Shown here: positions 1-64,000 of the stretch, in pieces
How positions within the stretch are numbered: the first letter of the stretch is position 1
Layout of the letters: each line of letters begins with the position of its first letter
Origin: Alphaproteobacteria bacterium
Lineage (GTDB): Bacteria > Pseudomonadota > Alphaproteobacteria > Micropepsales > Micropepsaceae
Reading direction: 5' to 3'
Length of the DNA stretch: 64,000 nt
Assembly: GCA_947475445.1 (NCBI GenBank)
Contig: CANJLC010000007.1
Coordinates: 1 to 64,000, forward strand
The notes under the pieces: generated by a model
Told to the model about the DNA's origin: nothing
Databases searched by the model: none
What the model saw: the letters and a program-made list of their open reading frames with translations, nothing else
Made by a program: the position numbers and the translations under genes

Positions 1-461
1 AGATCCCCACCGACAAGATCCGCGACGTGATCGGCACCGGCGGCAAGGTGATCCGCGAGATCGTGGAAAAGACCGGCGCCAAGATCAACATCGAGGACGA
101 CGGCACCGTGAAGATCGCCTCCGCCGACGGCGAGTCGATCAAGGCGGCGCTGAAGTGGATTCGCTCGCTCACCGCGGAACCGGAGATTGGCGAAATCTAT
201 GACGGCAAGATCGTCAAGGTGATGGATTTCGGCGCTTTCGTGAATTTCTTCGGCCCCAAGGACGGCCTTGTCCATGTCAGCGAGCTGTCGCGCGAACGCG
301 TCGCCAAGCCGTCCGACGTGGTCAAGGAAGGCCAGGCCGTGAAGGTCAAGCTGCTCGGCTTTGACGATCGCGGCAAGGTGCGCCTGTCGATGAAGCAGGT
401 TGACCAGACCTCGGGCGAAGACCTGTCGAAGAAGCAGGCTGCGGACGCACCGCAGGCCTAG
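1..461 (+). CDS. pnp: Polyribonucleotide nucleotidyltransferase, C-terminal part (partial)
   Basis: This is the 3' end of a gene that begins left of the window; the reading frame is open from base 3. The visible 152 or so residues hold a KH RNA-binding domain with the GTGGKVIR loop (about bases 30-55), followed by an S1 domain from about base 185 ([18 protein letters not shown], then [10 protein letters not shown]) and a short polar tail. KH followed by S1 at the C-terminus is the arrangement of PNPase, the phosphorolytic 3'-5' exoribonuclease of the RNA degradosome. The catalytic RNase PH domains are outside the window. A strong hairpin terminator follows the stop codon. Confidence 0.95.
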
Positions 462-487
462 CCTGCAATTCTCGCAATTGTGAAACA

Positions 488-521
488 CCGCCCGTCAGGC
501 CTAGGCTTGGCGGGCGGTTTT
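488..521 (+). terminator. Rho-independent terminator of pnp
   Basis: A perfect 7-bp stem, CCGCCCG (488-494) with CGGGCGG (511-517), is followed directly by TTTT. It starts 26 bases after the pnp stop. It also shows that the cupin gene downstream must start after it. Confidence 0.8.
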
Positions 522-536
522 CATTTGGGGATTGCA

Positions 537-1007
537 GTGCCGAAGATTGATATCGCCAGCATCACGCCACGCATGGGCTCGGGCTATCCCGCGCCGTTCT
601 TTGAATCCGCCAAGGACCGCGCCAAGCGCCCGCTGGGCGACGCCGGGGGTTTGAGCGATTTTGGCGTCAACCTGGTCACCCTGCCGCCGGGCAACTGGTC
701 CAGCCAGCGCCACTGGCACCTGCTGGAAGATGAATTCGTCTATGTCCTGTCGGGCGAGCTGGTCCTGATCACCAATGCCGGCGAGACCTTGGTGAAAGCG
801 GGCGAATGCGCCGCCTTTCCCAAGAATGTTGCTGACGGCCATCATTTCATCAACCGCTCGGACAAGGATGCGGTCTATCTGGAAGTGGGAACCCGCACCG
901 GCCGCGACACCGCCACCTATCCCGATATCGACCTGCATCTGGTGATGGGCGACGGCCTGTGGCGGCACAAGGATGGAACCGCCTATCCGCCGCGTGAGCG
1001 TGGTTAA
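537..1007 (+). CDS. Cupin-domain protein
   Basis: Small single-domain protein of about 156 residues with a conserved-barrel cupin core. Cupin motif 1 is visible as RHWHLLEDEFVYVLSGE (His and Glu metal ligands, around residues 57-75) and motif 2 as GHHFINRSD. A metal-binding sugar-modifying or sensory role is typical of such proteins, but the substrate cannot be told. I chose the GTG at 537, preceded by GGGGA eight bases upstream, over an in-frame GTG at 480. Starting at 480 would place the pnp terminator hairpin inside the coding region. It is not obviously in an operon with its neighbours. Confidence 0.75.
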   Translation: MPKIDIASITPRMGSGYPAPFFESAKDRAKRPLGDAGGLSDFGVNLVTLPPGNWSSQRHWHLLEDEFVYVLSGELVLITNAGETLVKAGECAAFPKNVADGHHFINRSDKDAVYLEVGTRTGRDTATYPDIDLHLVMGDGLWRHKDGTAYPPRERG

Positions 1008-1051
1008 CAGCCATTCTTGTTTTGGCCTTGATGCCGCGATAGCGTGACGCC

Positions 1052-1351
1052 ATGGCCGTATTGATGCGTCTTGTCAGCCTTGTCCTGATCGTCTCAGCCT
1101 TGATGCTGCTGGGTGCGGACGCCGTCACCTCGCTGGAAAAAGGCGGCGAGATCACGGTGCGCAGCCTGGAAACGGTGTGGGGCATCATCAGCCTTTATGG
1201 CCTGAATATCTTCAAAAGCTGGGTGCAACATTATTTGCCCTTCATCGCGCAGGGGGTTTATTCCGCCCTGGCGTTGCCGGGCTGGGCGGTCACGGGCGTC
1301 ATTGGCGTGATTTTGGCCTTTATCTTCGGCCGCAAGCTGGGGCCGGAATAG
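1052..1351 (+). CDS. Small hypothetical membrane protein
   Basis: Ninety-nine residues with two predicted hydrophobic segments: an N-terminal signal-anchor-like stretch (residues 5-23, LVSLVLIVSALMLLGADAV) and a C-terminal one (about 73-92, GWAVTGVIGVILAFIFGRK). The middle part is amphipathic. I do not recognise the family. It lies 44 bases after the cupin gene on the same strand and could share its transcript. The next gene is convergent, with a dispersed palindromic repeat between them. Confidence 0.6.
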   Translation: MAVLMRLVSLVLIVSALMLLGADAVTSLEKGGEITVRSLETVWGIISLYGLNIFKSWVQHYLPFIAQGVYSALALPGWAVTGVIGVILAFIFGRKLGPE

Positions 1352-1420
1352 TGAGCTGCGTTTCGCGTAGCGAACGAAATGGTCCGGTGGACCATTTCGA
1401 GCAGCGAACGCCGCGAGCTT
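1350..1420. repeat. Dispersed bimodular palindromic repeat, copy 1
   Basis: The core is a perfect 11-bp inverted repeat CGAAATGGTCC (1375-1385) / GGACCATTTCG (1389-1399) with a 3-base loop. A second hairpin, TTCGC-GTA-GCGAA (1362-1374), abuts it. Read on the minus strand, the whole block aligns with a second copy at 42712-42781. It lies between convergent genes, as REP/BIME-like elements often do. Confidence 0.75.
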
Positions 1421-1447
1421 GGGCGAGCGGCCGCGGATAAACCTCCA

Positions 1448-2005
1448 CTACCTATTCTCTCCTGGCACCCAGAGAACATCGCCCATGCCGCCGTCATTCG
1501 CAGACCGCGCCATCACGAAGAGATGATCCGACAGCCGGTTGGCGTAATGCAGTGCCGCGGTGTTGAGGGTCTCCTTTGACGCCAGCTCCACGATGAGTGT
1601 TTCTGCGCGCCTTGCGATGGCGCGGGCCAGGTGCAGGTGCGCCGCCAGCGCCGTGCCGCCGGGCAGGACAAAGGATTTGAGCGGAGCAAGGTGCTTGTTC
1701 ATGGCGTCAATCTCGCGCTCCAGCCTTTCGACCTGCACCGGGGCAATGCGCAAGCGGCCTTTCTTCCCGTCTTCCGGCGCGCTCAAATCCGCGCCCAGGT
1801 CGAACAGGTCATTCTGGATGCGCGACAGCATGGCATCCATGTCGCCGCTGGTTTCCAGCCTGGCAATGCCGATGGCGCTGTTGGTTTCGTCCACCGCCCC
1901 CATGGCCGCCACCCGCAATGCATATTTGGGCAGGCGCGAGCCATCGCTAAGACCGGTTTCGCCGGAATCGCCGGTTTTGGTATAGATTTTCGACAATGTG
2001 ACCAT
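1448..2005 (-). CDS. Cob(I)alamin adenosyltransferase, PduO/MMAB type
   Basis: About 185 residues, the usual length for the PduO-type ATP:corrinoid adenosyltransferase, which transfers the 5'-deoxyadenosyl group of ATP to cob(I)alamin to make coenzyme B12. Family signatures are KIYTKTGDSGETGLSDGSR at the N-terminus (ATP-binding P-loop-like motif), GAVDETNSAIG, and RAIARRAET ... NRLSDHLFVMAR near the C-terminus. The ATG at 2005 was chosen because the family starts a few residues before KIYTKTGD; the longer open frame adds 45 unconserved residues that run into the divergent zinc-finger gene. The window also encodes a B12-dependent ribonucleotide reductase that would use the product. Confidence 0.9.
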   Translation of the reverse strand: MVTLSKIYTKTGDSGETGLSDGSRLPKYALRVAAMGAVDETNSAIGIARLETSGDMDAMLSRIQNDLFDLGADLSAPEDGKKGRLRIAPVQVERLEREIDAMNKHLAPLKSFVLPGGTALAAHLHLARAIARRAETLIVELASKETLNTAALHYANRLSDHLFVMARSANDGGMGDVLWVPGENR

Positions 2006-2019
2006 GGCGATTTCCACTC

Positions 2020-2047
2020 TTGCCCGGCAAATCTTAGCTTGTATGAT
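2020..2047 (+). promoter_or_regulatory. Probable sigma-70 promoter for zinc-finger gene and polA
   Basis: TTGCCC (2020-2025), a 16-base spacer and TATGAT (2042-2047) lie 32 bases before the ATG at 2079, in the divergent gap with the adenosyltransferase gene. Called by inspection only. Confidence 0.45.
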
Positions 2048-2078
2048 CCCCGCCGTTCCACCTTTTCCGAGAGTTTCC

Positions 2079-2255
2079 ATGCCCGTCGAAGCCCCCGAAA
2101 TCATTGAAGTCGAGACCAGCCGGGTCTCCTGCGAAGGCATTGGCGGCGCCCTGGGCCATCCGCGCGTCTATCTGGAAATGGGCGACGAAAGGTCAGTGGA
2201 GTGCCCCTATTGCGACCGCCGTTTTGTCCTTAAGGACGGCGCGGGCCACCATTGA
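2079..2255 (+). CDS. Zinc-finger domain protein (zf-CHCC)
   Basis: A 58-residue protein ending in the conserved block VECPYCDRRFVLKDGAGHH. The C-x2-C pair, plus an upstream Cys (VSCEG) and a His (GHPRVY), form the zf-CHCC zinc site found in small alphaproteobacterial proteins and in the NDUFS6 subunit of mitochondrial complex I. A role with respiratory complex I is possible by homology but unproven. The ATG at 2079 is chosen because the conserved part starts just after it. Its TGA stop overlaps the TTG start of polA (ATTGA), so the two are probably translationally coupled. Confidence 0.8.
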   Translation: MPVEAPEIIEVETSRVSCEGIGGALGHPRVYLEMGDERSVECPYCDRRFVLKDGAGHH

Positions 2256-5122
2256 GCGCTCTGAAAAAGGGCGATCATCTCTATCTGATTGACGGCTCCG
2301 GCTATCTCTTCCGGGCCTATCACGCCCTGCCGCCGCTCACCCGCAAAAGTGACGGCCTGCCGACGGGCGCCGTCTCCGGCTACTGCAACATGCTGTGGAA
2401 GTTGCTGGAGGACATGAAGTCCGATGCGCCCACCCACCTGGCGGTGATTTTCGACGCCAGCGAAAAGACCTTCCGCAACGAGCTTTACAAGGAATACAAG
2501 GCGCACCGCCCGCCGGCGCCGGAGGATTTGATTCCGCAATTTCCGCTGGTGCGCGAGGCCACCCGGGCCTTTGGCGTTTCCTGCGTCGAGATGAAAGGCT
2601 TTGAGGCCGATGATCTGATCGCCACCTATGCGCGGCTGGCGCGCGAATCCGGCGCGCGGTGCACCATCATCTCCTCGGACAAGGACCTGATGCAGCTGGT
2701 GGTGGACGGCAAGGTGGAATTGCTGGACACGATGAAGAACAAGCGCATCGCCAGCGCCGAAGTGATGGAGAAGTTCGGCGTCGGGCCGGACAAGGTGATC
2801 CATGTCCAGGCGCTGGCCGGCGACAGCAGCGACAATATCCCCGGCGTGCGCGGCATCGGCATCAAGACGGCGGCCGAGCTGATCAACGAATATGGCGATG
2901 TCGAAAACCTCCTGAAGAATGCGCAACAGATCAAGCAGAACAAGCGCCGCGAAACCCTGATCGAGAATGCGGAAAATGCCCGCATTTCGCTCAGGCTGGT
3001 AACGCTGGAAGACAAGGTGCCGCTCAAGGAAAAGCCGGACGAGTTCGCCGTCCATGAGCCAAACCCGCAGGACCTGATCGCCTTCCTCAAAGCCATGGAA
3101 TTCGGCAGCATCACCAAGCGGGTGGCGGCGCATTTCAAGATTGATGACCCGGACACTATTTCCCCCGCCGCCAGCGTGGCGCATGCGCCCCGGCTGGATT
3201 TGTCGGCGCCCGTTAAAAGTGGTGAAGCGCCGGCGGAAGATGCGCGCTTGCGCGCGCCCATCAATCGCGATGCCTATGTCACGGTGACGACCGCCAAGGA
3301 TCTGGAAAACTGGGTAGCGCGGGCTTTCGCGCTGGGCATGGTCTGCGTCGACACCGAAACCACCTCCCTGGACCCGCAACAGGCGGGATTGTGCGGGGTA
3401 TCCCTTGCGCTGGCGCCGGGAGAGGCCTGTTACATTCCCTGCGGCCATCGGCGCGGCGACGGTCTGACGCTGGACCTGGCGCAGGATGCCGCCGCCGGCG
3501 ACATCGTCCAGATGCGCGAAGCCGATGTGCTTTCCCGCCTCAAGCCGCTGCTGGAAGACAGCGCGGTTTTGAAGGTGGGGCAGAATCTCAAATATGACGC
3601 GGCCATCTTCCTGGAGCGCGGCATCCGGCTTGATCCCATCGACGATACCATGCTGATTTCCTATGTGCTGGAAGGCGGGTTGCACGGCCATGGCATGGAC
3701 GAACTGTCCGAGCTGCATCTGTCGCACACGCCCATCACTTTCAGCGAAGTCACCGGCAAGGGCAAAGACAAGCTGACGTTCGATTGCGTGCCGGTTGCCG
3801 AAGCCACCAGATATTCCGCCGAAGACGCGGACGTGACGTTGCGCCTGCACATGCTGCTCAAGCCCAAACTGGCGCAGGCCCGCAAGCTGGCGGTTTATGA
3901 AACGCTGGAACGGCCCTTGGTGATGGTGCTGGCCGACATGGAGCGGGCGGGCATCACCATTGACCCGGAACTGCTGCGCCGCCTCTCCAATGATTTTGGC
4001 AAGATCCAGCGCGGGCTGGAAACCGAGATCCACAAGCTGGCGGGGCAGGACTTCAATATCGGCTCGCCCAAGCAATTGGGCGAAATCCTGTTCGACAAGA
4101 TGGGGCTCACAGGCGGGCGCAAGACCAAGACCGGCGCCTGGTCCACGGATGTGGATGTGCTGGAAGAAGTGGCCGCCGAAGGTCATCCCATTGCCAAGAA
4201 GGTTCTGGAGTGGCGCGGCCTCGCCAAGCTGCGCGGCACCTATACCGACGCGCTGCCGTCCTACATCAATCCCAAGACAGGCCGGGTGCATACGTCCTAT
4301 GCGATGGCCTCCACCACCACGGGACGGCTGGCCTCCACCGATCCGAACCTGCAGAATATTCCCGTGCGCACCGAGGAAGGCCGCCGCATCCGCCAGGCTT
4401 TCATCGCCGCCAAGGGCATGAAACTGATCAGCGCCGATTACAGCCAGATTGAACTGCGCCTTCTGGCGCATATTGCCGATATCCCGGAACTGAAAAAAGC
4501 CTTTGCCGACAATGTCGATATTCACGCCCTGACCGCGTCGGAGATTTTCGGCGTGCCGGTCAAGGACATGCCCGCCGATATCCGCCGCAAGGCCAAGGCG
4601 ATCAATTTCGGCATTGTCTATGGCATTTCCGGTTTTGGCCTGGCCAACCAGCTGGGCATCTCCCAGAGCGAGGCCAGCGATTACATCAAGAAATATTTCA
4701 CCCGCTTCCCCGGCATCCGCGATTACATGGAAGACACCAAGGCCTTCGCCCGCACCCACGGCTTTGTCGAAACCCTGTTCGGGCGGCGCATCCATATCCG
4801 CGAGATCAATTCCAAGATCCAGGGCTTCCGTGGCGGGGCGGAACGCGCCGCCATCAATGCGCCCATCCAGGGCGCCGCCGCCGACATTATACGTAGAGCG
4901 ATGATCCGCCTTCCTGGCGCGCTGGCCGACAACAAGCTGTCAGCCCGCATGCTGCTGCAGGTGCATGACGAACTGATCTTCGAAGTGCCGGATAAAGAGG
5001 CCGCCGCGACCTGCAAGCTGGTGTCATCGGTGATGGAAAAGGCGGCGCTGCCGGCGGTGGAAATCTCGGTGCCCCTGGTCGTCGAAGCCCGCGCGGCCGA
5101 CAATTGGGATGCGGCGCATTAA
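2252..5122 (+). CDS. polA: DNA polymerase I
   Basis: A 956-residue, three-domain family A polymerase for Okazaki fragment processing and repair. The N-terminal 5'-3' exonuclease (residues about 8-270) shows YLIDGSGYLFRAYHA and GFEADDLIATYAR. The proofreading 3'-5' exonuclease begins near residue 367 with DTETTSLD and looks intact. The polymerase domain carries motif A DYSQIELR (Asp about 729), the O-helix RRKAKAINFGIVYG and motif C VHDELIFEV (His-Asp about 905-906). The start appears to be TTG at 2252, overlapping the stop of the zinc-finger gene by four bases; no ATG lies near the conserved N-terminus. It ends with a 4-base TTAA overlap with the convergent gene. Confidence 0.97.
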   Translation: MSALKKGDHLYLIDGSGYLFRAYHALPPLTRKSDGLPTGAVSGYCNMLWKLLEDMKSDAPTHLAVIFDASEKTFRNELYKEYKAHRPPAPEDLIPQFPLVREATRAFGVSCVEMKGFEADDLIATYARLARESGARCTIISSDKDLMQLVVDGKVELLDTMKNKRIASAEVMEKFGVGPDKVIHVQALAGDSSDNIPGVRGIGIKTAAELINEYGDVENLLKNAQQIKQNKRRETLIENAENARISLRLVTLEDKVPLKEKPDEFAVHEPNPQDLIAFLKAMEFGSITKRVAAHFKIDDPDTISPAASVAHAPRLDLSAPVKSGEAPAEDARLRAPINRDAYVTVTTAKDLENWVARAFALGMVCVDTETTSLDPQQAGLCGVSLALAPGEACYIPCGHRRGDGLTLDLAQDAAAGDIVQMREADVLSRLKPLLEDSAVLKVGQNLKYDAAIFLERGIRLDPIDDTMLISYVLEGGLHGHGMDELSELHLSHTPITFSEVTGKGKDKLTFDCVPVAEATRYSAEDADVTLRLHMLLKPKLAQARKLAVYETLERPLVMVLADMERAGITIDPELLRRLSNDFGKIQRGLETEIHKLAGQDFNIGSPKQLGEILFDKMGLTGGRKTKTGAWSTDVDVLEEVAAEGHPIAKKVLEWRGLAKLRGTYTDALPSYINPKTGRVHTSYAMASTTTGRLASTDPNLQNIPVRTEEGRRIRQAFIAAKGMKLISADYSQIELRLLAHIADIPELKKAFADNVDIHALTASEIFGVPVKDMPADIRRKAKAINFGIVYGISGFGLANQLGISQSEASDYIKKYFTRFPGIRDYMEDTKAFARTHGFVETLFGRRIHIREINSKIQGFRGGAERAAINAPIQGAAADIIRRAMIRLPGALADNKLSARMLLQVHDELIFEVPDKEAAATCKLVSSVMEKAALPAVEISVPLVVEARAADNWDAAH

Positions 5123-6828
5123 GCCGCGATAGACTTCAGCCCCGTCTCGGCCGTGATGCCCGCCTTGCCCAGGTCAGCCATCAGCACTGTCATGGCGGAC
5201 TCGGTATCGCCCGGCTTGGCAGCGAAGTAGCCGGCCAAAAAGCCCGGCATGGCGAGGTACCCCAGGATCATTTCCCGCGCCTTGCCGGAAAGGGCCCCTT
5301 CGGTGAAACAGCCGCCCAGCGCCAGCTTCAGGAGCGTCTGGGCTTTTTCCACATGATTGGGGGAGCGGGCCTCGATGCTCTCGAACAGCCTGGCGGCGCC
5401 AGCGGCACCCACGGCAATGCGGTCCATCTTGTCGGAGATTTCCAGGCGCTGTTCCTCGATGAAATTGGAGCGGCGCACCTTGCCCTGCAGGAAAGCCAGG
5501 CGCTGCAAGCGCTGCATCACCGGCAATTTGGGGTTGCTGAAATGATTCTCGAAAGGCGCGGAATTGACCACGGGCAGGACAAAGCCGGCCAGCTGGCGCT
5601 TGTTCTCGGCGCCGATGACGTTTTCCTCCACGAACAGCAGGCGCTCGATCTTCTCGTCCGGCTGCGCGCCGTCGATGTGCGAAGAAAGCGTCTCCTGCGT
5701 CACCAGCCGCTTGGAACGCAGGGTGAAGGCTGCCACCAGGTCTTCGTGGCTGAGATACTTGCCAACGCCCAGCACCACCTTGTTGGCGAGGCGGCGCAGG
5801 GCCTTGAGTTCTTCCACCAGCGAATCGGGCACCAGCCGCTTGGTGCTTTTGAATTCCGCCACGATGCGTTCCGCCACGGCGGTGCGCGCTTCGGGCAGAT
5901 CGTCCTTGGCGAAATGATGGGTGAGCATGGCAAGGCCGCCCTTGGCATCCTTGGGCGCCTGGCCGAGGAAAAGTTCGATCAGCTTGCCCAGCGAGTCCGC
6001 CAATATTTCGGCCGGCCCCATCAATTCGGTCAATGCGGCGCTGCCGCCCATGGCTTCGGCCAGGATGGCGTCGATGGAGGACAGCACCAGCTTGCGCGGC
6101 GCGTCTTCGGCGGGCGCGCTTTCCATGATGGTCAGCAGCAACTGGACTTTTTCGTCCCAGCCCCTGGCATCCTTCAAATGGTTGGAAAGCGCGGCGTTGA
6201 ATATATAGGACGCATCGCCCTGGGGCGCGAGCTTCTTCGCAAGTTCGGCGAATTGCCCCGCAGCCGGGCTGGGAAACAGGCCCTTCTTCTGGTCGCGATA
6301 GACGCGCTGGATGGCCTGGTTGGTCAGCTCGTTGAGGCTCTTGACGATCTGCTGCACCGATGTGGTGGTGGAGGCGGCCTGGGCCACGGCGACTTTCTGC
6401 ACGGCATGCTGGAACAGCGTGCCGGTGGCCTCGAGCTTTTCCAGCATGTCGGCGCGGTGGATCAGCTCGGTGACAGTGATCTTGTTGCGCGCCAGGAAAT
6501 CGGGCATCAGCCGGCGGATGGTGGCGCGGGCGTGATAGGAATAAAGATCTTCGGGCTTGAAGCAGGGCAGGGCGTGTGGGGTTTCTTCCTGCGCCGCGGG
6601 TACCGCGACCTGGTTATGGCCCTCTTCGAAAATCTTCAAGGTGAGATAGTCGCCGGTATCGTCGTTGTAGGTTTCCTTGACGACCTTGACGCCGGTGGCC
6701 TTCTCCGCGGCCATCAATCCCCTGGCAAGTTCGATGGCGCTGTCGCGGCCGTCGCGCACGTCATGCAGCGTCCAGGCGCCCTTGGCGCCGCTGCGGCGAA
6801 AAATCTCGTAATGGATTTGCCGGCCCAC
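5119..6828 (-). CDS. Large hypothetical protein, unknown family
   Basis: About 569 residues, soluble, mostly alpha-helical by composition, with many Ala/Leu/Glu/Lys heptad-like stretches and no signal peptide, transmembrane segment or catalytic motif that I recognise. The N-terminus reads VGRQIHYEIFRRSGAKGAW with repeated DxRDGRDSAIELA-like segments, as in helical scaffold proteins. I chose the GTG at 6828 because a longer frame to 6939 would overlap the upstream moeB-like gene by 50 bases. A weak AAAGGG precedes it. Its TAA stop shares four bases with polA. Without a database comparison I cannot assign a function. Confidence 0.75.
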   Translation of the reverse strand: MGRQIHYEIFRRSGAKGAWTLHDVRDGRDSAIELARGLMAAEKATGVKVVKETYNDDTGDYLTLKIFEEGHNQVAVPAAQEETPHALPCFKPEDLYSYHARATIRRLMPDFLARNKITVTELIHRADMLEKLEATGTLFQHAVQKVAVAQAASTTTSVQQIVKSLNELTNQAIQRVYRDQKKGLFPSPAAGQFAELAKKLAPQGDASYIFNAALSNHLKDARGWDEKVQLLLTIMESAPAEDAPRKLVLSSIDAILAEAMGGSAALTELMGPAEILADSLGKLIELFLGQAPKDAKGGLAMLTHHFAKDDLPEARTAVAERIVAEFKSTKRLVPDSLVEELKALRRLANKVVLGVGKYLSHEDLVAAFTLRSKRLVTQETLSSHIDGAQPDEKIERLLFVEENVIGAENKRQLAGFVLPVVNSAPFENHFSNPKLPVMQRLQRLAFLQGKVRRSNFIEEQRLEISDKMDRIAVGAAGAARLFESIEARSPNHVEKAQTLLKLALGGCFTEGALSGKAREMILGYLAMPGFLAGYFAAKPGDTESAMTVLMADLGKAGITAETGLKSIAA

Positions 6829-6889
6829 GTCTGGATCCCTTTGAGGAGCCAAGTTTGCACGGAACGCACTTAAACCGGGGTTAACCGCG

Positions 6890-7639
6890 TTATTGGCCCT
6901 TGCCGCAGAGCGAACAGGCCGGATCGGGCCTGAGGGCAAGGGTGCGCACCCTTGCTGAAAGCGCTTCGTAAATCAGCAGCTTCCCGGCCAGGCTCTCCCC
7001 CATGCCGGTGATTTCTTTGAGGACCTCCAGCGCCGCCAGGCTGCCCATGACGCCGGCTGCCGCCCCGATCACCCCGGTCTCCGAGCAGCCCGGCACCGTG
7101 CCCGGCGGGGGCGGCTCGGGGAACAGGCAGCGATAGCAGGGCCGGCCCTTGAAGGTGGCCAGCTGGCCTTCGAATTCCGTCACCGCCGCGAAGACCAGGG
7201 TCTTATTCAGTGCAAAACAGGTGTCATTGATAAGAAAGCGGGTCTCGAAATTGTCAGAGCCGTCCAGCACGATGTCATAGGGCGCAATCAGGCTGGCCGC
7301 ATTGTCCGCGGTAAGCCGGATTTTGTGGGGTTCCAGCGTCACCCCGGGATTAAGGGCGGCCAGCGTCTTGGCCGCGGCATCGCTCTTGGCCTCGCCCACA
7401 TCGGGGGTCCGGAACAGGATCTGGCGCTGCAGATTGGACAGGGACACCGTGTCATCATCCACGATCCCGAGCCGCCCCACCCCGGCGGCTGCCAGGTAAA
7501 GGCCAGCCGGACTGCCCAATCCTCCAGCCCCCACCACCAGCACGCTGGCGGCGCGAATCTTGGCCTGGCCAGGGCCGCCAAGCTGGCGCAGCACCAGGTG
7601 ACGGGCGTAACGGTCCAGCTCTTCGTCGCTCAGGCTCAT
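6890..7639 (-). CDS. moeB: MoeB/ThiF/HesA-family adenylyltransferase (E1-like)
   Basis: The 249 residues match the short E1-like enzymes that adenylate the C-terminal glycine of a sulfur carrier (MoaD or ThiS) in molybdopterin or thiamine synthesis. Visible features: YARHLVLRQLGGPGQAKI at the N-terminus, the nucleotide loop VVGAGGLGSPAGLYLAAAG (about residues 34-52), the Asp-rich VDDDTVSLSNLQRQ segment with the Arg that contacts ATP, and the zinc site formed by CYRC and CSLC near the C-terminus. There is no C-terminal rhodanese domain. MoeB and ThiF cannot be separated from sequence alone; no moa or thi genes lie nearby. Confidence 0.88.
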   Translation of the reverse strand: MSLSDEELDRYARHLVLRQLGGPGQAKIRAASVLVVGAGGLGSPAGLYLAAAGVGRLGIVDDDTVSLSNLQRQILFRTPDVGEAKSDAAAKTLAALNPGVTLEPHKIRLTADNAASLIAPYDIVLDGSDNFETRFLINDTCFALNKTLVFAAVTEFEGQLATFKGRPCYRCLFPEPPPPGTVPGCSETGVIGAAAGVMGSLAALEVLKEITGMGESLAGKLLIYEALSARVRTLALRPDPACSLCGKGQ

Positions 7640-7684
7640 GGCTTAAATCTATGTTTTATATGGGAATTCAGCAAGCGCAGGGCG

Positions 7685-7738
7685 TTTATGCTGTAGTTTA
7701 TGCTGCACCCCATGCTGCAGCATAAACTGCAGCATAAA
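7685..7738. repeat. Long hairpin made of four 12-base units
   Basis: Two 23-base arms (7685-7707 and 7716-7738) are reverse complements except at one position, which would be a G-U pair in RNA. The loop is 8 bases. Each arm is itself a near-tandem pair of a 12-mer, TTTATGCTGYAG on the left and CTGCAGCATAAA on the right. It lies between the PmtA-like gene and moeB, both on the minus strand. No T-run follows on either strand, so it is not a classical terminator. Confidence 0.7.
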
Positions 7739-7744
7739 ATAGGG

Positions 7745-7758
7745 ATGCTGCGCAGCAT
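7745..7758. repeat. Perfect 14-bp palindrome next to the 12-mer hairpin
   Basis: ATGCTGCGCAGCAT is a complete dyad that shares the ATGCTGC core with the units of the adjacent hairpin. It could be an operator or part of the same repeat element. Nothing else in the gap is recognisable. Confidence 0.45.
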
Positions 7759-7771
7759 GGCTGCAGCAAAA

Positions 7772-8341
7772 CTAGTACTTCCGGTAAGCCCAGACCCGGG
7801 CGGGCGGGATATTCGCCCAGATCAGGGCGGTGCGGACCACGCCAAAGCCGGGCGGCGGCGGCGCGGGCGGCAAGGTGCCATAGGAAAACTGGATCAGTGG
7901 CGCACCCGGCGCCAGCCGCGCACCCAGCCCCGCCATGAAAGCCTGGCGCTGCGCCATGGGGAAATTGAGCAGCGGGATGCTGGAAATGATGGCGCCAAAC
8001 GCCATATCGGCCACGGCCCCCAGGGTGCGGTGCAATTCGAAGGCATCGCCCTGGATCACCTGGACGCCCGCAAAATGCTGCGCCAGATGCGCCGCCATGT
8101 GCGGGTCATATTCCACGATGGTCAGGCGGGACGGGGCCACGCCATGCTCCAGCAGGGCCTGAGTCACCACGCCGGTGCCCGGACCCAGCTCCAGCACGCA
8201 GGCCGCCGGATCAATCTGGCGGGCAATGGCGCGCGCCAAGGTCCGGCTTGAGGGCACGATGGCGCCGATATTCTTGGGCCGCGCCATCAGGGCGCGCAGG
8301 AACCGCAGGTTGCCGGCAAGGGCGTGGGTGGGTGCGGTCAC
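7772..8341 (-). CDS. SAM-dependent methyltransferase, PmtA-like
   Basis: A 189-residue class I methyltransferase. The SAM site VLELGPGTGVVTQALLE lies at residues 49-65, followed by an acidic residue in VEYDPHMAAHLAQ and GDAFEL. The N-terminal segment NLRFLRALMARPKNIGAIVPSSRTLARAIA is typical of phospholipid N-methyltransferases of the Rhodobacter/Agrobacterium PmtA kind and of related KsgA-like proteins. Phosphatidylethanolamine methylation is therefore the best guess, and psd and pssA for making that lipid occur elsewhere in the window. The substrate is not proven by sequence. Confidence 0.75.
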   Translation of the reverse strand: MTAPTHALAGNLRFLRALMARPKNIGAIVPSSRTLARAIARQIDPAACVLELGPGTGVVTQALLEHGVAPSRLTIVEYDPHMAAHLAQHFAGVQVIQGDAFELHRTLGAVADMAFGAIISSIPLLNFPMAQRQAFMAGLGARLAPGAPLIQFSYGTLPPAPPPPGFGVVRTALIWANIPPARVWAYRKY

Positions 8342-8371
8342 GTGGTACAGGCCTTTGGGGGTGGATCCAGC

Positions 8372-9508
8372 TTAGGCCGGATCGCCGCCGTTCCAAAATT
8401 CTTTCAGCCGGGCCAGGAACCCTTCCGCTTCCGGATGGGTCCCGGCCTGGCTGGCGCCCTCGAATTCGCGCAGCAATTCCTTCTGGCGCTTGGTCAGCTT
8501 GACCGGCGTCTCGACCGCCACTTCGATATAGAGATCGCCGCGCTGGGCGCTGCGCAGCACCGGCATGCCCTTGGCCTTGAGGCGGAATTGCCGTCCGCCC
8601 TGGGTGCCTTCGGGGATCACGACCTTGGCCCGGCCGCCATCCAGCGTGGGCACTTCGATCGTGCCGCCCAGTGCCGCCGTTACAAAAGACACCGGCGCGC
8701 GGCAGTGCAGATTATGGCCATCGCGCTGGAAGATCGCATGCTCGGTTACAGACAGGAAAATATACAGATCGCCATTGGGCCCGCCGCCCAGGCCCGCCGC
8801 GCCTTCACCGGACAGGCGGATGCGGGTGCCTTCTTCCACGCCCGGCGGCACATCCACGCTCAAGGTGCGGTCCTTCTGCACCACGCCGGCGCCGCGGCAG
8901 GTCTTGCAGGGATGGCGAATGATTTTTCCGCTGCCGCGGCAAGAAGCGCAGCTGCGCTCGATGGTGAAGAAGCCCTGGGTGGCGCGCACCTTGCCGTGCC
9001 CGGCGCAGGTGGGACAGGTCTCGGCGCTGTGGCCCGCTTCCGCGCCCGTGCCCTTGCAGACATCGCAGGCCACGGCGCTGGGCACCTGGATTTCGGCAGT
9101 GCGGCCGCGGAAGGCTTCTTCCAGCGTAATTTCCAGATTGTAGCGCAAATCCTGGCCGCGATTGCCTCGCCTTGCCTTGCGCCCGCCCATCAGGTCGCCG
9201 AAGAAATCCTCGAACACGTCCGAAAAACTTCCGGCGAAATCAAACGGGTTGCCGCCGCCCGCGCCGGCAGCGCCCGTGCCGCCCTGGAAAGCGGCATGGC
9301 CGAAACGGTCATAGGCGGCGCGCTTCTGGTCGTCCTTCAGGACGTCATAGGCCTCGCTGATTTCCTTGAATTTCACTTCGGCGCTGGCGTCGCCCGGATT
9401 CTTGTCGGGATGAAACTGCATCGCCAGCTTGCGATAGGAGGATTTGAGAACCTCGACCGTCGCACCCTTCTGGCATTCCAGGGTCTCGTAATAACAGCGC
9501 TTGCTCAT
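8372..9508 (-). CDS. dnaJ: Molecular chaperone DnaJ
   Basis: Type I (class A) J-protein of about 378 residues, the usual length. The J domain is at the N-terminus with the HPD tripeptide ([11 protein letters not shown]) that stimulates DnaK ATPase. A Gly-rich linker follows ([16 protein letters not shown]), then four zinc-binding repeats: [30 protein letters not shown] and [10 protein letters not shown]. The C-terminal substrate-binding and dimerisation domains complete it. The ATG at 9508 gives the conserved [10 protein letters not shown] start; an ATG three codons upstream is also possible. It lies downstream of dnaK, separated by a terminator hairpin. Confidence 0.97.
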
Positions 9509-9538
9509 TGCAGACATTCTTTAAGCTGCCCCGGACAT

Positions 9539-9577
9539 AAAAACAAAAGGCCCCCACCCGTGTCCGGATGAGGGCCT
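9539..9577 (-). terminator. Terminator between dnaK and dnaJ
   Basis: On the minus strand a 12-bp stem (AGGCCCTCATCC with GGGTGGGGGCCT, two pairs being G-U) with a 6-base loop is followed by TTTTGTTTTT. It lies 11 bases after the dnaK stop and before dnaJ, so much of the dnaK transcription should stop here. Confidence 0.8.
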
Positions 9578-9587
9578 GATTTTGATA

Positions 9588-11501
<1,914 letters not shown>

Positions 11502-11617
11502 TGTCTTTTCCTCTTATCGGGCATGGCGTCCTGACCCTTGCGGCGTCCCGACGTCATCCCATTGAATTCTTTGACAAAACCAGCCTTTGGGGCAAAGCCC
11601 ATGCTGACCCTGAGGGG

Positions 11618-11643
11618 TATATAGGGAGGGGGGGAGGCCCAAG
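11618..11643 (-). promoter_or_regulatory. dnaK: Candidate sigma-32 (heat-shock) promoter of dnaK
   Basis: Read on the minus strand, CTTGGGC (-35-like) is followed after 10 bases by CCCTATATA (-10-like), resembling the CTTGAAA ... CCCATNTA pattern of sigma-32 promoters. It would give a leader of a little over 100 bases. No CIRCE inverted repeat is present. Confidence 0.4.
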
Positions 11644-11684
11644 CAAGACCTGCGGAATGGCTGATTTTCCGCCAGTGGGCGGTT

Positions 11685-12185
11685 TTAGGGATTCAGCGTC
11701 CAGAAGGCGTGGTTGAGGGCGGCGGCGAAGGAAACCCAGCCCAGATAGGGCAGCAACAACAGCGCCGCCAGCCTGTCGTGGCGGGCAAATTGCAGCGTGG
11801 TCACCAGGATGGCCAGCCACATCAGCGCAATCTCCAGCAGCGCCAGGCCGATCTGGTGCAGGCCGAAAAACAATGCGCTCCAGGCGAAATTCAATGCCAG
11901 TTGCACGCCCCAGGCCGCCATCGGGAAAGACCGTGTGCCGGTGATGCGCCACACCCGCCAGGCCGCCACCGCCATCATCACATAGAGCGTGGTCCAGACC
12001 GGGGCGAACACCCAGTTGGGCGGCGCGAAAGTGGGCTGGCGCAGGCCGGCATACCAGGTGGCGATATTGGGCTCGGTGAAGATGCTGCCCGCCGCCCCCA
12101 CCACCAGGGTGAGCGCAACAAAGGCCAGCAGCGCCCGGCGCTGGGCGGGTTTGGGATCGTCAGTGGCGGAATCCAGAAAAGTCAT
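11685..12185 (-). CDS. tspO: TspO/MBR family tryptophan-rich sensory protein
   Basis: About 166 residues with five hydrophobic segments, as in the TspO/peripheral benzodiazepine receptor family of outer-membrane or membrane porphyrin/cholesterol-binding proteins. Typical motifs are [28 protein letters not shown] and [22 protein letters not shown], rich in Trp and Pro. In Rhodobacter the homologue tunes tetrapyrrole gene expression in response to oxygen; the role here is inferred. The ATG at 12185 is used because the upstream extension of the frame has no conserved sequence and runs towards the divergent mutS gene. Confidence 0.88.
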
Positions 12186-12294
12186 TGCAGCTCCAGCGCA
12201 AAACGCAGTGATAGCAGTGTTGCCTGCCTCCATCCACAATAACGGCGGCAGTGGAGGTCGCGTTCCGTCCGGGGCCTCTGGTAGGGTCCGGCCC

Positions 12295-14964
12295 ATGAAT
12301 GAACAGCCAAATTTCAGCCTGGGAGATGAAAAAGCCCAAGCCGATACCACGCCCATGATGGCGCAGTATCTGGCGCTCAAATCCGCGCATGACGGCTATC
12401 TGCTGTTCTATCGCATGGGGGATTTTTACGAACTGTTCTTCGACGATGCGGTGGCGGCGTCCGAGGCGCTGGACATTGCGCTGACCAAGCGCGGCAAGCA
12501 CCAGGGCGACGACATTCCCATGTGCGGCGTGCCGGTGCATGCCGCCGAAGCCTATCTGGAAAAGCTGATCCGCAAGGGCCATCGCGTGGCCGTGTGCGAA
12601 CAGACCGAAGACCCGCTTGAGGCCAAAAAGCGCGGCAGCAAGTCCGTGGTGCGGCGCGATGTGGTACGGCTGGTGACGCCCGGCACCCTGACGGAAGAGG
12701 CGCTGCTGGAGCCGCGCAGCGCCAATATGCTGGCGGCGCTGGGGCGCGCCGGCAATGACTACGCGCTGGCCAGCGCCGACATGTCCACCGGCGCGTTCGA
12801 AGTTTCCAGTTTCAAGGAAAGCGAAATCGCCGCCGAACTGGCGCGCGTCGCTCCGCGCGAACTTTTGGCTCCTGATGGCCTTCTCGCGCATGAGACGCTG
12901 GCGCCGCTTTTGAAAGCGCTGGGCCCGGCGCTGACGCCGCTTCCCACTTCGCGTTTTGATTCCGCCAGCGGCGAGCGGGCGCTGCTCGCGCATTACAATC
13001 TGATGGCGCTGGACGGGCTGGGCAGTTTTTCCCGCGCCGAACTTTCGGCAGCGGGCGCGCTGGTCGCCTATCTGGAACTGACGCAAAAAGGCAAGCGCGT
13101 GGCGCTGGCGCGGCTGGCCAAGGTCAGCCCGAAAAACTTCATGGCGATTGACGCGGCGACGCGGCGCAACCTGGAACTGACCGAGACCTTGTCGGGCGGG
13201 CGCAGCGGCAGCCTGCTTTCGGTCCTGGACCGCACTGTCACGGCGGCGGGCGCGCGCGCCCTGGCGTCCCGCCTGGCCGCGCCGCTGACAGACGTGAAAA
13301 TCATCAATGCCCGCCACGACGCGGTGGAGATGTTTTTCAAGGACAGTGAACTGCGCCGTGTTTTGCGCGAAGCCCTGCGCGCCGCGCCGGACCTGTCACG
13401 CGCGCTGGGACGACTGTCTGTGCAGCGCGGCGGCCCGCGCGACCTTGGCAATGTGCGCGATGCCATCAAGGCGGCGCGCGCCTTGCGCGATCATTTGGTC
13501 AAGCTGAGCCTGGCGGGCGAAGCGGTGGGCGCGGCGGATGCGATCACGCAGGGCGTTGCCGCCGTGTCGCGTTTGTCCGACCGGCTGGACCAGCTGCTGG
13601 TGGACGAGCCGCCTTACCTGGTGCGCGATGGCGGCTTTGTCCGCGCCGGCGTGCATGCACCATTGGACGAAGTGCGCGCCCTCACCCAGGAATCGCGCCG
13701 TGTCATTGCCTCTCTGGAAAGCAAATATCGCAGCGCCAGCGGCGTGGCGGCGCTGAAGATCAAGCATAATGGCGTGTTGGGCTATTTCATCGAAGTGACC
13801 CAGCAACATGCCGACAAGCTGATGGCGGACAAGGATTTGTTCCGCCATCGCCAGACCATGGCGGGGGCGGTGCGTTTTTCCACCGATGAACTGGCGTCGC
13901 TGGCCAGCCGTATTGCGCAGGCCGCCGAGCAGTCGCTGGCCATCGAAAAATCCCTGTTCGACGAAATGGTGGCGCTGACGCTGGAAAATGCGCAAGCCCT
14001 GGCCGGCATTGCCGCGGCGCTGGCTACGATAGACGTCTGCGTGGCGCTGGCGGAACTGGCGGTGGCGGCGCGGCATGTGCGCCCGACATTGGACAATGGC
14101 TCGGGCTTCAAGATCACCAAGGGCCGCCATCCCGTGGTGGAAGCGTCGCTGGCCGCACTGTCTGCGCGCTCTTTCGTGCCCAATGATTGTGATCTTTCGC
14201 CGGCCGCAAAGGGGCGGCTGTGGCTGGTGACCGGCCCCAACATGGCGGGCAAATCCACCTTCCTGCGCCAGAATGCCCTGATCGCCATCATGGCCCAGAG
14301 CGGCTGTTTCGTGCCGGCGGACAGCGCCCATATCGGCATAGTCGACCGGCTCTTCAGCCGTGTTGGCGCGGGCGACGATCTGGCGGCGGGACGTTCCACT
14401 TTCATGGTCGAGATGGTGGAGACCGCCGCCATTTTGAACCAGGCGACCGAAAAGAGCCTTGTCATTCTCGACGAGATCGGCCGCGGCACCGCCACCTATG
14501 ATGGTCTGGCCATCGCCTGGGCGGCGGCCGAGCATCTGCATGAGACCAACAAGAGCCGCGCCTTGTTCGCCACCCATTATCACGAGATGGTGGCGCTGGC
14601 CGAAAGGCTGACCTCCATGGCTTGCGTCACCATGAAGGTGCGCGAATGGAATGACACGATTGTCTTCCTGCATGAGGTGACCGCGGGCACTGCCGACCGA
14701 TCCTATGGCATCCATGTCGCCAAGCTGGCGGGGCTTCCCGATGCCGTGATCCGCCGCGCCGAGGAAGTTCTGGCGGCGCTGGAAGAGGGGCGCGAGGGAC
14801 ATACGCCGCTGGCCCATATTGATGAATTGCCGCTGTTCGGGGCCACGGCGCCAAAGTCCAAGACCGATGTTCTGCGCGAGGCGCTGGAGGCGGTTGATCC
14901 CGATGCCCTGACGCCCAAGGAAGCGCTGGAAGTCCTTTATGACTTGAAGCGCAAACTGGTCTAA
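12295..14964 (+). CDS. mutS: DNA mismatch repair protein MutS
   Basis: An 889-residue MutS1 protein. The mismatch-recognition domain has the Phe-x-Glu motif in [14 protein letters not shown] (F44, E46), which stacks on the mismatched base. The connector, lever and clamp domains follow. The C-terminal ABC ATPase has Walker [14 protein letters not shown] (K653), [21 protein letters not shown], and Walker [22 protein letters not shown], then the ATHYHEM switch His. The ATG at 12295 ([10 protein letters not shown]) starts close to the family N-terminus; the frame is open further upstream, but that part overlaps tspO. The partner mutL is not in the window. Confidence 0.97.
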
Positions 14965-14976
14965 TATCAGGGCGAA

Positions 14977-15438
14977 ATGGCCGAGCGTATCCGCAAATTC
15001 CTGGTGGTGATCGACAAGACGCCCGAATGTCAGGTGGCGCTGCGCTTCGCCACGCGCCGGGCCCAGCATACCGGCGGGCGGGTGACATTGATGTGCGCCG
15101 CCACGCCGGGTGAATTCCAGCAATGGCGCGGCGTGGAAGAAATCATGAAGGACGAAGCCCATGCCGAGGCTGAAGCCTTGCTGCATCATGCCGCCAAGAC
15201 AGTGAATGACCTGTCGGGCATCTTGCCCGAACTGGTGATCCCTTATGGCAGCGTCACGGAAGCCTTGAGCAAATTGCTGAAAGAGGACAAGGATATTTCC
15301 ATCCTGGTGCTGGCCTCGGCCGCGGCAAAGGAAGGGCCGGGTCCGCTGGTCGCCATGTTCGGCAGCGCGGTGCAGGCCATCCCGGTTACCATCGTTCCTG
15401 GAACCTTTACGGACGCGCAGGTCGACGCGCTGGCTTAG
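14977..15438 (+). CDS. Universal stress protein (UspA family)
   Basis: A 153-residue single Usp domain: KFLVVIDKTPECQVALRFATRRAQHTGG at the N-terminus (Asp and strand 1 of the ATP-binding fold) and a C-terminal LVLASAAAKEGPGPLVAMFGSAVQAIPVTIVPG. That segment resembles the G-2x-G-9x-G(S/T) nucleotide-binding motif, in a degenerate form. It follows mutS by 12 bases and precedes the small membrane protein, so the three may be co-transcribed. Its specific stress role is unknown. Confidence 0.85.
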   Translation: MAERIRKFLVVIDKTPECQVALRFATRRAQHTGGRVTLMCAATPGEFQQWRGVEEIMKDEAHAEAEALLHHAAKTVNDLSGILPELVIPYGSVTEALSKLLKEDKDISILVLASAAAKEGPGPLVAMFGSAVQAIPVTIVPGTFTDAQVDALA

Positions 15439-15453
15439 GAAGAAAGACGGACC

Positions 15454-15651
15454 ATGCTCATAGGCAAGACCCTTGTCGCCATCGCCATCTTCATTGTCTT
15501 CGCCGTCTTGTGCGCCGGCCTCTACACCCTGTTCCGGGGCGGGGCGGTGGCGGCGAGCTGGTCCAACAAGCTGATGCGCATCCGGGTGCTGGCCCAGTTC
15601 ATCGCCATCCTGATCATCCTGGCGGTGCTGTATTTCAGCCAAAATCCCTGA
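15454..15651 (+). CDS. Twin transmembrane (HIG1-domain-like) small protein
   Basis: Sixty-five residues forming two transmembrane helices (residues 5-27 and 44-60) joined by a short basic loop, SWSNKLMRIRVLAQ. This helix - basic loop (RxRVxxQ) - helix layout is that of alphaproteobacterial HIG1-domain proteins, relatives of the mitochondrial respiratory supercomplex factors Rcf1/HIGD. A respiratory-chain role is inferred from the family only. It lies 15 bases after the stress protein gene. Confidence 0.75.
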   Translation: MLIGKTLVAIAIFIVFAVLCAGLYTLFRGGAVAASWSNKLMRIRVLAQFIAILIILAVLYFSQNP

Positions 15652-15750
15652 AATAGCTGGATTGCGCGGGATAACGTTGAAGAGTCCGCCCTCACCTTAT
15701 ATGTAAGCCCCTCGCGAACCCTCTTCGCGTAACTTTATTGCGGGCACGAC

Positions 15751-17145
15751 ATGAGCAAGACGCTGTACGACAAGATCTGGGATGCGCATCTGGTGGAGGC
15801 CCGCCCCGGCGAAACCCCGCTCATTTATATCGACCGCCACCTGATCCATGAAGTCACCAGCCCCCAGGCCTTTGAAGGCCTGCGCACGGCGGGCCGCACC
15901 GTGCGCCGCCCGGAACTGACCCTGGCCGTGGCCGATCACAATGTTCCCACCAAGGACCGCGACAAGGGCATCACCGATCCGGAAAGCCGCGACCAGATCG
16001 CGGCGCTGGCCAAGAACACCAAGGATTTCGGCATCGAGTATTTCACGATGGACGATATCCGGGCCGGCATCGTGCATATCATCGGCCCGGAACAGGGCTG
16101 GACCTTGCCCGGCACCACCATTGTCTGCGGCGACAGCCACACCTCGACGCATGGTGCATTTGGTTCGCTGGCCTTTGGCATCGGCACGTCCGATGTCGAG
16201 CATGTGCTGGCGACCCAGACGCTGCTGATGCCCAAGTCGAAAAACATGCGCGTCACCGTCAGCGGCAAGCTGCCGGACGGCGTCACCGCCAAGGACATCG
16301 CGCTGGCCGTGATCGCCAAGATCGGCACCGCCGGCGGCACCGGCTATGTCATCGAATATGCCGGTGATGCGGTGCGCGCCCTCTCCATGGAAGGGCGCAT
16401 GACATTGTGCAACCTGACGATTGAAGGCGGCGCCCGCGCCGGCCTGATCGCGGCAGACGAAACCACCATCAATTACATCAAGGGCCGCCCCCGCGCGCCC
16501 AAGGGCGGCAATTTCGAAGCCGCCGCCCATTACTGGCGCACGCTCCAGTCCGATCCGGACGCCAAGTTCGACGCCGAGATCACGCTCGACGCCCGCGACA
16601 TCGTGCCGATGGTCACTTGGGGCACCTCGCCGGAACAGGCGCTGCCGGTGACCGGCAATGTGCCGGACCCGTCCAAGATGGAAGAACATAAGCGCGCCGC
16701 CGCCGAGCGGGCGCTCGATTACATGGGCCTGACCGCCGGCATGAAGCTCACCGACATCAAGGTGGATCATGTTTTCATCGGCTCCTGCACCAATGGCCGC
16801 ATCGAGGATTTGCGCGCTGCCGCCGTCATTGCGCGCGGCAAGAAGGTGGCCGCCGGCGTCAACGCCATTGTCGTGCCCGGTTCGGGGCTGGTGAAGGAAC
16901 AGGCGGAAGAAGAAGGCCTGGACAAGATTTTCCTGGAGGCCGGCTTTGAATGGCGCAATCCGGGCTGCTCCATGTGCCTGGCGATGAATGCCGACAAGCT
17001 GAAGGACGGCGAACGCTGCGCCTCCACTTCCAACCGCAATTTCGAAGGCCGCCAGGGCCGCGGTGGACGCACGCATCTGGTCTCCCCCGCCATGGCCGCT
17101 GCTGCGGCGGTGACCGGGCACCTCACGGATGTACGCACGCTTTAA
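15751..17145 (+). CDS. leuC: 3-isopropylmalate dehydratase large subunit
   Basis: A 464-residue aconitase-family enzyme that isomerises 2-isopropylmalate to 3-isopropylmalate in leucine synthesis. The three [4Fe-4S] cluster cysteines are C346 (FIGSCTNGR) and C406 and C409 ([11 protein letters not shown]). [34 protein letters not shown] is a further family signature. The ATG at 15751 begins [15 protein letters not shown], the expected start. The small subunit leuD, usually next door, is not here: the next gene is priA on the opposite strand, sharing a 4-base TTAA stop overlap. Confidence 0.96.
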
Positions 17146-19352
17146 AAGAAGCTGACCGGGTCCACATCGACCGCCACGCGGATAGCGGCGGGGATTTTCA
17201 CCGCCGCCAGCCAGGCGCGCATGTAAGCCTGCATATCAACGCCTTTTGCCGCTTGCACCAGCAGCCGCTCGCGCGTCTGGCCGCGCAGCAGGGCATAAAA
17301 AGCCGGTGTCGGGCCCCAGACTTTCACATCCTTCGCCGATGGCGCGAATTTGCCCAATTGCCGCGCAATTTCGCGCACCGTATCGCCGTCATAGCCCGAG
17401 ACAATCACGGCAGCCAGGCGGCCATAGGGCGGGGCGCCGGCGCGGGAACGAAATTCCGCTTCCTGGGCATAGAAGGCATCGCGGTCGCCTGACGCCAGCG
17501 CCGCCATCACGGCGTCATCGGGGTTGCGGGTCTGCAATAACACAAGCCCCGGCTTTTCGGCGCGGCCGGCGCGTCCTGAAACCTGGTGCAGCAACTGGAA
17601 GGTGCGCTCGCGGGCGCGCAGATCGCCGTCGCTGCCGCCAAGGTCGGCGTCAATCACCCCCACCAATGTCAGCTGCGGAAAATGATGGCCCTTGGCCACG
17701 ATCTGGGTGCCGATCAAGACATCGATCTCGCCCTTGGCCATGGCGCGTATCGCGCCTTGTGTTTCCGCCGGGCCATGCATGGTGTCGGAGGAGGCGATGG
17801 CATAGCGCGCATCCGAGAAAAAATGCGCCAGTTCTTCCGCCACCCGTTCCACGCCGGGTCCGCAGGCGATCAGCGTGCCCTCGGCCTTGCATTCCGGGCA
17901 GGCGCTGGGCGCGGCGATTTCATAACCGCATTGGTGGCAGGCCAGGCGTTTCTTGTAGCGATGCTCCACCAGCCAGGAGGAGCAATTGGGGCAGGTGAGC
18001 TTGTGGCCGCAGGCTTCGCACAATGTCAGGGGCGCATAGCCGCGGCGGTTGAGGAACAGAATCGCCTGTTCGCCCGCCGCCAGGGTTTCGCCCAGCGCCG
18101 CGCGCAGCGGCGCGGACAGCCATTTGGCAACATCATCGGGATTATGCTCGCGCCGCAGATCCACGATCTTGACGCATGGCATTTGCGCCACGCCATGACG
18201 GGCATGCAGCTTCAGGTGGGAATAGCGCCCTGTCTGCGCATTGATGAAAGTTTCCAGCGACGGCGTGGCGCTGGACAGGATCAGCGGGCAGGCTGCAAAG
18301 CGCGCCCGCACCACCGCCATGTCGCGGGCATGGTAGATGGCGCCGTCCTGCTGCTTGAAGGCCTGCTCATGTTCCTCATCCACGATGATGAGCCCAAGTT
18401 CGTCAAACGGCAGGAACAGTGAGGAGCGCGCACCCACCACCACACGCGCATCGCCGCGCATCACGGCGCGAAATGTCCGGCGGCGTTCCTTCTGCGACAG
18501 GTCACTGTGCCATTCGGCAGGACGCACACCGAAGCGGGCGGCAAAGCGGTCCAGGAACTGCACGGTCAGCGCAATTTCCGGCAGCAGGATCAGAACCTGC
18601 CTGTCCTGGCGCAGCGCCTGCGCAATCGCCTCGAAATAGACCTCGGTCTTGCCCGAGCCTGTCACGCCATCGAGCAGATGGGCGGAGAATTTCTGGTCGG
18701 CGACCGCCTGGCGCAGATGGGCCGCGGCCCCGGCCTGTTCGTCATTCAGCCTTGGCGCGGTGAAATCCGCCTTGGGCAGCGCGAAGGGAGCAAATTCCGG
18801 CAAGGAGGTTGGCTTGAGCGCTCCGGCGGCAATCAGGCCGCGGATCACGGCGGGGGTAACATTGGCGTCTTCCGCCAGCCCCGACACGCTGCGCGCCAGT
18901 CCGTCATCGGCCACGGCCAGGGCACGCTTGCGGGCTTCGGACAGTTTGGCGGGCAGCGCATCGCCCTTCACATAGGCGGTGCGCAGGTTTTCCGGCTCGA
19001 AGGCAGTGCGGGAGCGCAGCGCCATCGCCAGGATCGCACCCGGCGGGTTGACGGTATAGTCGGCCACCCAGTCGATGAAATCGCACAGGCTCTCGGGCAG
19101 GCGGGGCGCGCCATCCAGCGGCTGCGCTATCTTCAGCCGGTTGTCGCCGACCGTGCCTTCCGCCGGACCCCAGACCACGCCCAGTGTTTCGCGGTTTCCC
19201 AGCGGGGCCATGACCACGGCGCCGCGGGGCGCATCCACCCCGCGCGGCAGCTTGTAATCATAGGCCCCGGCCAGGGGCAACGGCAGCAAAATGCCGGCCC
19301 GCTCCAGGGGGGCCAATTCCACCGTTTCGGGCTTTAGGGGGGACCGTCTCAT
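17142..19352 (-). CDS. priA: Primosomal protein N' (replication restart helicase PriA)
   Basis: A 736-residue superfamily 2 3'-5' helicase that reloads the replisome at collapsed forks. Walker [13 protein letters not shown] is near residue 230. The DEAH-type Walker B is [14 protein letters not shown]. The zinc-binding insert has four Cys pairs: [13 protein letters not shown] and CHQCGYE with CPEC. Further helicase motifs include [12 protein letters not shown]. The N-terminal 3' DNA-binding domain ([14 protein letters not shown]) is present. The start is taken at 19352 ([14 protein letters not shown]). It is convergent with leuC and divergent from the aldolase gene. Confidence 0.95.
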
Positions 19353-19408
19353 GGGCTACCATTCGACCCACGAGCGCCAAGCCGTCAACAAAAAGGTCTG
19401 TGAAGCCG

Positions 19409-20065
19409 ATGAAAATTTTTCTCGATACCGCCGATGTGGCCGAAATCCGCGAATATGCCGCCAGCGGCCTGGTCGACGGCGTCACCACCAATCCGTCCCT
19501 GGCCGCAAAAACCGGCCGCGACTATGGCGAGTCGCTGAAGGAAATCTGCGCCATCATTCCAGGCTCGGTCAGCGCCGAGGTGCTGGCCACCGATTTCGAC
19601 GGCATGATGAAGGAAGGCAAGGCGGTCTCCAAGATCGGCAAGCAGATCACCATCAAGGTGCCGCTGACCTGGGACGGGCTGAAAGCCTGCAAGGCGTTCA
19701 GCAGCGAAGGGCTGCAGGTCAATGTCACGCTCTGTTTCTCGCCGGTGCAGGCGATGATGGCGGCCAAGGCGGGCGCGACGTTCATTTCGCCATTCATCGG
19801 GCGGGTGGATGATATCGGAGAAGACGGCATGGGACTGATCCGCGATATTCGCGCCATCTATGACAATTACGGGTTCAAGACGGAAATCCTGGCCGCCTCG
19901 GTGCGCCATGTGCAGCATGTGCGCGAGGCTGCCTTGGCGGGCGCCGACGTCTCCACCATTCCGGTTTCGGTTTTCAAGCAGCTGCTCAGCCACCCGTTGA
20001 CCGACAAGGGCCTGGCCGCCTTCGTCGCCGATGCCAAAAAGGGCAACGTCACGATCAAGACCTAG
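19409..20065 (+). CDS. fsa: Fructose-6-phosphate aldolase / transaldolase-like protein
   Basis: A 218-residue member of the short transaldolase (TalC/FSA) family. The Schiff-base lysine is K83 in [39 protein letters not shown] is the N-terminal signature, and [14 protein letters not shown] and [13 protein letters not shown] are also conserved. Transaldolase activity and fructose-6-phosphate aldolase activity cannot be told apart from this view. The ATG at 19409 gives the standard MKIFLDTAD start; a GTG three codons upstream at 19400 is an alternative. xerC begins two bases after the stop, so the pair is likely co-transcribed. Confidence 0.9.
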
Positions 20066-20067
20066 CA

Positions 20068-20985
20068 ATGATGCGCAGCGCGGAAGCCTTGCAGAAGGAC
20101 TGGGTTGGCTGGCTCCAGCATGAGCGCCGCGCCAGTCCCAACACGCTTCGCGCCTATGGCGACGACCTGACACGCTTTATCGCGTTCCAGCACAGCCATC
20201 TGGGAACGGCTGTGACGGAAAAATCCCTCAGTAGCCTCAAGACCGCCGATATCCGCTCTTTCATCGCCTTTCGCCGGTCGGAAGGATTGGGCGGTGGCGG
20301 CATCCAGCGGGCGCTTGCGGCGGTGCGCAGTTTCTATCGTTACCTGGCCCGCGAAGGCATCCTGGAAAATGCCGCCCCGCGCGCCATCCGCACGCCGCGC
20401 CTCAAGCGCCGCCTGCCGCGGCCCCTGAGCGAGGAAGACGCGGCACGCACCATCGCAGAAGCCGGCACGCACAAGGTTGAATGGCTTGGCGCGCGCGATG
20501 CGGCGCTGCTCACATTATTGTATGGCGCGGGGCTGCGCATTTCCGAGGCGCTGTCGCTGAAACGCGGCGACGTGCCGCTGGGGGAGACGCTCACCATCCT
20601 GGGCAAGGGCCGCAAGGAACGCATCGTGCCGGTGTTGCCGCTGCTGCGTGACGCGATCAGCGCATACGCAAAGGAGATTCCGTTCAGCGGCGCACCCGGC
20701 AGTGCGTTGTTCCTGTCGCGGCGCGGCAAGCCCATGAGCCCCCGCGAGGCGCAGGGCCTGATGCAGCGCCTGCGCGGCAGCCTGGGACTGTCCGACCGCG
20801 CCACGCCGCACGCCCTTCGCCATTCCTTCGCCACGCATATTCTCCAGGGCGGCGGCGACCTGCGCGCGGTGCAGGAATTGCTGGGCCATGCCTCGCTCTC
20901 CACCACCCAGACCTATACCGCGATCGAGATGCGGCAGTTGATGGCAACCTACGAAGCCGCCCATCCGCGCGCCAAACGGGGCTGA
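20068..20985 (+). CDS. xerC: Tyrosine recombinase XerC
   Basis: A 305-residue Xer recombinase that resolves chromosome dimers at dif together with XerD. It has the N-terminal SAM-like DNA-binding domain (WLQHERRASPNTLRAYGDDLTRF) and the full catalytic set: R157 (GLRISEALSL), K180 (LGKGRKER), H248 and R251 (HALRHSFATHIL), H274 (LGHASLST) and the nucleophile Y283 (TQTYTAIEM). It starts two bases after the aldolase gene, which fits a chromosomal housekeeping gene rather than an integrase, even though a tRNA gene lies close downstream. Confidence 0.93.
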   Translation: MMRSAEALQKDWVGWLQHERRASPNTLRAYGDDLTRFIAFQHSHLGTAVTEKSLSSLKTADIRSFIAFRRSEGLGGGGIQRALAAVRSFYRYLAREGILENAAPRAIRTPRLKRRLPRPLSEEDAARTIAEAGTHKVEWLGARDAALLTLLYGAGLRISEALSLKRGDVPLGETLTILGKGRKERIVPVLPLLRDAISAYAKEIPFSGAPGSALFLSRRGKPMSPREAQGLMQRLRGSLGLSDRATPHALRHSFATHILQGGGDLRAVQELLGHASLSTTQTYTAIEMRQLMATYEAAHPRAKRG

Positions 20986-21033
20986 ATCAGCCCAAAACCG
21001 GCAAAAGTTTCGCTCTTTCTCAATGTTTCCCTG

Positions 21034-21062
21034 TTGCAGTAGGGGGGCGGGATGCGTAGTTT
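21034..21062 (+). promoter_or_regulatory. Probable promoter of tRNA-Thr
   Basis: TTGCAG (21034-21039), a 17-base spacer and TAGTTT (21057-21062) end 14 bases before the mature tRNA 5' end, the spacing expected for a tRNA promoter. A G-rich run lies in the spacer. Confidence 0.5.
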
Positions 21063-21076
21063 CCCGGCCACCGGAG

Positions 21077-21152
21077 GCCGCCTTAGCTCAGTCGGTAGAG
21101 CACATCATTCGTAATGATGGGGTCGCGTGTTCGAGTCACGCAGGCGGCACCA
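21077..21152 (+). tRNA. tRNA-Thr (anticodon CGT)
   Basis: A complete cloverleaf. Acceptor stem GCCGCCT / AGGCGGC; D-arm GCTC ... GAGC with AGTCGGTA loop; anticodon arm CATCA-TTCGTAA-TGATG with anticodon CGT reading ACG (Thr); variable loop GGGTC; T-arm GCGTG-TTCGAGT-CACGC. The discriminator base A and an encoded CCA end at 21152. It is followed by a hairpin. Confidence 0.95.
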
Positions 21153-21196
21153 TTGCCCGGAATGGGCCATAGCGTCAGCGTAGGGCCCCGGGCAAT
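21152..21196 (+). terminator. Hairpin after tRNA-Thr, possible terminator
   Basis: A perfect 9-bp inverted repeat, ATTGCCCGG (21152-21160) with CCGGGCAAT (21188-21196), and an inner GGGCC/GGCCC pairing, begin at the last base of the tRNA. No U-run follows (CCCGACG), so it may be a processing signal or a weak terminator. The rest of the gap to 21304 shows nothing clear. Confidence 0.4.
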
Positions 21197-21304
21197 CCCG
21201 ACGAGCCTGCAGGCGAGAAGGTTGCCACCGCTGTAACGCGTCAGTGCGGCTCTACGCTGCCGCTAGCCGCTGGAAAGCGCAGCGCCGGGCGAAACGCCAT
21301 CCAC

Positions 21305-22111
21305 CTACTTCTTCCCGAATTCCGGATTCAGCATCGGGATGAGAATTTTCAGGAAGGCCTGCTGGTCGGGCGCGTCTGCCGTGATGTGCGCGACACGTTT
21401 CAATACCGCCTCGGCGTCGCGTTCGGCCCATACCAGGCGGCGAAATTCGTTCCATACCAGATCCGGTCCGGCGGCGGATATCTGGATCTGGGACTGGTCC
21501 CCCAGCGCCGACAAGGTGGTGGCGAAGGGAAATAGCGCAAAGCCCCTCAAGGTCTTTTCATAGATCAGCTTGCGCAGATACAGGTCGTAGGGAATGTCGA
21601 AAGAGGCGGCCGCCGCCAGCTGGGACGCCAGCCTCTCCCTGCTATTCTTGTTGACGATATAGGCGGTGGCGCCGGCAAAAGGCAGTCCCGCAAGGTTGAT
21701 CAGCTCATAGGGATAGTTCTGGGAGAATTTTCCGCGCAGGCGGAAAAGGTCCAGCATGAAGGCCGTGCTGGAAACGCAGATGTCGGTATAGACCAGATCC
21801 CAGCCTTGTTCGGGAATGCGCGCCAGGGCGCTTTCGATCATGGCGGCGGAATTGCGGCCCAGGAAAATATCATCCTCGGCGATCAGGACATGACCAGGCG
21901 CAGATTTCGCGGCCGCCAGCGCGGCGACATGACCCAGAAAGCAGCCTTTTTCCCTGTCGGTCAGGGGGCCTGGCCGCGCGGCGGCCTCCTGGGCGGGCAC
22001 GCCATCAACGCGGTGCAGCCGCCATTGCGCCGGGGCGCAGTCGGCGAAATTGCTTTCCACCGCGTCGCGCCGGTCCTGCCGGTCCGCCAGATTGACGAAG
22101 AAAATATCCAT
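21305..22111 (-). CDS. Glycosyltransferase family 25 protein
   Basis: About 268 residues. The N-terminus MDIFFVNLADRQDRRDAVESNF, the motif EKGCFLGHVAALAAAKSA and the acidic block VLIAEDDIFLGRN are the marks of the GT25 family (LPS biosynthesis glycosyltransferases such as Lob/Lpt proteins, often galactosyltransferases). The EDD segment would bind the metal and sugar nucleotide. The ATG at 22111 begins the conserved sequence. It is divergent from another glycosyltransferase gene 80 bases away, suggesting a small surface-glycan locus. Donor and acceptor sugars are not predictable. Confidence 0.82.
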   Translation of the reverse strand: MDIFFVNLADRQDRRDAVESNFADCAPAQWRLHRVDGVPAQEAAARPGPLTDREKGCFLGHVAALAAAKSAPGHVLIAEDDIFLGRNSAAMIESALARIPEQGWDLVYTDICVSSTAFMLDLFRLRGKFSQNYPYELINLAGLPFAGATAYIVNKNSRERLASQLAAAASFDIPYDLYLRKLIYEKTLRGFALFPFATTLSALGDQSQIQISAAGPDLVWNEFRRLVWAERDAEAVLKRVAHITADAPDQQAFLKILIPMLNPEFGKK

Positions 22112-22191
22112 GGCGGCGCACCTTAAAGGGCGGGCAGACGGGACGCCACCGGTCCTTTCCACCCATGCGGCAAGATTGCTAGGCTCGCGCC

Positions 22192-23109
22192 ATGGCGCAA
22201 AACACCATCTATTATGCCTTCTCCCTGCCGCCCGTGACAGGCGGGGATTTTGTTTCCCTGGACCATATTGCGGGGCTGCGCCGCCTGGGGTTCGACGCCA
22301 AGGCCTTTTATGGCGCGTCCGATGACGGCTATGCGCAATTTTCCGTTCCCGTGGCGCGGCTGGGCATTTCCTTCCGGCCTGGCGATATTGTGGTGCTGGG
22401 CGAAAATCATGATTTTGAAAAACTGCGGGCCTTGTCCTGCGGCAAGGTCATGCACAACCAGAATCCCTACATGACGGGCCTTGGCCTTCCCAGCGTGGCG
22501 GCGCTGAATGCCTATCCCCTGGCGGGCATCCTTGCGCCCAGCGATTTTGCCGCCACCCGCCTGGCGCAGATGGGCGTGACCCAGCCGGTATTCCGGGTGC
22601 GCCCGGCCCTGCCGGATTATTTTGCGCCCAAAGCCAAGCAGCTCGCCATCGCCTATGCGCCGGGCAAGCGCGAAATCGAAGCCAATTTCCTGAAATTCTA
22701 TTTTCGCGGGGCGGCGCCGGAATTTGCCGATGTGCCCTGGATCAAATTATCCGGCATGAGCCGGCAGGCTTGCGCCGACGCCATGGCCGGGGCCGCCGTT
22801 TATGCCGGCTTTGCCTTCCTGGAAAGCCTGGGACTGATGAACCTGGAAGCCATGGCGTCGGGTTTTCATGTCGTGGGCTATACCGGCCATGGTGGGGCGG
22901 AATATGCCACGCCGGAAAATGGTGACTGGATTGCCGAAGGCGACCATGACGGCTTTGTTGCCGCTTTGCGGGCGGCGTGCCGGGCGCAGACCAAAGGCGA
23001 AGCGGCGCGCGTCACGGCAGGGCTGTTCAACCGGGCACGCTTCACAGCTGAGCTGGAGCAGGCCTGGGCCACCATGCTGGGTGACAGAGCGGGGCTTTAC
23101 CGGCTCTGA
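22192..23109 (+). CDS. Glycosyltransferase (GT4-like) or related protein
   Basis: A 305-residue protein with a GT-B-like pattern. An N-terminal YYAFSLPPVTGGDFVSLDHIAGLRRLGFDA resembles the start of GT4 enzymes (gly-rich loop plus helix), and a C-terminal AFLESLGLMNLEAMASGFHVVGYTGHGGAEYATPENG resembles the E-x7-E nucleotide-sugar motif and the following Gly-rich segment. The protein is shorter than a usual GT4 (350-400 residues). No transmembrane segment. It pairs divergently with the GT25 gene. The last 13 bases overlap the convergent small membrane protein gene. Confidence 0.7.
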   Translation: MAQNTIYYAFSLPPVTGGDFVSLDHIAGLRRLGFDAKAFYGASDDGYAQFSVPVARLGISFRPGDIVVLGENHDFEKLRALSCGKVMHNQNPYMTGLGLPSVAALNAYPLAGILAPSDFAATRLAQMGVTQPVFRVRPALPDYFAPKAKQLAIAYAPGKREIEANFLKFYFRGAAPEFADVPWIKLSGMSRQACADAMAGAAVYAGFAFLESLGLMNLEAMASGFHVVGYTGHGGAEYATPENGDWIAEGDHDGFVAALRAACRAQTKGEAARVTAGLFNRARFTAELEQAWATMLGDRAGLYRL

Positions 23110-23372
23110 GCCTTGCGGCGAAAGCCGGCATAGAGGCTCAAGCCCGACAGCGCATAAAGCGGGTATTGCACCCAATCATTAATGTCCGCCGGCAATACAA
23201 AAGACGCGATGCCGAAACACAGCGATGCCGTCAGCGCCAGCAGCTTTATGGGAAAGCGTGATCCGCGCGCCTTCTTCCATTCCTGCAATTCGTCATCCAC
23301 CGCCAGCACCGGAGCAATGGCGGCGGGCGCCGGACGCGAAAATTTCCTCATCACGGGCGGGCGCTGGTCCAT
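23097..23372 (-). CDS. Small hypothetical membrane protein
   Basis: Ninety-one residues: a Pro/Ala-rich cytoplasmic N-terminus (about 40 residues, with WKKARGSRFP) and two hydrophobic helices, LLALTASLCFGIASFVLP and VQYPLYALSGLSLYAGF, with a basic C-terminal RRKAQSR. I do not recognise the family. It starts four bases after a possible very short upstream frame and ends overlapping the convergent glycosyltransferase gene by 13 bases. Confidence 0.6.
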   Translation of the reverse strand: MDQRPPVMRKFSRPAPAAIAPVLAVDDELQEWKKARGSRFPIKLLALTASLCFGIASFVLPADINDWVQYPLYALSGLSLYAGFRRKAQSR

Positions 23373-23375
23373 GGC

Positions 23376-23504
23376 CTAGACCGCAACCGAATCGTCCAGG
23401 CGCAGGCAGCGCTGGGGCGGCAATACCGGGGCACCAAAGTTGAAAATATTGCGCAGCTTCGTGCCGGGAGCTGCCCGTGAAATCTTGTCCTGGAAGCTGG
23501 TCAT
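23376..23504 (-). CDS. Possible 42-residue protein
   Basis: A frame beginning MTSFQDKISRAAPGTKLRN and ending in RCLRLDDSVAV, followed after three bases by the ATG of the next small membrane protein, which would fit translational coupling. There is no Shine-Dalgarno sequence and no recognised family, so this is a weak call. The frame is open further upstream, but that part overlaps the degraded cupredoxin region. Confidence 0.3.
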   Translation of the reverse strand: MTSFQDKISRAAPGTKLRNIFNFGAPVLPPQRCLRLDDSVAV

Positions 23505-23605
23505 CGGTGCTTGGTTTTCGTGCTTTTGCGTAAGGCGAAAAATATCCGCTTCGCTGTTAGGGATTGGTGAAGAGCGCGCGTGGAACTCCGGTAAGCTTCC
23601 CTTAA

Positions 23606-23773
23606 GCAAAATCATCCCGCGCGCAGGCATTCCTCGACACGGCGAATTTCCGCTTTGATACCAGGGAAAAATCGCCGGGGAAGAATGTGGTCCAGAAATT
23701 CAGCCAGGCCGGCACCTTCGAAGCGCGCTGCCATATCCATCCCAAGATGAAGCTGGTGGCTCAGGTCAAGTAA
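23606..23773 (+). pseudogene. C-terminal fragment of a cupredoxin-like copper protein
   Basis: An open stretch with no start codon, bounded upstream by TAA at 23603, ends TAA at 23771. Its product carries NFRFDTREKSPG, then FSQAGTFEARCHIHPKMK and LVAQVK. The Gly-Thr-Phe ... Cys-x-x-His-Pro-x-Met arrangement is the C-terminal copper-binding loop of plastocyanin/amicyanin-type cupredoxins (Cys, His and Met ligands). The N-terminal half with the first His ligand, the signal peptide and a start are missing, so this looks like a gene remnant. It is convergent with the amidotransferase gene, ending seven bases after that gene's stop. Confidence 0.55.
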
Positions 23774-24446
23774 GCCCGTCCAGCCAGCGGCGCAGAACTG
23801 CGGCGCCTTTTTCAGACGCCAAGGCGCCATGGCGGCGCATCTGTTCGCGCAAGTCCGGCACCGTAACGCCGGGGGTGGCGTCGATTTCGCAGACATGGCC
23901 GATCAGCCAGCGTTCAAAGCCGGTTTCCTGCGCCTCGGGGTGAAACTGAAAACCCAGGGCGTGGCCAGCCACAGCAAAGGCCTGCTGGTCGCAATCGCCT
24001 GTCGCCGCCAGGTGGACCGCACCCGCCGGCAGGTCGAATGTGTCGCCGTGCCAGTGCAGCACCGGGACATCCCGCAATGGCTCCAGCAGGGAATTGTTCT
24101 GCGTCAGGACCAGGGGCGCAAAACCGATTTCCTTGGCGCGTCCGGGATAGACCTTCGATCCCAGCGCCCGCGCCATCAATTGCGCGCCAAGGCAGATGCC
24201 CAAGGTCGGCCGGCCCGCCCTCAGCCGCGCCGCGATGACGGCGGTTTCTTCCTTCAACCAGGGATAAAGATCGTCCTGATATGCCCCGATCGGTCCGCCC
24301 AGAATCACCAGCAGGTCGGCATCGTCCTTGGGCGCATCCACGCCCATTTCCGAATATCGGATGGCATAGCCGCGTTCCGCCAGGACGCCGGCAAAGCCGC
24401 CAAGGTCTTCAAATGCCAGATGCCGGAAAACCCGCGCTGTCTTCAC
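23766..24446 (-). CDS. Class I glutamine amidotransferase (GMP synthase-like)
   Basis: A 226-residue stand-alone GATase1 domain. The catalytic Cys is C85 in LGICLGAQLMARALG, the His-Glu pair is in GFQFHPEAQ, and the oxyanion strand is LVILGGPIGAYQ. Such proteins resemble the glutaminase part of GMP synthase (GuaA) but lack the synthetase domain; some are gamma-glutamyl hydrolases acting on amines. No clear partner enzyme is adjacent. Its start overlaps the stop of the upstream S46 peptidase gene by four bases, which suggests coupling. Confidence 0.82.
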   Translation of the reverse strand: MKTARVFRHLAFEDLGGFAGVLAERGYAIRYSEMGVDAPKDDADLLVILGGPIGAYQDDLYPWLKEETAVIAARLRAGRPTLGICLGAQLMARALGSKVYPGRAKEIGFAPLVLTQNNSLLEPLRDVPVLHWHGDTFDLPAGAVHLAATGDCDQQAFAVAGHALGFQFHPEAQETGFERWLIGHVCEIDATPGVTVPDLREQMRRHGALASEKGAAVLRRWLDGLT

Positions 24447-26503
24447 CTGGCTTTCAGCTCCGCTAACAGCGCCTGGTTGCCATAGATATTCTTCAGCGCT
24501 TCGGTGATGGCGGCGGTGGACACCGAGACGGCGCGATTGACCCGCCTGTCAAAACCGAATGCGCCGCCCAGGCTGTCGATGTTGCCGTCAAAGATTGCAC
24601 CCACCACTTCGCCCTTGGCATTGATGACGGGCGAGCCGGAATTGCCGCCGATGATGTCGTTGTCGCTGACGAAATCATACACGGTGTCGCCATTGACCTT
24701 GGCCTCCGCCTCCTGCCAGCGCGGCATCAGGTTGAACGGAAACTGGCCGGTGGCCCGCGCCCACAGCCCCTTGTAATAGGTGAAGGCCGGCACGGCGACA
24801 TCGCCATTCTGCCAGCCGCCCACCTTGCCGTAGGTCAGGCGCAGCGAAAACGTCGCGTCGGGATAGACATTGGTGCCATAGACGGCAAAGCGGGCCTGGG
24901 CGATTTTCTGTGCTGCACGGTCCACCGGGCCGGTGACGCGCTCTTCATATTCCTTGCGGATGGCCCGGCTGGCGGCGTCTGTCGCCAGCACGAATTTTAT
25001 CATGGGATCGTCGGAAGCCTGGATGGCGGCCATGCCGCCATCCCACAGCGCCTTGCGCACCTCCGGATCGCCCAGTTTGGACTGGGCCAGGCGTGCCGAG
25101 AGAGTTTCAGGCGAATCCTTGCCCAGGAAAATACGGGTGCCGTCTGCGTCGGCGGTGAGGTTTTCACGCAGCTTGGACAGCCAGAATTCCAGCGCCAGCT
25201 GCTCGACCTCGGGATAGACGGGCTTGGGATCGAGGATGGTCTTGGAAAGGCTCTGCAGGCGGCTGTCGGTAAAGTCTGGCAATCGCTCGCTATTGGGTTT
25301 GGCATTTTCCGCCGCCGCCCGCACCAGCTGGCGCGCATAGCGGAACAAGTCGGAGCCGATACCGGCGCGCGATTCCATGAAGCCATAACGATAATAAAGC
25401 GCCCGGATGTGGGCCTGGGCGTTGGCGATTTCGCTCCAGGGATCGCCGGTATTGGCCAGAAGGGCCGCATCGTCTTCCAGGTTTGCCTTGAGCCGTGCAT
25501 CGGTCTTGCGTGCCGCCAAGATCAGGGCCGGGTCCACCAGCGCCTTCAGCTCGCCGCGATAGGCCTTGTAGCTGTTCTCGACGCCGAACAGCAGGTCATT
25601 GGCGATGCGGGCATGCTCGGCGCTTTCCGAAGCGAAACGGATCAGCCTTCCGCGCAATTCCGAAAATAGCAGCATGATCTCGGGCAGATTGACGTCGCGC
25701 AGCGTTTCCAGCTGTTCCGCCGTAAGCAGGCGCTGGGTCGAGCCGGGATTGCCGGCGATGAAGACCGGCTCGCCATCCTTCGGGGGCGCGGTGCTCCAGG
25801 CCAGGTGACCGGGCGTTTTGACCGGCTTGCCGTTTTCATAAAGCCGCACAAAGGAGCAGTCCAGGTCGTAGCGGGGAAAATTGAAATTGTCGGGATCGCC
25901 GCCGAAAAAAGCGGTCTGTCCTTCCACCGCGAAGACCAGCCGGACATCGGAATAGCGGCGATAGGTGTAAAGCTGGTACTGGCCGCCCTGGTACAAGGTG
26001 ATGACCTGGCAGTGAAACCTGTCTTCCTTGCCCTTGCAGCTGTCTTTTTCCACCGCGGCGATTTCGCCATCACGAGCCTTGACGAAATCCTGGCCGGTCT
26101 TGCCCGCCGCCGCGCCCGTGATGCGGGCCGTGACGTCGGAAATGGTGGTGAGGATTTCCGCCTGCAGGCCGGGGCAGAGCTTTTCCTCTTCGCGCCGCGC
26201 GGCGGAAAAACCATCGGTGGCATAATCCGCCTTGGCGCTCGACAGGCTCTGGGCGCAGTCGCGCACGCAGTGATGATTGGTCAATACCAGACCGGCGCTG
26301 CTGACCAGCGAGGCGGAGCAGCCGGACGACAGGCGCACGGCAGCGCCCTGGACATGATCCAGCCAGGGCTGGTCGACCGTGACGCCATATTTTGCCTTGA
26401 CCGCCGCACTGGGGAAATTGTCGAAGGTCCACATGCCTTCATCGGCCCGGGCGTCGGCCGCCAGCAACATCAGGGCGATGGCGGGCACGAGGATTTTTTT
26501 CAT
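24443..26503 (-). CDS. S46 family dipeptidyl-peptidase (DPP7/DPP11-like), periplasmic
   Basis: About 686 residues with a cleavable signal peptide ([23 protein letters not shown]). The chymotrypsin-like triad is visible: His in [12 protein letters not shown], Asp in the [15 protein letters not shown] segment, and Ser in [17 protein letters not shown] near the C-terminus. [10 protein letters not shown] and [24 protein letters not shown] are also typical of S46 exopeptidases, which remove N-terminal dipeptides in the periplasm for amino-acid use. The ATG at 26503 is favoured over a TTG at 26518 because it begins the signal peptide. The gene is divergent from an aldo/keto reductase. Confidence 0.92.
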
Positions 26504-26567
26504 GGCTCTGTCCGGCAAAATGCATTTCTATCATCGCGAGGTCCCTTTTGTGATGCAAGGAGTTCCC

Positions 26568-27422
26568 ATGCCCAGTGCCGTCCGCTCAGGCACCTTTCGT
26601 ATCGGCGGCGCCATTGCCGTCAACCGCCTGGGATTTGGCGCCATGCGCGTTACAGGTGCGGGTGTCTGGGGTCCGCCACAGGACCGCGCGGGATGCCTCT
26701 CCACCCTGAAACGGCTTCCGCAACTTGACGTCAATTTCATCGACACGGCCGATGCCTATGGCCCGGAGATCTCCGAGAAGCTGATTCGCGAAGCGCTCCA
26801 TCCCTATGACGGGCTCTTGATCGCCACCAAGGGCGGGTTGACGCGTTCGGGCCCGGACCGCTGGACGCCCAACGGCAATCCCGATTACCTGGTGGCGGCC
26901 GCGCAGCAAAGCCGCGAAAGGCTGGGCGTGGAGCAAATCGCGCTTTGGCAATTGCACCGCATCGATCCCAAGGTGCCGCGCGGCGAGCAGTTCGCCGCCG
27001 TCAAATCGCTGCTGGACAGCGGCGTCATCGCCCATGCCGGTCTTAGCGAAGTCTCGGTGGCGGACATCGAAGCGGCGCGCAAAGTGTTTCCCGTCGCAAC
27101 GGTACAGAACCGCTACAATCTGGTGGAGCGCCAGAGCGAGGCAGTCCTGAATTATTGCGAGCAGCAGGGCATTGGCTTTATTCCCTGGTACCCGCTGGCG
27201 GCGGGCGAGCTGGCCCGGCCCGGCAGCGTGCTGGACGCCATCGCCAAAAGACACCAGGCCCCCGCCTCCGCCATCGCGCTGGCCTGGGTGCTGAAACGCA
27301 GCCCGGTGATGCTGCCGATCCCCGGCACGTCAAAGGTCAATCATCTGGAAGAAAATGTTGCGGCGGCGGATATCCAGCTGTCGCAGGAGGAATTCCTCAT
27401 GCTGGATCGCGCCGCGCGCTAG
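26568..27422 (+). CDS. Aldo/keto reductase
   Basis: A 284-residue (beta/alpha)8 NADPH-dependent oxidoreductase. The catalytic tetrad positions are recognisable: Asp and Tyr in [15 protein letters not shown], Lys in [13 protein letters not shown], and His in [11 protein letters not shown]. The C-terminal [10 protein letters not shown] and [18 protein letters not shown] segment contacts the cofactor. The ATG at 26568 has a clear AAGGAG five bases upstream; the longer frame would overlap the S46 gene. The substrate is unknown. Confidence 0.9.
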
Positions 27423-27429
27423 CGCGCCC

Positions 27430-28152
27430 TCACATCGCCAGCTGGATTACGCCAAACAGCAGCAAACCGCCGGCGAGCGTGGCGGCGGCGGCCTGGGTTT
27501 TGGGTCCCAGGCGCTGGCTTTCGGGCAGCAGGTCCACGCCGCCGATATAAAGGAAAAAGCCGGCAAAGACAGCCAGCAGCAGCGCCAGCACATTGGCGGG
27601 CACGGCGATGAACAGGCTGATGCCCGCGCCCAGCAGCGGCGCCAGCGCATCGGTGGCAAGCCAGCTGAGTGCCTGGCGGCGCGATCCGCCATGCTTCACC
27701 ACCACATTGACGGTGTTGAGGCCATCGGCGAAATCATGCGCCAGTACGGCGACGGCCACCACCAGCCCCACGCCTTGTCCGGCCTGGAACGCCAGGCCAA
27801 TGCCCAATCCGTCGAGCATGGAATGAACCGAAAAACTGCCCGCACCGATCAGGCCGCGGCGCGGATCAGGGCCGCAGGTGGGCCGGTCATGCCGCGTCAC
27901 CAGCCGGTCGAACAATCCATAAAGGCAAAAGCCCGTGACCGCGGCGGCGATAATGCCGCCCATGCCAAAATCATGCATCCCCAAGATAAAGGCTTGCGGC
28001 AGCAGATCGAACATCGCCACGCCCAGCACCGCGCCGGCGCTGAAGCCCAGGACCAGGCCGATGCGGCGCCCAAATGACAGTGCCAGAAATCCGCCCAGCA
28101 TGGTGGAAATGCAGGTCGCAATCGCGACCCCAAGCACCCATACGGAGATCAT
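27430..28152 (-). CDS. ZIP family divalent metal transporter
   Basis: A 240-residue membrane protein with about eight hydrophobic helices. The ZIP metal-binding signatures are on helices 4 and 5: FSVHSMLDGLGIGLAFQAG and VLAHDFADGLNTVNVV (His, Asp, Gly). A His-containing loop (VTRHDRPTCGPDP) lies between helices 3 and 4. It probably imports zinc, iron or manganese, but metal preference cannot be read from the sequence. It is convergent with the aldo/keto reductase (7-base gap) and lies downstream of pssA. Confidence 0.85.
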   Translation of the reverse strand: MISVWVLGVAIATCISTMLGGFLALSFGRRIGLVLGFSAGAVLGVAMFDLLPQAFILGMHDFGMGGIIAAAVTGFCLYGLFDRLVTRHDRPTCGPDPRRGLIGAGSFSVHSMLDGLGIGLAFQAGQGVGLVVAVAVLAHDFADGLNTVNVVVKHGGSRRQALSWLATDALAPLLGAGISLFIAVPANVLALLLAVFAGFFLYIGGVDLLPESQRLGPKTQAAAATLAGGLLLFGVIQLAM

Positions 28153-28197
28153 GGCGCGCTGGCGGGAATCACGTCCACGCCGACCTCGATGACGTGA

Positions 28198-29058
28198 TCA
28201 TGGCCGCCCAGTATGATGCCGTTCAGCGGCGAGTTTTGCCGCCCGCAGCGCCGCGGTGCGCGGATGATGGACATAGACCGCCACCGGAATGCTCAGCACG
28301 TAAATCGCCAGCGCAGCACTGAGCGTGGCCCAGGGCCAGACCACCAGCAGCGCCACCAGGAGGCCGCCGCAAAAGCCCGCCGCGACGCGATGCTCGCGCT
28401 GTAGGCGCATATATTTGATGGAGGGCGTCGGCAGGCGGCTGACCATCAGCACAGAGGTGAGGGCCACCATGATCAGCGCCACCCAGGGCTGGTGGACGAT
28501 TTCGCCATTCCACTGGAAGCTGGCCAGCAGCGGCAGCAGCATCATGCAGGCCGCGGCAGGGGTGGGCAGGCCGGTGAAAAAAGGATCGGCCTTTGTAGCG
28601 CCTTCGTCGCGCACGCTTTGCACATTAAAGCGTGCCAGGCGTATGGCGCTGGCGGCGATGAAAATAAGCGTCGCGATCCAGCCCGCAGTCCCCATCTGGT
28701 TGAGGCTCCAATTGTACATGATGATGCCGGGCGCCATGCCGAAGCTCACCAGGTCGGCCAAACTGTCGAGCTGGGCGCCAAAGCGCGTATCGGCTCCCAG
28801 CAGGCGGGCGGCGCGGCCATCCAGCATGTCGAAAATCATGGCGAAGACCACGGCCATCACGGCGGAATTCCAGTCGCCCTGCAGGGCAAAGCGGATGCCG
28901 GTGCAGCCGCTGCACAGCCCCAGCAATGTCAGCGTGCTTGGCACCAGCTTGCTGATGGAAAGGTCTTCGAGCTTCTCAAGGCGCGCGGCGACGATCTGGC
29001 GCGCCTTGGCCCGGCGGGTGCGCTTGGGCTTGTCGTCCAGATTATCGTCCAGGCTCAT
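28198..29058 (-). CDS. pssA: CDP-diacylglycerol-serine O-phosphatidyltransferase
   Basis: A 286-residue integral membrane enzyme that makes phosphatidylserine from CDP-diacylglycerol and serine. The CDP-alcohol phosphotransferase motif D-G-x2-A-R-x8-G-x3-D-x3-D is complete in DMLDGRAARLLGAD followed by RFGAQLDSLADLVSFG. Several hydrophobic helices follow, preceded by a long basic cytoplasmic N-terminus (DDKPKRTRRAKARQ). The ATG at 29058 overlaps the stop of psd by four bases, so the two enzymes of phosphatidylethanolamine synthesis form an operon. Confidence 0.94.
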   Translation of the reverse strand: MSLDDNLDDKPKRTRRAKARQIVAARLEKLEDLSISKLVPSTLTLLGLCSGCTGIRFALQGDWNSAVMAVVFAMIFDMLDGRAARLLGADTRFGAQLDSLADLVSFGMAPGIIMYNWSLNQMGTAGWIATLIFIAASAIRLARFNVQSVRDEGATKADPFFTGLPTPAAACMMLLPLLASFQWNGEIVHQPWVALIMVALTSVLMVSRLPTPSIKYMRLQREHRVAAGFCGGLLVALLVVWPWATLSAALAIYVLSIPVAVYVHHPRTAALRAAKLAAERHHTGRP

Positions 29059-29702
29059 CCGAACCTCGCCAATATGGTTTGTCCTGCCCGCACCATGGTG
29101 CCGGGCTCGGCCAGAACGGTGCAGCCGGGCGGCAAATAGACATCCACGCGGCTGCCAAAGCGGATAATGCCAAATCTGCCGCCGCGTTGCACGCCCTCTC
29201 CCTGGCCGACATCGCAAATGATGCGGCGCGCCACCAGGCCGGCAATCTGCACCACGGCCAGATCGCGCGCATCGGAGGTTTGGCCTTGCGGGCGCAGCCT
29301 GAGCGACATGCGCTCATTGTGGATGCTGGCCTTGTCAAAGGACGCATCGAAGAATTTTCCCGGCCGGTAGGATTTGGCGATGATCGTGCCCGTCACGGGA
29401 TTGCGGTTCACATGGACATTGAAGACATTCATGAACACCGAAAGGCGCGGACGCGGCGCAGGCCCCAGGCCCAGTTCCTCCGGCGGCACGGCATCCACCA
29501 GCGGCAACAGCTTGCCATCTGCGGGGCAGATGATCAGGCCCTCGCCATCTGGCGTGCTGCGCTCGGGATCGCGGAAAAAAGCGATGCACCAGATGGTGAG
29601 GGGCAGCAGCAGCCAACCCAGCGAGGGGGCCAGCAGGAATGCCAAAAGATTGACGCAGGCGAAGAGCGCTATGAACGGCCAGCCTTCGCGGTGAATGGGC
29701 AT
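29055..29702 (-). CDS. psd: Phosphatidylserine decarboxylase proenzyme
   Basis: A 215-residue short-type decarboxylase that converts phosphatidylserine to phosphatidylethanolamine. It has hydrophobic N-terminal segments (WPFIALFACVNLLAFLLAP) and CPADGKLLPL, VFMNVFNVHVNRNPVTG and FDKASIHNERM. The self-cleavage site is Gly-Ser in IIRFGSRVDVYLP near residue 183-184, where the Ser becomes the pyruvoyl group. It lies directly upstream of pssA and overlaps it by four bases. The same pairing is common in alphaproteobacteria. Confidence 0.94.
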   Translation of the reverse strand: MPIHREGWPFIALFACVNLLAFLLAPSLGWLLLPLTIWCIAFFRDPERSTPDGEGLIICPADGKLLPLVDAVPPEELGLGPAPRPRLSVFMNVFNVHVNRNPVTGTIIAKSYRPGKFFDASFDKASIHNERMSLRLRPQGQTSDARDLAVVQIAGLVARRIICDVGQGEGVQRGGRFGIIRFGSRVDVYLPPGCTVLAEPGTMVRAGQTILARFG

Positions 29703-29767
29703 GCTGCTTCCTCAAAAAGGCAAAGGGGCAGCGCGATGCCGCCCCCTGCGCAAACTGTTTCCTGGTC

Positions 29768-30064
29768 TCAGGCCCTTGATCCGCTGAAGGGGAAGGACCC
29801 GAAGGCGCCGGCCTTGACGCTGCCCTTGATGGTATCGCCTTCCACATTGCCGGAAAACTCCAGTGTCATGGGCAAGGGCGAAGTGATGTTGGCCGACCAG
29901 CTGACATTGCTGCCATCGATCTTGCCATTGGCGACCGGCTGGGAGGAGCCTTGCGCCTGCTGGGTGCCGGTGAGCGCGCCATCCTTGGCGGTGAGTTCCA
30001 GCTTGGCTTTCTGCGCACCCATTGGCGAATTGATGGTGATTTCCCAATTGCCGTCGATGGCCAT
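29768..30064 (-). CDS. Hypothetical small beta-rich protein
   Basis: About 98 residues, beginning MAIDGNWEITINSPMGAQKAKLEL and rich in short alternating polar/hydrophobic strands with Gly/Asn/Ser turns (VANGKIDGSNVSWSANI, FSGNVEGDTIKGSVKAG). The pattern suggests a small beta-barrel or sandwich. There is no signal peptide and no known catalytic residue. The ATG at 30064 has GGAGAA upstream; an upstream extension of nine residues is less likely. I do not recognise the family. Confidence 0.6.
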   Translation of the reverse strand: MAIDGNWEITINSPMGAQKAKLELTAKDGALTGTQQAQGSSQPVANGKIDGSNVSWSANITSPLPMTLEFSGNVEGDTIKGSVKAGAFGSFPFSGSRA

Positions 30065-30302
30065 GACTTGTTCTCCTAGCTGTTGCTGCATCTAAATAGC
30101 GCGCCCGTGTGATGACAAGTGTGGCAAGGCGCAACATGCCGCCACCCGTGTAATTTTACCTCTTGTATTCAATGGGTTAGGTACTTCCTGGTTCCCGCCT
30201 TGCGGGGCAAATTGGCTATAATTTCACGCAGGGGCCCGCAGCGATGGCGCCGCGCCAGGATTGTCCGGCGCAATTTCCACCGCGCCGTGCTAACGCGTGG
30301 CC

Positions 30303-31481
30303 ATGAGCAAACGCCCCACCATCACGCTTCGTCCCCGCGAAGGCCGCAAGGCCCGCAACGGCGCCCCCTGGATCTTCTCCAACGAGATCGTGATGGACGA
30401 GCCCGCCAAGGCGCTGGCTTCCGGCACGCTGGTGCATGTCAAAGGCGATGACGGCCAGGATTTCGGCACCGGCTATTTCAATTCCAAAAGCCTGATCGCG
30501 GTTCGCCTGCTGGCGCGCGAGAATGGCGCCCATGTGGATGCGGCTTTTTTTGCCACGCGCCTGACACGGGCGCTGGCGTTGCGTGAAGCGCTGTATGCCA
30601 AACCATTCTATCGCCTGGTGCATGCCGAGGGCGACAGCTTGCCGGGGCTGACGATTGACCGCTTCGGCGGCACGCTGGTGCTGCAGGTTTCGACTGCCGG
30701 CATGGAAGCCTTGCTAAAGCCGCTGGTCATGGCGCTGGAGCAGGTGCTGGCGCCGGACACGATCATTCTTCGCAACGACACGCCGGCCCGCGCCCTGGAA
30801 GGGCTGGAGCTTTATGTCCGTGCCGAAAAAGGCGAGATGGGCCGCATCGCGGTGGAAGAAAATGGCGCGCGCTATTTTGCCGACCTGGGGCAAGGCCAGA
30901 AGACCGGCTGGTACTATGACCAGCGCGACAATCGCGCTTTCATCGCCGCCCTGGCAAAAGGCAAATCGGTGCTGGACGCCTATTCCTATAGCGGCGGCTT
31001 CGGCATCCTGGCCGCAAAAGCGGGCGCCAGCGAAACGCTGTGCCTGGACAGTTCCGCGCCCGCGCTGGCGCTGGCCGAGGATAGCGCCGCCGCCAACCAG
31101 GTTTCCATCCGCGCCATAAAGTGTGACGTGTTCGAGGAAATAGAAAGGCTGGCAGCGCAAAAGGAAGTGTTCGACATTGTGGTGGCCGATCCGCCGCCTT
31201 TTGTGAAATCCAAAAAGGACCTGGAGCCGGGCGCCAAGGCCTACCGCAAACTGGCGCGGCTGGCTGCCAGCGTTACCGCGCCGGGCGGCACGCTGCTGCT
31301 GGCATCCTGCTCCCACAATATTGCCGTCGAGCGTTTTGCCGCCGAATGTGCCGCCGGCATCTTGCGCACCGGCCGCAAGGCAACGCTGATCCGCAGCGCG
31401 GGCGCGGGGCCGGATCATCCCGTTCACCCGATGCTGCCGGAATCAGCCTATTTGAAAGCCCTGGTCTACGCGCTCGATTAG
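30303..31481 (+). CDS. rlmI: Class I SAM-dependent rRNA methyltransferase, RlmI-like
   Basis: A 392-residue protein with an N-terminal PUA RNA-binding domain (RKARNGAPWIFSNEI, GTGYFNSKSLIAVRLL) and a C-terminal Rossmann methyltransferase. The SAM motif VLDAYSYSGGFGILAAKAGA, the target motif VADPPPFVKSKKDLE, and SCSHNI near the end match RlmI, which makes m5C1962 in 23S rRNA. A catalytic Cys is visible in the SCS motif. ATG at 30303 was chosen over GTG at 30297. A TATAAT at 30217-30222 may be its -10 element, but no good -35 is seen. It shares a 4-base stop overlap with the convergent kup gene. Confidence 0.85.
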   Translation: MSKRPTITLRPREGRKARNGAPWIFSNEIVMDEPAKALASGTLVHVKGDDGQDFGTGYFNSKSLIAVRLLARENGAHVDAAFFATRLTRALALREALYAKPFYRLVHAEGDSLPGLTIDRFGGTLVLQVSTAGMEALLKPLVMALEQVLAPDTIILRNDTPARALEGLELYVRAEKGEMGRIAVEENGARYFADLGQGQKTGWYYDQRDNRAFIAALAKGKSVLDAYSYSGGFGILAAKAGASETLCLDSSAPALALAEDSAAANQVSIRAIKCDVFEEIERLAAQKEVFDIVVADPPPFVKSKKDLEPGAKAYRKLARLAASVTAPGGTLLLASCSHNIAVERFAAECAAGILRTGRKATLIRSAGAGPDHPVHPMLPESAYLKALVYALD

Positions 31482-33394
31482 ATCGAAACTTGCGTTCCCA
31501 GCTCCACCACGCGTCCTGGCGGCAGGTGGTAGTAGCGCGCCGGGCTGAGCGCATTGGATGCCAGCCACATATAGAGCGCCACCCGCCAACGCGGCAGGCT
31601 GGGATTGTCGCCCGGCACCAGAGTTTCGCGGCCCAGGAAGAACGTGGAACTGTCCAGTTCCAGCGCCAATCCATGCGCTCTTGCCAGCGCGAAATCCTCG
31701 GGAATATTCGGGATTTCAAAAAATCCGTAGACAAAACGAACCGAGAAAAAGCCCTTGCCCAGCTTTTCCACCACCACACGCCGCGCCACCGGCACAAAGG
31801 GCGTGTCGGCGACGCTCACCGTCGCCAGCACCATGCGCTCATGCAGAACCTTGTAGTGCTTGAGGCTGTGCAGCATGGCGTTGGGCGCAATGTCGCTGCG
31901 CGGGCTCATGAAGACGGCAGTGCCTGACACGCGCTGGTTGTATTTGTCGGCCCGCTCCAGGAACAGGTCCAGCGCCAGCGAATTGTCCCGCATCTTGTCC
32001 AGGTGCAGCCGCCGCCCCACCCGCCATGTGTCCATCACCACGAACACGCCGGCCGCCACCGCCAGCGGCAGCCAGCCGCCTTCCGCGATCTTGAGGCTGT
32101 TGGAGGCCAGAAAGGCAAGGTCTATCAGCCCCAGCACGCCGAACAGGGCATAAACGGCAAACCGGTTCCATTTCCAGCGATAGATCGCCACCGTGCCGAC
32201 CAGGACGGTGGAAATCACCATCACGCCGGTCACCGCGATGCCATAGGCGGTGGCCAGCGCATCGGAAGACTTGAAGATCAGCACGATCAGCACCACGCCG
32301 ACGCACAGCATGGCGTTTATGCGGGGAACAAAAATCTGTCCCTGCTCGGTGGCGGAGGTGTGGCGGATTTCCATGCGCGGCAACTGGCCCAGCTGTACCG
32401 CCTGGCGGCTGATGGAAAAGACGCCACTGATCACGGCCTGGCTGGCAATGATGGTGGCGATGGTGGCCAGCGCTATCATGGGATAATGCGCCCATCCCGG
32501 CACCATGGCGTAAAACAGGATTGCGGCATCCTGTGGCCGTGACAGCAGCAACGCCCCCTGGCCGAAATAATTCAGCAGCAGCGCCGGCAAGGCGAAGTAT
32601 AGCCAGGCCCAGCGAATGGCGCGGGCGCCGAAATGGCCCATATCGGCATAGAGCGCTTCGCAGCCGGTCACCGCCAGCACCACAGATCCCAGCGCAACAA
32701 AGGCCGTCCATGGCTCATGGGCGAACAGCGCGATGCCATACATCGGATTTGCAGCGTGCAGGATTTGCGGCGCTTTCAGGATCTGCACAGCGCCCAGCAC
32801 CGCCAGCACCAGGAACCACAGCACCATCACCGGCCCGAACAGCTTGCCGATCTTGTCGGTGCCACGGCTTTGCATGACGAACAGACCGACCAGGATGACC
32901 AGGGTGAGCGGCACGACAAAGGGCGTGAAGCTGGCATTGGCGACGCCAATGCCTTCCAGCGCCGACAGCACGGAAATGGCCGGGGTCAGCATGCCGTCAC
33001 CATAAAACAGCGCCAGGCCCAGCAGGGCGGCGATGCCGATGGCGGTCTTGAGCTTGCGGGACACAGGCGAGCGGTGCGCCAGCGCGGCCAGCGCCATCAC
33101 CCCGCCTTCGCCATTGTTGTCGGCGCGCATGATGAAGAAGACATATTTGACCGTCACCACCACGATCAGGGCCCAGAAGATCAGCGACAGCACGCCGTAA
33201 ACGGCGAAAGCCTGTGGCAGGGCGCCGCCGGCGGCCTGCGCGCTGGCCCGCATGGCATAAAGCGGCGAGGTGCCAATATCGCCATAGACCACGCCAAGCG
33301 CGCCCAGCGCGAGCCAGAGCTCCCGTTTCAGGGAATTGTTTTTATGCGGTTCGTCAGTCGAAACAGGATTGTGGACAGGTACAGCAACGCTCAT
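31478..33394 (-). CDS. kup: KUP family potassium transporter (copy 1)
   Basis: A 638-residue K+/H+ symporter of the KUP/HAK/KT family: twelve hydrophobic helices followed by a cytoplasmic C-terminal domain of about 170 residues. Family signatures include ALGVVYGDIGTSPLYAMR, FIMRADNNGEGGVMALAALAHRS and LFYGDGMLTPAISVLSALEGIG. It lies directly downstream of a second, related kup gene, 68 bases apart, and the two are clearly paralogues. The start GTG/ATG at 33394 gives MSVAVPVHNPVSTDEPHKNNS. Confidence 0.95.
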   Translation of the reverse strand: MSVAVPVHNPVSTDEPHKNNSLKRELWLALGALGVVYGDIGTSPLYAMRASAQAAGGALPQAFAVYGVLSLIFWALIVVVTVKYVFFIMRADNNGEGGVMALAALAHRSPVSRKLKTAIGIAALLGLALFYGDGMLTPAISVLSALEGIGVANASFTPFVVPLTLVILVGLFVMQSRGTDKIGKLFGPVMVLWFLVLAVLGAVQILKAPQILHAANPMYGIALFAHEPWTAFVALGSVVLAVTGCEALYADMGHFGARAIRWAWLYFALPALLLNYFGQGALLLSRPQDAAILFYAMVPGWAHYPMIALATIATIIASQAVISGVFSISRQAVQLGQLPRMEIRHTSATEQGQIFVPRINAMLCVGVVLIVLIFKSSDALATAYGIAVTGVMVISTVLVGTVAIYRWKWNRFAVYALFGVLGLIDLAFLASNSLKIAEGGWLPLAVAAGVFVVMDTWRVGRRLHLDKMRDNSLALDLFLERADKYNQRVSGTAVFMSPRSDIAPNAMLHSLKHYKVLHERMVLATVSVADTPFVPVARRVVVEKLGKGFFSVRFVYGFFEIPNIPEDFALARAHGLALELDSSTFFLGRETLVPGDNPSLPRWRVALYMWLASNALSPARYYHLPPGRVVELGTQVSI

Positions 33395-33462
33395 GGCGTC
33401 CTCGCTTTCGGTTCATCCTTTGAGGGACGATCCCAAACGTCTTCTCCCGACAGTTTTTTGTT

Positions 33463-35427
33463 CTAGATAGTAACCTGTGTTCCAAGTTCGACGACCCGGT
33501 TGGGTGGCAAATGATAGAAACGCGCCGGTGACAGCGCATTGCTGGCGATCTTGCGGTAAAGCCAGTTGCGCCAGCTGCCCAGCTCGGATTGTTCGGCGGG
33601 CACCAGCGTCTCGCGGCCAATGAAAAATGTGGCGGTGGCGACATCGAGCGCCAACCCGAAGCGGCGGGCATCTTCCATCGCCTGGGGCACGTCGGGAGTC
33701 TCGAAGAAGCCGTGATGGATGCGCACGGCATAGAATCCCTTGCCCAGCTTTTCGACCTCGATGCGCTCATGCGCCGGCACCAGGGGCGTGTCTTCCACCA
33801 CCACGGTGGCGATCACCACCCGCTCATGCAGCACCTTGTTGTGCTTGAGATTGTGCAGCAGCGCGCCCGGCACCACATCGGTGCGCGAGGCCAGGAACAC
33901 GCCCAGGCCCGCCACGCGCTGGGCGCTTTTGTCGGCGCGCTCCAGGAACAGGCTGAGAGGCAGGGATTCGGAGCGCACCTTTTCCATATGCACGCGCCGG
34001 CCGCGCCGCCAGGTGTCCATGCCGACAAAGACGGCGAAGGCGATCAGCAGCGGCAGCCAGCCGCCTTCGGGAATCTTCAGGGAATTGGAAACAAAGAAGA
34101 TCATGTCGCTGACGCCCATGGCGCCGAACAGCAGCAGCACCAGGGTGGCGTTCCAGCGCCATTGCCGCTTGGCCACGATGGAAGCGTTGAAAGTGTCGAT
34201 CACCATGACGCCGGTCACCGCAATGCCATAGGCGGCGGCCAGGGCGCCGGACGATTTGAAGATCAGCACGATCAGAACCACGCCGATCGCCAGCAAGGCG
34301 TTCATGCGCGGCACATAGATCTGGCCATAGTCGGTGGCGGAGGTGTGGCGGATTTCCATGCGCGGCAACTGGCCCAGCTGCACCGCCTGCTGGGTCATGG
34401 AAAAGACGCCGGTGATCACAGCCTGGGATGCGATAATGGCGGCCAGTGTCGCCAGCAACACCATGGGCAGGTGCGCCCAGTGCGGGATGACGGAGAAGAA
34501 AGCGATATTGGCGTCAGCGGGAACGCGCAGCAGCGCTGCGCCCTGGCCGAAATAGTTCAGCAACAGGGCGGGCAGGGCGACGAACAGCCAGGCATACTGG
34601 ATGGGGCGTTTGCCGAAATGGCCCATGTCCGCATAGAGGGCTTCGCAGCCGGTGACGGCCAGCACCACCGCGCCCAGGGAAACAAACGCCACCCAGGGCG
34701 CGTGCAGGAACATCTGCAGCGCATACCAGGGATTGAAGGCCGCCAGGATGGCAGGCGTGCGCACCAACGATGTCAGGCCAAATCCGGCCAGCGCCAGGAA
34801 CCACACCACCATCACGGGACCGAACAATTTGCCCAGCCGGTGCGTGCCGCGGCTTTGAATGGCGAACAAGCCCACCAGGATTGCCACCACCAGCGGCAAC
34901 ACCAGCGGCGCGAAATGCGGCGCATCCACGGTCAGGCCTTCGACGGCGGAAAGCACGGTAATGGCCGGCGTCAGCATGCCATCGCCAAAGAACAGGGCCA
35001 GTCCGACAATGGCGCCGATGCCGATGGTGGCCTTGATGCGGCGCGACATGCCGGGCGAGCGATGCGCCAGCGCCGCCAGCGCCAGGGTGCCGCCTTCGCC
35101 ATTATTGTCGGCGCGCATGATGATCAGGACATATTTGATCGTCACCACCAGGATCAGCGCCCAGAAAATCATCGAGAGCGAGCCCATAACGGCGACGTGA
35201 TTGGGAAGGCCGCCTTCGGTGGCCAGCACCGTTTGGCGCAGCGCGTAAAGCGGGCTGGTGCCGATATCGCCGAACACCACGCCCATCGCCCCCAGCATCA
35301 AGCCGCCCATGTTGCGACGGTCATTGGCGGGATGATGCGGATCGCCCGCCGCGCCGCCGGACAGGCGCGGCGGCGCACCCGCCAGCGGATCGGGCGTCAG
35401 GGCAGTCTCGATTGGATGAGGGGTCAC
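33463..35427 (-). CDS. kup: KUP family potassium transporter (copy 2)
   Basis: A 654-residue KUP transporter with the same layout as the neighbour downstream: GAMGVVFGDIGTSPLYALRQTV, MRADNNGEGGTLALAALAHRS, LFFGDGMLTPAITVLSAVEGL, and a long C-terminal cytoplasmic domain ending FYHLPPNRVVELGTQVTI (the other ends YYHLPPGRVVELGTQVSI). The extra N-terminal tail is Pro/Ala-rich. The start is taken as GTG at 35427; a Met 39 residues later would also leave the membrane domain intact. The leader contains two GC-rich hairpins. Confidence 0.93.
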   Translation of the reverse strand: MTPHPIETALTPDPLAGAPPRLSGGAAGDPHHPANDRRNMGGLMLGAMGVVFGDIGTSPLYALRQTVLATEGGLPNHVAVMGSLSMIFWALILVVTIKYVLIIMRADNNGEGGTLALAALAHRSPGMSRRIKATIGIGAIVGLALFFGDGMLTPAITVLSAVEGLTVDAPHFAPLVLPLVVAILVGLFAIQSRGTHRLGKLFGPVMVVWFLALAGFGLTSLVRTPAILAAFNPWYALQMFLHAPWVAFVSLGAVVLAVTGCEALYADMGHFGKRPIQYAWLFVALPALLLNYFGQGAALLRVPADANIAFFSVIPHWAHLPMVLLATLAAIIASQAVITGVFSMTQQAVQLGQLPRMEIRHTSATDYGQIYVPRMNALLAIGVVLIVLIFKSSGALAAAYGIAVTGVMVIDTFNASIVAKRQWRWNATLVLLLFGAMGVSDMIFFVSNSLKIPEGGWLPLLIAFAVFVGMDTWRRGRRVHMEKVRSESLPLSLFLERADKSAQRVAGLGVFLASRTDVVPGALLHNLKHNKVLHERVVIATVVVEDTPLVPAHERIEVEKLGKGFYAVRIHHGFFETPDVPQAMEDARRFGLALDVATATFFIGRETLVPAEQSELGSWRNWLYRKIASNALSPARFYHLPPNRVVELGTQVTI

Positions 35428-35486
35428 GTGTGAGTGGGGCTTTGCATCAGAAGAAAACGCAGCAGGTGCGTCCTGTTTGCCTCATG

Positions 35487-35554
35487 TCGCGGCGGGGTCT
35501 GCCGCGAAGGTGCGGGACGATATTCCTCCCCGCCGCCCACGCAAGAGGGGGAGG
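35487..35554 (-). other. Two GC-rich hairpins in the leader of kup copy 2
   Basis: TCGCGGC (35487-35493) pairs with GCCGCGA (35501-35507), and CCTCCCC (35525-35531) pairs with GGGGAGG (35548-35554). They lie in the 160-base gap between the CHAP lipoprotein gene and kup on the minus strand. No U-run follows. They might be a weak terminator for the upstream gene or leader structure. Otherwise nothing is recognisable in the gap. Confidence 0.35.
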
Positions 35555-35587
35555 CCAAATAGCGCACAGCAGGGCAAGTCCATGATA

Positions 35588-36253
35588 TTACTGGATATAT
35601 GACGGAATATCGGCCCGCGCGACCAGGTCCTCGGGGGTCAGCGTATCTTGCGAGGGGCCGTCGGGCGCCTCGGCGGGGACCGCTCCCGGGCTTGTTTGCG
35701 GTGCCGGTGCGGCCGGCGCCGGCGGCGCAGAGCCCGGCGGCGAAGACAGGATGAAGCCTTTCACCGGATAGATTTTGCTGCCCCAGGCATTGGACTGGAT
35801 GTTGAAGACCTTCACCGCGCTCCAGTCATTATCGTCGCTGACATCCAGCACCGGGTCGTTGAGGTAGACAGAGCCGTCATTCAGCCAATTGGCATGATCG
35901 ACGCGGATCTCGCGCGCTCCGATGATTTTTTGCACCACGGCCAGATGGCCATGATCGGGACCGGCATAGTCGGCAAGAACCAATATGGCGCCGCTGGACG
36001 GCGCCTGCGCGCGGGCGAATTTTCCCGCCGCCTTGTCCCACCAGGTCCAGGCATCGCCGAAGATTTTCACCTTGGAATGATCGCGCGCGAAAGGAACACA
36101 TTGCAGCGGCGCCTGGCCGGTATCCGCCACCATCGAGTGGCCGGTCATGCCGGGCATCTGGGAATAGTAGGCTTGCTCGCCATCAAACAGGCTGCCGCAG
36201 CCCGCCAGCAGGGGCGCTGCAATCACCAACACGGCCCAGATATTCCTGCGCAT
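35588..36253 (-). CDS. CHAP-domain lipoprotein, putative peptidoglycan amidase/endopeptidase
   Basis: About 221 residues with a lipoprotein signal (MRRNIWAVLVIAAPLLAGCGS, lipobox LAGC). A CHAP domain follows: catalytic Cys in LQCVPFARDHSKV, the Trp-rich GDAWTWWDKAAGK, the catalytic His in GPDHGHLAVVQKI and DHANWLNDGS. CHAP enzymes cleave the stem peptides of peptidoglycan from the periplasm. The C-terminal 50 residues are a Pro/Ala linker and tail. The ATG at 36253 is the start of the signal peptide. Confidence 0.85.
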   Translation of the reverse strand: MRRNIWAVLVIAAPLLAGCGSLFDGEQAYYSQMPGMTGHSMVADTGQAPLQCVPFARDHSKVKIFGDAWTWWDKAAGKFARAQAPSSGAILVLADYAGPDHGHLAVVQKIIGAREIRVDHANWLNDGSVYLNDPVLDVSDDNDWSAVKVFNIQSNAWGSKIYPVKGFILSSPPGSAPPAPAAPAPQTSPGAVPAEAPDGPSQDTLTPEDLVARADIPSYIQ

Positions 36254-36367
36254 GCCAAACCCACCAGCGAACATGACGGGAAAATAGGCCCGTCACTGCA
36301 AGTATGGGGTTAAGGAGCGTGGTAAAGTGTTTGTGAAGATTTGACCGGCGCAGCCAGTCAGGCCGCA

Positions 36368-37810
36368 CTACTCGGCCAGTGTAATGCGCTGGCGCGCGGG
36401 CTGCGGCATGCCGGAGGTGGCGCCCATGGCGCCGATCGAAACCAGGCCCGAGACGGCAAATACAAAAAACAGGGCGCTCCAGTTGGCGGATTCCGCCAGG
36501 GCAACGGCGGCGACGAAAACACCGACCATCAGCTCGGGCGCGCCGCGCCAGCCGCCGGCATGGATTTCGCCGGCGCGCAAAGTGCGCGTGAAATCCATGC
36601 GGGTGCTGAAGAAGGCCTCGAAGGTGGCGCGGGTGTTCGCCAGAATGAGGCCCGAGGGAAACACCACCGCCAGCACCAGCGCACGGTACAATTTCCTGGC
36701 GCCTTCCTGGCCCAGCATGCGCTGGCCCAGCCACAGATAGCCGACCGAGCAGGACAGGCCCAGGAACGTCACGATCAGGCCCAGTATGGCGACGGCGGGA
36801 TAGGGCGGAAGACCCACGGACATCATGAAAAGAGAGATCGCCGCGCTGGTGAAAGCCAGGGTGTAAAAGGCGAACTGGCACATTTGCAACGTCATCGCCG
36901 TCTTGGTCCAGAAGGGCAGGGCGCTGTTCCAAACCATCGGCAGCAATTTGCGGGCGCATTGCGCGTGGCCCTTGGTCCAGCGCGCCTGTTGCGCCCGCCA
37001 CGCGGCGGCGTTGGGGGGAAGTTCGCCGGGCACCACCAGGTCGGAAATCATGGCGGCGCGCCAGCCCTTCATCACGCAGCGCATGGAAAGGTCGAGGTCT
37101 TCCGTCAAAGTATCGCCGGTCCAGCCGCCGCCATTCTCGATTGCGGCACGGCTCCAGACGCCGGCAGTGCCATTGAAGCTCATCGGCAGACCGGCGCGGA
37201 AACGCGCTTCCTGTTCCACCGCGAAATGCGAATCCAGCAGCAGGCCCTGCACCCGCGTCAGCCAGTTCAGGTTGCGGTTGTTGTGGCCCCAGCGCGCCTG
37301 GACAAAGGCCAGGCCGTTGTCGGCGACCAGCGCCGGCACGGTGCGGCGCAGGAAATCGGATGAAGGGACAAAATCGGCGTCGAAGATGGCGACATAGGGC
37401 GCATCGCTATGCGCCAGGCCAAAGGCCAGGTTGCCCGCCTTGAACCCCTTGCGGTCGCCACGGCGCAGCAGCTGAAGCGAGACGCCTTCCGGCGCCAGGC
37501 CAACAAGGCCGGCAGCCAGCGCGGCATGGTTTTCCGCCGTGCCGTCATCCAGAAGCTGGATGGTGAGGCGGTCCCTGGGCCAGTCCAGCGCGCAGGCCGC
37601 CGCCGCGACACGCAGCGCGAGATAGCCTTCGTTGCAGACCGGCAATTGCACCAGCACATGCGGCAATTCGGAATCGGAAAGCTGCGCCATCGGCACCTTG
37701 GGCGCGCTACGGAAAACCCGCACCCAGGCCAGCACCGCCAGCTGCACCGACAAGGTCGACACAGCGATCAGAATGACGGCCAGGCAGAAGGACAGGATAT
37801 ATCCGAGCAT
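36368..37810 (-). CDS. Family 2 glycosyltransferase, cellulose-synthase-like
   Basis: A 480-residue membrane processive-type glycosyltransferase. An N-terminal helix (SFCLAVILIAVSTLSVQLAVLAWV) precedes a GT2 domain with the D, D, D, QxxRW series: QLLDDGTAEN, YVAIFDADFVPS, TGDTLTEDLDLSMRC and QQARWTKGHAQ. Four or five C-terminal helices follow. The layout resembles beta-mannan/glucan synthases (CslA-type) and BcsA without a PilZ domain. The polymer is unknown. No bcs-like partners are adjacent. The 246-base divergent gap upstream separates it from a lipoprotein gene. Confidence 0.88.
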   Translation of the reverse strand: MLGYILSFCLAVILIAVSTLSVQLAVLAWVRVFRSAPKVPMAQLSDSELPHVLVQLPVCNEGYLALRVAAAACALDWPRDRLTIQLLDDGTAENHAALAAGLVGLAPEGVSLQLLRRGDRKGFKAGNLAFGLAHSDAPYVAIFDADFVPSSDFLRRTVPALVADNGLAFVQARWGHNNRNLNWLTRVQGLLLDSHFAVEQEARFRAGLPMSFNGTAGVWSRAAIENGGGWTGDTLTEDLDLSMRCVMKGWRAAMISDLVVPGELPPNAAAWRAQQARWTKGHAQCARKLLPMVWNSALPFWTKTAMTLQMCQFAFYTLAFTSAAISLFMMSVGLPPYPAVAILGLIVTFLGLSCSVGYLWLGQRMLGQEGARKLYRALVLAVVFPSGLILANTRATFEAFFSTRMDFTRTLRAGEIHAGGWRGAPELMVGVFVAAVALAESANWSALFFVFAVSGLVSIGAMGATSGMPQPARQRITLAE

Positions 37811-38015
37811 GGCGAAGGTTCAGGCCCCCAAGGCTTTTTTTACCGGATGTCACGCCGTCCAACCCGGACAAGCGCCTTCCGGCACGTGTTCTGGCCCGCC
37901 AGCGGACCGTGCTGCAACGCACGCTCAGACCATCTTATGCCCGGCCATTATTAGCAAGGGGGCTTGATTGGAAAGAGAAAAACCCCACCCACGGAACCCG
38001 GAAATAGTGGGAAAC

Positions 38016-38044
38016 TTGAAAGGCTTGCCGGTGGTTACCATATC
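38016..38044 (+). promoter_or_regulatory. Probable promoter of the CC0125-type lipoprotein gene
   Basis: TTGAAA (38016-38021), a 17-base spacer and CATATC (38039-38044). Transcription would start near 38051, which leaves almost no leader for a GTG start at 38057 and so favours the TTG start at 38072 behind GGTGGAG. Confidence 0.4.
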
Positions 38045-38056
38045 TGAAGTGAACCG

Positions 38057-38599
38057 GTGGAGTGCCCCTTGTTGAAGACCAAAACCGCCTTGAAAACCGC
38101 CGCTGCCCTGGCCCTTGCGGCCTTCGTCGCCGGCTGCGCCCAGCCCGCGCCCTATGCCCCCCGGGGTCCGGGGCAGGCCACCGGCTATACCGACCGGCAA
38201 TTGGGCGCCAATCGCTGGCGGGTCACCTTCACGGGCAATTCCGCCACCCCGCGCGAGCAGGTTGAGGACAGCCTGCTGCTGCGCGCCGCCGAAGTGACAA
38301 GGGCGGCAGGAGCCAGCCATTTCATTTTCGACAGCCGCGACACAAAGGCCCAGACCAAGGTCACCGCTTTTCCCAATTATTCGCCCGACCCTTTCTGGGG
38401 CTATGGCTGGGGTTTTCGTCCCCGCTGGGGCTATGACCCCTTCGGGCCCAATGTGGATATCGTCACCACCACCCGCTACCAGGCCTATGCCGAGATCGTC
38501 ACGCTGACGGATAGCGAAGCGCAACGTGAGCCGCGCGCCGTGGACGCTTTGGCGGTGATCGATCATCTGACGCCGCCGCCCCCGCCACCGCGGGGCTAG
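38057..38599 (+). CDS. CC0125/CC1285-family lipoprotein
   Basis: About 175-180 residues, lipoprotein signal LKTAAALALAAFVAGCAQ (lipobox VAGC). The mature part has GYTDRQLGANRWRVTFTGN, DSLLLRAAEVTRAAGASHFIF, and an aromatic Gly-rich segment FWGYGWGFRPRWGYDPFG, ending in a proline run. This is the alphaproteobacterial CC0125/CC1285 type of outer-membrane lipoprotein of unknown function. The coordinates use the outermost GTG; a TTG at 38072, with GGTGGAG about nine bases upstream, is the more likely start. Stop shares four bases (CTAG) with tusA. Confidence 0.75.
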   Translation: MECPLLKTKTALKTAAALALAAFVAGCAQPAPYAPRGPGQATGYTDRQLGANRWRVTFTGNSATPREQVEDSLLLRAAEVTRAAGASHFIFDSRDTKAQTKVTAFPNYSPDPFWGYGWGFRPRWGYDPFGPNVDIVTTTRYQAYAEIVTLTDSEAQREPRAVDALAVIDHLTPPPPPPRG

Positions 38600-38820
38600 T
38601 CTTTGCGCCGGATGCGGAAAATGGCGCGGCCTTCTTGCCGCGTCACGCTTTCCACGCTGTGGCCTTCCTCGGCGCACATATGGGGAATATCCACCACCGA
38701 AAGCGGATCGCTGGCCGTCACGATGAGCAGCGCGCCGCTTTCCAGCCGCGCCAACGCCCGCCGCGTCATCAGGGCGGGCAGCGGGCATTTCAGGCCCATA
38801 AGGTCCAGCGTGTCGTCCAT
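38596..38820 (-). CDS. tusA: TusA-family sulfurtransferase
   Basis: Seventy-four residues with the SirA/TusA fold. The active-site Cys is in LDLMGLKCPLPALMTRRAL, followed by LIVTASDPLSVVDIPHMCAEEGH. TusA relays persulfide sulfur for tRNA 2-thiouridine or molybdenum-cofactor synthesis; many homologues, including short stand-alone ones such as this, have other sulfur-trafficking roles. It is convergent with the lipoprotein gene (4-base overlap). Confidence 0.85.
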   Translation of the reverse strand: MDDTLDLMGLKCPLPALMTRRALARLESGALLIVTASDPLSVVDIPHMCAEEGHSVESVTRQEGRAIFRIRRKD

Positions 38821-38903
38821 GACGGCTGTTTAAGCCGCTCTCTTGCGCGGCGCAAATTGGCGGACCAAGCTGGTGTCAGGGCCGATAAAAGAGATAAGGC
38901 GCC

Positions 38904-40712
38904 ATGAGCCTGACCGCCGCGATACGGCGCGAATATATTTATGTCACCAGCATCCTTCGCACGGTGCTGATGCTGCGGCGGCTGAAGCCGGACGCAAGGC
39001 GCACCATCGTTGACATCGTCGAAGACTGGGCAAGGCGCACGCCCGATGCGCCCGCCTTATATTATCTCGAGCAGGTGATGACGTATGGCGCGCTGGAAGC
39101 GCGCGCCAACGCCTATGCGAACTGGGCGCTGTCCCTGAGCCTGAAGCAGGGCGACTGTGTGGCCCTTTTGATGGAGAACCGGCCGGATTTCATCTGCGCC
39201 TGGCTGGGAATGTTCAAGGCGGGCCTCTGCGTGGCGATGATCAACACCAACCAGCGCGGCGCGGCCCTGGCCCATTCCATCGAGATTGCCGGCGCCGCCC
39301 ATGTCATTGTCGGCAGCGAGCTTGCGGCCGTCCTGCCGGAAGCCGAACCCTTTTTTACCGTCAAGCCGCAGCTGTGGATTGAAGGCGCCGCACTCGGCCC
39401 GGCGAACGCCTCCGGCGATCCATCAAACCGCAATCTGGACGCCGCGCTCACCGACACAAGATCGCCAGGCCCCGGTCCGCGCGCCGGCGTGCGGCTAAAG
39501 GATCGCGCATTTTTCATTTACACCTCCGGCACCACCGGCCTGCCCAAGGCCGCCAATTTCAGCCATATGCGCATGCTCTTTATGATCTCGGGCTTCCTGG
39601 GCGGGCTGGAGCCCAACCGGCACGACCGCATCTACAACGCCCTGCCGCTCTATCATGCCACCGGCGGCATCTGCACCGCGGGCATGGCGCTGGCGCGGGG
39701 CGGCGCCATGATCCTGAAAAAGAAATTCTCGGTCAGCGAATTCTGGAGCGACATCCACAAATATGACGCCACCATGTTCACCTATATCGGCGAGCTTTGC
39801 CGCTATCTGCTGAACGCGCCGCCCGGCCCGCACGAGCGCGACCACCATGTGCGCGCCATCACCGGCAACGGCCTGCGCCCCGAAATCTGGCGGCAGTTTC
39901 AGAAGCGGTTCGCCATTCCCCGCATCGTGGAATTTTACGGCGCCACCGAAGGCAATGTCTCCATGCTGAATTATGACGGCACGGTGGGCGCGGTTGGGCG
40001 GGTGCCCGACTATATCCAGCCCATGCTGCCAACCCGGGTGGTGCGCTTCGACGTGGAAAAGGAAATGCCGGTGCGCGGCCCCGACGGGCTTTGCATCGAA
40101 TGCGAACCCACCGAAGTGGGCGAGGCGATCGGCGGCATCTCGCAGCGGGCCGGGCGCAATTTCGAGGGCTATACCAAGGCGGCCGAGACGGAAAAGAAAA
40201 TACTGCGCGATGTCTTCAAAAAGGGCGACGCCTGGTTTCGCACCGGCGATTTGATGCGGCGCGACGAACATGGCTATTTCTTTTTTGTCGACCGCATCGG
40301 CGACACGTTCCGCTGGAAGGGCGAGAATGTCGCCACCAGCGAAGTCACCCAGGCGCTCTCCACCGTGCCGGGCATATTGGAAGTCAATGTCTATGGCGTG
40401 ACGGTGCCGGGCATGGATGGCCGCGCCGGCATGGCGGCGCTGGTGGTGGATGGCAGTTTTGATATTGCCGGCCTGGCGCCGCGGCTGGCCGGACGCCTGG
40501 CGCATTATGAGCGTCCGGTGTTCCTCAGGCTGCAGCCGCAGATCGCCGTCACCGCCACCTTCAAGCAGCGCAAGATCGAGCTGGTAAAGGAAGGCTTTGA
40601 CCCCGCGGCCATAGCCGATCGGGTCTACTGGCTCAACCCGGCGACGCAGGCCTATGAGCCTCTGACTGCGGCGCTCCATGCGCTGATCGTGGAAGACCGC
40701 ATCAAGATTTAA
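38904..40712 (+). CDS. Long-chain acyl-CoA synthetase (FATP-type)
   Basis: A 602-residue AMP-forming ligase of the fatty acid transport protein / very-long-chain acyl-CoA synthetase family. The ATP motif is FFIYTSGTTGLPKAANFSH and the FATP motif is RFAIPRIVEFYGATEGNVSMLNYDG, followed by TGDLMRRDEHGYFFFVDRIGDTFRWKGENV and the C-terminal Lys domain. It activates imported or released fatty acids to acyl-CoA. The ATG at 38904 is preceded by AAGGCGCC. The stop shares TTAA with the convergent DUF3501 gene. Confidence 0.9.
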   Translation: MSLTAAIRREYIYVTSILRTVLMLRRLKPDARRTIVDIVEDWARRTPDAPALYYLEQVMTYGALEARANAYANWALSLSLKQGDCVALLMENRPDFICAWLGMFKAGLCVAMINTNQRGAALAHSIEIAGAAHVIVGSELAAVLPEAEPFFTVKPQLWIEGAALGPANASGDPSNRNLDAALTDTRSPGPGPRAGVRLKDRAFFIYTSGTTGLPKAANFSHMRMLFMISGFLGGLEPNRHDRIYNALPLYHATGGICTAGMALARGGAMILKKKFSVSEFWSDIHKYDATMFTYIGELCRYLLNAPPGPHERDHHVRAITGNGLRPEIWRQFQKRFAIPRIVEFYGATEGNVSMLNYDGTVGAVGRVPDYIQPMLPTRVVRFDVEKEMPVRGPDGLCIECEPTEVGEAIGGISQRAGRNFEGYTKAAETEKKILRDVFKKGDAWFRTGDLMRRDEHGYFFFVDRIGDTFRWKGENVATSEVTQALSTVPGILEVNVYGVTVPGMDGRAGMAALVVDGSFDIAGLAPRLAGRLAHYERPVFLRLQPQIAVTATFKQRKIELVKEGFDPAAIADRVYWLNPATQAYEPLTAALHALIVEDRIKI

Positions 40713-41296
40713 GTGAAATCCTTCGCCAGCGCGGCCTTGGTGTCGTCGCCCAGCACGGCCATATGGCCGTAATTGCTGTGCGCCACGCCGATAATGACGC
40801 GTTCGCTCCTGAAGCGCGCAATCTGTTCCTTGTTCAGCTTGAAACGCAGCCAATGCACCGATGAGGTCTTGCCGTCGGGCGTGGTGCGGTCGTCATATTC
40901 GGTCGGCGTGGCGGCAATTCTGTCGGGGCCGATTTCCATGAAGATGGCTTCTTCGATGCCGCCCAATGTCAGAAGGGTGTTGTGGCGGCGGGTTGCGTCT
41001 TCGATTTCCAGCATCATGGTGGCGATCAGCTCCTCGCCCTGCGGGATCAGGGGATTGTAGGCTTCCAGCTCGCCCGCCAGCTGCTCCTCGCCGCCTTTTT
41101 CGATGCGCAGCATTTCCTGCACCTGCAGCCACATGGTGGCGTAATTCTCGAAATAGAAAGTGGCGAAGGGACCCACTTCCACCCGGCGCAGTTTTTTCAG
41201 GGGAAGCAAATTCTTCTTCAGCGCATCACGCTGCTGGTCATATTCGGCTGCCGGAAGGATGTCGGCGCTGGTGATCTTGCGGGCGGTCTGTGGCAT
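40709..41296 (-). CDS. DUF3501 family protein
   Basis: A 195-residue cytosolic protein with KITSADILPAAEYDQQRDALKKNLLPLKKLRRVEVGPFATFYFENYATMWLQVQEML at the N-terminus, and EEAIFMEIG and ARFRSERVIIGVAHSNYGHMAVL further on, matching the uncharacterised DUF3501 family. Its start follows the stop of the Fe-S oxidoreductase gene without any gap, so the two are tightly coupled. Genes of this kind often sit next to rubrerythrin, as here, hinting at an oxidative-stress or redox partnership. The function is unknown. Confidence 0.82.
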   Translation of the reverse strand: MPQTARKITSADILPAAEYDQQRDALKKNLLPLKKLRRVEVGPFATFYFENYATMWLQVQEMLRIEKGGEEQLAGELEAYNPLIPQGEELIATMMLEIEDATRRHNTLLTLGGIEEAIFMEIGPDRIAATPTEYDDRTTPDGKTSSVHWLRFKLNKEQIARFRSERVIIGVAHSNYGHMAVLGDDTKAALAKDFT

Positions 41297-42631
41297 CTAA
41301 TCCTCGATCAATCCATAAGCCCGCGCCATGATCTGGATGGGGTGTTCGGGTTCACGCGCCGGCGTTTCCGTGTGATGAAAAATATGCTGTGCCGCCAGCG
41401 GGCAGTCCGACACGATATGGCCGCGCTGTTGCGTGTTGGCCGCCTTGAATACGGGCCGCCCCACTTTCACTGCCAGGTCGTGGGTGGGCCTCACCACGCC
41501 GAAAGTGCCGCCATGGCCGGAGCAACGCTCAATCACATCGACGGGGGTGTCGGGAATGAGCCTGAGCATTTCCGCAGCCTTGGGTCCCATATTCTGGGCG
41601 CGGGCATGGCAGGCCAGGTGCACCGTGACGCCTTCGGGCAAGGGTTTCAGGCCATGCGGCAGGCCCTCATTCTTGGCGACATCCACCACATATTCGTCAA
41701 TGTCATACGTGGCTTCGGCCACGCGCTTGACGTCTGCATTGTCCGGGCAGACCAGGGCCCATTCGAATTTCAGCATCAAGCCGCAGGAGGCGGTGAGCGC
41801 GACAATGTCGAAGCCATCGTCAATCAGCTTGACCAGTTCCTTGGAAACCTTCGCGGCATTCTCAGCCACGCGCGACAGTTCCGCCTGCTCCAGGAAGGGC
41901 ATGCCGCAACAGCCGGGGTATGCGGTTTTGGTTTCAACACCGATATGGTTGAGCACATCGCGCGCTGCCAGGCCGGTGACCGGCTTGTTGTAATTGACAA
42001 AGCAGGTGGCATAGAGCGCCGCCTTGCGCTTGCCATAGGCAGGCGCGGACGGATTCGGCGTGGCGGGATCGGCCTTGTCCGCCGAAACGAAAGTGCGGCT
42101 GTGGAATTTCGGCAGGTCCGCCCTGGCGTCGATGCCGGCGATTTTCTCCATCACGGCCCGCACCGGCCTGTTGGATTTGTCGGAGGCCCAGTTGATGACG
42201 GGGGATGCGACACGCGCCAGCGTGCCGTTGCGGTCCATTTCCGCCAGCTGGCTCTGCGTGAAAGAGGTCTTGCCCTGCTTGGTTTCGACAAAACGGTGCC
42301 GCAGCATCAGGTGGGGAAAATCGAGCTGGAAAGGATGCGGCGGCACATAAGGGCACTTTGTCATAAAGCACATGTCGCAAAGCGTGCAGGCTTCCACGAC
42401 AGGCTGAAAATCGTCCGATTTCACATCGGACAGTTCCTCATTCGGGCTGGTGTCGATCAGGTCGAACAGGCGCGGGAAGGAGTCGCAAAGATTGAAACAG
42501 CGGCGGCAGCCATGACAGATGTCGAAGACCCGGCGCATTTCCTCGTCCAGTTTCGCCGCATCGGCAAAATCCGGATTCTGCCAGTCGATGATGTGGCGGG
42601 TCGGGGCGCCGAGGCTGCCTTCACCAGTCAT
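41297..42631 (-). CDS. Heterodisulfide-reductase-like Fe-S oxidoreductase (GlpC/HdrD type)
   Basis: About 444 residues. The N-terminus carries two [4Fe-4S] motifs, CHGCRRCFNLC and CTLCDMCFMTKCP. The C-terminal half has two CCG-type cysteine clusters, with YPGCCGMPFLEQAE and IERCSGHGGTFGVV, plus LYATCFVNYN and LTASCGLMLKF. This resembles GlpC/HdrD-type subunits that pass electrons between a membrane quinone or flavoprotein and a disulfide-like centre. No catalytic flavoprotein is adjacent. The ATG at 42631 precedes the conserved region; upstream the frame runs into a dispersed repeat and cannot be real. Confidence 0.85.
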   Translation of the reverse strand: MTGEGSLGAPTRHIIDWQNPDFADAAKLDEEMRRVFDICHGCRRCFNLCDSFPRLFDLIDTSPNEELSDVKSDDFQPVVEACTLCDMCFMTKCPYVPPHPFQLDFPHLMLRHRFVETKQGKTSFTQSQLAEMDRNGTLARVASPVINWASDKSNRPVRAVMEKIAGIDARADLPKFHSRTFVSADKADPATPNPSAPAYGKRKAALYATCFVNYNKPVTGLAARDVLNHIGVETKTAYPGCCGMPFLEQAELSRVAENAAKVSKELVKLIDDGFDIVALTASCGLMLKFEWALVCPDNADVKRVAEATYDIDEYVVDVAKNEGLPHGLKPLPEGVTVHLACHARAQNMGPKAAEMLRLIPDTPVDVIERCSGHGGTFGVVRPTHDLAVKVGRPVFKAANTQQRGHIVSDCPLAAQHIFHHTETPAREPEHPIQIMARAYGLIED

Positions 42632-42646
42632 GGATGATCCATTCCA

Positions 42647-42684
42647 GAAAAATAATGGCTGCGCAGAAAATTCCGCGCAGCCAT
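42647..42684 (-). terminator. Rho-independent terminator after rubrerythrin
   Basis: On the minus strand ATGGCTGCGC (42684-42675) pairs with GCGCAGCCAT (42664-42655) across a 10-base loop and is followed by TATTTTT. It lies about 100 bases past the rubrerythrin stop, before the Fe-S oxidoreductase start, so the two are largely separate transcripts. Confidence 0.7.
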
Positions 42685-42711
42685 CATCACATGCGCAGGC
42701 CCCTCGCCTTA

Positions 42712-42781
42712 ACTCGGGGCATTCGACGCTCGAAATGGTCCACCGGACCATTTCGCCCGCTTTGCGGGACGCGCCTCATTA
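42712..42781. repeat. Dispersed bimodular palindromic repeat, copy 2
   Basis: The core CGAAATGGTCC (42731-42741) / GGACCATTTCG (42745-42755) is identical to copy 1 read on the opposite strand. The adjacent second hairpin here is CCCGC-TTT-GCGGG (42756-42768), against TTCGC-TAC-GCGAA in copy 1: both arms changed together. It abuts the stop codon of rubrerythrin. Confidence 0.75.
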
Positions 42782-43201
42782 CTTGCCGAGTGAATCAAGG
42801 GCTTTCTGAAAGCGGCCGGCATGACTCTTTTCCGCCTTGGCCAGGGTCTCGAACCAGTCGGCGATTTCGTCAAAGCCTTCGCCGCGCGCGGTCTTGGCCA
42901 TGCCCGGATACATGTCGGTATATTCGTGGGTCTCGCCCGCGATGGAAGCCTTGAGGTTGGCGTCGGTGGCGCCGATCGGTTCGCCCGTGGCCGGATCGCC
43001 CACTTCTTCCAGATATTCCAGATGGCCATGCGCATGGCCGGTCTCGCCTTCGGCGGTGGAGCGGAACACGGCGGCGACGTCATTGAAGCCTTCGACATCG
43101 GCCTTCTGCGCGAAATACAGATAGCGGCGATTGGCCTGGCTTTCGCCGGCAAACGCCTCTTTGAGGTTTTCCCAGGTCTTGGTGTCTTTGAGGGCGGGCA
43201 T
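42779..43201 (-). CDS. Rubrerythrin (ferritin-like diiron protein)
   Basis: A 140-residue ferritin-like protein. The four-helix diiron site is visible: Glu in [21 protein letters not shown], the E-x2-H block [17 protein letters not shown], Glu in [18 protein letters not shown], and [20 protein letters not shown]. There is no C-terminal rubredoxin domain, so it belongs to the short, rubredoxin-less group. Such proteins reduce peroxide using iron. The start ATG at 43201 is behind a clear AAGGAG. An Irr-box palindrome lies 64 bases upstream, next to a TTGACA -35-like sequence. Confidence 0.9.
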
Positions 43202-43264
43202 GGCAATCTCCTTGAGGCTGAACGGGGGCAAGCTTGGGCGCGTGCAGCGGCCCTGTCAAGTAGT

Positions 43265-43279
43265 TTAGAATAATTCTAA
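43265..43279. promoter_or_regulatory. Irr box upstream of rubrerythrin
   Basis: TTAGAATAATTCTAA, a perfect 7-1-7 palindrome, extends to TTTAGAA on the left. It matches the iron-control element bound by Irr in alphaproteobacteria. It lies between the irr stop and the rubrerythrin start, five bases upstream of a TTGACA (43254-43259 on the minus strand). Confidence 0.75.
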
Positions 43280-43293
43280 GTCGAGAATCGCTC

Positions 43294-43725
43294 TCAGGAC
43301 CGCCTGATTCGGACAACCACATCCACCCGGTCCACCGTCATGCCGGGGGGGGCGGTGGGAACCCCGGCCACGGTGATGGTTTCGCCGGGAATGTCGATCA
43401 GCATGCCTTCATCTTCCAGGAAGAAATGCTGGTGATCGCCGGTGTTGGTGTCGAAATAGCCGCGCGCCGCATCGACGATGACCTGGCGCAAAAGCCCCGC
43501 CTGGGTGAACTGGTGCAGGGTGTTGTAGACCGTGGCCAGCGACACTTTGATGCCCGCTTCCACCACTTCGTCGTGCAGGCTTTCCGCCGTGACATGCCGG
43601 TCCGGGCCGCCAAACAAATGGCTGGCCAGCTCCAGGCGCTGGCGGGTGGGACGAAGGCCGGCCAGGCGCAGCTTTTCCGCGGCAAAGGGCGCCGCCACGG
43701 CATTTTCATGCATCGTTTTGCCCAT
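43294..43725 (-). CDS. irr: Fur-family iron response regulator, Irr type
   Basis: A 143-residue Fur-superfamily regulator with the winged-helix segment [45 protein letters not shown], and the dimerisation part [27 protein letters not shown]. The DTNT-x-DHxHFF block in place of the usual CxxC zinc sites is typical of Irr, the heme-responsive repressor/activator of iron genes in alphaproteobacteria. Irr boxes flank the gene on both sides: one downstream before rubrerythrin, one upstream in the gap shared with fabA. That suggests autoregulation and direct control of rubrerythrin. Confidence 0.85.
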
Positions 43726-43790
43726 CAGGTTCTCCTGTCAGGCGGCTGCCAAAGCCTCCTGATCCCTGCTAGAGTTGAGCAGCCTAAACG

Positions 43791-43805
43791 TTAGAACGTC
43801 TCTAA
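43791..43805. promoter_or_regulatory. Imperfect Irr box between irr and fabA
   Basis: TTAGAACGTCTCTAA keeps both TTAGA / TCTAA half-sites with the same 15-base spacing as the box before rubrerythrin, but the middle differs. It lies 65 bases upstream of irr and about 96 bases upstream of fabA, so it could act on either. Confidence 0.55.
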
Positions 43806-43901
43806 GCAAGAAACGGCACAAAAGCCGGTTGGTACGGTGGTTCAGGCCGCCCATTTCTTGTATTTGCCGCAGCATCGCCGTCTTCAATTAAGGACAGGAC
43901 A

Positions 43902-44459
43902 TTGGACAAGCCGCTCAGGAAATCGAGTTTTGACAAGGACGGACTTCTGGCCTGCGCGCGCGGCGAGTTGTTCGGACCCGGTAACGCCCAATTGCCGATG
44001 CCGCCGATGCTGATGTTCGACCGCATTACCTCCATTACCGAAGATGGCGGCGAAGACGGCAAGGGCCAGGTGATCGCCGAGCTGGATGTGAATCCCAATC
44101 TCTGGTTTTTCAAATGCCATTTCGAAGGTGATCCCGTGATGCCCGGCTGCCTGGGGCTTGATGCGCTTTGGCAGATGGTGGGTTTCTTCCTGGGCTGGAT
44201 GGGCGGCATTGGCCGCGGCCGTGCGCTCGGCGTGGACGAAGTGAAATTCACCGGCATGGTTTTGCCGGACGCCAAGCGGGTTACCTATATCGTCAACCTC
44301 AAGCGCGTGATCATGCGCCGCCTGGTGCTGGGCATCGCCGATGGCGTGATGAAGGTTGACGGCAAGGTCATTTATGAGGCCAAGGGTCTGCGCGTTGGTC
44401 TGTTCACGGATGCGGCGGCGGCATTGGCCCAGAATTCAAGCGCGCCTGCTTCGGTCTAG
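43902..44459 (+). CDS. fabA: 3-hydroxydecanoyl-ACP dehydratase/isomerase
   Basis: A 185-residue dehydratase that also isomerises trans-2 to cis-3-decenoyl-ACP, the branch point to unsaturated fatty acids. The active-site His is H73 in [14 protein letters not shown] and the catalytic Asp is D87 in GLDALWQM. The start is a TTG at 43902 behind AAGGACAGGAC; the family N-terminus fits it and no ATG is nearby. It heads fabA-fabB-fabI. An imperfect Irr box lies about 100 bases upstream. Confidence 0.95.
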
Positions 44460-44477
44460 GCCGATTTCGAGGTTTTC

Positions 44478-45698
44478 ATGAAAAGAGTGGTCGTCACGGG
44501 CCTGGGCATTGTTTCGTCCATTGGCAACAATGCCGATGAAGTCACGCAGTCGCTGCGTGATGCCAAATCCGGCATTGTCGCGGCGGAGGATTATATCCGC
44601 CTGGGTTTTCGCAGCCAGGTGCATGGCTCCCTCAAGATCAATCTCGACGAAGTGGTGGACCGCCGTGCCCGCCGTTTCCAGGGCGATGGCGCCGGCTATT
44701 GCTGGGTGGCGATGAATCAGGCGATTGCTGATGCCGGCCTCACCGAAGCCGATATTTCCAATCCGCGCACCGGATTGATCGTGGGCTCCGGCGGGCCTTC
44801 GACAAAAGCCATTGTCACCGCCGCCGACACCACGCGCGAAAACAAAAGCCCCAAACGCATCGGGCCTTTCGCGGTGCCCAAGGCGATGTCGTCCACCTGT
44901 TCGGCCAATCTTTCCACCTGGTTCAAGACCAAGGGCGTGAATTATTCCATTTCCTCCGCCTGCTCGACCTCGGCCAACTGCATCGGCAACGCCTTTGAAA
45001 TGATCCAGTGGGGCAAGCAGGACATGATGTTCGCTGGCGGCGGCGAAGAGCTGGACTGGACGCTTTCCGAATTGTTCGACGCCATGGGCGCCATGTCGTC
45101 CAAGTTCAACGACACGCCGCAAAAGGCCTCCCGCGCCTATGACAAGAACCGCGACGGCTTTGTGATTTCCGGCGGCGGCGGCATCCTGGTTCTGGAAGAG
45201 CTGGAACATGCCAAGGCGCGCGGCGCCAAGATCTATGCTGAACTGGTGGGTTATGGCGCCACGGCTGACGGCGCCGACATGGTGGCCCCCTCAGGCGAAG
45301 GCGCGGTGCGCTGCATGCAGATGGCGCTGGCGAATGTGAAGGGGCCGGTGGACTACATCAATCCGCACGCCACCTCGACCCCGGTGGGCGATATTCCCGA
45401 GATCAACGCCATCAAAATCGTGTTCGGCGACAAGATCCCGCCCATCAGCGCCACCAAGTCGCTGACCGGCCATGCGCAAGGCGCGGCCGGCGTGCATGAG
45501 GCGATCTATACGCTCCTGATGATGCAGGCCGGCTTCATCTGCGAAAGCGCCAATATCGAGGAACTCGATCCCGCCGTGGAAGGCGCCAATATCGTGCGCC
45601 AGCGCATCGACAACGCCGTGATCAATACCGCCTTGTCCAACAGTTTCGGCTTCGGCGGCACCAATGCCTCGCTGGTCTTTCAGCGCTATCAGAAGTGA
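44478..45698 (+). CDS. fabB: 3-oxoacyl-ACP synthase I (KAS I)
   Basis: A 406-residue elongating condensing enzyme. The Cys-His-His triad is C162 ([15 protein letters not shown]), H297 ([12 protein letters not shown]) and H332 ([15 protein letters not shown]). [21 protein letters not shown] and [14 protein letters not shown] are the usual ends. FabB extends the cis-3-decenoyl-ACP made by FabA, so the pair supports the oxygen-independent route to unsaturated fatty acids. It starts 18 bases after fabA. Confidence 0.96.
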
Positions 45699-45707
45699 TG
45701 TCCCAAA

Positions 45708-46586
45708 ATGGAACAGAAAACCCCACGCGAGGACATGATGCCTGAAGCCAAAACGGGACTGATGGCGGGCAAGCGTGGCCTGATCATGGGGGTCGCAAAC
45801 GACCATTCCATCGCCTGGGGCATCGCCCAGATGCTGGCCGGGCAGGGCGCCGAGCTGGCCTTTACCTACCAGGGTGACGCCCAGGCCAAGCGGCTGAAGC
45901 CGCTGGCGGCTTCCATTGGCGCGTCCATCATCCTTCCCGCCGATGTCGAGAATGACGACCAGATCGACAGCGTCTTCGCCGCCCTGGAAAAACAATGGGG
46001 CAGCATCGACTTCCTGGTGCACGCCATCGCTTTCTCCGACCGCGAGGAATTGAAGGGCCGCTATGTCGACACGACGCGCCAGAACTTCCTGAAAACCCTT
46101 GATATCAGCTGTTATTCCTTCACCGCCGTGGCGCGCCGGGCCGCCGCCATGATGAACAAGGGCGGCGCCATGGTGACGCTGACTTACCTTGGCGCCCAGC
46201 GCGTCATGCCCAACTACAATGTGATGGGCGTGGCCAAGGCGGCCCTCGAAGCCTCTGTGCGCTATCTCGCGGCGGACCTGGGTCAGGATGACATTCGCGT
46301 CAACGCGATTTCCGCCGGCCCCATGCGCACCCTTGCGGGCAGCGCGGTGGGCGACGCGCGCATGGTGTTCAAGTGGAACAAGAGCCATGCCCCCCTCAAG
46401 CGCTCCGTGGAACTTAACCATGTCGGCGGGGCGGCACTGTACTTGCTTAGTGGCCTATCGGGCGGTGTTACCGGCGAAGTGCATTTCGTCGACGCCGGCT
46501 TCAACGTTGTCGGCATGCCGCCGACCGCGGATTTGAAGGGCTGGACGCCCCCGGAGAATGGTCATGACGAAACAGGTGCTTCATAA
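45708..46586 (+). CDS. fabI: Enoyl-ACP reductase FabI (NADH)
   Basis: A 292-residue short-chain dehydrogenase-type reductase for the last step of each elongation cycle. It has the FabI nucleotide loop GLIMGVANDHSIAWGIAQ, AFTYQGDAQAKRL, VHAIAFSDREELKGRY, and the Tyr-x6-Lys active site in NYNVMGVAKAALEASVRY. SAGPMRTLAGSAV follows. This is the triclosan-sensitive FabI type. It lies nine bases after fabB and overlaps the start of the DUF4893 gene by about 23 bases, so the four are one operon. Confidence 0.95.
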   Translation: MEQKTPREDMMPEAKTGLMAGKRGLIMGVANDHSIAWGIAQMLAGQGAELAFTYQGDAQAKRLKPLAASIGASIILPADVENDDQIDSVFAALEKQWGSIDFLVHAIAFSDREELKGRYVDTTRQNFLKTLDISCYSFTAVARRAAAMMNKGGAMVTLTYLGAQRVMPNYNVMGVAKAALEASVRYLAADLGQDDIRVNAISAGPMRTLAGSAVGDARMVFKWNKSHAPLKRSVELNHVGGAALYLLSGLSGGVTGEVHFVDAGFNVVGMPPTADLKGWTPPENGHDETGAS

Positions 46587-47172
46587 GAGTATTCTTGGTC
46601 TTGCCGCGCTCGCGGCGCTGACGGGAAGCGCAAGCGCAGGCTGGCGCGAAAATATCACCGATTATGATTCCGGCCGCCTTACCAGCCTGGAACAATCGCG
46701 CTCCGATGCCATTCAACAGGCGCAGACCCGCGGCGGCAGCGGCGATTTCTCGGCCATCAAGCAGACATTCGAGCCCGAAGCCCATGGCGTGCCGGAACGC
46801 GCGCTGTATGGCACCTGGCGTTGCCGCCAGATGAAACTGGGCGGCATGACCGGCTATGCCGTGTTCAGCTGGTTCCCCTGCCGCATTTCGAAAGTGAATG
46901 GCGGCGTGTGGTTCGAGAAACAGGGCACCCAGCGCATGGCGGGCTGGCTCTATCCCGAAAATGGCGGGCTGTGGGTTTATCTCGGCGCCCAGAGCGCGCG
47001 CGGCGAACCGCTGCATCGTTATTCCGGCCGCTACCCTTCGGTGGGCGCGACCACCACGCCGGACGACCAGGTGGGCGCACTGGTGGGCATTGGTCCCAAC
47101 ATGCTGCGCATAGATTTGCCCGCGCCGGCGACACAGGAATCGGATTTCGACTCCATTCAGCTGGTGCGATAA
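46564..47172 (+). CDS. DUF4893-domain exported protein
   Basis: About 202 residues with a signal peptide (LHKSILGLAALAALTGSASAGW) and the domain RENITDYDSGRLTSLEQSRSDA, followed by ALYGTWRCRQMKLGGM, AVFSWFPCRIS and RYSGRYPSVGA. Two Cys (WRCRQ, FPCRI) could form a disulfide. This matches the DUF4893 family of periplasmic proteins of unknown function. ATG at 46564 is preferred because GGAG lies at a normal distance; an ATG six bases upstream is too close to it. A terminator follows the gene. Confidence 0.75.
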   Translation: MTKQVLHKSILGLAALAALTGSASAGWRENITDYDSGRLTSLEQSRSDAIQQAQTRGGSGDFSAIKQTFEPEAHGVPERALYGTWRCRQMKLGGMTGYAVFSWFPCRISKVNGGVWFEKQGTQRMAGWLYPENGGLWVYLGAQSARGEPLHRYSGRYPSVGATTTPDDQVGALVGIGPNMLRIDLPAPATQESDFDSIQLVR

Positions 47173-47202
47173 CGCTTAACGATGCTGCGGGGACAGTGTG
47201 AT

Positions 47203-47240
47203 TTTGGCCGTCAGGTAAACCACCTGGCGGCCAAATTCTT
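47203..47240 (+). terminator. Terminator of the fab operon
   Basis: A 14-bp stem TTTGGCCGTCAGGT (47203-47216) with ACCTGGCGGCCAAA (47222-47235), one G-U pair, is followed by TTCTT on the plus strand. It sits between the convergent DUF4893 gene and carA and may act in both directions. Confidence 0.7.
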
Positions 47241-48401
47241 TCAGGCCCTCTTCTTCGCCGCGTCAGCGAAGCGGTCGAACAGATAGTGCGAATCCATCGG
47301 ACCCGGCGAGGCTTCGGGGTGGTACTGCACGCTGAAGACATCGGCGCCTTCCAGGCGCAGGCCGCAATTGCTGCCGTCAAACAGCGAGACATGGGTTTCC
47401 TTGACGCCGGATGGCAGCGTCTCGGTATCCACGGTGAAGCCGTGATTCATGGAGACGATCTCGACCTTGCCGGTCTCCAGGTCTTTCACCGGATGATTGG
47501 CGCCGTGATGGCCTTGCGCCATTTTCTTGGTCTTGCCCCCAAGCGCCAGGCCCAGCATCTGATGGCCCAGGCAGATGCCGAACAGGGGAATCTTCTTGTC
47601 CACGATGCCGCGGATGGTGGGAATGGCATATTCGCCCGTGGCAGCGGGATCGCCCGGGCCGTTGGACAGCAGCACGCCATGGGGTTCATGGCGCATCACG
47701 TCATCAAGCGTGGCATTGGCGGGCAGCACGGTGATGTCGGCGCCCTTGCCGGCCAGCAATCTTAAAATGTTGCGCTTGACGCCATAGTCCAGCACCACGG
47801 CGCGGAAGGTCGGCTTTTCTTCCTGGGCGTAGCCCTTGTTCCAGGCCCAGGGCATTTCCTTCCAGCGATACATCTGGCGCGAGGAAACCTCCTTGGCGAG
47901 GTCGAGGCCTTCAAGTCCCGGAAAGCTCCTGGCCTGTTTCAGCAAGGCGTCGCGGTCGATGGCGCCATCGCCCAGATTGGCGATCACGCCATGCGGCATG
48001 CCTTTTTCGCGGATCAGGCTGGTGAGGGCGCGGGTGTCGATGCCGGCCACGGCGGGAATGCTATGCGCCTTCAGCCAGCGGTCCAGCGCGGCAAGGCTGC
48101 GGTAATTGGACGGATGCTCGGCATCGGCGCGCACGATCAAGCCGCGCACTGCCGGGGTGATGGTTTCGATGTCTTCGTCATTGGTGCCCACCACGCCGAT
48201 ATGGGGAAAGGTGAAAGCCACGATCTGGCCGGCATAGGAGGGATCGGAGAGAATTTCCTGGTAACCGGTCATGGCGGTGTTGAAGCAAACTTCGCCCACC
48301 GCGCTGCCCACCGCGCCAAAGCCGAAGCCTTCGAACAGCGTGCCGTCGGCGAGCATCACGGCCCCGCGCGACAGGGCAGGGGCGGTCAGGGCGTCAGGCA
48401 T
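47241..48401 (-). CDS. carA: Carbamoyl-phosphate synthase small subunit
   Basis: A 386-residue glutaminase subunit that supplies ammonia to CarB for arginine and pyrimidine synthesis. The N-terminal domain has GEVCFNTAMTGYQEILSDPSYAGQIVAFTFPHIG. The C-terminal class I amidotransferase has the nucleophile in IPLFGICLGHQMLGLA and the His-Glu pair in VQYHPEASPGP. The ATG at 48401 (MPDALTAPALSRG) is the expected start, preceded by a good promoter; the longer frame upstream overlaps that promoter. carB is not in the window. Divergent from yqeY. Confidence 0.95.
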   Translation of the reverse strand: MPDALTAPALSRGAVMLADGTLFEGFGFGAVGSAVGEVCFNTAMTGYQEILSDPSYAGQIVAFTFPHIGVVGTNDEDIETITPAVRGLIVRADAEHPSNYRSLAALDRWLKAHSIPAVAGIDTRALTSLIREKGMPHGVIANLGDGAIDRDALLKQARSFPGLEGLDLAKEVSSRQMYRWKEMPWAWNKGYAQEEKPTFRAVVLDYGVKRNILRLLAGKGADITVLPANATLDDVMRHEPHGVLLSNGPGDPAATGEYAIPTIRGIVDKKIPLFGICLGHQMLGLALGGKTKKMAQGHHGANHPVKDLETGKVEIVSMNHGFTVDTETLPSGVKETHVSLFDGSNCGLRLEGADVFSVQYHPEASPGPMDSHYLFDRFADAAKKRA

Positions 48402-48425
48402 GGGGAATGTCCTTGGATTTGCGCG

Positions 48426-48454
48426 AAAATAGGGATGCGCTCCTGCCGGGTCAA
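48426..48454 (-). promoter_or_regulatory. carA: Probable promoter of carA
   Basis: On the minus strand TTGACC (48454-48449), a 17-base spacer and TATTTT (48431-48426), 25 bases before the carA ATG. It overlaps part of the divergent region shared with yqeY. Confidence 0.5.
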
Positions 48455-48483
48455 CATGAGTCTTTCCCTGCATTTTCAATGCG

Positions 48484-48512
48484 TTGAACTTATCCCCCGA
48501 TTCGCATAGGTT
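48484..48512 (+). promoter_or_regulatory. Probable promoter of yqeY-dnaG-rpoD
   Basis: TTGAAC (48484-48489), a 17-base spacer and TAGGTT (48507-48512) lie 27 bases before the yqeY ATG. The spacing is ideal; the -10 is weak. Confidence 0.45.
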
Positions 48513-48539
48513 GCTTTCTTTCCGGAAGGGCGAATTTGC

Positions 48540-49007
48540 ATGGCTTTGCGCGAGCAACTCACTGACGCGATGAAAGAGGCGATGAAGGCCAAGGACGCCA
48601 AGCGCCTGGCCACGGTGCGCCTGATCCTGGCGGCGCTGAAGGACCGTGACATCGCCGCCCGCTCCGAGACCAGCCGTGATCTTCTGGGCGATGACGAGAT
48701 CCTTGGCCTGATGGGCAAGATGATCAAGCAGCGCGAGGAATCCGCCACCGCCTTTGACGCCGGCAAGCGCCCGGAACTGGCGGCAGGCGAACGCGAGGAA
48801 ATCGCCATCATCCGCTCCTTCATGCCCGTCCAGATGGACGAGGCCGGCGTAAGGGCGGCGGTACAGGCCGTGATCGCAGAAACCGGCGCCAGTTCCATCA
48901 AGGACATGGGCAAGGTAATGGGCGCGATGAAAGAGCGTTATGCCGGCCAGATGGATTTCGGCCGGGCCTCAGCCTTGATCAAGGAAGCCCTTTCCGGCCC
49001 GAAATAG
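48540..49007 (+). CDS. yqeY: GatB/YqeY-domain protein
   Basis: A 155-residue protein with LREQLTDAMKEAMKAKDAKRLATVRLILAALKDR and a C-terminal SIKDMGKVMGAMKERYAGQMDFGRASALIKEAL, matching the YqeY fold related to the tail domain of GatB, which contacts tRNA. The role is unclear. It is commonly found directly upstream of dnaG in alphaproteobacteria, as here. A small hairpin with A/T-rich arms (CAAAAAG ... CTTTTTG) lies between it and dnaG. Confidence 0.85.
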   Translation: MALREQLTDAMKEAMKAKDAKRLATVRLILAALKDRDIAARSETSRDLLGDDEILGLMGKMIKQREESATAFDAGKRPELAAGEREEIAIIRSFMPVQMDEAGVRAAVQAVIAETGASSIKDMGKVMGAMKERYAGQMDFGRASALIKEALSGPK

Positions 49008-49083
49008 CTGTTTTTGCCGGGATTCACAGGAATCCGCGCGCAAAAAGGGGCTTTTTGGCCCTAGAACGCTTACATTAAATCCC

Positions 49084-50922
49084 ATGCGCTATGGCGACGC
49101 CCTGCTCGAGGAAATCCGGCGGCGGACGGACCTTGTTCAGATGGTCGGCCGCCGGGTGAAGCTTGTCCGCAAGGGCAAGACCATGTGGGGCTGCTGCCCC
49201 TTCCATGCCGAGAAATCGCCCAGCTTCAAAGTCGAGAATGAGCGCCATGCCTATAAATGTTTTGGCTGCGGCGCCGGCGGCGACGCCTTCAAATGGCTGA
49301 TCGAAACCGAGGGCCTGAGTTTTCCCGAAGCGGTGCAGAAACTGGCGGGGGAGGCCGGCGTGGCGCTGCCGCAATATTCGCCCGAGGATGAACAGCGCGA
49401 GACGCGCAAGAAAACGCTTTACGAGATTGTCGACCTGGCCTGCGGCTTTTACGAAAGCCAGTTGCGCGAAACGCCGGGGCGCGAGGCGCGCGACTATCTC
49501 AAGGGGCGCGGGCTTGACGGCGCGGCGGCAAAACAATTCCGCCTGGGCTATGCGCCCGGCGGTGGCCAGCACCTGATTGAATTTCTGAAATCAAAAAACG
49601 TCACCCAGGACGACATGATCGCCGCCGGCCTGGTTCGCGTGTCCGAAGACAATCGCCCCATGCGCGATTTCTTTTTCGACCGGCTGATGTTTCCCATCGC
49701 CGATGCGCGCGGGCGCATTATTGCCTTTGGCGGCCGCGGATTGTCGCCCGATGCCAAGCCCAAATACATCAATAGCGGCGAAAACACGCTGTTTTCAAAG
49801 GGTTTCAACCTCTACAATTTCCATGTTGCCCGCGCTGCCGCGGTCAAGGCGGGAACGGTTATCCTGGCCGAAGGCTATATGGATGTGATCGCGCTGGTGC
49901 GCGCAGGCTTTGCCCATGCCGTGGCGCCGCTGGGCACCGCGCTTACCGACGACCAGTTGCAGCTTCTCTGGCGTACCGCGCCCGAACCAATCCTGGCGTT
50001 CGATGGCGACGCTGCCGGACTGAAAGCGGCGCATCGTGCCGCACATCTGGCGCTGCCGCATCTGAAGGCCGGATACAGCCTGCGCTTTGCTTTCCTGCCG
50101 GCAGGCGAAGACCCCGACACGCTGATCAGGAAATCCGGCGCCATGGCGATGGGAAAAATTCTCGACGCCGCGCTGCCCTTGTCCGAAGTGTTGTGGAAGG
50201 CCGAAACCGAAACCCATGATTTTTCAACGCCCGAGCGCCGGGCCGGACTGGAAGCGTCCTTGCGCGAAATCGTCAGCCAGATTGGCGACAGCAAGATCGC
50301 CGATTACTACCGCCGCGATTTTGATGAGAAGGTTTTCAAGAGCTTCAAGGAGCGCAAACCCCGAACCTATGCGGGCCGCCCCCGCACCGCCTATGCGGAC
50401 AGGAACAAGCCGGCCTATGCCACGGCCGGGGTCTCCGCCGCTCTGAAACAGAGCCTGCTGGCCCGTGCCGCCCATGCCGGGACCGGCAAGGAGGCCGCCC
50501 GCAAGGTCAAGGAGACGGAATTGGCCAGCCTGCTGCTCCACCACCCCGAACTGGCCCTTTCCCAGGGGGAATTGGTCGCCAGCCTGCCTTTCCAGGACCC
50601 TTCGCTTGACAGGCTGCGCCATGAACTTTTAAACCTCGCCGCCTCCGGCTCCAGCCTTGAAAAACCGCCGGTTTTGACCCATTTCACACGTCTGGGCATG
50701 GGAGAATTGCTCACCCGTCTTGGCCAGGCCCAGGACAACCCTTCACAGGACCCCCTAGCCGCCCCGGAAACCGAAGCCCGCTTCCTGCGCGCCGCAGGCG
50801 ATTTGCGGGAAATGGCGGAATGGGAACCCGAACGGGCCCGCGCCTTCGAGCGCCTGGGGCATGAGGCCAGCGAGGAAAGCTGGCAGGACGCAAGGCGCCT
50901 CTTGCGCTCCCCCGGCGAGTAG
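49084..50922 (+). CDS. dnaG: DNA primase DnaG
   Basis: A 612-residue primase. The N-terminal CHC2 zinc domain is C38-x2-H41 ... C59-x2-C62 (CCPFHAEKSPSF, AYKCFGCGAGGD). The RNA polymerase core follows, with the TOPRIM signatures VILAEGYMDVIALVRAGF and LAFDGDAAGLKAAHRAA. The C-terminal helicase-binding domain begins near residue 450. It makes primers for lagging-strand synthesis with DnaB, not encoded here. It is transcribed with yqeY and rpoD. Confidence 0.96.
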   Translation: MRYGDALLEEIRRRTDLVQMVGRRVKLVRKGKTMWGCCPFHAEKSPSFKVENERHAYKCFGCGAGGDAFKWLIETEGLSFPEAVQKLAGEAGVALPQYSPEDEQRETRKKTLYEIVDLACGFYESQLRETPGREARDYLKGRGLDGAAAKQFRLGYAPGGGQHLIEFLKSKNVTQDDMIAAGLVRVSEDNRPMRDFFFDRLMFPIADARGRIIAFGGRGLSPDAKPKYINSGENTLFSKGFNLYNFHVARAAAVKAGTVILAEGYMDVIALVRAGFAHAVAPLGTALTDDQLQLLWRTAPEPILAFDGDAAGLKAAHRAAHLALPHLKAGYSLRFAFLPAGEDPDTLIRKSGAMAMGKILDAALPLSEVLWKAETETHDFSTPERRAGLEASLREIVSQIGDSKIADYYRRDFDEKVFKSFKERKPRTYAGRPRTAYADRNKPAYATAGVSAALKQSLLARAAHAGTGKEAARKVKETELASLLLHHPELALSQGELVASLPFQDPSLDRLRHELLNLAASGSSLEKPPVLTHFTRLGMGELLTRLGQAQDNPSQDPLAAPETEARFLRAAGDLREMAEWEPERARAFERLGHEASEESWQDARRLLRSPGE

Positions 50923-50978
50923 GTCGCCAAAAACACGTTTAAGTCCCTCTCTATAGGGGACAACAGGAATGAATATTG

Positions 50979-53384
50979 GTGACCAAAGCGACCCTGCCTA
51001 AAAAAGCGCCAGCCAAGGCGGCCAAACCGGCCGCCAAAAAGCCGTCTGCCAAGCCTGCGGCTTCGAAGGCGGCTCCCGTGCGCAAATCCGCCGGCTACGC
51101 CAAGGTTGCGGCCAAGAAGGCCGAGGCCGCCAAGGCATCGACCAAGCCCGCCAAATCCCGGCCCCTGACCAAGGCGGAACTCAAGAAGCTGGAAGCCGCC
51201 AAGCTGGCCAAGCCGGTCAAGGGCGCGAAGGCCGAACCGGAACTGAAAAAGGGCAAGGCCGCCGCCGCCAAGGCGCTGGCCGATGCCAAGAAGGCGCCTC
51301 CCGCCCCGCTGGTGAAGCCGGGCGCCAAGATCCCGCCCAAGAAGCCCGGCGAGAACGAGACCCCCGGCGACGCCGACAGCCCGCTGCTGGACATGTCGGA
51401 TGTGGGCGTCCGCAAGATGATCGCCCGCGCCAAGCAGCGCGGCTATGTCACCTATGACGAACTGAACAAGGTGCTGCCCTCCGACAAGACCTCGTCGGAG
51501 CAGATCGAAGATACGATGGCGATGCTCAACGAGATGGGCATCAACGTCATTGAAAGCGAAGAAGCCGAGGAAAGCGAAGAAGGCGGCGCCGTGGTTGCTG
51601 CCGAGGGCAGCAAGGCGCTGGCCACCACCGCAAAGTCGGGCGAGCAATATGACCGCACCGACGATCCGGTGCGCATGTATCTGCGCGAGATGGGCAGCGT
51701 CGAGCTTCTGTCGCGCGAAGGCGAAATCGCCATCGCCAAGCGCATCGAGGCCGGCCGCGAGCTGATGATCGGCGCGCTGTGCGAATCGCCGCTGACCTTT
51801 GAAGCGCTCACCGTGTGGCGCGACGAACTGAACGAAGGCAAGGTGCTGCTGCGGGACATTATCGACCTGGAAGCCATGTATGGCGCCGGGCCCGATGGCC
51901 AGCCCGCGCCCGTGCCGCCGCCGGTGGGACCCGATGGCCAGCCGCTCAATTCGCCCGCCAGCATCAATGCGCAGCTTCCCGAATTCAAGAAGCCGGCGCC
52001 GCCGCCCCCGCCCAAGCCGGTCGTGCCCAAGGTGGAAGGCGAGGAAGGCGACGATGCCGCCGCTGCCGCTGCCGCCGCGGCGCAGGAAGAAGCCGATGAT
52101 TTCGACGATGAAGGCAATCTGCCTCTGTCGGCGATGGAAGCCTCCCTCAAGCCGCAGGTGCTGGAATCGCTCGACGCAATCGCCGGCCTCTACAAGAAGC
52201 TGGGAAAGCTGCAGGACGCTTCCGTCGAAGCAGCCCTGGCCAGCGACGAGCTGTCCACGGGGCAGGAGCGCCGTTTCAAGAAGCTGCGCAACGAGACCAT
52301 GGACCTGGTCAAGTCGCTCAAGCTCAACAACAACCGCATCGAAGCCCTGGTCGACCAGATGTACGGCATCAATCGCCGTCTTGTGTCGCTGGAAGGCAAG
52401 CTGCTGCGCTTGGCCGAGGCCCATGGCGTGGACCGCGCCGAATTCCTCAAGCAGTATTTCGGCAACGAGCTTGATCCCAACTGGGCCCGCCGCGTTGGCC
52501 GCCTGACGGGCATTGGCTGGCATGATTTCGTCACCGAGGAACGTGACAAGGTCAAGGTGCTGCGCGAGGACATCCAGTCCCTTGCCCAGGAAACCCGCCA
52601 GTCGGTTTCGGAATTCCGCCGCAACGTCCAGACGGTGCAGAAGGGCGAGCGCGAAAGCGGCGTCGCCAAGAAGGAAATGATCGAGGCCAATTTGCGCCTC
52701 GTGATCTCCATCGCCAAGAAATACACCAATCGCGGCCTGCAGTTCCTGGACCTGATCCAGGAAGGCAATATCGGCCTGATGAAGGCGGTCGACAAATTCG
52801 AATATCGCCGCGGCTACAAATTCTCGACCTATGCGACCTGGTGGATTCGCCAGGCCATTACCCGCTCCATCGCGGACCAGGCGCGCACCATCCGCATTCC
52901 GGTGCACATGATCGAGACCATCAACAAGCTGGTGCGCACCTCGCGCCAGATGCTGCATGAGATCGGCCGCGAGCCCACCCCCGAAGAGCTGGCCGAGCGC
53001 CTGGCCATGCCGCTGGAAAAGGTCCGCAAGGTCCTCAAGATCGCCAAGGAGCCCATCAGCCTTGAGACGCCCATCGGCGACGAGGAAGATTCGCATCTGG
53101 GCGATTTCATCCAGGACCCCAATGTGGTGCTGCCGATCGACGCCGCCATCCAGGCCAATCTGCGCGAAACTACCACCCGCGTGCTGGCGACCCTCACCCC
53201 GCGCGAGGAACGTGTGCTGCGCATGCGCTTTGGCATCGGCATGAACACCGATCACACGCTGGAAGAAGTCGGCCAGCAATTCAGCGTCACCCGCGAGCGT
53301 ATCCGCCAGATCGAAGCCAAGGCGCTGCGCAAGCTCAAGCACCCCTCCCGTTCCCGCAAACTGCGTTCCTTCCTGGACAATTAA
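50979..53384 (+). CDS. rpoD: RNA polymerase sigma factor RpoD (sigma-70)
   Basis: An 801-residue primary sigma factor. It begins with an unusual stretch of about 115 residues rich in Lys, Ala and Pro (repeats of [17 protein letters not shown] type), before region 1.1 ([23 protein letters not shown]). The non-conserved region between 1.2 and 2.1 holds a Pro-rich and acidic insert. Region 2 is [20 protein letters not shown] ... [15 protein letters not shown], and region 4 is [32 protein letters not shown]. The start is GTG at 50979 (AGGA ten bases before) or TTG at 50976. A 10-codon ATG frame with a better Shine-Dalgarno overlaps this start. Confidence 0.95.
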
Positions 53385-53392
53385 GAGACCTC

Positions 53393-53782
53393 ATGGCCCG
53401 CCGCGACGATTCGAAATTCTCCACCCGGATGGAAGACGCCGCCAAGGCGCGCACCGAAATGCTGGCCAAGGCCAAGGCCCGCGCCGAAGCCGCCAAGGCC
53501 GGCTTTGAAGACCGCACCAAGGAACGCCAGGCCATCGCCGCCGAGCGTGAGAAGCGCCAGAAGGAACGCGCCGCCGAAAAAGCCAAGGCCGCCGCGGAAG
53601 CCGAAAAGAACAAGGCCGCCCTCGAAGCCGCCCGCAAGCGCGAAGAGGAAGAAGCCAGGATCGCTGCCGAAAAGCAGAAGGAGGCCGACCTCCAGGCCAT
53701 GATGGCGGCGCAGGTCGAGCAAAAGGCAGCGCGCGATGCGCGCTACGCCGCCCGCAAAGAGCGCGGCAAGAAGAAACGCTAG
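53393..53782 (+). CDS. DUF6481 family coiled-coil protein
   Basis: A 129-residue, almost entirely helical, highly charged protein made of Ala/Glu/Lys/Arg heptads (KAKARAEAAKAGFEDRTKER, AEKAKAAAEAEKNKAALEAA), beginning MARRDDSKFSTRMEDAAKAR and ending RKERGKKKR. This matches the DUF6481 family of alphaproteobacteria, of unknown function. It starts nine bases after rpoD and is probably co-transcribed with it. A large hairpin follows. Confidence 0.75.
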   Translation: MARRDDSKFSTRMEDAAKARTEMLAKAKARAEAAKAGFEDRTKERQAIAAEREKRQKERAAEKAKAAAEAEKNKAALEAARKREEEEARIAAEKQKEADLQAMMAAQVEQKAARDARYAARKERGKKKR

Positions 53783-53791
53783 GCGCTGGGC

Positions 53792-53868
53792 TTTTGTGTC
53801 GTGCGTGCGTCGCGCGTGCTCATGTGCTCACGCACACTCCGCGCGACGCTCCTGCTCACGCCACAAAA
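53792..53868. terminator. Large structured inverted repeat, likely bidirectional terminator
   Basis: TTTTGTG (53792-53798) pairs with CACAAAA (53862-53868), and inside it GCGTCGCGCG (53807-53816) pairs with CGCGCGACGC (53840-53849). It fills the gap between convergent genes. The outer A/T arms could provide a U-run on either strand. The inner loop contains further GTGC/GCAC pairing. Confidence 0.5.
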
Positions 53869-53884
53869 TCCTGCGCGCCGATCT

Positions 53885-54481
53885 TCAGCTATAGTTAAAA
53901 CTGATGGAGATGCGCTGGCCTTTGGCGCGGTTCGGCTCCACGCCATGGCGCAGCCAGCTTTCCCATAACAGCAGCGTGCCGGCTTTGGGCGCGATATCGA
54001 CGAAAGTGCGGTTTTCTAGGCGCGCATTCCTTTTCTTGACCGGCGCGGCCATCAGCATCGCCAAACGCGGGTCCTCGAAACGGATCGCGCCTGATCCCGG
54101 CGGGACGGTGACATAGTAGGTGCCACTGATCACCGAATGGGGATGCAGATGCGGTGCATGCACCGCGCCCTTGTCCATCACATTGATCCAGAGGCTGTCG
54201 AGTTTCAGCTTGTGTCCGCCCAGATCGAACTGCGCCTTGCGGGCAAACAGCGCGACATGCCTGGCGATGGATTTTTCGAGCGTCTCAAAAACCGTCGCGC
54301 GCCGGGTGAGATCATTCAGCGAGGCATAAGAAGTATAGCCGCCATAGCCATTGTCCCTGGCCCAGCGCTGTCCCGCCCTGTCTTCGTCCGCGATACCAAG
54401 GCAGGTCCGGGCGAGGTTGCGATCCACTGCAAGCCGTGCCTGGTACAATTGGGTGGCGAAAAGGCTCGAAAAAGCTGGCAT
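53885..54481 (-). CDS. TIGR02466-type putative 2OG-Fe(II) oxygenase
   Basis: A 198-residue protein with SLWINVMDKGAVHAPHLHPHSVISGTYYVTVPPGSGAIRFEDPR, the Fe-binding His-x-His region of prolyl-hydroxylase-like cupins, and a C-terminal GTLLLWESWLRHGVEPNRAKGQRISISFNYS that supplies the distal His and the 2-oxoglutarate Arg. This matches the TIGR02466 family of putative 2OG-Fe(II) oxygenases. The substrate is unknown, and the acidic metal ligand of the classical HxD is not obvious, so ligand assignment is uncertain. Confidence 0.8.
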   Translation of the reverse strand: MPAFSSLFATQLYQARLAVDRNLARTCLGIADEDRAGQRWARDNGYGGYTSYASLNDLTRRATVFETLEKSIARHVALFARKAQFDLGGHKLKLDSLWINVMDKGAVHAPHLHPHSVISGTYYVTVPPGSGAIRFEDPRLAMLMAAPVKKRNARLENRTFVDIAPKAGTLLLWESWLRHGVEPNRAKGQRISISFNYS

Positions 54482-54559
54482 TTGTGGCCTGCGGCTTGGG
54501 TGTTACGATTGCTTGACCAATTGCATAGCAAAATACGGGTCTGTCAAAGGGATATGTCC

Positions 54560-54736
54560 ATGCGCGCCGTCCTCATCGCTTCCGCTATCGTCACCCTGGC
54601 TCTCAGCCTCAGCGGCTGCGTCGCCTATACCGTGGCGTCCACGGTGGTTGGAGCCGCTGGCACGGCGGTCAGCGTCACGGGCGATATCATCACCGCGCCG
54701 TTCGGCGGCTCCGATGATGACGACAAGGACAATTAA
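54560..54736 (+). CDS. Small lipoprotein
   Basis: Fifty-eight residues: a lipoprotein signal (MRAVLIASAIVTLALSLSGC, lipobox LSGC) and a short mature part VAYTVASTVVGAAGTAVSV ending in an acidic GGSDDDDKDN tail. ATG at 54560 has AAAGGG eight bases upstream; an ATG two codons earlier is too close to it. Proteins of this size and shape are found in alphaproteobacteria; the function is unknown. It shares a 4-base stop overlap with gloB. Confidence 0.7.
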   Translation: MRAVLIASAIVTLALSLSGCVAYTVASTVVGAAGTAVSVTGDIITAPFGGSDDDDKDN

Positions 54737-55470
54737 TACGAGTCCTTGCGGTTTCTGATCTCGCCGAACACTTCGGTATCGCCGGCGCTTTGCATCCCCA
54801 GGCTTTCGCGAATTTCCCGGCTGTCCACCCGCAGGAACGGGTTGGTGGCTTTTTCCAATGCCATGTCTGACGGCATGGTCATGGCCGGCAGGTCCTTCAT
54901 CCGGGCCTGAAGCGCCGCATTGCCCGGCTCCAGCGTCAGGGCGAAGCGGCCATTGTTCTTGGTATATTCATGGCCGCAGTAAATTTTCGTGGCATCGGGC
55001 AAGGCCATCAGCTTGCGCAGACTGGCCCACATCATCGCCGCGTCGCCTTCGAACAACCGCCCGCAGCCCAGCGCAAATAGCGTGTCGCCGGTAAAAGCAT
55101 TGCCGCCCATGACAAAGGCAATGGCGCCCCTGGTATGGGCCGGCACTTCCAGAACCTGGACCTTGTGGCCCGAAAATTCCCAACCGCAATTTTCGTCCAC
55201 GCCGATATCGATACCCGGAATGCGCGCGGCATCCTTGCCGGGCCCAACCACCTTCGCACCGAACTGCGCCTTCAGGGCAAGATTGCCGCCGGTGTGATCG
55301 AGATGATGATGGGTATTGAGGATGTGGCTGAGCTGCCAGCTCCGTGCCGCAAGGGCCGCCGCGACCGGCCCCGCTTCCGACGGGTCCACCACGGCGCAGG
55401 AATCGCCGCTCTTCACCAGGTAAGCGTAATTGTCGCTCAGGCAGGGCACGGTTACGACTTCAACAGGCAT
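54733..55470 (-). CDS. gloB: Hydroxyacylglutathione hydrolase (glyoxalase II)
   Basis: A 245-residue metallo-beta-lactamase-fold thiolesterase that hydrolyses S-D-lactoylglutathione, the last step of methylglyoxal detoxification. The dinuclear site is THHHLDHTGG, with further ligands in HTRGAIAFVMG, FTGDTLFALGCGRLFEG (Asp) and YCGHEYTKNN (His). The C-terminal glutathione-binding half is present. The ATG at 55470 (MPVEVVTVPCLSDNYAYLV) is the family start. It is divergent from a methyltransferase gene 58 bases away. Confidence 0.93.
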   Translation of the reverse strand: MPVEVVTVPCLSDNYAYLVKSGDSCAVVDPSEAGPVAAALAARSWQLSHILNTHHHLDHTGGNLALKAQFGAKVVGPGKDAARIPGIDIGVDENCGWEFSGHKVQVLEVPAHTRGAIAFVMGGNAFTGDTLFALGCGRLFEGDAAMMWASLRKLMALPDATKIYCGHEYTKNNGRFALTLEPGNAALQARMKDLPAMTMPSDMALEKATNPFLRVDSREIRESLGMQSAGDTEVFGEIRNRKDSY

Positions 55471-55528
55471 GGGAACTCCGCAAAGCGAACGTTGAACCGG
55501 GGCGCGTCTGGCGCTACCCATTGTAGCC

Positions 55529-56251
55529 ATGCAATTGGCCGTTCGCGAGCTAGCCGGATTTTACGACACGCATCTGGGAGCGGTGGCGCGGCGCATCCTG
55601 CTGCGCCGCCTGCGCCTGGCCTGGCCCAATGTCGAGGGCCAGCGCGTGCTGGGATATGGCTATGCCATTCCCTATCTGCGCCCCTTCCTGGTAGAGGGCG
55701 AGCGCGGCGTGGCCGCGATGCCGGCACATATGGGCGTTACCAGCTGGACGGACCGCGGCAAATGCCTGACCAGCCTGGTGGAAGAAGACCAGCTTCCTTT
55801 TCCCGACGCGTTTTTCGACCGGGTCCTGGTGGTGCACGGGCTGGAAGGCGCCGAAAGCCTGCGGCCCTTGCTGCGCCAGCTCTGGCGCGTGCTGGCGCCC
55901 GAAGGAAAGCTGCTGCTGGTCGCGCCCAACCGCGCCAGCCTCTGGGCGCAGGTGGACTGGTCGCCTTTCGGCCAGGGCCGCCCCTTTTCCCGCCGTGAGC
56001 TGGAAGCGCTTTTGCAGAGCGGCATGTTCGAGGTGACGGGCTGGGACCATGCGCTGTTCCCCCCGCCCTTCAATGCCAAGCCATTGATCGGCACCGGCGC
56101 AGGCTGGGAGCGTTTTGGCCGGCGCGTTTTTCCGGGCCTGGGCGGCGTGCATGTGGTGGAAGCGACCAAGTCGCTTTATGCGCCGGTGGGTCCCACGCCG
56201 CTGCCGCGCGGCGCGCAGCCGGCCCGCCTCACGCCGGCCAGCTCCGAATAA
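55529..56251 (+). CDS. Class I SAM-dependent methyltransferase
   Basis: A 240-residue protein with a Rossmann-type core: EGQRVLGYGYAIPYLRPFL (motif I position, though the usual GxGxG is degenerate), LPFPDAFFDRVLVVHGLEGAESLRPLLRQLWRVLAPEGKLLLVAPNR, and PFSRRELEALLQSGMF. These segments match methyltransferase domain 11. The protein pairs divergently with gloB, an arrangement common in alphaproteobacteria. The substrate is unknown, and the weak motif I leaves catalytic activity open. Confidence 0.75.
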   Translation: MQLAVRELAGFYDTHLGAVARRILLRRLRLAWPNVEGQRVLGYGYAIPYLRPFLVEGERGVAAMPAHMGVTSWTDRGKCLTSLVEEDQLPFPDAFFDRVLVVHGLEGAESLRPLLRQLWRVLAPEGKLLLVAPNRASLWAQVDWSPFGQGRPFSRRELEALLQSGMFEVTGWDHALFPPPFNAKPLIGTGAGWERFGRRVFPGLGGVHVVEATKSLYAPVGPTPLPRGAQPARLTPASSE

Positions 56252-56267
56252 AGCGGCCGGAAAACCA

Positions 56268-56300
56268 AGCTTTTTTAAGCAGGAAGATCGCGCCCGGCGC
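56268..56300 (-). pseudogene. Second, diverged copy of the metW 3' end
   Basis: Read on the minus strand, these 33 bases encode [11 protein letters not shown], identical in protein to the last 11 residues of MetW, encoded at 56352-56384 in the same reading frame. The two copies differ at six bases, all third codon positions. There is no start codon, and a stop codon lies between. It looks like the residue of an earlier metW allele. Confidence 0.6.
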
Positions 56301-56331
56301 CGGAGGCGCCAATCAAACAACCGGGCGCGAT
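56287..56331. other. GC-rich inverted repeat downstream of metW
   Basis: ATCGCGCCCGG (56287-56297) pairs perfectly with CCGGGCGCGAT (56321-56331), with GGCGCC / GGCGCC (56296-56301, 56305-56310) as an alternative inner pairing. It overlaps the second metW 3' end. On the minus strand it is followed by CTTCCTGCTT, not a clear U-run. It may serve as a terminator for metXW. Confidence 0.5.
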
Positions 56332-56348
56332 GGACTGGGTCTGCGCAA

Positions 56349-56975
56349 TCAAGCCTTCTTTAGAAGAAATATCGCGCCCGGCGCGGTCAGGTTGGGTCCG
56401 CCCCAGCGTTCCTTGCTGATGGCGTTCGGGCTGATGCGCCGCGTCTCGCCTCTTTCATTCAAGGCATGCGCTTCCACCACCTTGGCGCCGCAGATCTGCG
56501 TCAGGTCCAGGAAATCCGACAAGGTGCAAAGATGGATATTGGGCGTGTCGAACCAGGAATAATCCAGATTCTTCGTGCGCGGCATGCGGCCGGTGGCGGC
56601 CAGCGCGGCGCGCACTTTCCAATAGCCGAAATTGGGCAGCGATACCGCAGTGCGGCGGCCGATGCGCAAAAGATGGTCCAGCACCACGCGCGGCTTTTCC
56701 GTGGCCTGGATGGTGTTGGACAGGATCACCGCGTCAAAGGCGCCGCTGGGATATTCGTTGAGATCTGTGTCGGCATCGCCCTGCATCACCGAAAGGCCGC
56801 GCGTCACACAGGCATTCACATTCTGCTGAGACAATTCGATGCCGCGGCCATCCACGCCCTTGGTGCGCACCAGATGTTCCAGCAGCGCGCCATCGCCGCA
56901 GCCCACATCCAGGATGCGGGTGCCAGGGCGGATCATCGCGGCAATGGCGGCCAGGTCGGGACGCAGGGCGCTCAT
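56349..56975 (-). CDS. metW: Methionine biosynthesis protein MetW
   Basis: A 208-residue protein with a methyltransferase-like fold: [64 protein letters not shown], and a C-terminal [14 protein letters not shown]. MetW is found with MetX in organisms where it is needed for homoserine O-acyltransfer. Its start overlaps the metX stop by four bases, so the two are translationally coupled. A second copy of its C-terminal coding segment lies 50-odd bases downstream. Confidence 0.93.
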
Positions 56976-58123
56976 GAGTCCGCCACCGCATTCAGAAAGC
57001 CGCGCACCGTGCCGAACATTTCCGGCTCGTCCAGCAGGAAGGCATCATGGCCCTTGTCGGTCTTGATCTCGACAAAGCTGACATTGGCGGCCACAGCGTT
57101 CAGGGCATGCGCCACGCGCTTGTTCTCGGCGGTGGGAAACAGCCAGTCCGAGGTGAAGGAGATGATGCAAAAGCGCGGCGCATCGGCGCCAAAGGCGCTG
57201 GCGAGATGGCCGTCATAATCCGCCGCCAGGTCGAAATAATCCATGGCGCGGGTGATGTAGAGATAGGAATTGGCGTCGAAGCGGTCGACGAAGGACAGCC
57301 CCTGGTAATGCAAATAGGATTCGATCTGGAAATCTGGCGCGAACTGGAACGACAGCGCCTCGCGATTCTGCAAGGAGCGGCCGAATTTTCGCTGCAGCGC
57401 TTCTTCTGAAACGTAAGTGATGTGCGCCGCCATGCGCGCCACCGCCAAGCCTTTCGACGGCGTGGTGCCCTGCTGCTGGTATTCGCCATTCTTCCAGTCG
57501 GGATCGGCCATGATCGCCTGGCGGCCCACTTCGTGGAACGCGATGTTCTGGGCGCTGTGGCGCGCGGCGCAGGCAATCGGCATTACGGCACGCACCCGCT
57601 CGGGATAGGACGCGGCCCATTGCAGCGCCTGCATGCCGCCCATCGAGCCGCCCACCACCGCCAGCAATTGGGAAATTCCCAGATGCTCGACCAACATGGC
57701 CTGGGCCCGCACCATGTCGCGGATGGTGACCAGCGGAAAAGCCAGGCCATAGGGCTTGCCGGTTTCCGGATCATTTTCCGCCGGTCCCGTGGACCCCATG
57801 CAGCCGCCAATGACATTGGAGCAGATGACAAAGAACCGGTCGGTATCAATCGGCTTGCCCGGCCCCACCATGATGGTCCACCAGCCCGGCTTGCCAGTGA
57901 CGGGATGATCGGAGGCCACGAACTGGTCACCCGTCAGGGCATGGCAGATCAGGATGGCGTTGCTTTTGTCGGCATTCAGCACGCCATAGGTCTTGTAGGC
58001 GACGGTGACGGGAAAAAGGTTGCGGCCGCAATCAAGCGTCAGCGGCCGTTCGAAAGTCACGGCCAGGCCGACATCCGCGGCGGGCGCGGTGACGGGACGC
58101 AGGAATTTCGGCGCTTCAGCCAT
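56972..58123 (-). CDS. metX: Homoserine O-acetyltransferase
   Basis: A 383-residue alpha/beta-hydrolase that acetylates homoserine in methionine synthesis. The nucleophile is S160 in [18 protein letters not shown]. The Asp and His partners are in FTSDWLFPT and [44 protein letters not shown] and [17 protein letters not shown] are MetX signatures. Some enzymes annotated this way use succinyl-CoA; the key residues cannot be judged here. Transcribed with metW from a promoter with ideal spacing. Confidence 0.93.
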
Positions 58124-58146
58124 GCGGGTTAATCCTTCAGGATCAG

Positions 58147-58175
58147 TAGCTAAGCAGGGCCAGCCCCCCTGTCAA
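58147..58175 (-). promoter_or_regulatory. metX: Promoter of metXW
   Basis: On the minus strand TTGACA (58175-58170, a perfect -35), a 17-base spacer and TAGCTA (58152-58147). The predicted start site is near 58140, leaving a leader of only about 17 bases with a GAAGGA ribosome-binding site. Confidence 0.6.
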
Positions 58176-58192
58176 CGAATGCCAGCTCTGCT

Positions 58193-58221
58193 TTGCTTTT
58201 GGCCCCCCCAGCCTCTATCAA
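58193..58221 (+). promoter_or_regulatory. hisC: Probable promoter of hisC-tyrC
   Basis: TTGCTT (58193-58198), a 17-base spacer and TATCAA (58216-58221), about 58 bases before the hisC ATG, in the divergent gap with metX. Confidence 0.42.
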
Positions 58222-58279
58222 TACCGCGCTTTTTCACGGGCCCGCCTAACATTGGCGGTCCGGCGTTTCTGGAGCCTTT

Positions 58280-59377
58280 ATGACGGTCGAGCCCCGCCCC
58301 GGCATCCTGGACATCGAGCTTTATGTCGGTGGCCGTTCCGCCGTGCCCGGCGTGGAGAAGGTCTACAAGCTTTCCTCCAACGAAAGCCCGCTCGGCCCCA
58401 GCCCCAAGGCGGTGGCGGCGCTGGCCGGCGCCGCGCATGACCTGGCGCTTTATCCGGACGGCTCCTCTGTGGCGTTGCGCGAGGCTATCGGCGCGGCCGA
58501 GACCATCGACCCCGCCCGCATTGTGGTGGGCGGCGAAGGCTCCGGCCCGCTTTTGACCATGCTGGCCAATGCCTATCTGCAGCCCGGCGACGAAGTGATC
58601 TTCAGCCGCCATGCCTTCCTGCTCTATGACATCGCCACCCGCGCCAACAGCGCCCGCCCGGTGATGGTGCCGGAAAAACACGGCAATACTGGAATCCGCA
58701 TTGATGTGGATGCCATGCTGGCCGCTGTCACACCGCGCACCCGCATCGTCTATATCGCCAATCCCAACAATCCCACCGGCTCCTATCTCACACGCGATGA
58801 AATGGCGCGCCTGCATGCCGGCCTGCCAAGGCAAGTGCTGCTGGTGATTGACGCGGCCTATGGCGAATTCGTCGACGCGCCCGATTACGACACCGGCATT
58901 GAACTGGCCCGCACCAACGACAATGTTGTGGTGACGCGCACTTTCTCGAAAATCCACGGGCTGGCGGCGCTGCGCCTGGGCTGGGCCTATGTGCCTGGGG
59001 CCGTGGCCGATATCCTCAACCGCATTCGCGGGCCTTTCCCGACCTCGCCGCTGCAGCAGCAGGCGGGCGCTGCGGCCATTGCCGACAAGGACCATGTGGC
59101 CAGGGTGGCAGCCTTCAACAAGCAATGGCGCGGCTGGCTGACGCAGGAAATTCGGCGGCTGGGCCTGCGCGTCGATGACAGTGCCGCCAATTTCGTGCTG
59201 GTGCATTTTGCGCCGGGTGCCAAAGACGCCAAGGCCGCCGATGCCTTCCTGACTTCGCGCGGGGTCATCCTGCGCGCGGTGGCGGCCTATGGCCTGCCGG
59301 ATGCGCTGCGCCTGACCATCGGTACCGAAGAGGCCAATCGCGCGGTGGTGGCCGCGCTCAAGGATTTCGTGGCGTGA
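58280..59377 (+). CDS. hisC: Histidinol-phosphate aminotransferase
   Basis: A 365-residue PLP enzyme of fold type I. It shows [17 protein letters not shown], the cofactor-binding [14 protein letters not shown] and DAAYGEFV, and the Schiff-base Lys in [19 protein letters not shown]. It catalyses the histidine-pathway transamination. In many alphaproteobacteria the same enzyme also serves aromatic amino-acid synthesis, which fits the coupling with tyrC. tyrC's GTG start overlaps the stop codon by four bases. Confidence 0.93.
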
Positions 59378-60297
59378 CAACTATAACCTTTGGCAAACTT
59401 GCCATCATCGGTCTGGGTTTGATTGGGTCTTCGCTGGGCCATGCCGCCAAGCGCAAGAACCTGGTCAAGGTGATTGCCGGCTTTGATGCGGATGCCGATG
59501 TGCGGGCCCGTGCCGCAAAACTCGGATTTACGGACACAGTAACCGAAACGCTGGAAGCGGCCGTCAAGGACGCCGATCTGGTGATCCTCTGCACCCCTGT
59601 CGGCGCCTACAAATCCGTGGCGCAAGCCATCGCGCCGCATCTCAAGCCCGGTGCAATTCTTTCCGATGTCGGTTCGGTCAAGGGCGCAGTGGCGCGTGAC
59701 GTGGGGCCTTTCGTGCCTGCCGGCGTGCATTTCATTCCCGCCCATCCCATCGCCGGCACGGAATTCTCAGGCCCCGAGGCAGGCTTTGCGAGCCTGTTTG
59801 ACGGGCGCTGGACCATCCTGACGCCGGTGCCCGGATCAGACGAGGGCGCGGTCGCTGCGCTCAAGGCATTCTGGGAAGGCTGCGGCGCGCAAGTGGATGT
59901 GATGGAAATCGCCCATCATGATCTGGTGCTGGCCATGACGTCCCATGTGCCGCATTTGATCGCCTATAACATAGTCGGCACGGCGCATGAGCTGGAACAG
60001 GTGACCGAAGGCGAAGTGATCAAATATTCCGCCAGCGGCTTTCGCGATTTCACCCGCATCGCCGCCTCCGACCCCACCATGTGGCGCGACGTCTTTTTGA
60101 ACAATCGCGAGGCGGTGCTGGAAGTGCTGGGCCGTTTCAATGAGGATCTCAGCCGCCTGCAGCGCTGGGTGCGCGACGGCAATGGCGAGGCGCTGTTCGA
60201 CCTCTTCACCCGCACCCGCGCCATCCGCCGCAGCATCATCAGCGCGGGCCAGGACACCGCAGCCCCCAATTTCGGCCGCGACAAGCCCAAAGCCTAG
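59374..60297 (+). CDS. tyrC: Prephenate/arogenate (cyclohexadienyl) dehydrogenase
   Basis: A 307-residue TyrA-family enzyme with the NAD loop [28 protein letters not shown], and the prephenate site [21 protein letters not shown], followed by [13 protein letters not shown] and [17 protein letters not shown] in the helical domain. There is no ACT or chorismate mutase domain. It makes tyrosine precursors. GTG start at 59374, overlapping hisC (GTGA). The hisC-tyrC pair is conserved in alphaproteobacteria. Confidence 0.93.
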
Positions 60298-61130
60298 TAA
60301 AAAGGCTCCAGCAGGTCGCGCAGGTCATTGTCGCTGTCGGCGAAATCCTTGGCCTGCAACGTCACGCCGGCTGATTGCACATTCACCGAAGTGATCTTTG
60401 TTTCGCCGCCGGCGGCGCGCCAGGCCGCCGCCCTCTCGCTCCAATTTGCCTTGCCTGCCAGCAGCGGCGCGAAGACCTTGCCATGGGTCAGCGTGGCGTA
60501 AAGCTCCAGCGTCTTGATCTGGTCGCCGAACAGGCTGGCGATGGCACCCTCGCTTTTGATGCCTTCGCCTTTCACCATCACGTCCAGCGCGTCGCCCGCC
60601 GGATCGCGGCGCATATGCCATTGCACATGGGCGGCGGTGAAGCGCCTGCCGCGGCCATCGCTGCCGCCGGCTTCAATCATGTCCAGGTCGAAACGCAGCA
60701 GCCCTTTTGCATCGGTGATGGCGCTGGCATGCAGCGCGCCGGGCAGGAATTTCAGGCTGTGACTGCCACCGCCATCGCTCCAGCTCAAAACCTGGTTGCC
60801 CGCCGCTTCATAGATGTCCTGGGCGCGGCCATAGGTCAGCCGGTGCAGCGCGAATTTCTCGCTTGTCCAGCGCAAGGGGCCATGCGCGCCCTGTCCCGCC
60901 ACGGCAAAGCCGGTGAAGACGATATTGATGTTGAAGGGAAAGCCCGAGATGGCCTTGGTGGCGAAAGACACGGTGATACCGGGGGCGGCTTCATGGCCGT
61001 TGAGCGCGTCCAGCTTTTTGTCCAGCGCGCCCGCCAGGTTCCACCATTGCGCCATGACCACAAGGGCGACGGCGGCCAGCAGCGCCAGCGGCGCGAACAG
61101 CCAGAAGCGCGAGGAATAGTTCAACCGCAT
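60294..61130 (-). CDS. DUF2125 family protein
   Basis: A 278-residue protein with one N-terminal membrane anchor (FWLFAPLALLAAVALVVMAQ). The rest is a periplasmic beta-rich part: ATKAISGFPFNINIVFTGFAVAGQ, FLPGALHASAITDAKGLLRFDLDMIEAGGSDG, and a C-terminal LTHGKVFAPLLAGKANWSERA. This matches the DUF2125 family of alphaproteobacteria, of unknown function and often adjacent to the hisC-tyrC pair. Its stop overlaps tyrC (CTAG), and its start overlaps the end of nrdJ by 10 bases. Confidence 0.82.
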   Translation of the reverse strand: MRLNYSSRFWLFAPLALLAAVALVVMAQWWNLAGALDKKLDALNGHEAAPGITVSFATKAISGFPFNINIVFTGFAVAGQGAHGPLRWTSEKFALHRLTYGRAQDIYEAAGNQVLSWSDGGGSHSLKFLPGALHASAITDAKGLLRFDLDMIEAGGSDGRGRRFTAAHVQWHMRRDPAGDALDVMVKGEGIKSEGAIASLFGDQIKTLELYATLTHGKVFAPLLAGKANWSERAAAWRAAGGETKITSVNVQSAGVTLQAKDFADSDNDLRDLLEPFY

Positions 61131-63427
61131 TTGGAATAGCCGCAGGACAGGCAGGAATCGCAGCCCTCAATATGCACAAAGCTGGCCTCGCCGCAGCGGG
61201 GGCAGAAATGGGCGGGCGCGCCCTCGCGCGGCATGGCGGCTGGCTGGGGCGACGGCGCGCGCATCCCCATGAACCCGATCTCGATCATGTGCCGTTCGAT
61301 CACCTCGCCGATGGCCGCCAGCAGGGACGGGACATAGCGCCCGCCCATCCATTGGCCGCCGCGCGGATCGAAAATGGCTTTCAGCTCGTCCACCACAAAG
61401 GAGACGTCGCCGCCGCGCCGGAACACCGCCGAGATCATGCGGGTCAGCGCCAGGGCCCAGGCATAGGCCTCCATGTTCTTGGAATTGATGAAGACCTCGA
61501 AAGGACGGCGGCGGCCGTCTTTCTCGATATCGTTGATGGTGATGTAGAAAGCATGGTCGCTTTCCAGCCATTTGATCTTGTAGGTGCGGCCCAGCAGGGC
61601 GTCCGGGCGATCCAGCGGCTTTGTCATGTAGACAATATCGCCGCGAACTTCTCGCGGCGCCGGCAAGGGCAGCGGCAGTTCCGGCTCGTCCGTGGCGGCA
61701 ATGGCCGCGTCGGCGGACACGGCGTCCCTGGGCTCGACAAAGTCGGCCGATGCCAGCACCGACCCCGTCACGTCATTGGGGCGATAGGTGGTGCAGCCTT
61801 TGCAGCCGCTGGCATAGGCCCTGCGATAGACATTCTCGAATTCGCCAAAGGAAATGCCTGCCGGCACATTGATGGTCTTGGAGATGGCGGAATCAACAAA
61901 GGGCTGCGCCGCCGCCTGCACCGCCAGATGGTCCGCGGGCGACAAGGTCTGGGCGGTGACGAAATAATCGGGCAAGGACGCCCCTTCGCCAAAGCGCACC
62001 TTGAATTTGCGCAGGGCGTAATCCTCGACCATTTCCTCGGTCTTGCTGCCATCGGGCTGCAGCACCTTGCGGCTGTAGGATAGGGCGAAGACCGGCTCCA
62101 CCCCGCTCGATACATTGTCGGCGAACAGCGAAATCGTGCCCGTGGGCGCGATGGAGGTCAGCAGCGCATTGCGAATGCCGTGGCTTGCGATGGCCTGGAA
62201 GATGTCGGGCGGAAGCGCCTGGATATGCGGCCGCGCCAGATAGGCATCCTTGTCGAACAGCGGGAAAGCGCCTTTCTCGCGCGCCAGCTGCGCACTTGCG
62301 CGATAGGCGGCGTTGCTCAAGGCGGACAGCCACTGCCGGATCAGGGCCACGCTTTCACCCGAACCATACCGCACGCGGCAGAAGATCAGGGCATCGGCCA
62401 AGCCGGTGACGCCCAGCCCGATGCGGCGCTTGGCGAAGGCTTCCTGCCGCTGCGCATCCAGTGGAAAGCGCGACACGCCAATCGCATTGTCCAGCATGCG
62501 CACCGCGATGTGTGTGAGGCGTTCCAGTTCCTCAAGGTCCAGCCGCGCATCCTCCTCAAAGGCATTGCGCACCAGCTTGGCCAGGTTGATCGAGCCCAGC
62601 AGGCAGGCGCCATAGGGCGGCAAGGGCTGTTCGCCGCAAGGATTGGTGGCGCTGATGGTTTCGCAATAGGCCAGGTTGTTCTGCTTGTTAATGCGATCAA
62701 TGAAGATCACGCCGGGTTCGGCATAGTCATAGGTGGACCGCATGATGCGATCCCAAAGTGTGCGCGCTTTCAGCGTGCGATAATGCTTGCCGCCGAATTT
62801 CAGGTCCCAGTTGGCGTCGCTTTCCACCGCCGCCATGAAGGCATCCGACACCAGCACGGAAAGATTGAAATTGGAAAGCCGCCCGCTTGTGCGCTTGGCG
62901 TCAATGAAATCCTCGATGTCGGGATGGTCGATTGCCAGCGTCGCCATCATGGCGCCGCGCCGCGAGCCGGCGCTCATGATGGTGCGGCACATGGCGTCCC
63001 ACACTTCCATGAAGGAAACGGGACCGGAGGCATCAGCGCCCACGCCCTTGACGGCGGCGCCCCTGGGACGGAGCGTGGAGAAATCATAGCCGATGCCGCC
63101 GCCCTGTTGCAGCGTCAGGGCCGCTTCGCGCAGCCCCGAAAAGATTCCGTCCATGGAATCGGTGATGGTCCCCATGACGAAACAGTTGAACAGGGTGACG
63201 GCGCGGCCCGTGCCGGCCCCGGCCAGAATGCGCCCCGCAGGCAGGAATTTGTGGCCCACCAAAGCGCTGGCAAAATCGCGCGCATGGGCAAGCCGCTCCG
63301 CCGGCTTCTCTGCCAGGCTCAGGGCACAGGCCACGCGCGCCCAGCTGCCGGCGACATCCTTGTCACCCCCAGTTTCCGCCTTGAAGCGGTATTTCATGTC
63401 CCAGATCTGGCGGGAAATTTCGCTCAT
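61121..63427 (-). CDS. nrdJ: Vitamin B12-dependent ribonucleotide reductase, class II
   Basis: A 768-residue class II reductase making deoxynucleotides with adenosylcobalamin. Features: FLPAGRILAGAGTGRAVTLFNCFVMG, QQGGGIGYDFSTLRPRGA, the active-site NPCGEQPLPPYGACLLGSINL, LTSIAPTGTISLFADNVSSGVEP, and a C-terminal Cys-rich tail CPRCGEASFVHIEGCDSCLSCG that likely accepts reducing equivalents or binds zinc. ATG at 63427 is favoured over a GTG at 63445. A LexA-type operator lies about 71-85 bases upstream. The window also encodes the adenosyltransferase that makes its cofactor. Confidence 0.93.
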   Translation of the reverse strand: MSEISRQIWDMKYRFKAETGGDKDVAGSWARVACALSLAEKPAERLAHARDFASALVGHKFLPAGRILAGAGTGRAVTLFNCFVMGTITDSMDGIFSGLREAALTLQQGGGIGYDFSTLRPRGAAVKGVGADASGPVSFMEVWDAMCRTIMSAGSRRGAMMATLAIDHPDIEDFIDAKRTSGRLSNFNLSVLVSDAFMAAVESDANWDLKFGGKHYRTLKARTLWDRIMRSTYDYAEPGVIFIDRINKQNNLAYCETISATNPCGEQPLPPYGACLLGSINLAKLVRNAFEEDARLDLEELERLTHIAVRMLDNAIGVSRFPLDAQRQEAFAKRRIGLGVTGLADALIFCRVRYGSGESVALIRQWLSALSNAAYRASAQLAREKGAFPLFDKDAYLARPHIQALPPDIFQAIASHGIRNALLTSIAPTGTISLFADNVSSGVEPVFALSYSRKVLQPDGSKTEEMVEDYALRKFKVRFGEGASLPDYFVTAQTLSPADHLAVQAAAQPFVDSAISKTINVPAGISFGEFENVYRRAYASGCKGCTTYRPNDVTGSVLASADFVEPRDAVSADAAIAATDEPELPLPLPAPREVRGDIVYMTKPLDRPDALLGRTYKIKWLESDHAFYITINDIEKDGRRRPFEVFINSKNMEAYAWALALTRMISAVFRRGGDVSFVVDELKAIFDPRGGQWMGGRYVPSLLAAIGEVIERHMIEIGFMGMRAPSPQPAAMPREGAPAHFCPRCGEASFVHIEGCDSCLSCGYSKCG

Positions 63428-63497
63428 CAATCCCGTACCAATCACATTGCAAAGCGTTCCGCCAGAGAAGGCGGCATACCGCCCTAATATGGCGATT

Positions 63498-63512
63498 GTT
63501 CCTGAAATGTTC
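63498..63512. promoter_or_regulatory. LexA-type SOS box upstream of nrdJ
   Basis: GTTC-CTGAAAT-GTTC is an exact match to the alphaproteobacterial LexA pattern GTTC-N7-GTTC. On the nrdJ strand it reads GAAC-N7-GAAC. It is followed by CATATTAG, so it may overlap the promoter. It lies in the 193-base gap between nrdJ and the KGG-motif protein gene, which holds nothing else recognisable. Confidence 0.65.
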
Positions 63513-63620
63513 CAGTGGGGATTTTGGGTCGTGACGCATTATGAATTTTGAGCCTATTAGCCAGAATCAAAGGGTTGGCCGGGGGGTGACAAAGCGCCCC
63601 TCCACTGGCACATTTCGCCC

Positions 63621-63863
63621 ATGCCTGACCGCTCAAGGAACCGCCCAAAAGATGCTAACCAGCTTGGGAAACTCATTGCCGCCCTCTCAGTTGGTGAAGT
63701 TGAGGATGTGGCAGACTCGGGCAAGAACCCCGCAGCCGTCGCCTTGGGAAGGCTTGGCGGCAAAAAAGGGGGCATCGCCCGGGCGAAGAGTCTTTCCGCC
63801 AGTAAGCGCAAGAAGATTGCTAAAGCCGCAGCAGCCGCGCGATGGTATAAACCTAAGAAATAG
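63621..63863 (+). CDS. Small basic KGG-motif protein
   Basis: Eighty residues, strongly basic: an N-terminal part (MPDRSRNRPKDANQLGKLIA) and a C-terminal block NPAAVALGRLGGKKGGIARAKSL, then SASKRKKIAKAAAAARW. The GGKKGG and the Ala/Lys repeats resemble small, uncharacterised bacterial proteins. DNA- or RNA-binding is a guess from composition. It lies 20 bases before the HslV-like gene on the same strand, and both could form an operon. The base composition from here to the edge is lower in GC than the rest of the window. Confidence 0.65.
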   Translation: MPDRSRNRPKDANQLGKLIAALSVGEVEDVADSGKNPAAVALGRLGGKKGGIARAKSLSASKRKKIAKAAAAARWYKPKK

Positions 63864-63882
63864 CGAATCGTGCTGGGGGCAA

Positions 63883-64000
63883 ATGACCGCCGAAGTCGCA
63901 GTTTTGAACAAACTTGGCGTCGCGCTGGCGGCGGACAGCACTGTTTCCATCGGTGATAAAACATATGATTCTGCAAACAAGCTGTTTGCATTATCAAAAC
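63883..64000 (+). CDS. HslV/proteasome-like N-terminal-threonine hydrolase, N-terminal part (partial)
   Basis: The gene runs off the window; 39 residues are visible. They begin MTAEVAVLNKLGVALAADS and continue TVSIGDKTYDSANKLFALSK. Placed against HslV (Met, then the nucleophilic Thr1, with Asp17 and Lys33), the Thr after Met would be Thr1, Asp falls exactly at position 17, and a Lys lies at 32. This suggests a self-compartmentalising protease-type N-terminal nucleophile hydrolase, distinct from canonical HslV in its other residues. The rest of the protein is needed to prove it. A GGGGG ribosome-binding site precedes the ATG. Confidence 0.55.
   Translation, partial: MTAEVAVLNKLGVALAADSTVSIGDKTYDSANKLFALSK

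What the first reader, a model, noticed from the sequence alone, without database searches (positions are those of the whole stretch)
63621..64000. HslV/proteasome-like hydrolase paired with a basic KGG protein at the window edge
The visible 39 residues of the last gene align without gaps to the N-terminus of HslV up to the Asp17 position: Met-Thr start, V4-V6 strand, Asp17, Gly23, and Lys at 32 near HslV Lys33. It is not HslV itself, because the surrounding residues differ and no hslU neighbour is seen. Twenty bases upstream is an 80-residue basic protein with GGKKGG. The pair sits in a lower-GC pocket after nrdJ, unlike the housekeeping region around it. A proteasome-fold enzyme in accessory DNA with a small basic partner could be an undescribed proteolytic or defence unit. 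Sequence shows the motif positions; the family idea is inference.
Basis: partly seen in the sequence, partly recalled or inferred. Interest (0 to 1): 0.68.

Follow-up and report, generated by a model that had tools for sequence, protein, structure and literature searches.

The report
Broken proteasome-like gene in transposon remnant
The two genes are the remains of a small jumping element that once carried a proteasome-shaped enzyme; related elements elsewhere carry toxin and anti-virus genes, while the enzyme gene here is cut short and very probably dead.

Summary
An 80-aa basic KGG gene and an HslV-like frame stand at 63621-64000, with Met-Thr, Asp18 and Lys33 present. The contig continues: the frame ends after 178 aa, while most relatives have 400-449 aa. 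Only positions 1-156 of the 431-position family model were found in this genome, so the C-terminal half of the fold is missing.

Both genes lie inside a 1330-bp insertion with terminal inverted repeats and a perfect 8-bp target duplication. The closest sister genome has the matching empty site.

KGG marks a group of IS1-family transposons with passenger genes: 21 of 35 other KGG loci have such an inverted-repeat pair, 18 with a perfect 8-bp duplication; control anchors 0 of 111. Passengers of other elements include HigB, HigA-IrrE, Panacea, GNAT, STAND and PD-Lambda-2-like proteins.

An intact relative is predicted to fold as a proteasome beta subunit (Z 16.7), and the family keeps Thr1, Asp17 and Lys33. 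A 40-85-aa frame follows directly in 99 of 110 loci (control 95 of 395). That gene, rather than KGG, is the usual partner.

The enzyme is probably group PMI-4 of a 2021 survey, without known function. Best reading: a decayed passenger-gene IS1 element with a dead copy of a candidate defence hydrolase.

The parts
63519..63526 (.). left copy of the 8-bp target-site duplication GGATTTTG; right copy at contig positions 64857-64864, beyond the window
   Evidence: identical 8-mers outside the inverted repeats; empty site in sister genome G009
63527..63545 (+). left terminal inverted repeat GGTCGTGACGCATTATGAA; right arm at contig 64838-64856
   Evidence: pair I1, 84% complementary; only these two places in the genome within 2 mismatches; similar repeats at other KGG loci
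63527..64000 (.). visible part of the 1330-bp transposon-like insert, contig 63527-64856; GC 0.53; no transposase found in it
63621..63863 (+). KGG gene, 80 aa basic protein, frame intact; conserved gene of a group of IS1-family transposons
63883..64000 (+). first 39 codons of the truncated proteasome-like gene; the frame runs to contig 64419 (178 aa); homology ends near 64338

Best explanation
The feature is a 1330-bp remnant of an IS1-family transposon with passenger genes, without a transposase. It inserted on one side of nrdJ and duplicated 8 bp of target (shown). It keeps both inverted repeats and the KGG gene. Compared with intact relatives it lacks the transposase, the C-terminal half of the proteasome-like gene and the small gene that follows that gene elsewhere (shown by comparison). 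An HTH frame with a stop codon just upstream fills the right side and looks like a second remnant. In relatives (L049, L067, L082, L115) the order is inverted repeat, KGG, hydrolase, small frame, IS1-type transposase, inverted repeat. The intact passenger is predicted to fold as an N-terminal-threonine hydrolase of the proteasome class: after removal of Met1, Thr2 would be the nucleophile, with the conserved Asp and Lys (inferred from fold and conservation). I infer that hydrolase plus small protein work as a host-defence or toxin-antitoxin-like pair, the small protein holding, guiding or feeding the enzyme, because related transposons carry known systems of that kind and because the pair also sits in prophages and phage satellites. 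I infer that KGG serves the transposon, for example as a DNA-binding or expression-control protein. The confidence given is for the transposon-remnant reading; the defence step I put at about 0.45.
For: Inverted repeats and target duplication. Empty site in G009: the two outer flanks with one duplication copy align to it in one piece (score 81; best of 500 shuffles 43), and each flank does so on its own (0 of 500 shuffles). In 3 of 16 sister nrdJ loci the gene that lies beyond the insert here is directly next to nrdJ. Truncation: against 167 of 190 loci with frames of 400-449 aa (redundant, and including 3 overlapping loci of the own copy). Similar repeats around KGG elsewhere: 21 of 35 loci with a pair, 18 with a perfect 8-bp duplication, all 21 containing the transposase; control 0 of 111. 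Transposase is Pfam DDE_Tnp_IS1 above cut-off (one tested, L049). 27 of 29 genomes with the transposase also have KGG (draws of 385 and 372 genomes). KGG-hydrolase-transposase order in L049, L067, L082, L115, L284. Passengers. Fold. Catalytic residues: Thr 112 of 114 (Ser in 2), Asp 114 of 114, Lys 114 of 114. Small downstream frame 99 of 110 against 95 of 395 controls.
Against: The defence role rests on association; nothing was tested. Neighbours of 42 chromosomal homologues are mixed, with no family in more than 2 of 126 proteins; some match PADLOC models, but no control was run. The hydrolase itself matches no PADLOC model beyond one weak hit. The window element lacks the transposase, and its left repeat differs from the group consensus at 4 of 17 scored positions. 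14 of the 35 other KGG loci gave no repeat pair, five of them no repeat at all. One KGG-hydrolase locus, L037, shows neither repeats nor transposase. At sisters G014, G017 and G001 the flanks do not align above shuffle level (scores 31-33), so they show gene adjacency only.
Confidence: 0.9

Rival explanations
1. A working short proteasome-like enzyme with KGG as its dedicated partner.
For: The N-terminal residues Thr2, Asp18 and Lys33 are intact; the KGG frame is intact; KGG overlaps the hydrolase start by 4 or 11 bp in L037, L049, L067, L082, L115 and by 11 bp in L193.
Against: The frame ends at 178 aa and lacks the second half of the fold with its conserved C-terminal strands. KGG precedes the gene in only 5 of 182 non-own loci. 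Of 29 other KGG loci read, only L193 has the hydrolase directly behind (L214 is cut off 22 bp after KGG and cannot be judged).
Confidence: 0.03
2. The intact family (not this copy) is a phage or satellite accessory gene with another proteolytic role, and transposon carriage is incidental.
For: 121 relatives in viral contigs; 13 phage records, 7 of them Streptococcus satellites; one copy in a Porphyromonas phage record lies in the head-tail region, after portal and adaptor and before the neck gene; chromosomal neighbours are mixed.
Against: Two other copies are the last or last-but-one gene of their element, behind a peptidoglycan hydrolase or at the end of a satellite; the IS1 elements that carry it elsewhere carry toxin-antitoxin and defence-type genes.
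Confidence: 0.35
3. The hydrolase acts in a bacterial ubiquitin-like conjugation pathway.
For: Multiubiquitin and ThiF genes lie within a few kilobases in L023, L025, L064, L107, L109.
Against: Only 5 of the 187 loci searched (L004-L190), in two different gene orders; such cassettes are said to carry their own deconjugation domain (recalled, not tested).
Confidence: 0.1

Closest known systems
PMI-4, proteasome homologue with multiple insertions (Fuchs, Alva, Lupas 2021, PMC8665760; text parts 1-4 of 6 and passages read)
   Same: Proteasome beta fold with a long insertion after H1/H2 and another between H3 and H4; wide distribution including phages and archaea; no known function.
   Different: The window copy keeps only positions 1-156 of 431. 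The survey reports no telling genomic context; here there are a small downstream gene and, for some copies, an IS1-type carrier.
HslV and the 20S proteasome beta subunit
   Same: Thr1, Asp17, Lys33 frame and overall fold (best Z 16.7 to yeast beta5).
   Different: Intact relatives have 400-450 aa (HslV and beta subunits are much shorter, recalled) with two helical insertions; no HslU-like frame was recognised by eye nearby; Pfam match below cut-off.
IS1-family insertion sequences (PF03400)
   Same: DDE_Tnp_IS1 transposase (in relatives), short inverted repeats beginning GGT, 8-bp target duplication.
   Different: Delimited elements are 2.2-4.0 kb with a KGG gene and passenger genes; the window copy has no transposase.
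PD-Lambda-2 and other toxin-antitoxin defence systems (PMC9519451, passages read)
   Same: HigB and HigA-peptidase genes of this type ride in KGG transposons.
   Different: No relation in sequence to the hydrolase was found.

Membership tests
Proteasome-like Ntn hydrolase family (intact relatives) | proteasome beta fold | tested here: met
   AlphaFold model of L115, pLDDT 93.9, pTM 0.89; the 12 Foldseek hits with E up to 0.001 are chains of 20S proteasomes or their precursor complexes, with low TM-scores (0.23-0.27 by query) because of the insertions; VIA second look Z 16.7 over 184 residues, rmsd 3.2
Proteasome-like Ntn hydrolase family (intact relatives) | Thr/Ser1, Asp17, Lys33 | tested here: met
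   112 Thr plus 2 Ser, 114 Asp, 114 Lys of 114 sequences; residue 2 of the model aligns with residue 1 of beta5
Proteasome-like Ntn hydrolase family (window copy) | complete fold | tested here: not met
   only positions 1-156 of 431 found in the genome
HslV | HslV-length subunit with hslU nearby | tested here: not met
   intact relatives are mostly 400-449 aa; no HslU-like frame recognised by eye
PMI-4 | insertions after H1/H2 and between H3/H4 | tested here: met
   helices 98-202 and 307-350 of the model against the text of PMC8665760; PMI-3 shares this feature
PMI-4 | falls in the PMI-4 sequence cluster | not testable with these tools
   the survey's sequences are not held
AAH | compact subunit without insertions | tested here: not met
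   two long helical insertions; definition
IS1-family transposon (KGG group) | inverted repeats of the group and 8-bp duplication | tested here: met
   left repeat with 4 mismatches of 17
IS1-family transposon (KGG group) | own transposase | tested here: not met
   none in the window element, none in the genome at E up to 1e-40; hence called a remnant
Known anti-phage defence system | hydrolase matches a PADLOC model | tested here: not met
   6 of 7 full-length relatives without a hit at E up to 1; one with a weak DpdH hit at 0.0016

The most novel reading that the evidence does not exclude
A group of IS1-family transposons, marked by a conserved KGG gene, acts as a dedicated carrier of toxin-antitoxin and anti-phage genes, and one of its cargoes is an undescribed two-gene immune module: a proteasome-fold threonine hydrolase with a fast-evolving 40-85-aa partner that restrains or guides it.
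Probability: 0.35. Interest if true: 0.85.

Novelty: new variant of a known kind. Interest (0 to 1): 0.55.

Why it matters
The window copy itself is very probably dead, but it points to an enzyme family whose 2021 survey found no telling genomic context (PMC8665760). The survey here gives that family two testable handles: a small gene that follows it in nearly all loci examined, and a transposon group that otherwise carries toxin-antitoxin and defence-type genes. If the module is an immune system, it would be a proteasome-fold enzyme used against phages. The KGG gene would also be a simple marker for finding passenger genes of this kind.

Tried and rejected
KGG as dedicated partner: rejected. 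HslV and AAH: rejected by size and insertions. Remainder of the gene elsewhere in the genome: none found. Pfam, NCBIfam and PADLOC gave no clear name for the hydrolase. The PDB sequence search gave only a short C-terminal match to proteasome beta at E 0.018, among helical chains that rank as high or higher. The viral structure library gave one match at E under 0.001, a phage protein named proteasome beta type-2. Neighbour survey of chromosomal homologues: mixed, no enrichment claimed. The gene beyond the insert (a CxxCxxCC-type protein by eye; Pfam PF03692 only at E 0.75) has too many paralogues to serve alone as a synteny marker, so nrdJ was used. Paper searches that did not show a description of KGG transposons or of a defence role for this hydrolase: (open-access library only, so the absence is weak). 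Seen of papers: PMC8665760 text parts 1-4 of 6 and passages; PMC9519451 passages; PMC7157771 search listing and start of abstract only. Recalled, from no call: HslV residue numbering and subunit lengths, that IS1 makes duplications of about this size, the deconjugation part of ubiquitin-like cassettes, that small genes beside toxins are often antitoxins.

Rows dropped before counts: searches left out the loci of this genome and the same-genus loci (L001-L022), short or incomplete frames (155 intact loci kept), near-identical proteins (to 114) and loci with little sequence downstream (to 110); their controls are other stop-to-stop frames of 300 or more codons in the same loci, not all of which need be genes. 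One search skipped 2 duplicate own loci and 5 loci cut close upstream; its 182 non-own loci include redundant viral contigs and 18 same-genus loci. One search's control loci are flanks of hydrolase genes, not random genome. Searches were given 45 of the 65 listed element frames, plus one transposase; 20 were left out by eye: 4 hydrolases, the rest likely spurious. In one search the three nearest frames of each of 42 loci with enough flank were used.

Full report
What is there. The window is contig C7:1-64000 of a 2.17-Mb genome, and the contig is 123,500 bases long, so the sequence beyond the edge could be read. The KGG gene is 63621-63863. The HslV-like frame starts at 63883 and ends after 178 codons at contig 64419. 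Pfam Proteasome matches residues 5-41 weakly (E 0.0093, below cut-off); phrog_5990, a 427-position phage family of unknown function, matches residues 1-104 at 3.8e-34.

The gene is a fragment. Relatives found in genomes, viral contigs, plasmids and phages mostly have frames of 400-449 aa (167 of 190 loci; redundant, and including three overlapping loci of the own copy). A profile of 79 full-length relatives finds one place in the genome, covering positions 1-156 of 431. The model of an intact relative (L115, 419 aa, pLDDT 93.9, pTM 0.89) shows what is missing: the second half, with the strands from residue 211 onward. The catalytic residues Thr2, Asp18 and Lys33 are in the kept part, but the fold is not complete.

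The intact family. The VIA second look at Foldseek's matches gives Z 16.7 to yeast proteasome beta5 over 184 residues at 3.2 A, with residue 2 on Thr1. The 12 Foldseek hits with E up to 0.001 are chains of 20S proteasomes or their precursor complexes; their whole-chain TM-scores are low (0.23-0.27 by query length), as the two insertions are not in proteasome subunits. In 114 non-redundant sequences the residue after the start is Thr in 112 and Ser in 2, and the Asp and Lys are invariant. Two helical insertions (98-202 and 307-350) match the description of PMI-3 and PMI-4 in PMC8665760; PMI-4 is the larger group and includes phages and Euryarchaeota, as here (for example a Methanosaeta contig). 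Clustering with that group could not be tested.

The usual partner. In 110 non-redundant intact loci with enough sequence, a 40-85-aa frame begins between 36 bp before and 35 bp after the stop in 99, against 95 of 395 other long frames in the same loci (Fisher P 2e-37). With wider limits it is 110 of 110 against 253 of 397. Across 25 related pairs, changes fall most often on third codon positions (391, 294, 624), as in a translated gene under selection; the pairs are not independent, since several reuse near-identical loci. The frames are very diverse; many seem to share an aromatic-proline stretch and a helix-like C-terminal stretch (by eye). In the window no such gene follows the fragment.

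The insertion. Inverted repeats of 19 bp (84% complementary) stand at contig 63527-63545 and 64838-64856 and nowhere else in the genome within 2 mismatches of the pattern. They are flanked by the same 8 bp, GGATTTTG. In the closest sister found (G009, nrdJ 88% identical) the sequence before nrdJ has no insert: the outer flanks with one copy of the duplication align to it in one piece (score 81; best of 500 shuffles 43), and each flank alone does so better than all 500 shuffles. In G009 the gene upstream is an acyltransferase-like frame (by eye). In G014, G017 and G001, 3 of 16 sister nrdJ loci, the CxxCxxCC-type gene that lies beyond the insert here stands directly next to nrdJ; their intergenic sequence does not align above shuffle level. 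The 1330-bp element has GC 0.53. It holds KGG, the fragment, and on the other strand an HTH frame with a stop codon just upstream, which looks like a second remnant; its best Pfam match, HTH_3, is below cut-off.

What KGG is. A search of 385 genomes of the class with KGG gave 33 genomes and 35 places outside this one. All 35 were fetched with flanks. 21 have an inverted-repeat pair of the form GGTAGTGnnnCAGTTTGAAA (up to 4 mismatches in 17), 18 of them with a perfect 8-bp duplication, one with an imperfect one and two without; all 21 contain an IS1-type transposase match. The other 14 gave no pair: six show the left repeat only and three the right one only, several of them at contig ends, and five (L313, L315-L318) show none. 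The same procedure at arbitrary anchors in 111 other loci found no pair and no duplication. The L049 transposase is PF03400 DDE_Tnp_IS1 above cut-off. A search for it found 29 of 372 genomes at E up to 1e-40, and 27 of these are among the KGG genomes. KGG is thus best read as a gene of the transposon. The hydrolase follows it directly in 1 of 29 other loci read (one of them cut off), and it precedes the hydrolase in 5 of 182 non-own hydrolase loci.

What such elements carry. Elements with the hydrolase are L049, L067, L082, L115 and L284 (L049, L067 and L284 with a perfect duplication). L049 also carries an FRG-domain protein and L284 a GNAT protein. Other elements carry HigB, HigA-IrrE, SocA/Panacea, Bro-N and STAND-type ATPase proteins. 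In a further set of 36 frames, one of them the window's HTH frame, there are HTH_3 (8), IrrE peptidase (6), DUF6941 (2), and one each of P63C, Panacea, HigB, RusA, ParE-like and others. PADLOC names PD-Lambda-2_B in 5 of 36 and RmrA models in up to 4 of 36. PD-Lambda-2 is described as an anti-phage toxin-antitoxin-like system (PMC9519451, passages). Part of the cargo has no named family.

Against the defence reading. Neighbours of 42 chromosomal hydrolase loci are mixed: no Pfam family occurs in more than 2 of 126 proteins, and housekeeping families are among them. Some neighbours match defence models, but no control was run, so nothing is claimed. No PADLOC model fits the hydrolase itself beyond one weak DpdH hit. 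A copy in a Porphyromonas phage record lies among head and tail genes.

Mechanism. Shown: the insertion, its anatomy, the truncation, the recurring small frame and the cargo pattern. Predicted: the fold of intact relatives, with conserved catalytic residues. Inferred: threonine-nucleophile hydrolysis after Met removal; that the small protein controls or guides the enzyme; that the pair serves host defence or addiction; that KGG assists or regulates the transposon. I put the transposon-remnant reading of the window at 0.9, a defence or addiction role of the intact pair at about 0.45, and the joint claim with a dedicated carrier at about 0.35.

Noticed in passing
L023 (8001-13174), L025 (4733-9437), L064 (2881-7317), L107 (6001-11181), L109 (2812-7380): The intact proteasome-like gene lies beside multiubiquitin and ThiF-type conjugation genes, in two different gene orders.
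   Followed up: partly
L005-L022, genomes of the same genus: Another branch of the family (411-418 aa) is common in the genus and was not found in this genome; in those printed, a frame of 131-155 aa follows it.
   Followed up: no
nrdJ of G005, G007, G010, G020, G023, G024, G075: The nrdJ match splits at residues 268-270 and the open frame is 1146-1205 aa in most of these (902 and 286 aa on two contigs in G005), as an intein would give.
   Followed up: no
L284-L318: KGG proteins come in at least two types, one beginning near PRDPNQLAK and one near PKGPKGEKRPADVI, both in IS1-type elements.
   Followed up: partly
L289 and L291: KGG loci with the right-hand repeat only and the transposase upstream on the opposite strand, a different layout.
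   Followed up: no
L290, L292, L293, L300, L304: A cargo protein of about 250-310 aa recurs in five elements (similar beginnings, read by eye); Pfam gave no family for the L290 copy.
   Followed up: partly
contig 64882-65442 and paralogues: The CxxCxxCC-type protein (label by eye) beyond the insertion has many paralogues in sister genomes, 8 matches in G009 and 9 in G025.
   Followed up: no
L026, Streptococcus satellite phage Javan103: Hydrolase and a small downstream gene are the last two genes at one end of the satellite record.
   Followed up: no
L298: This KGG element of another genome has the same 8-bp target duplication sequence, read on one strand, as the window's insert (CAAAATCC); possibly chance, possibly a target preference.
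   Followed up: no
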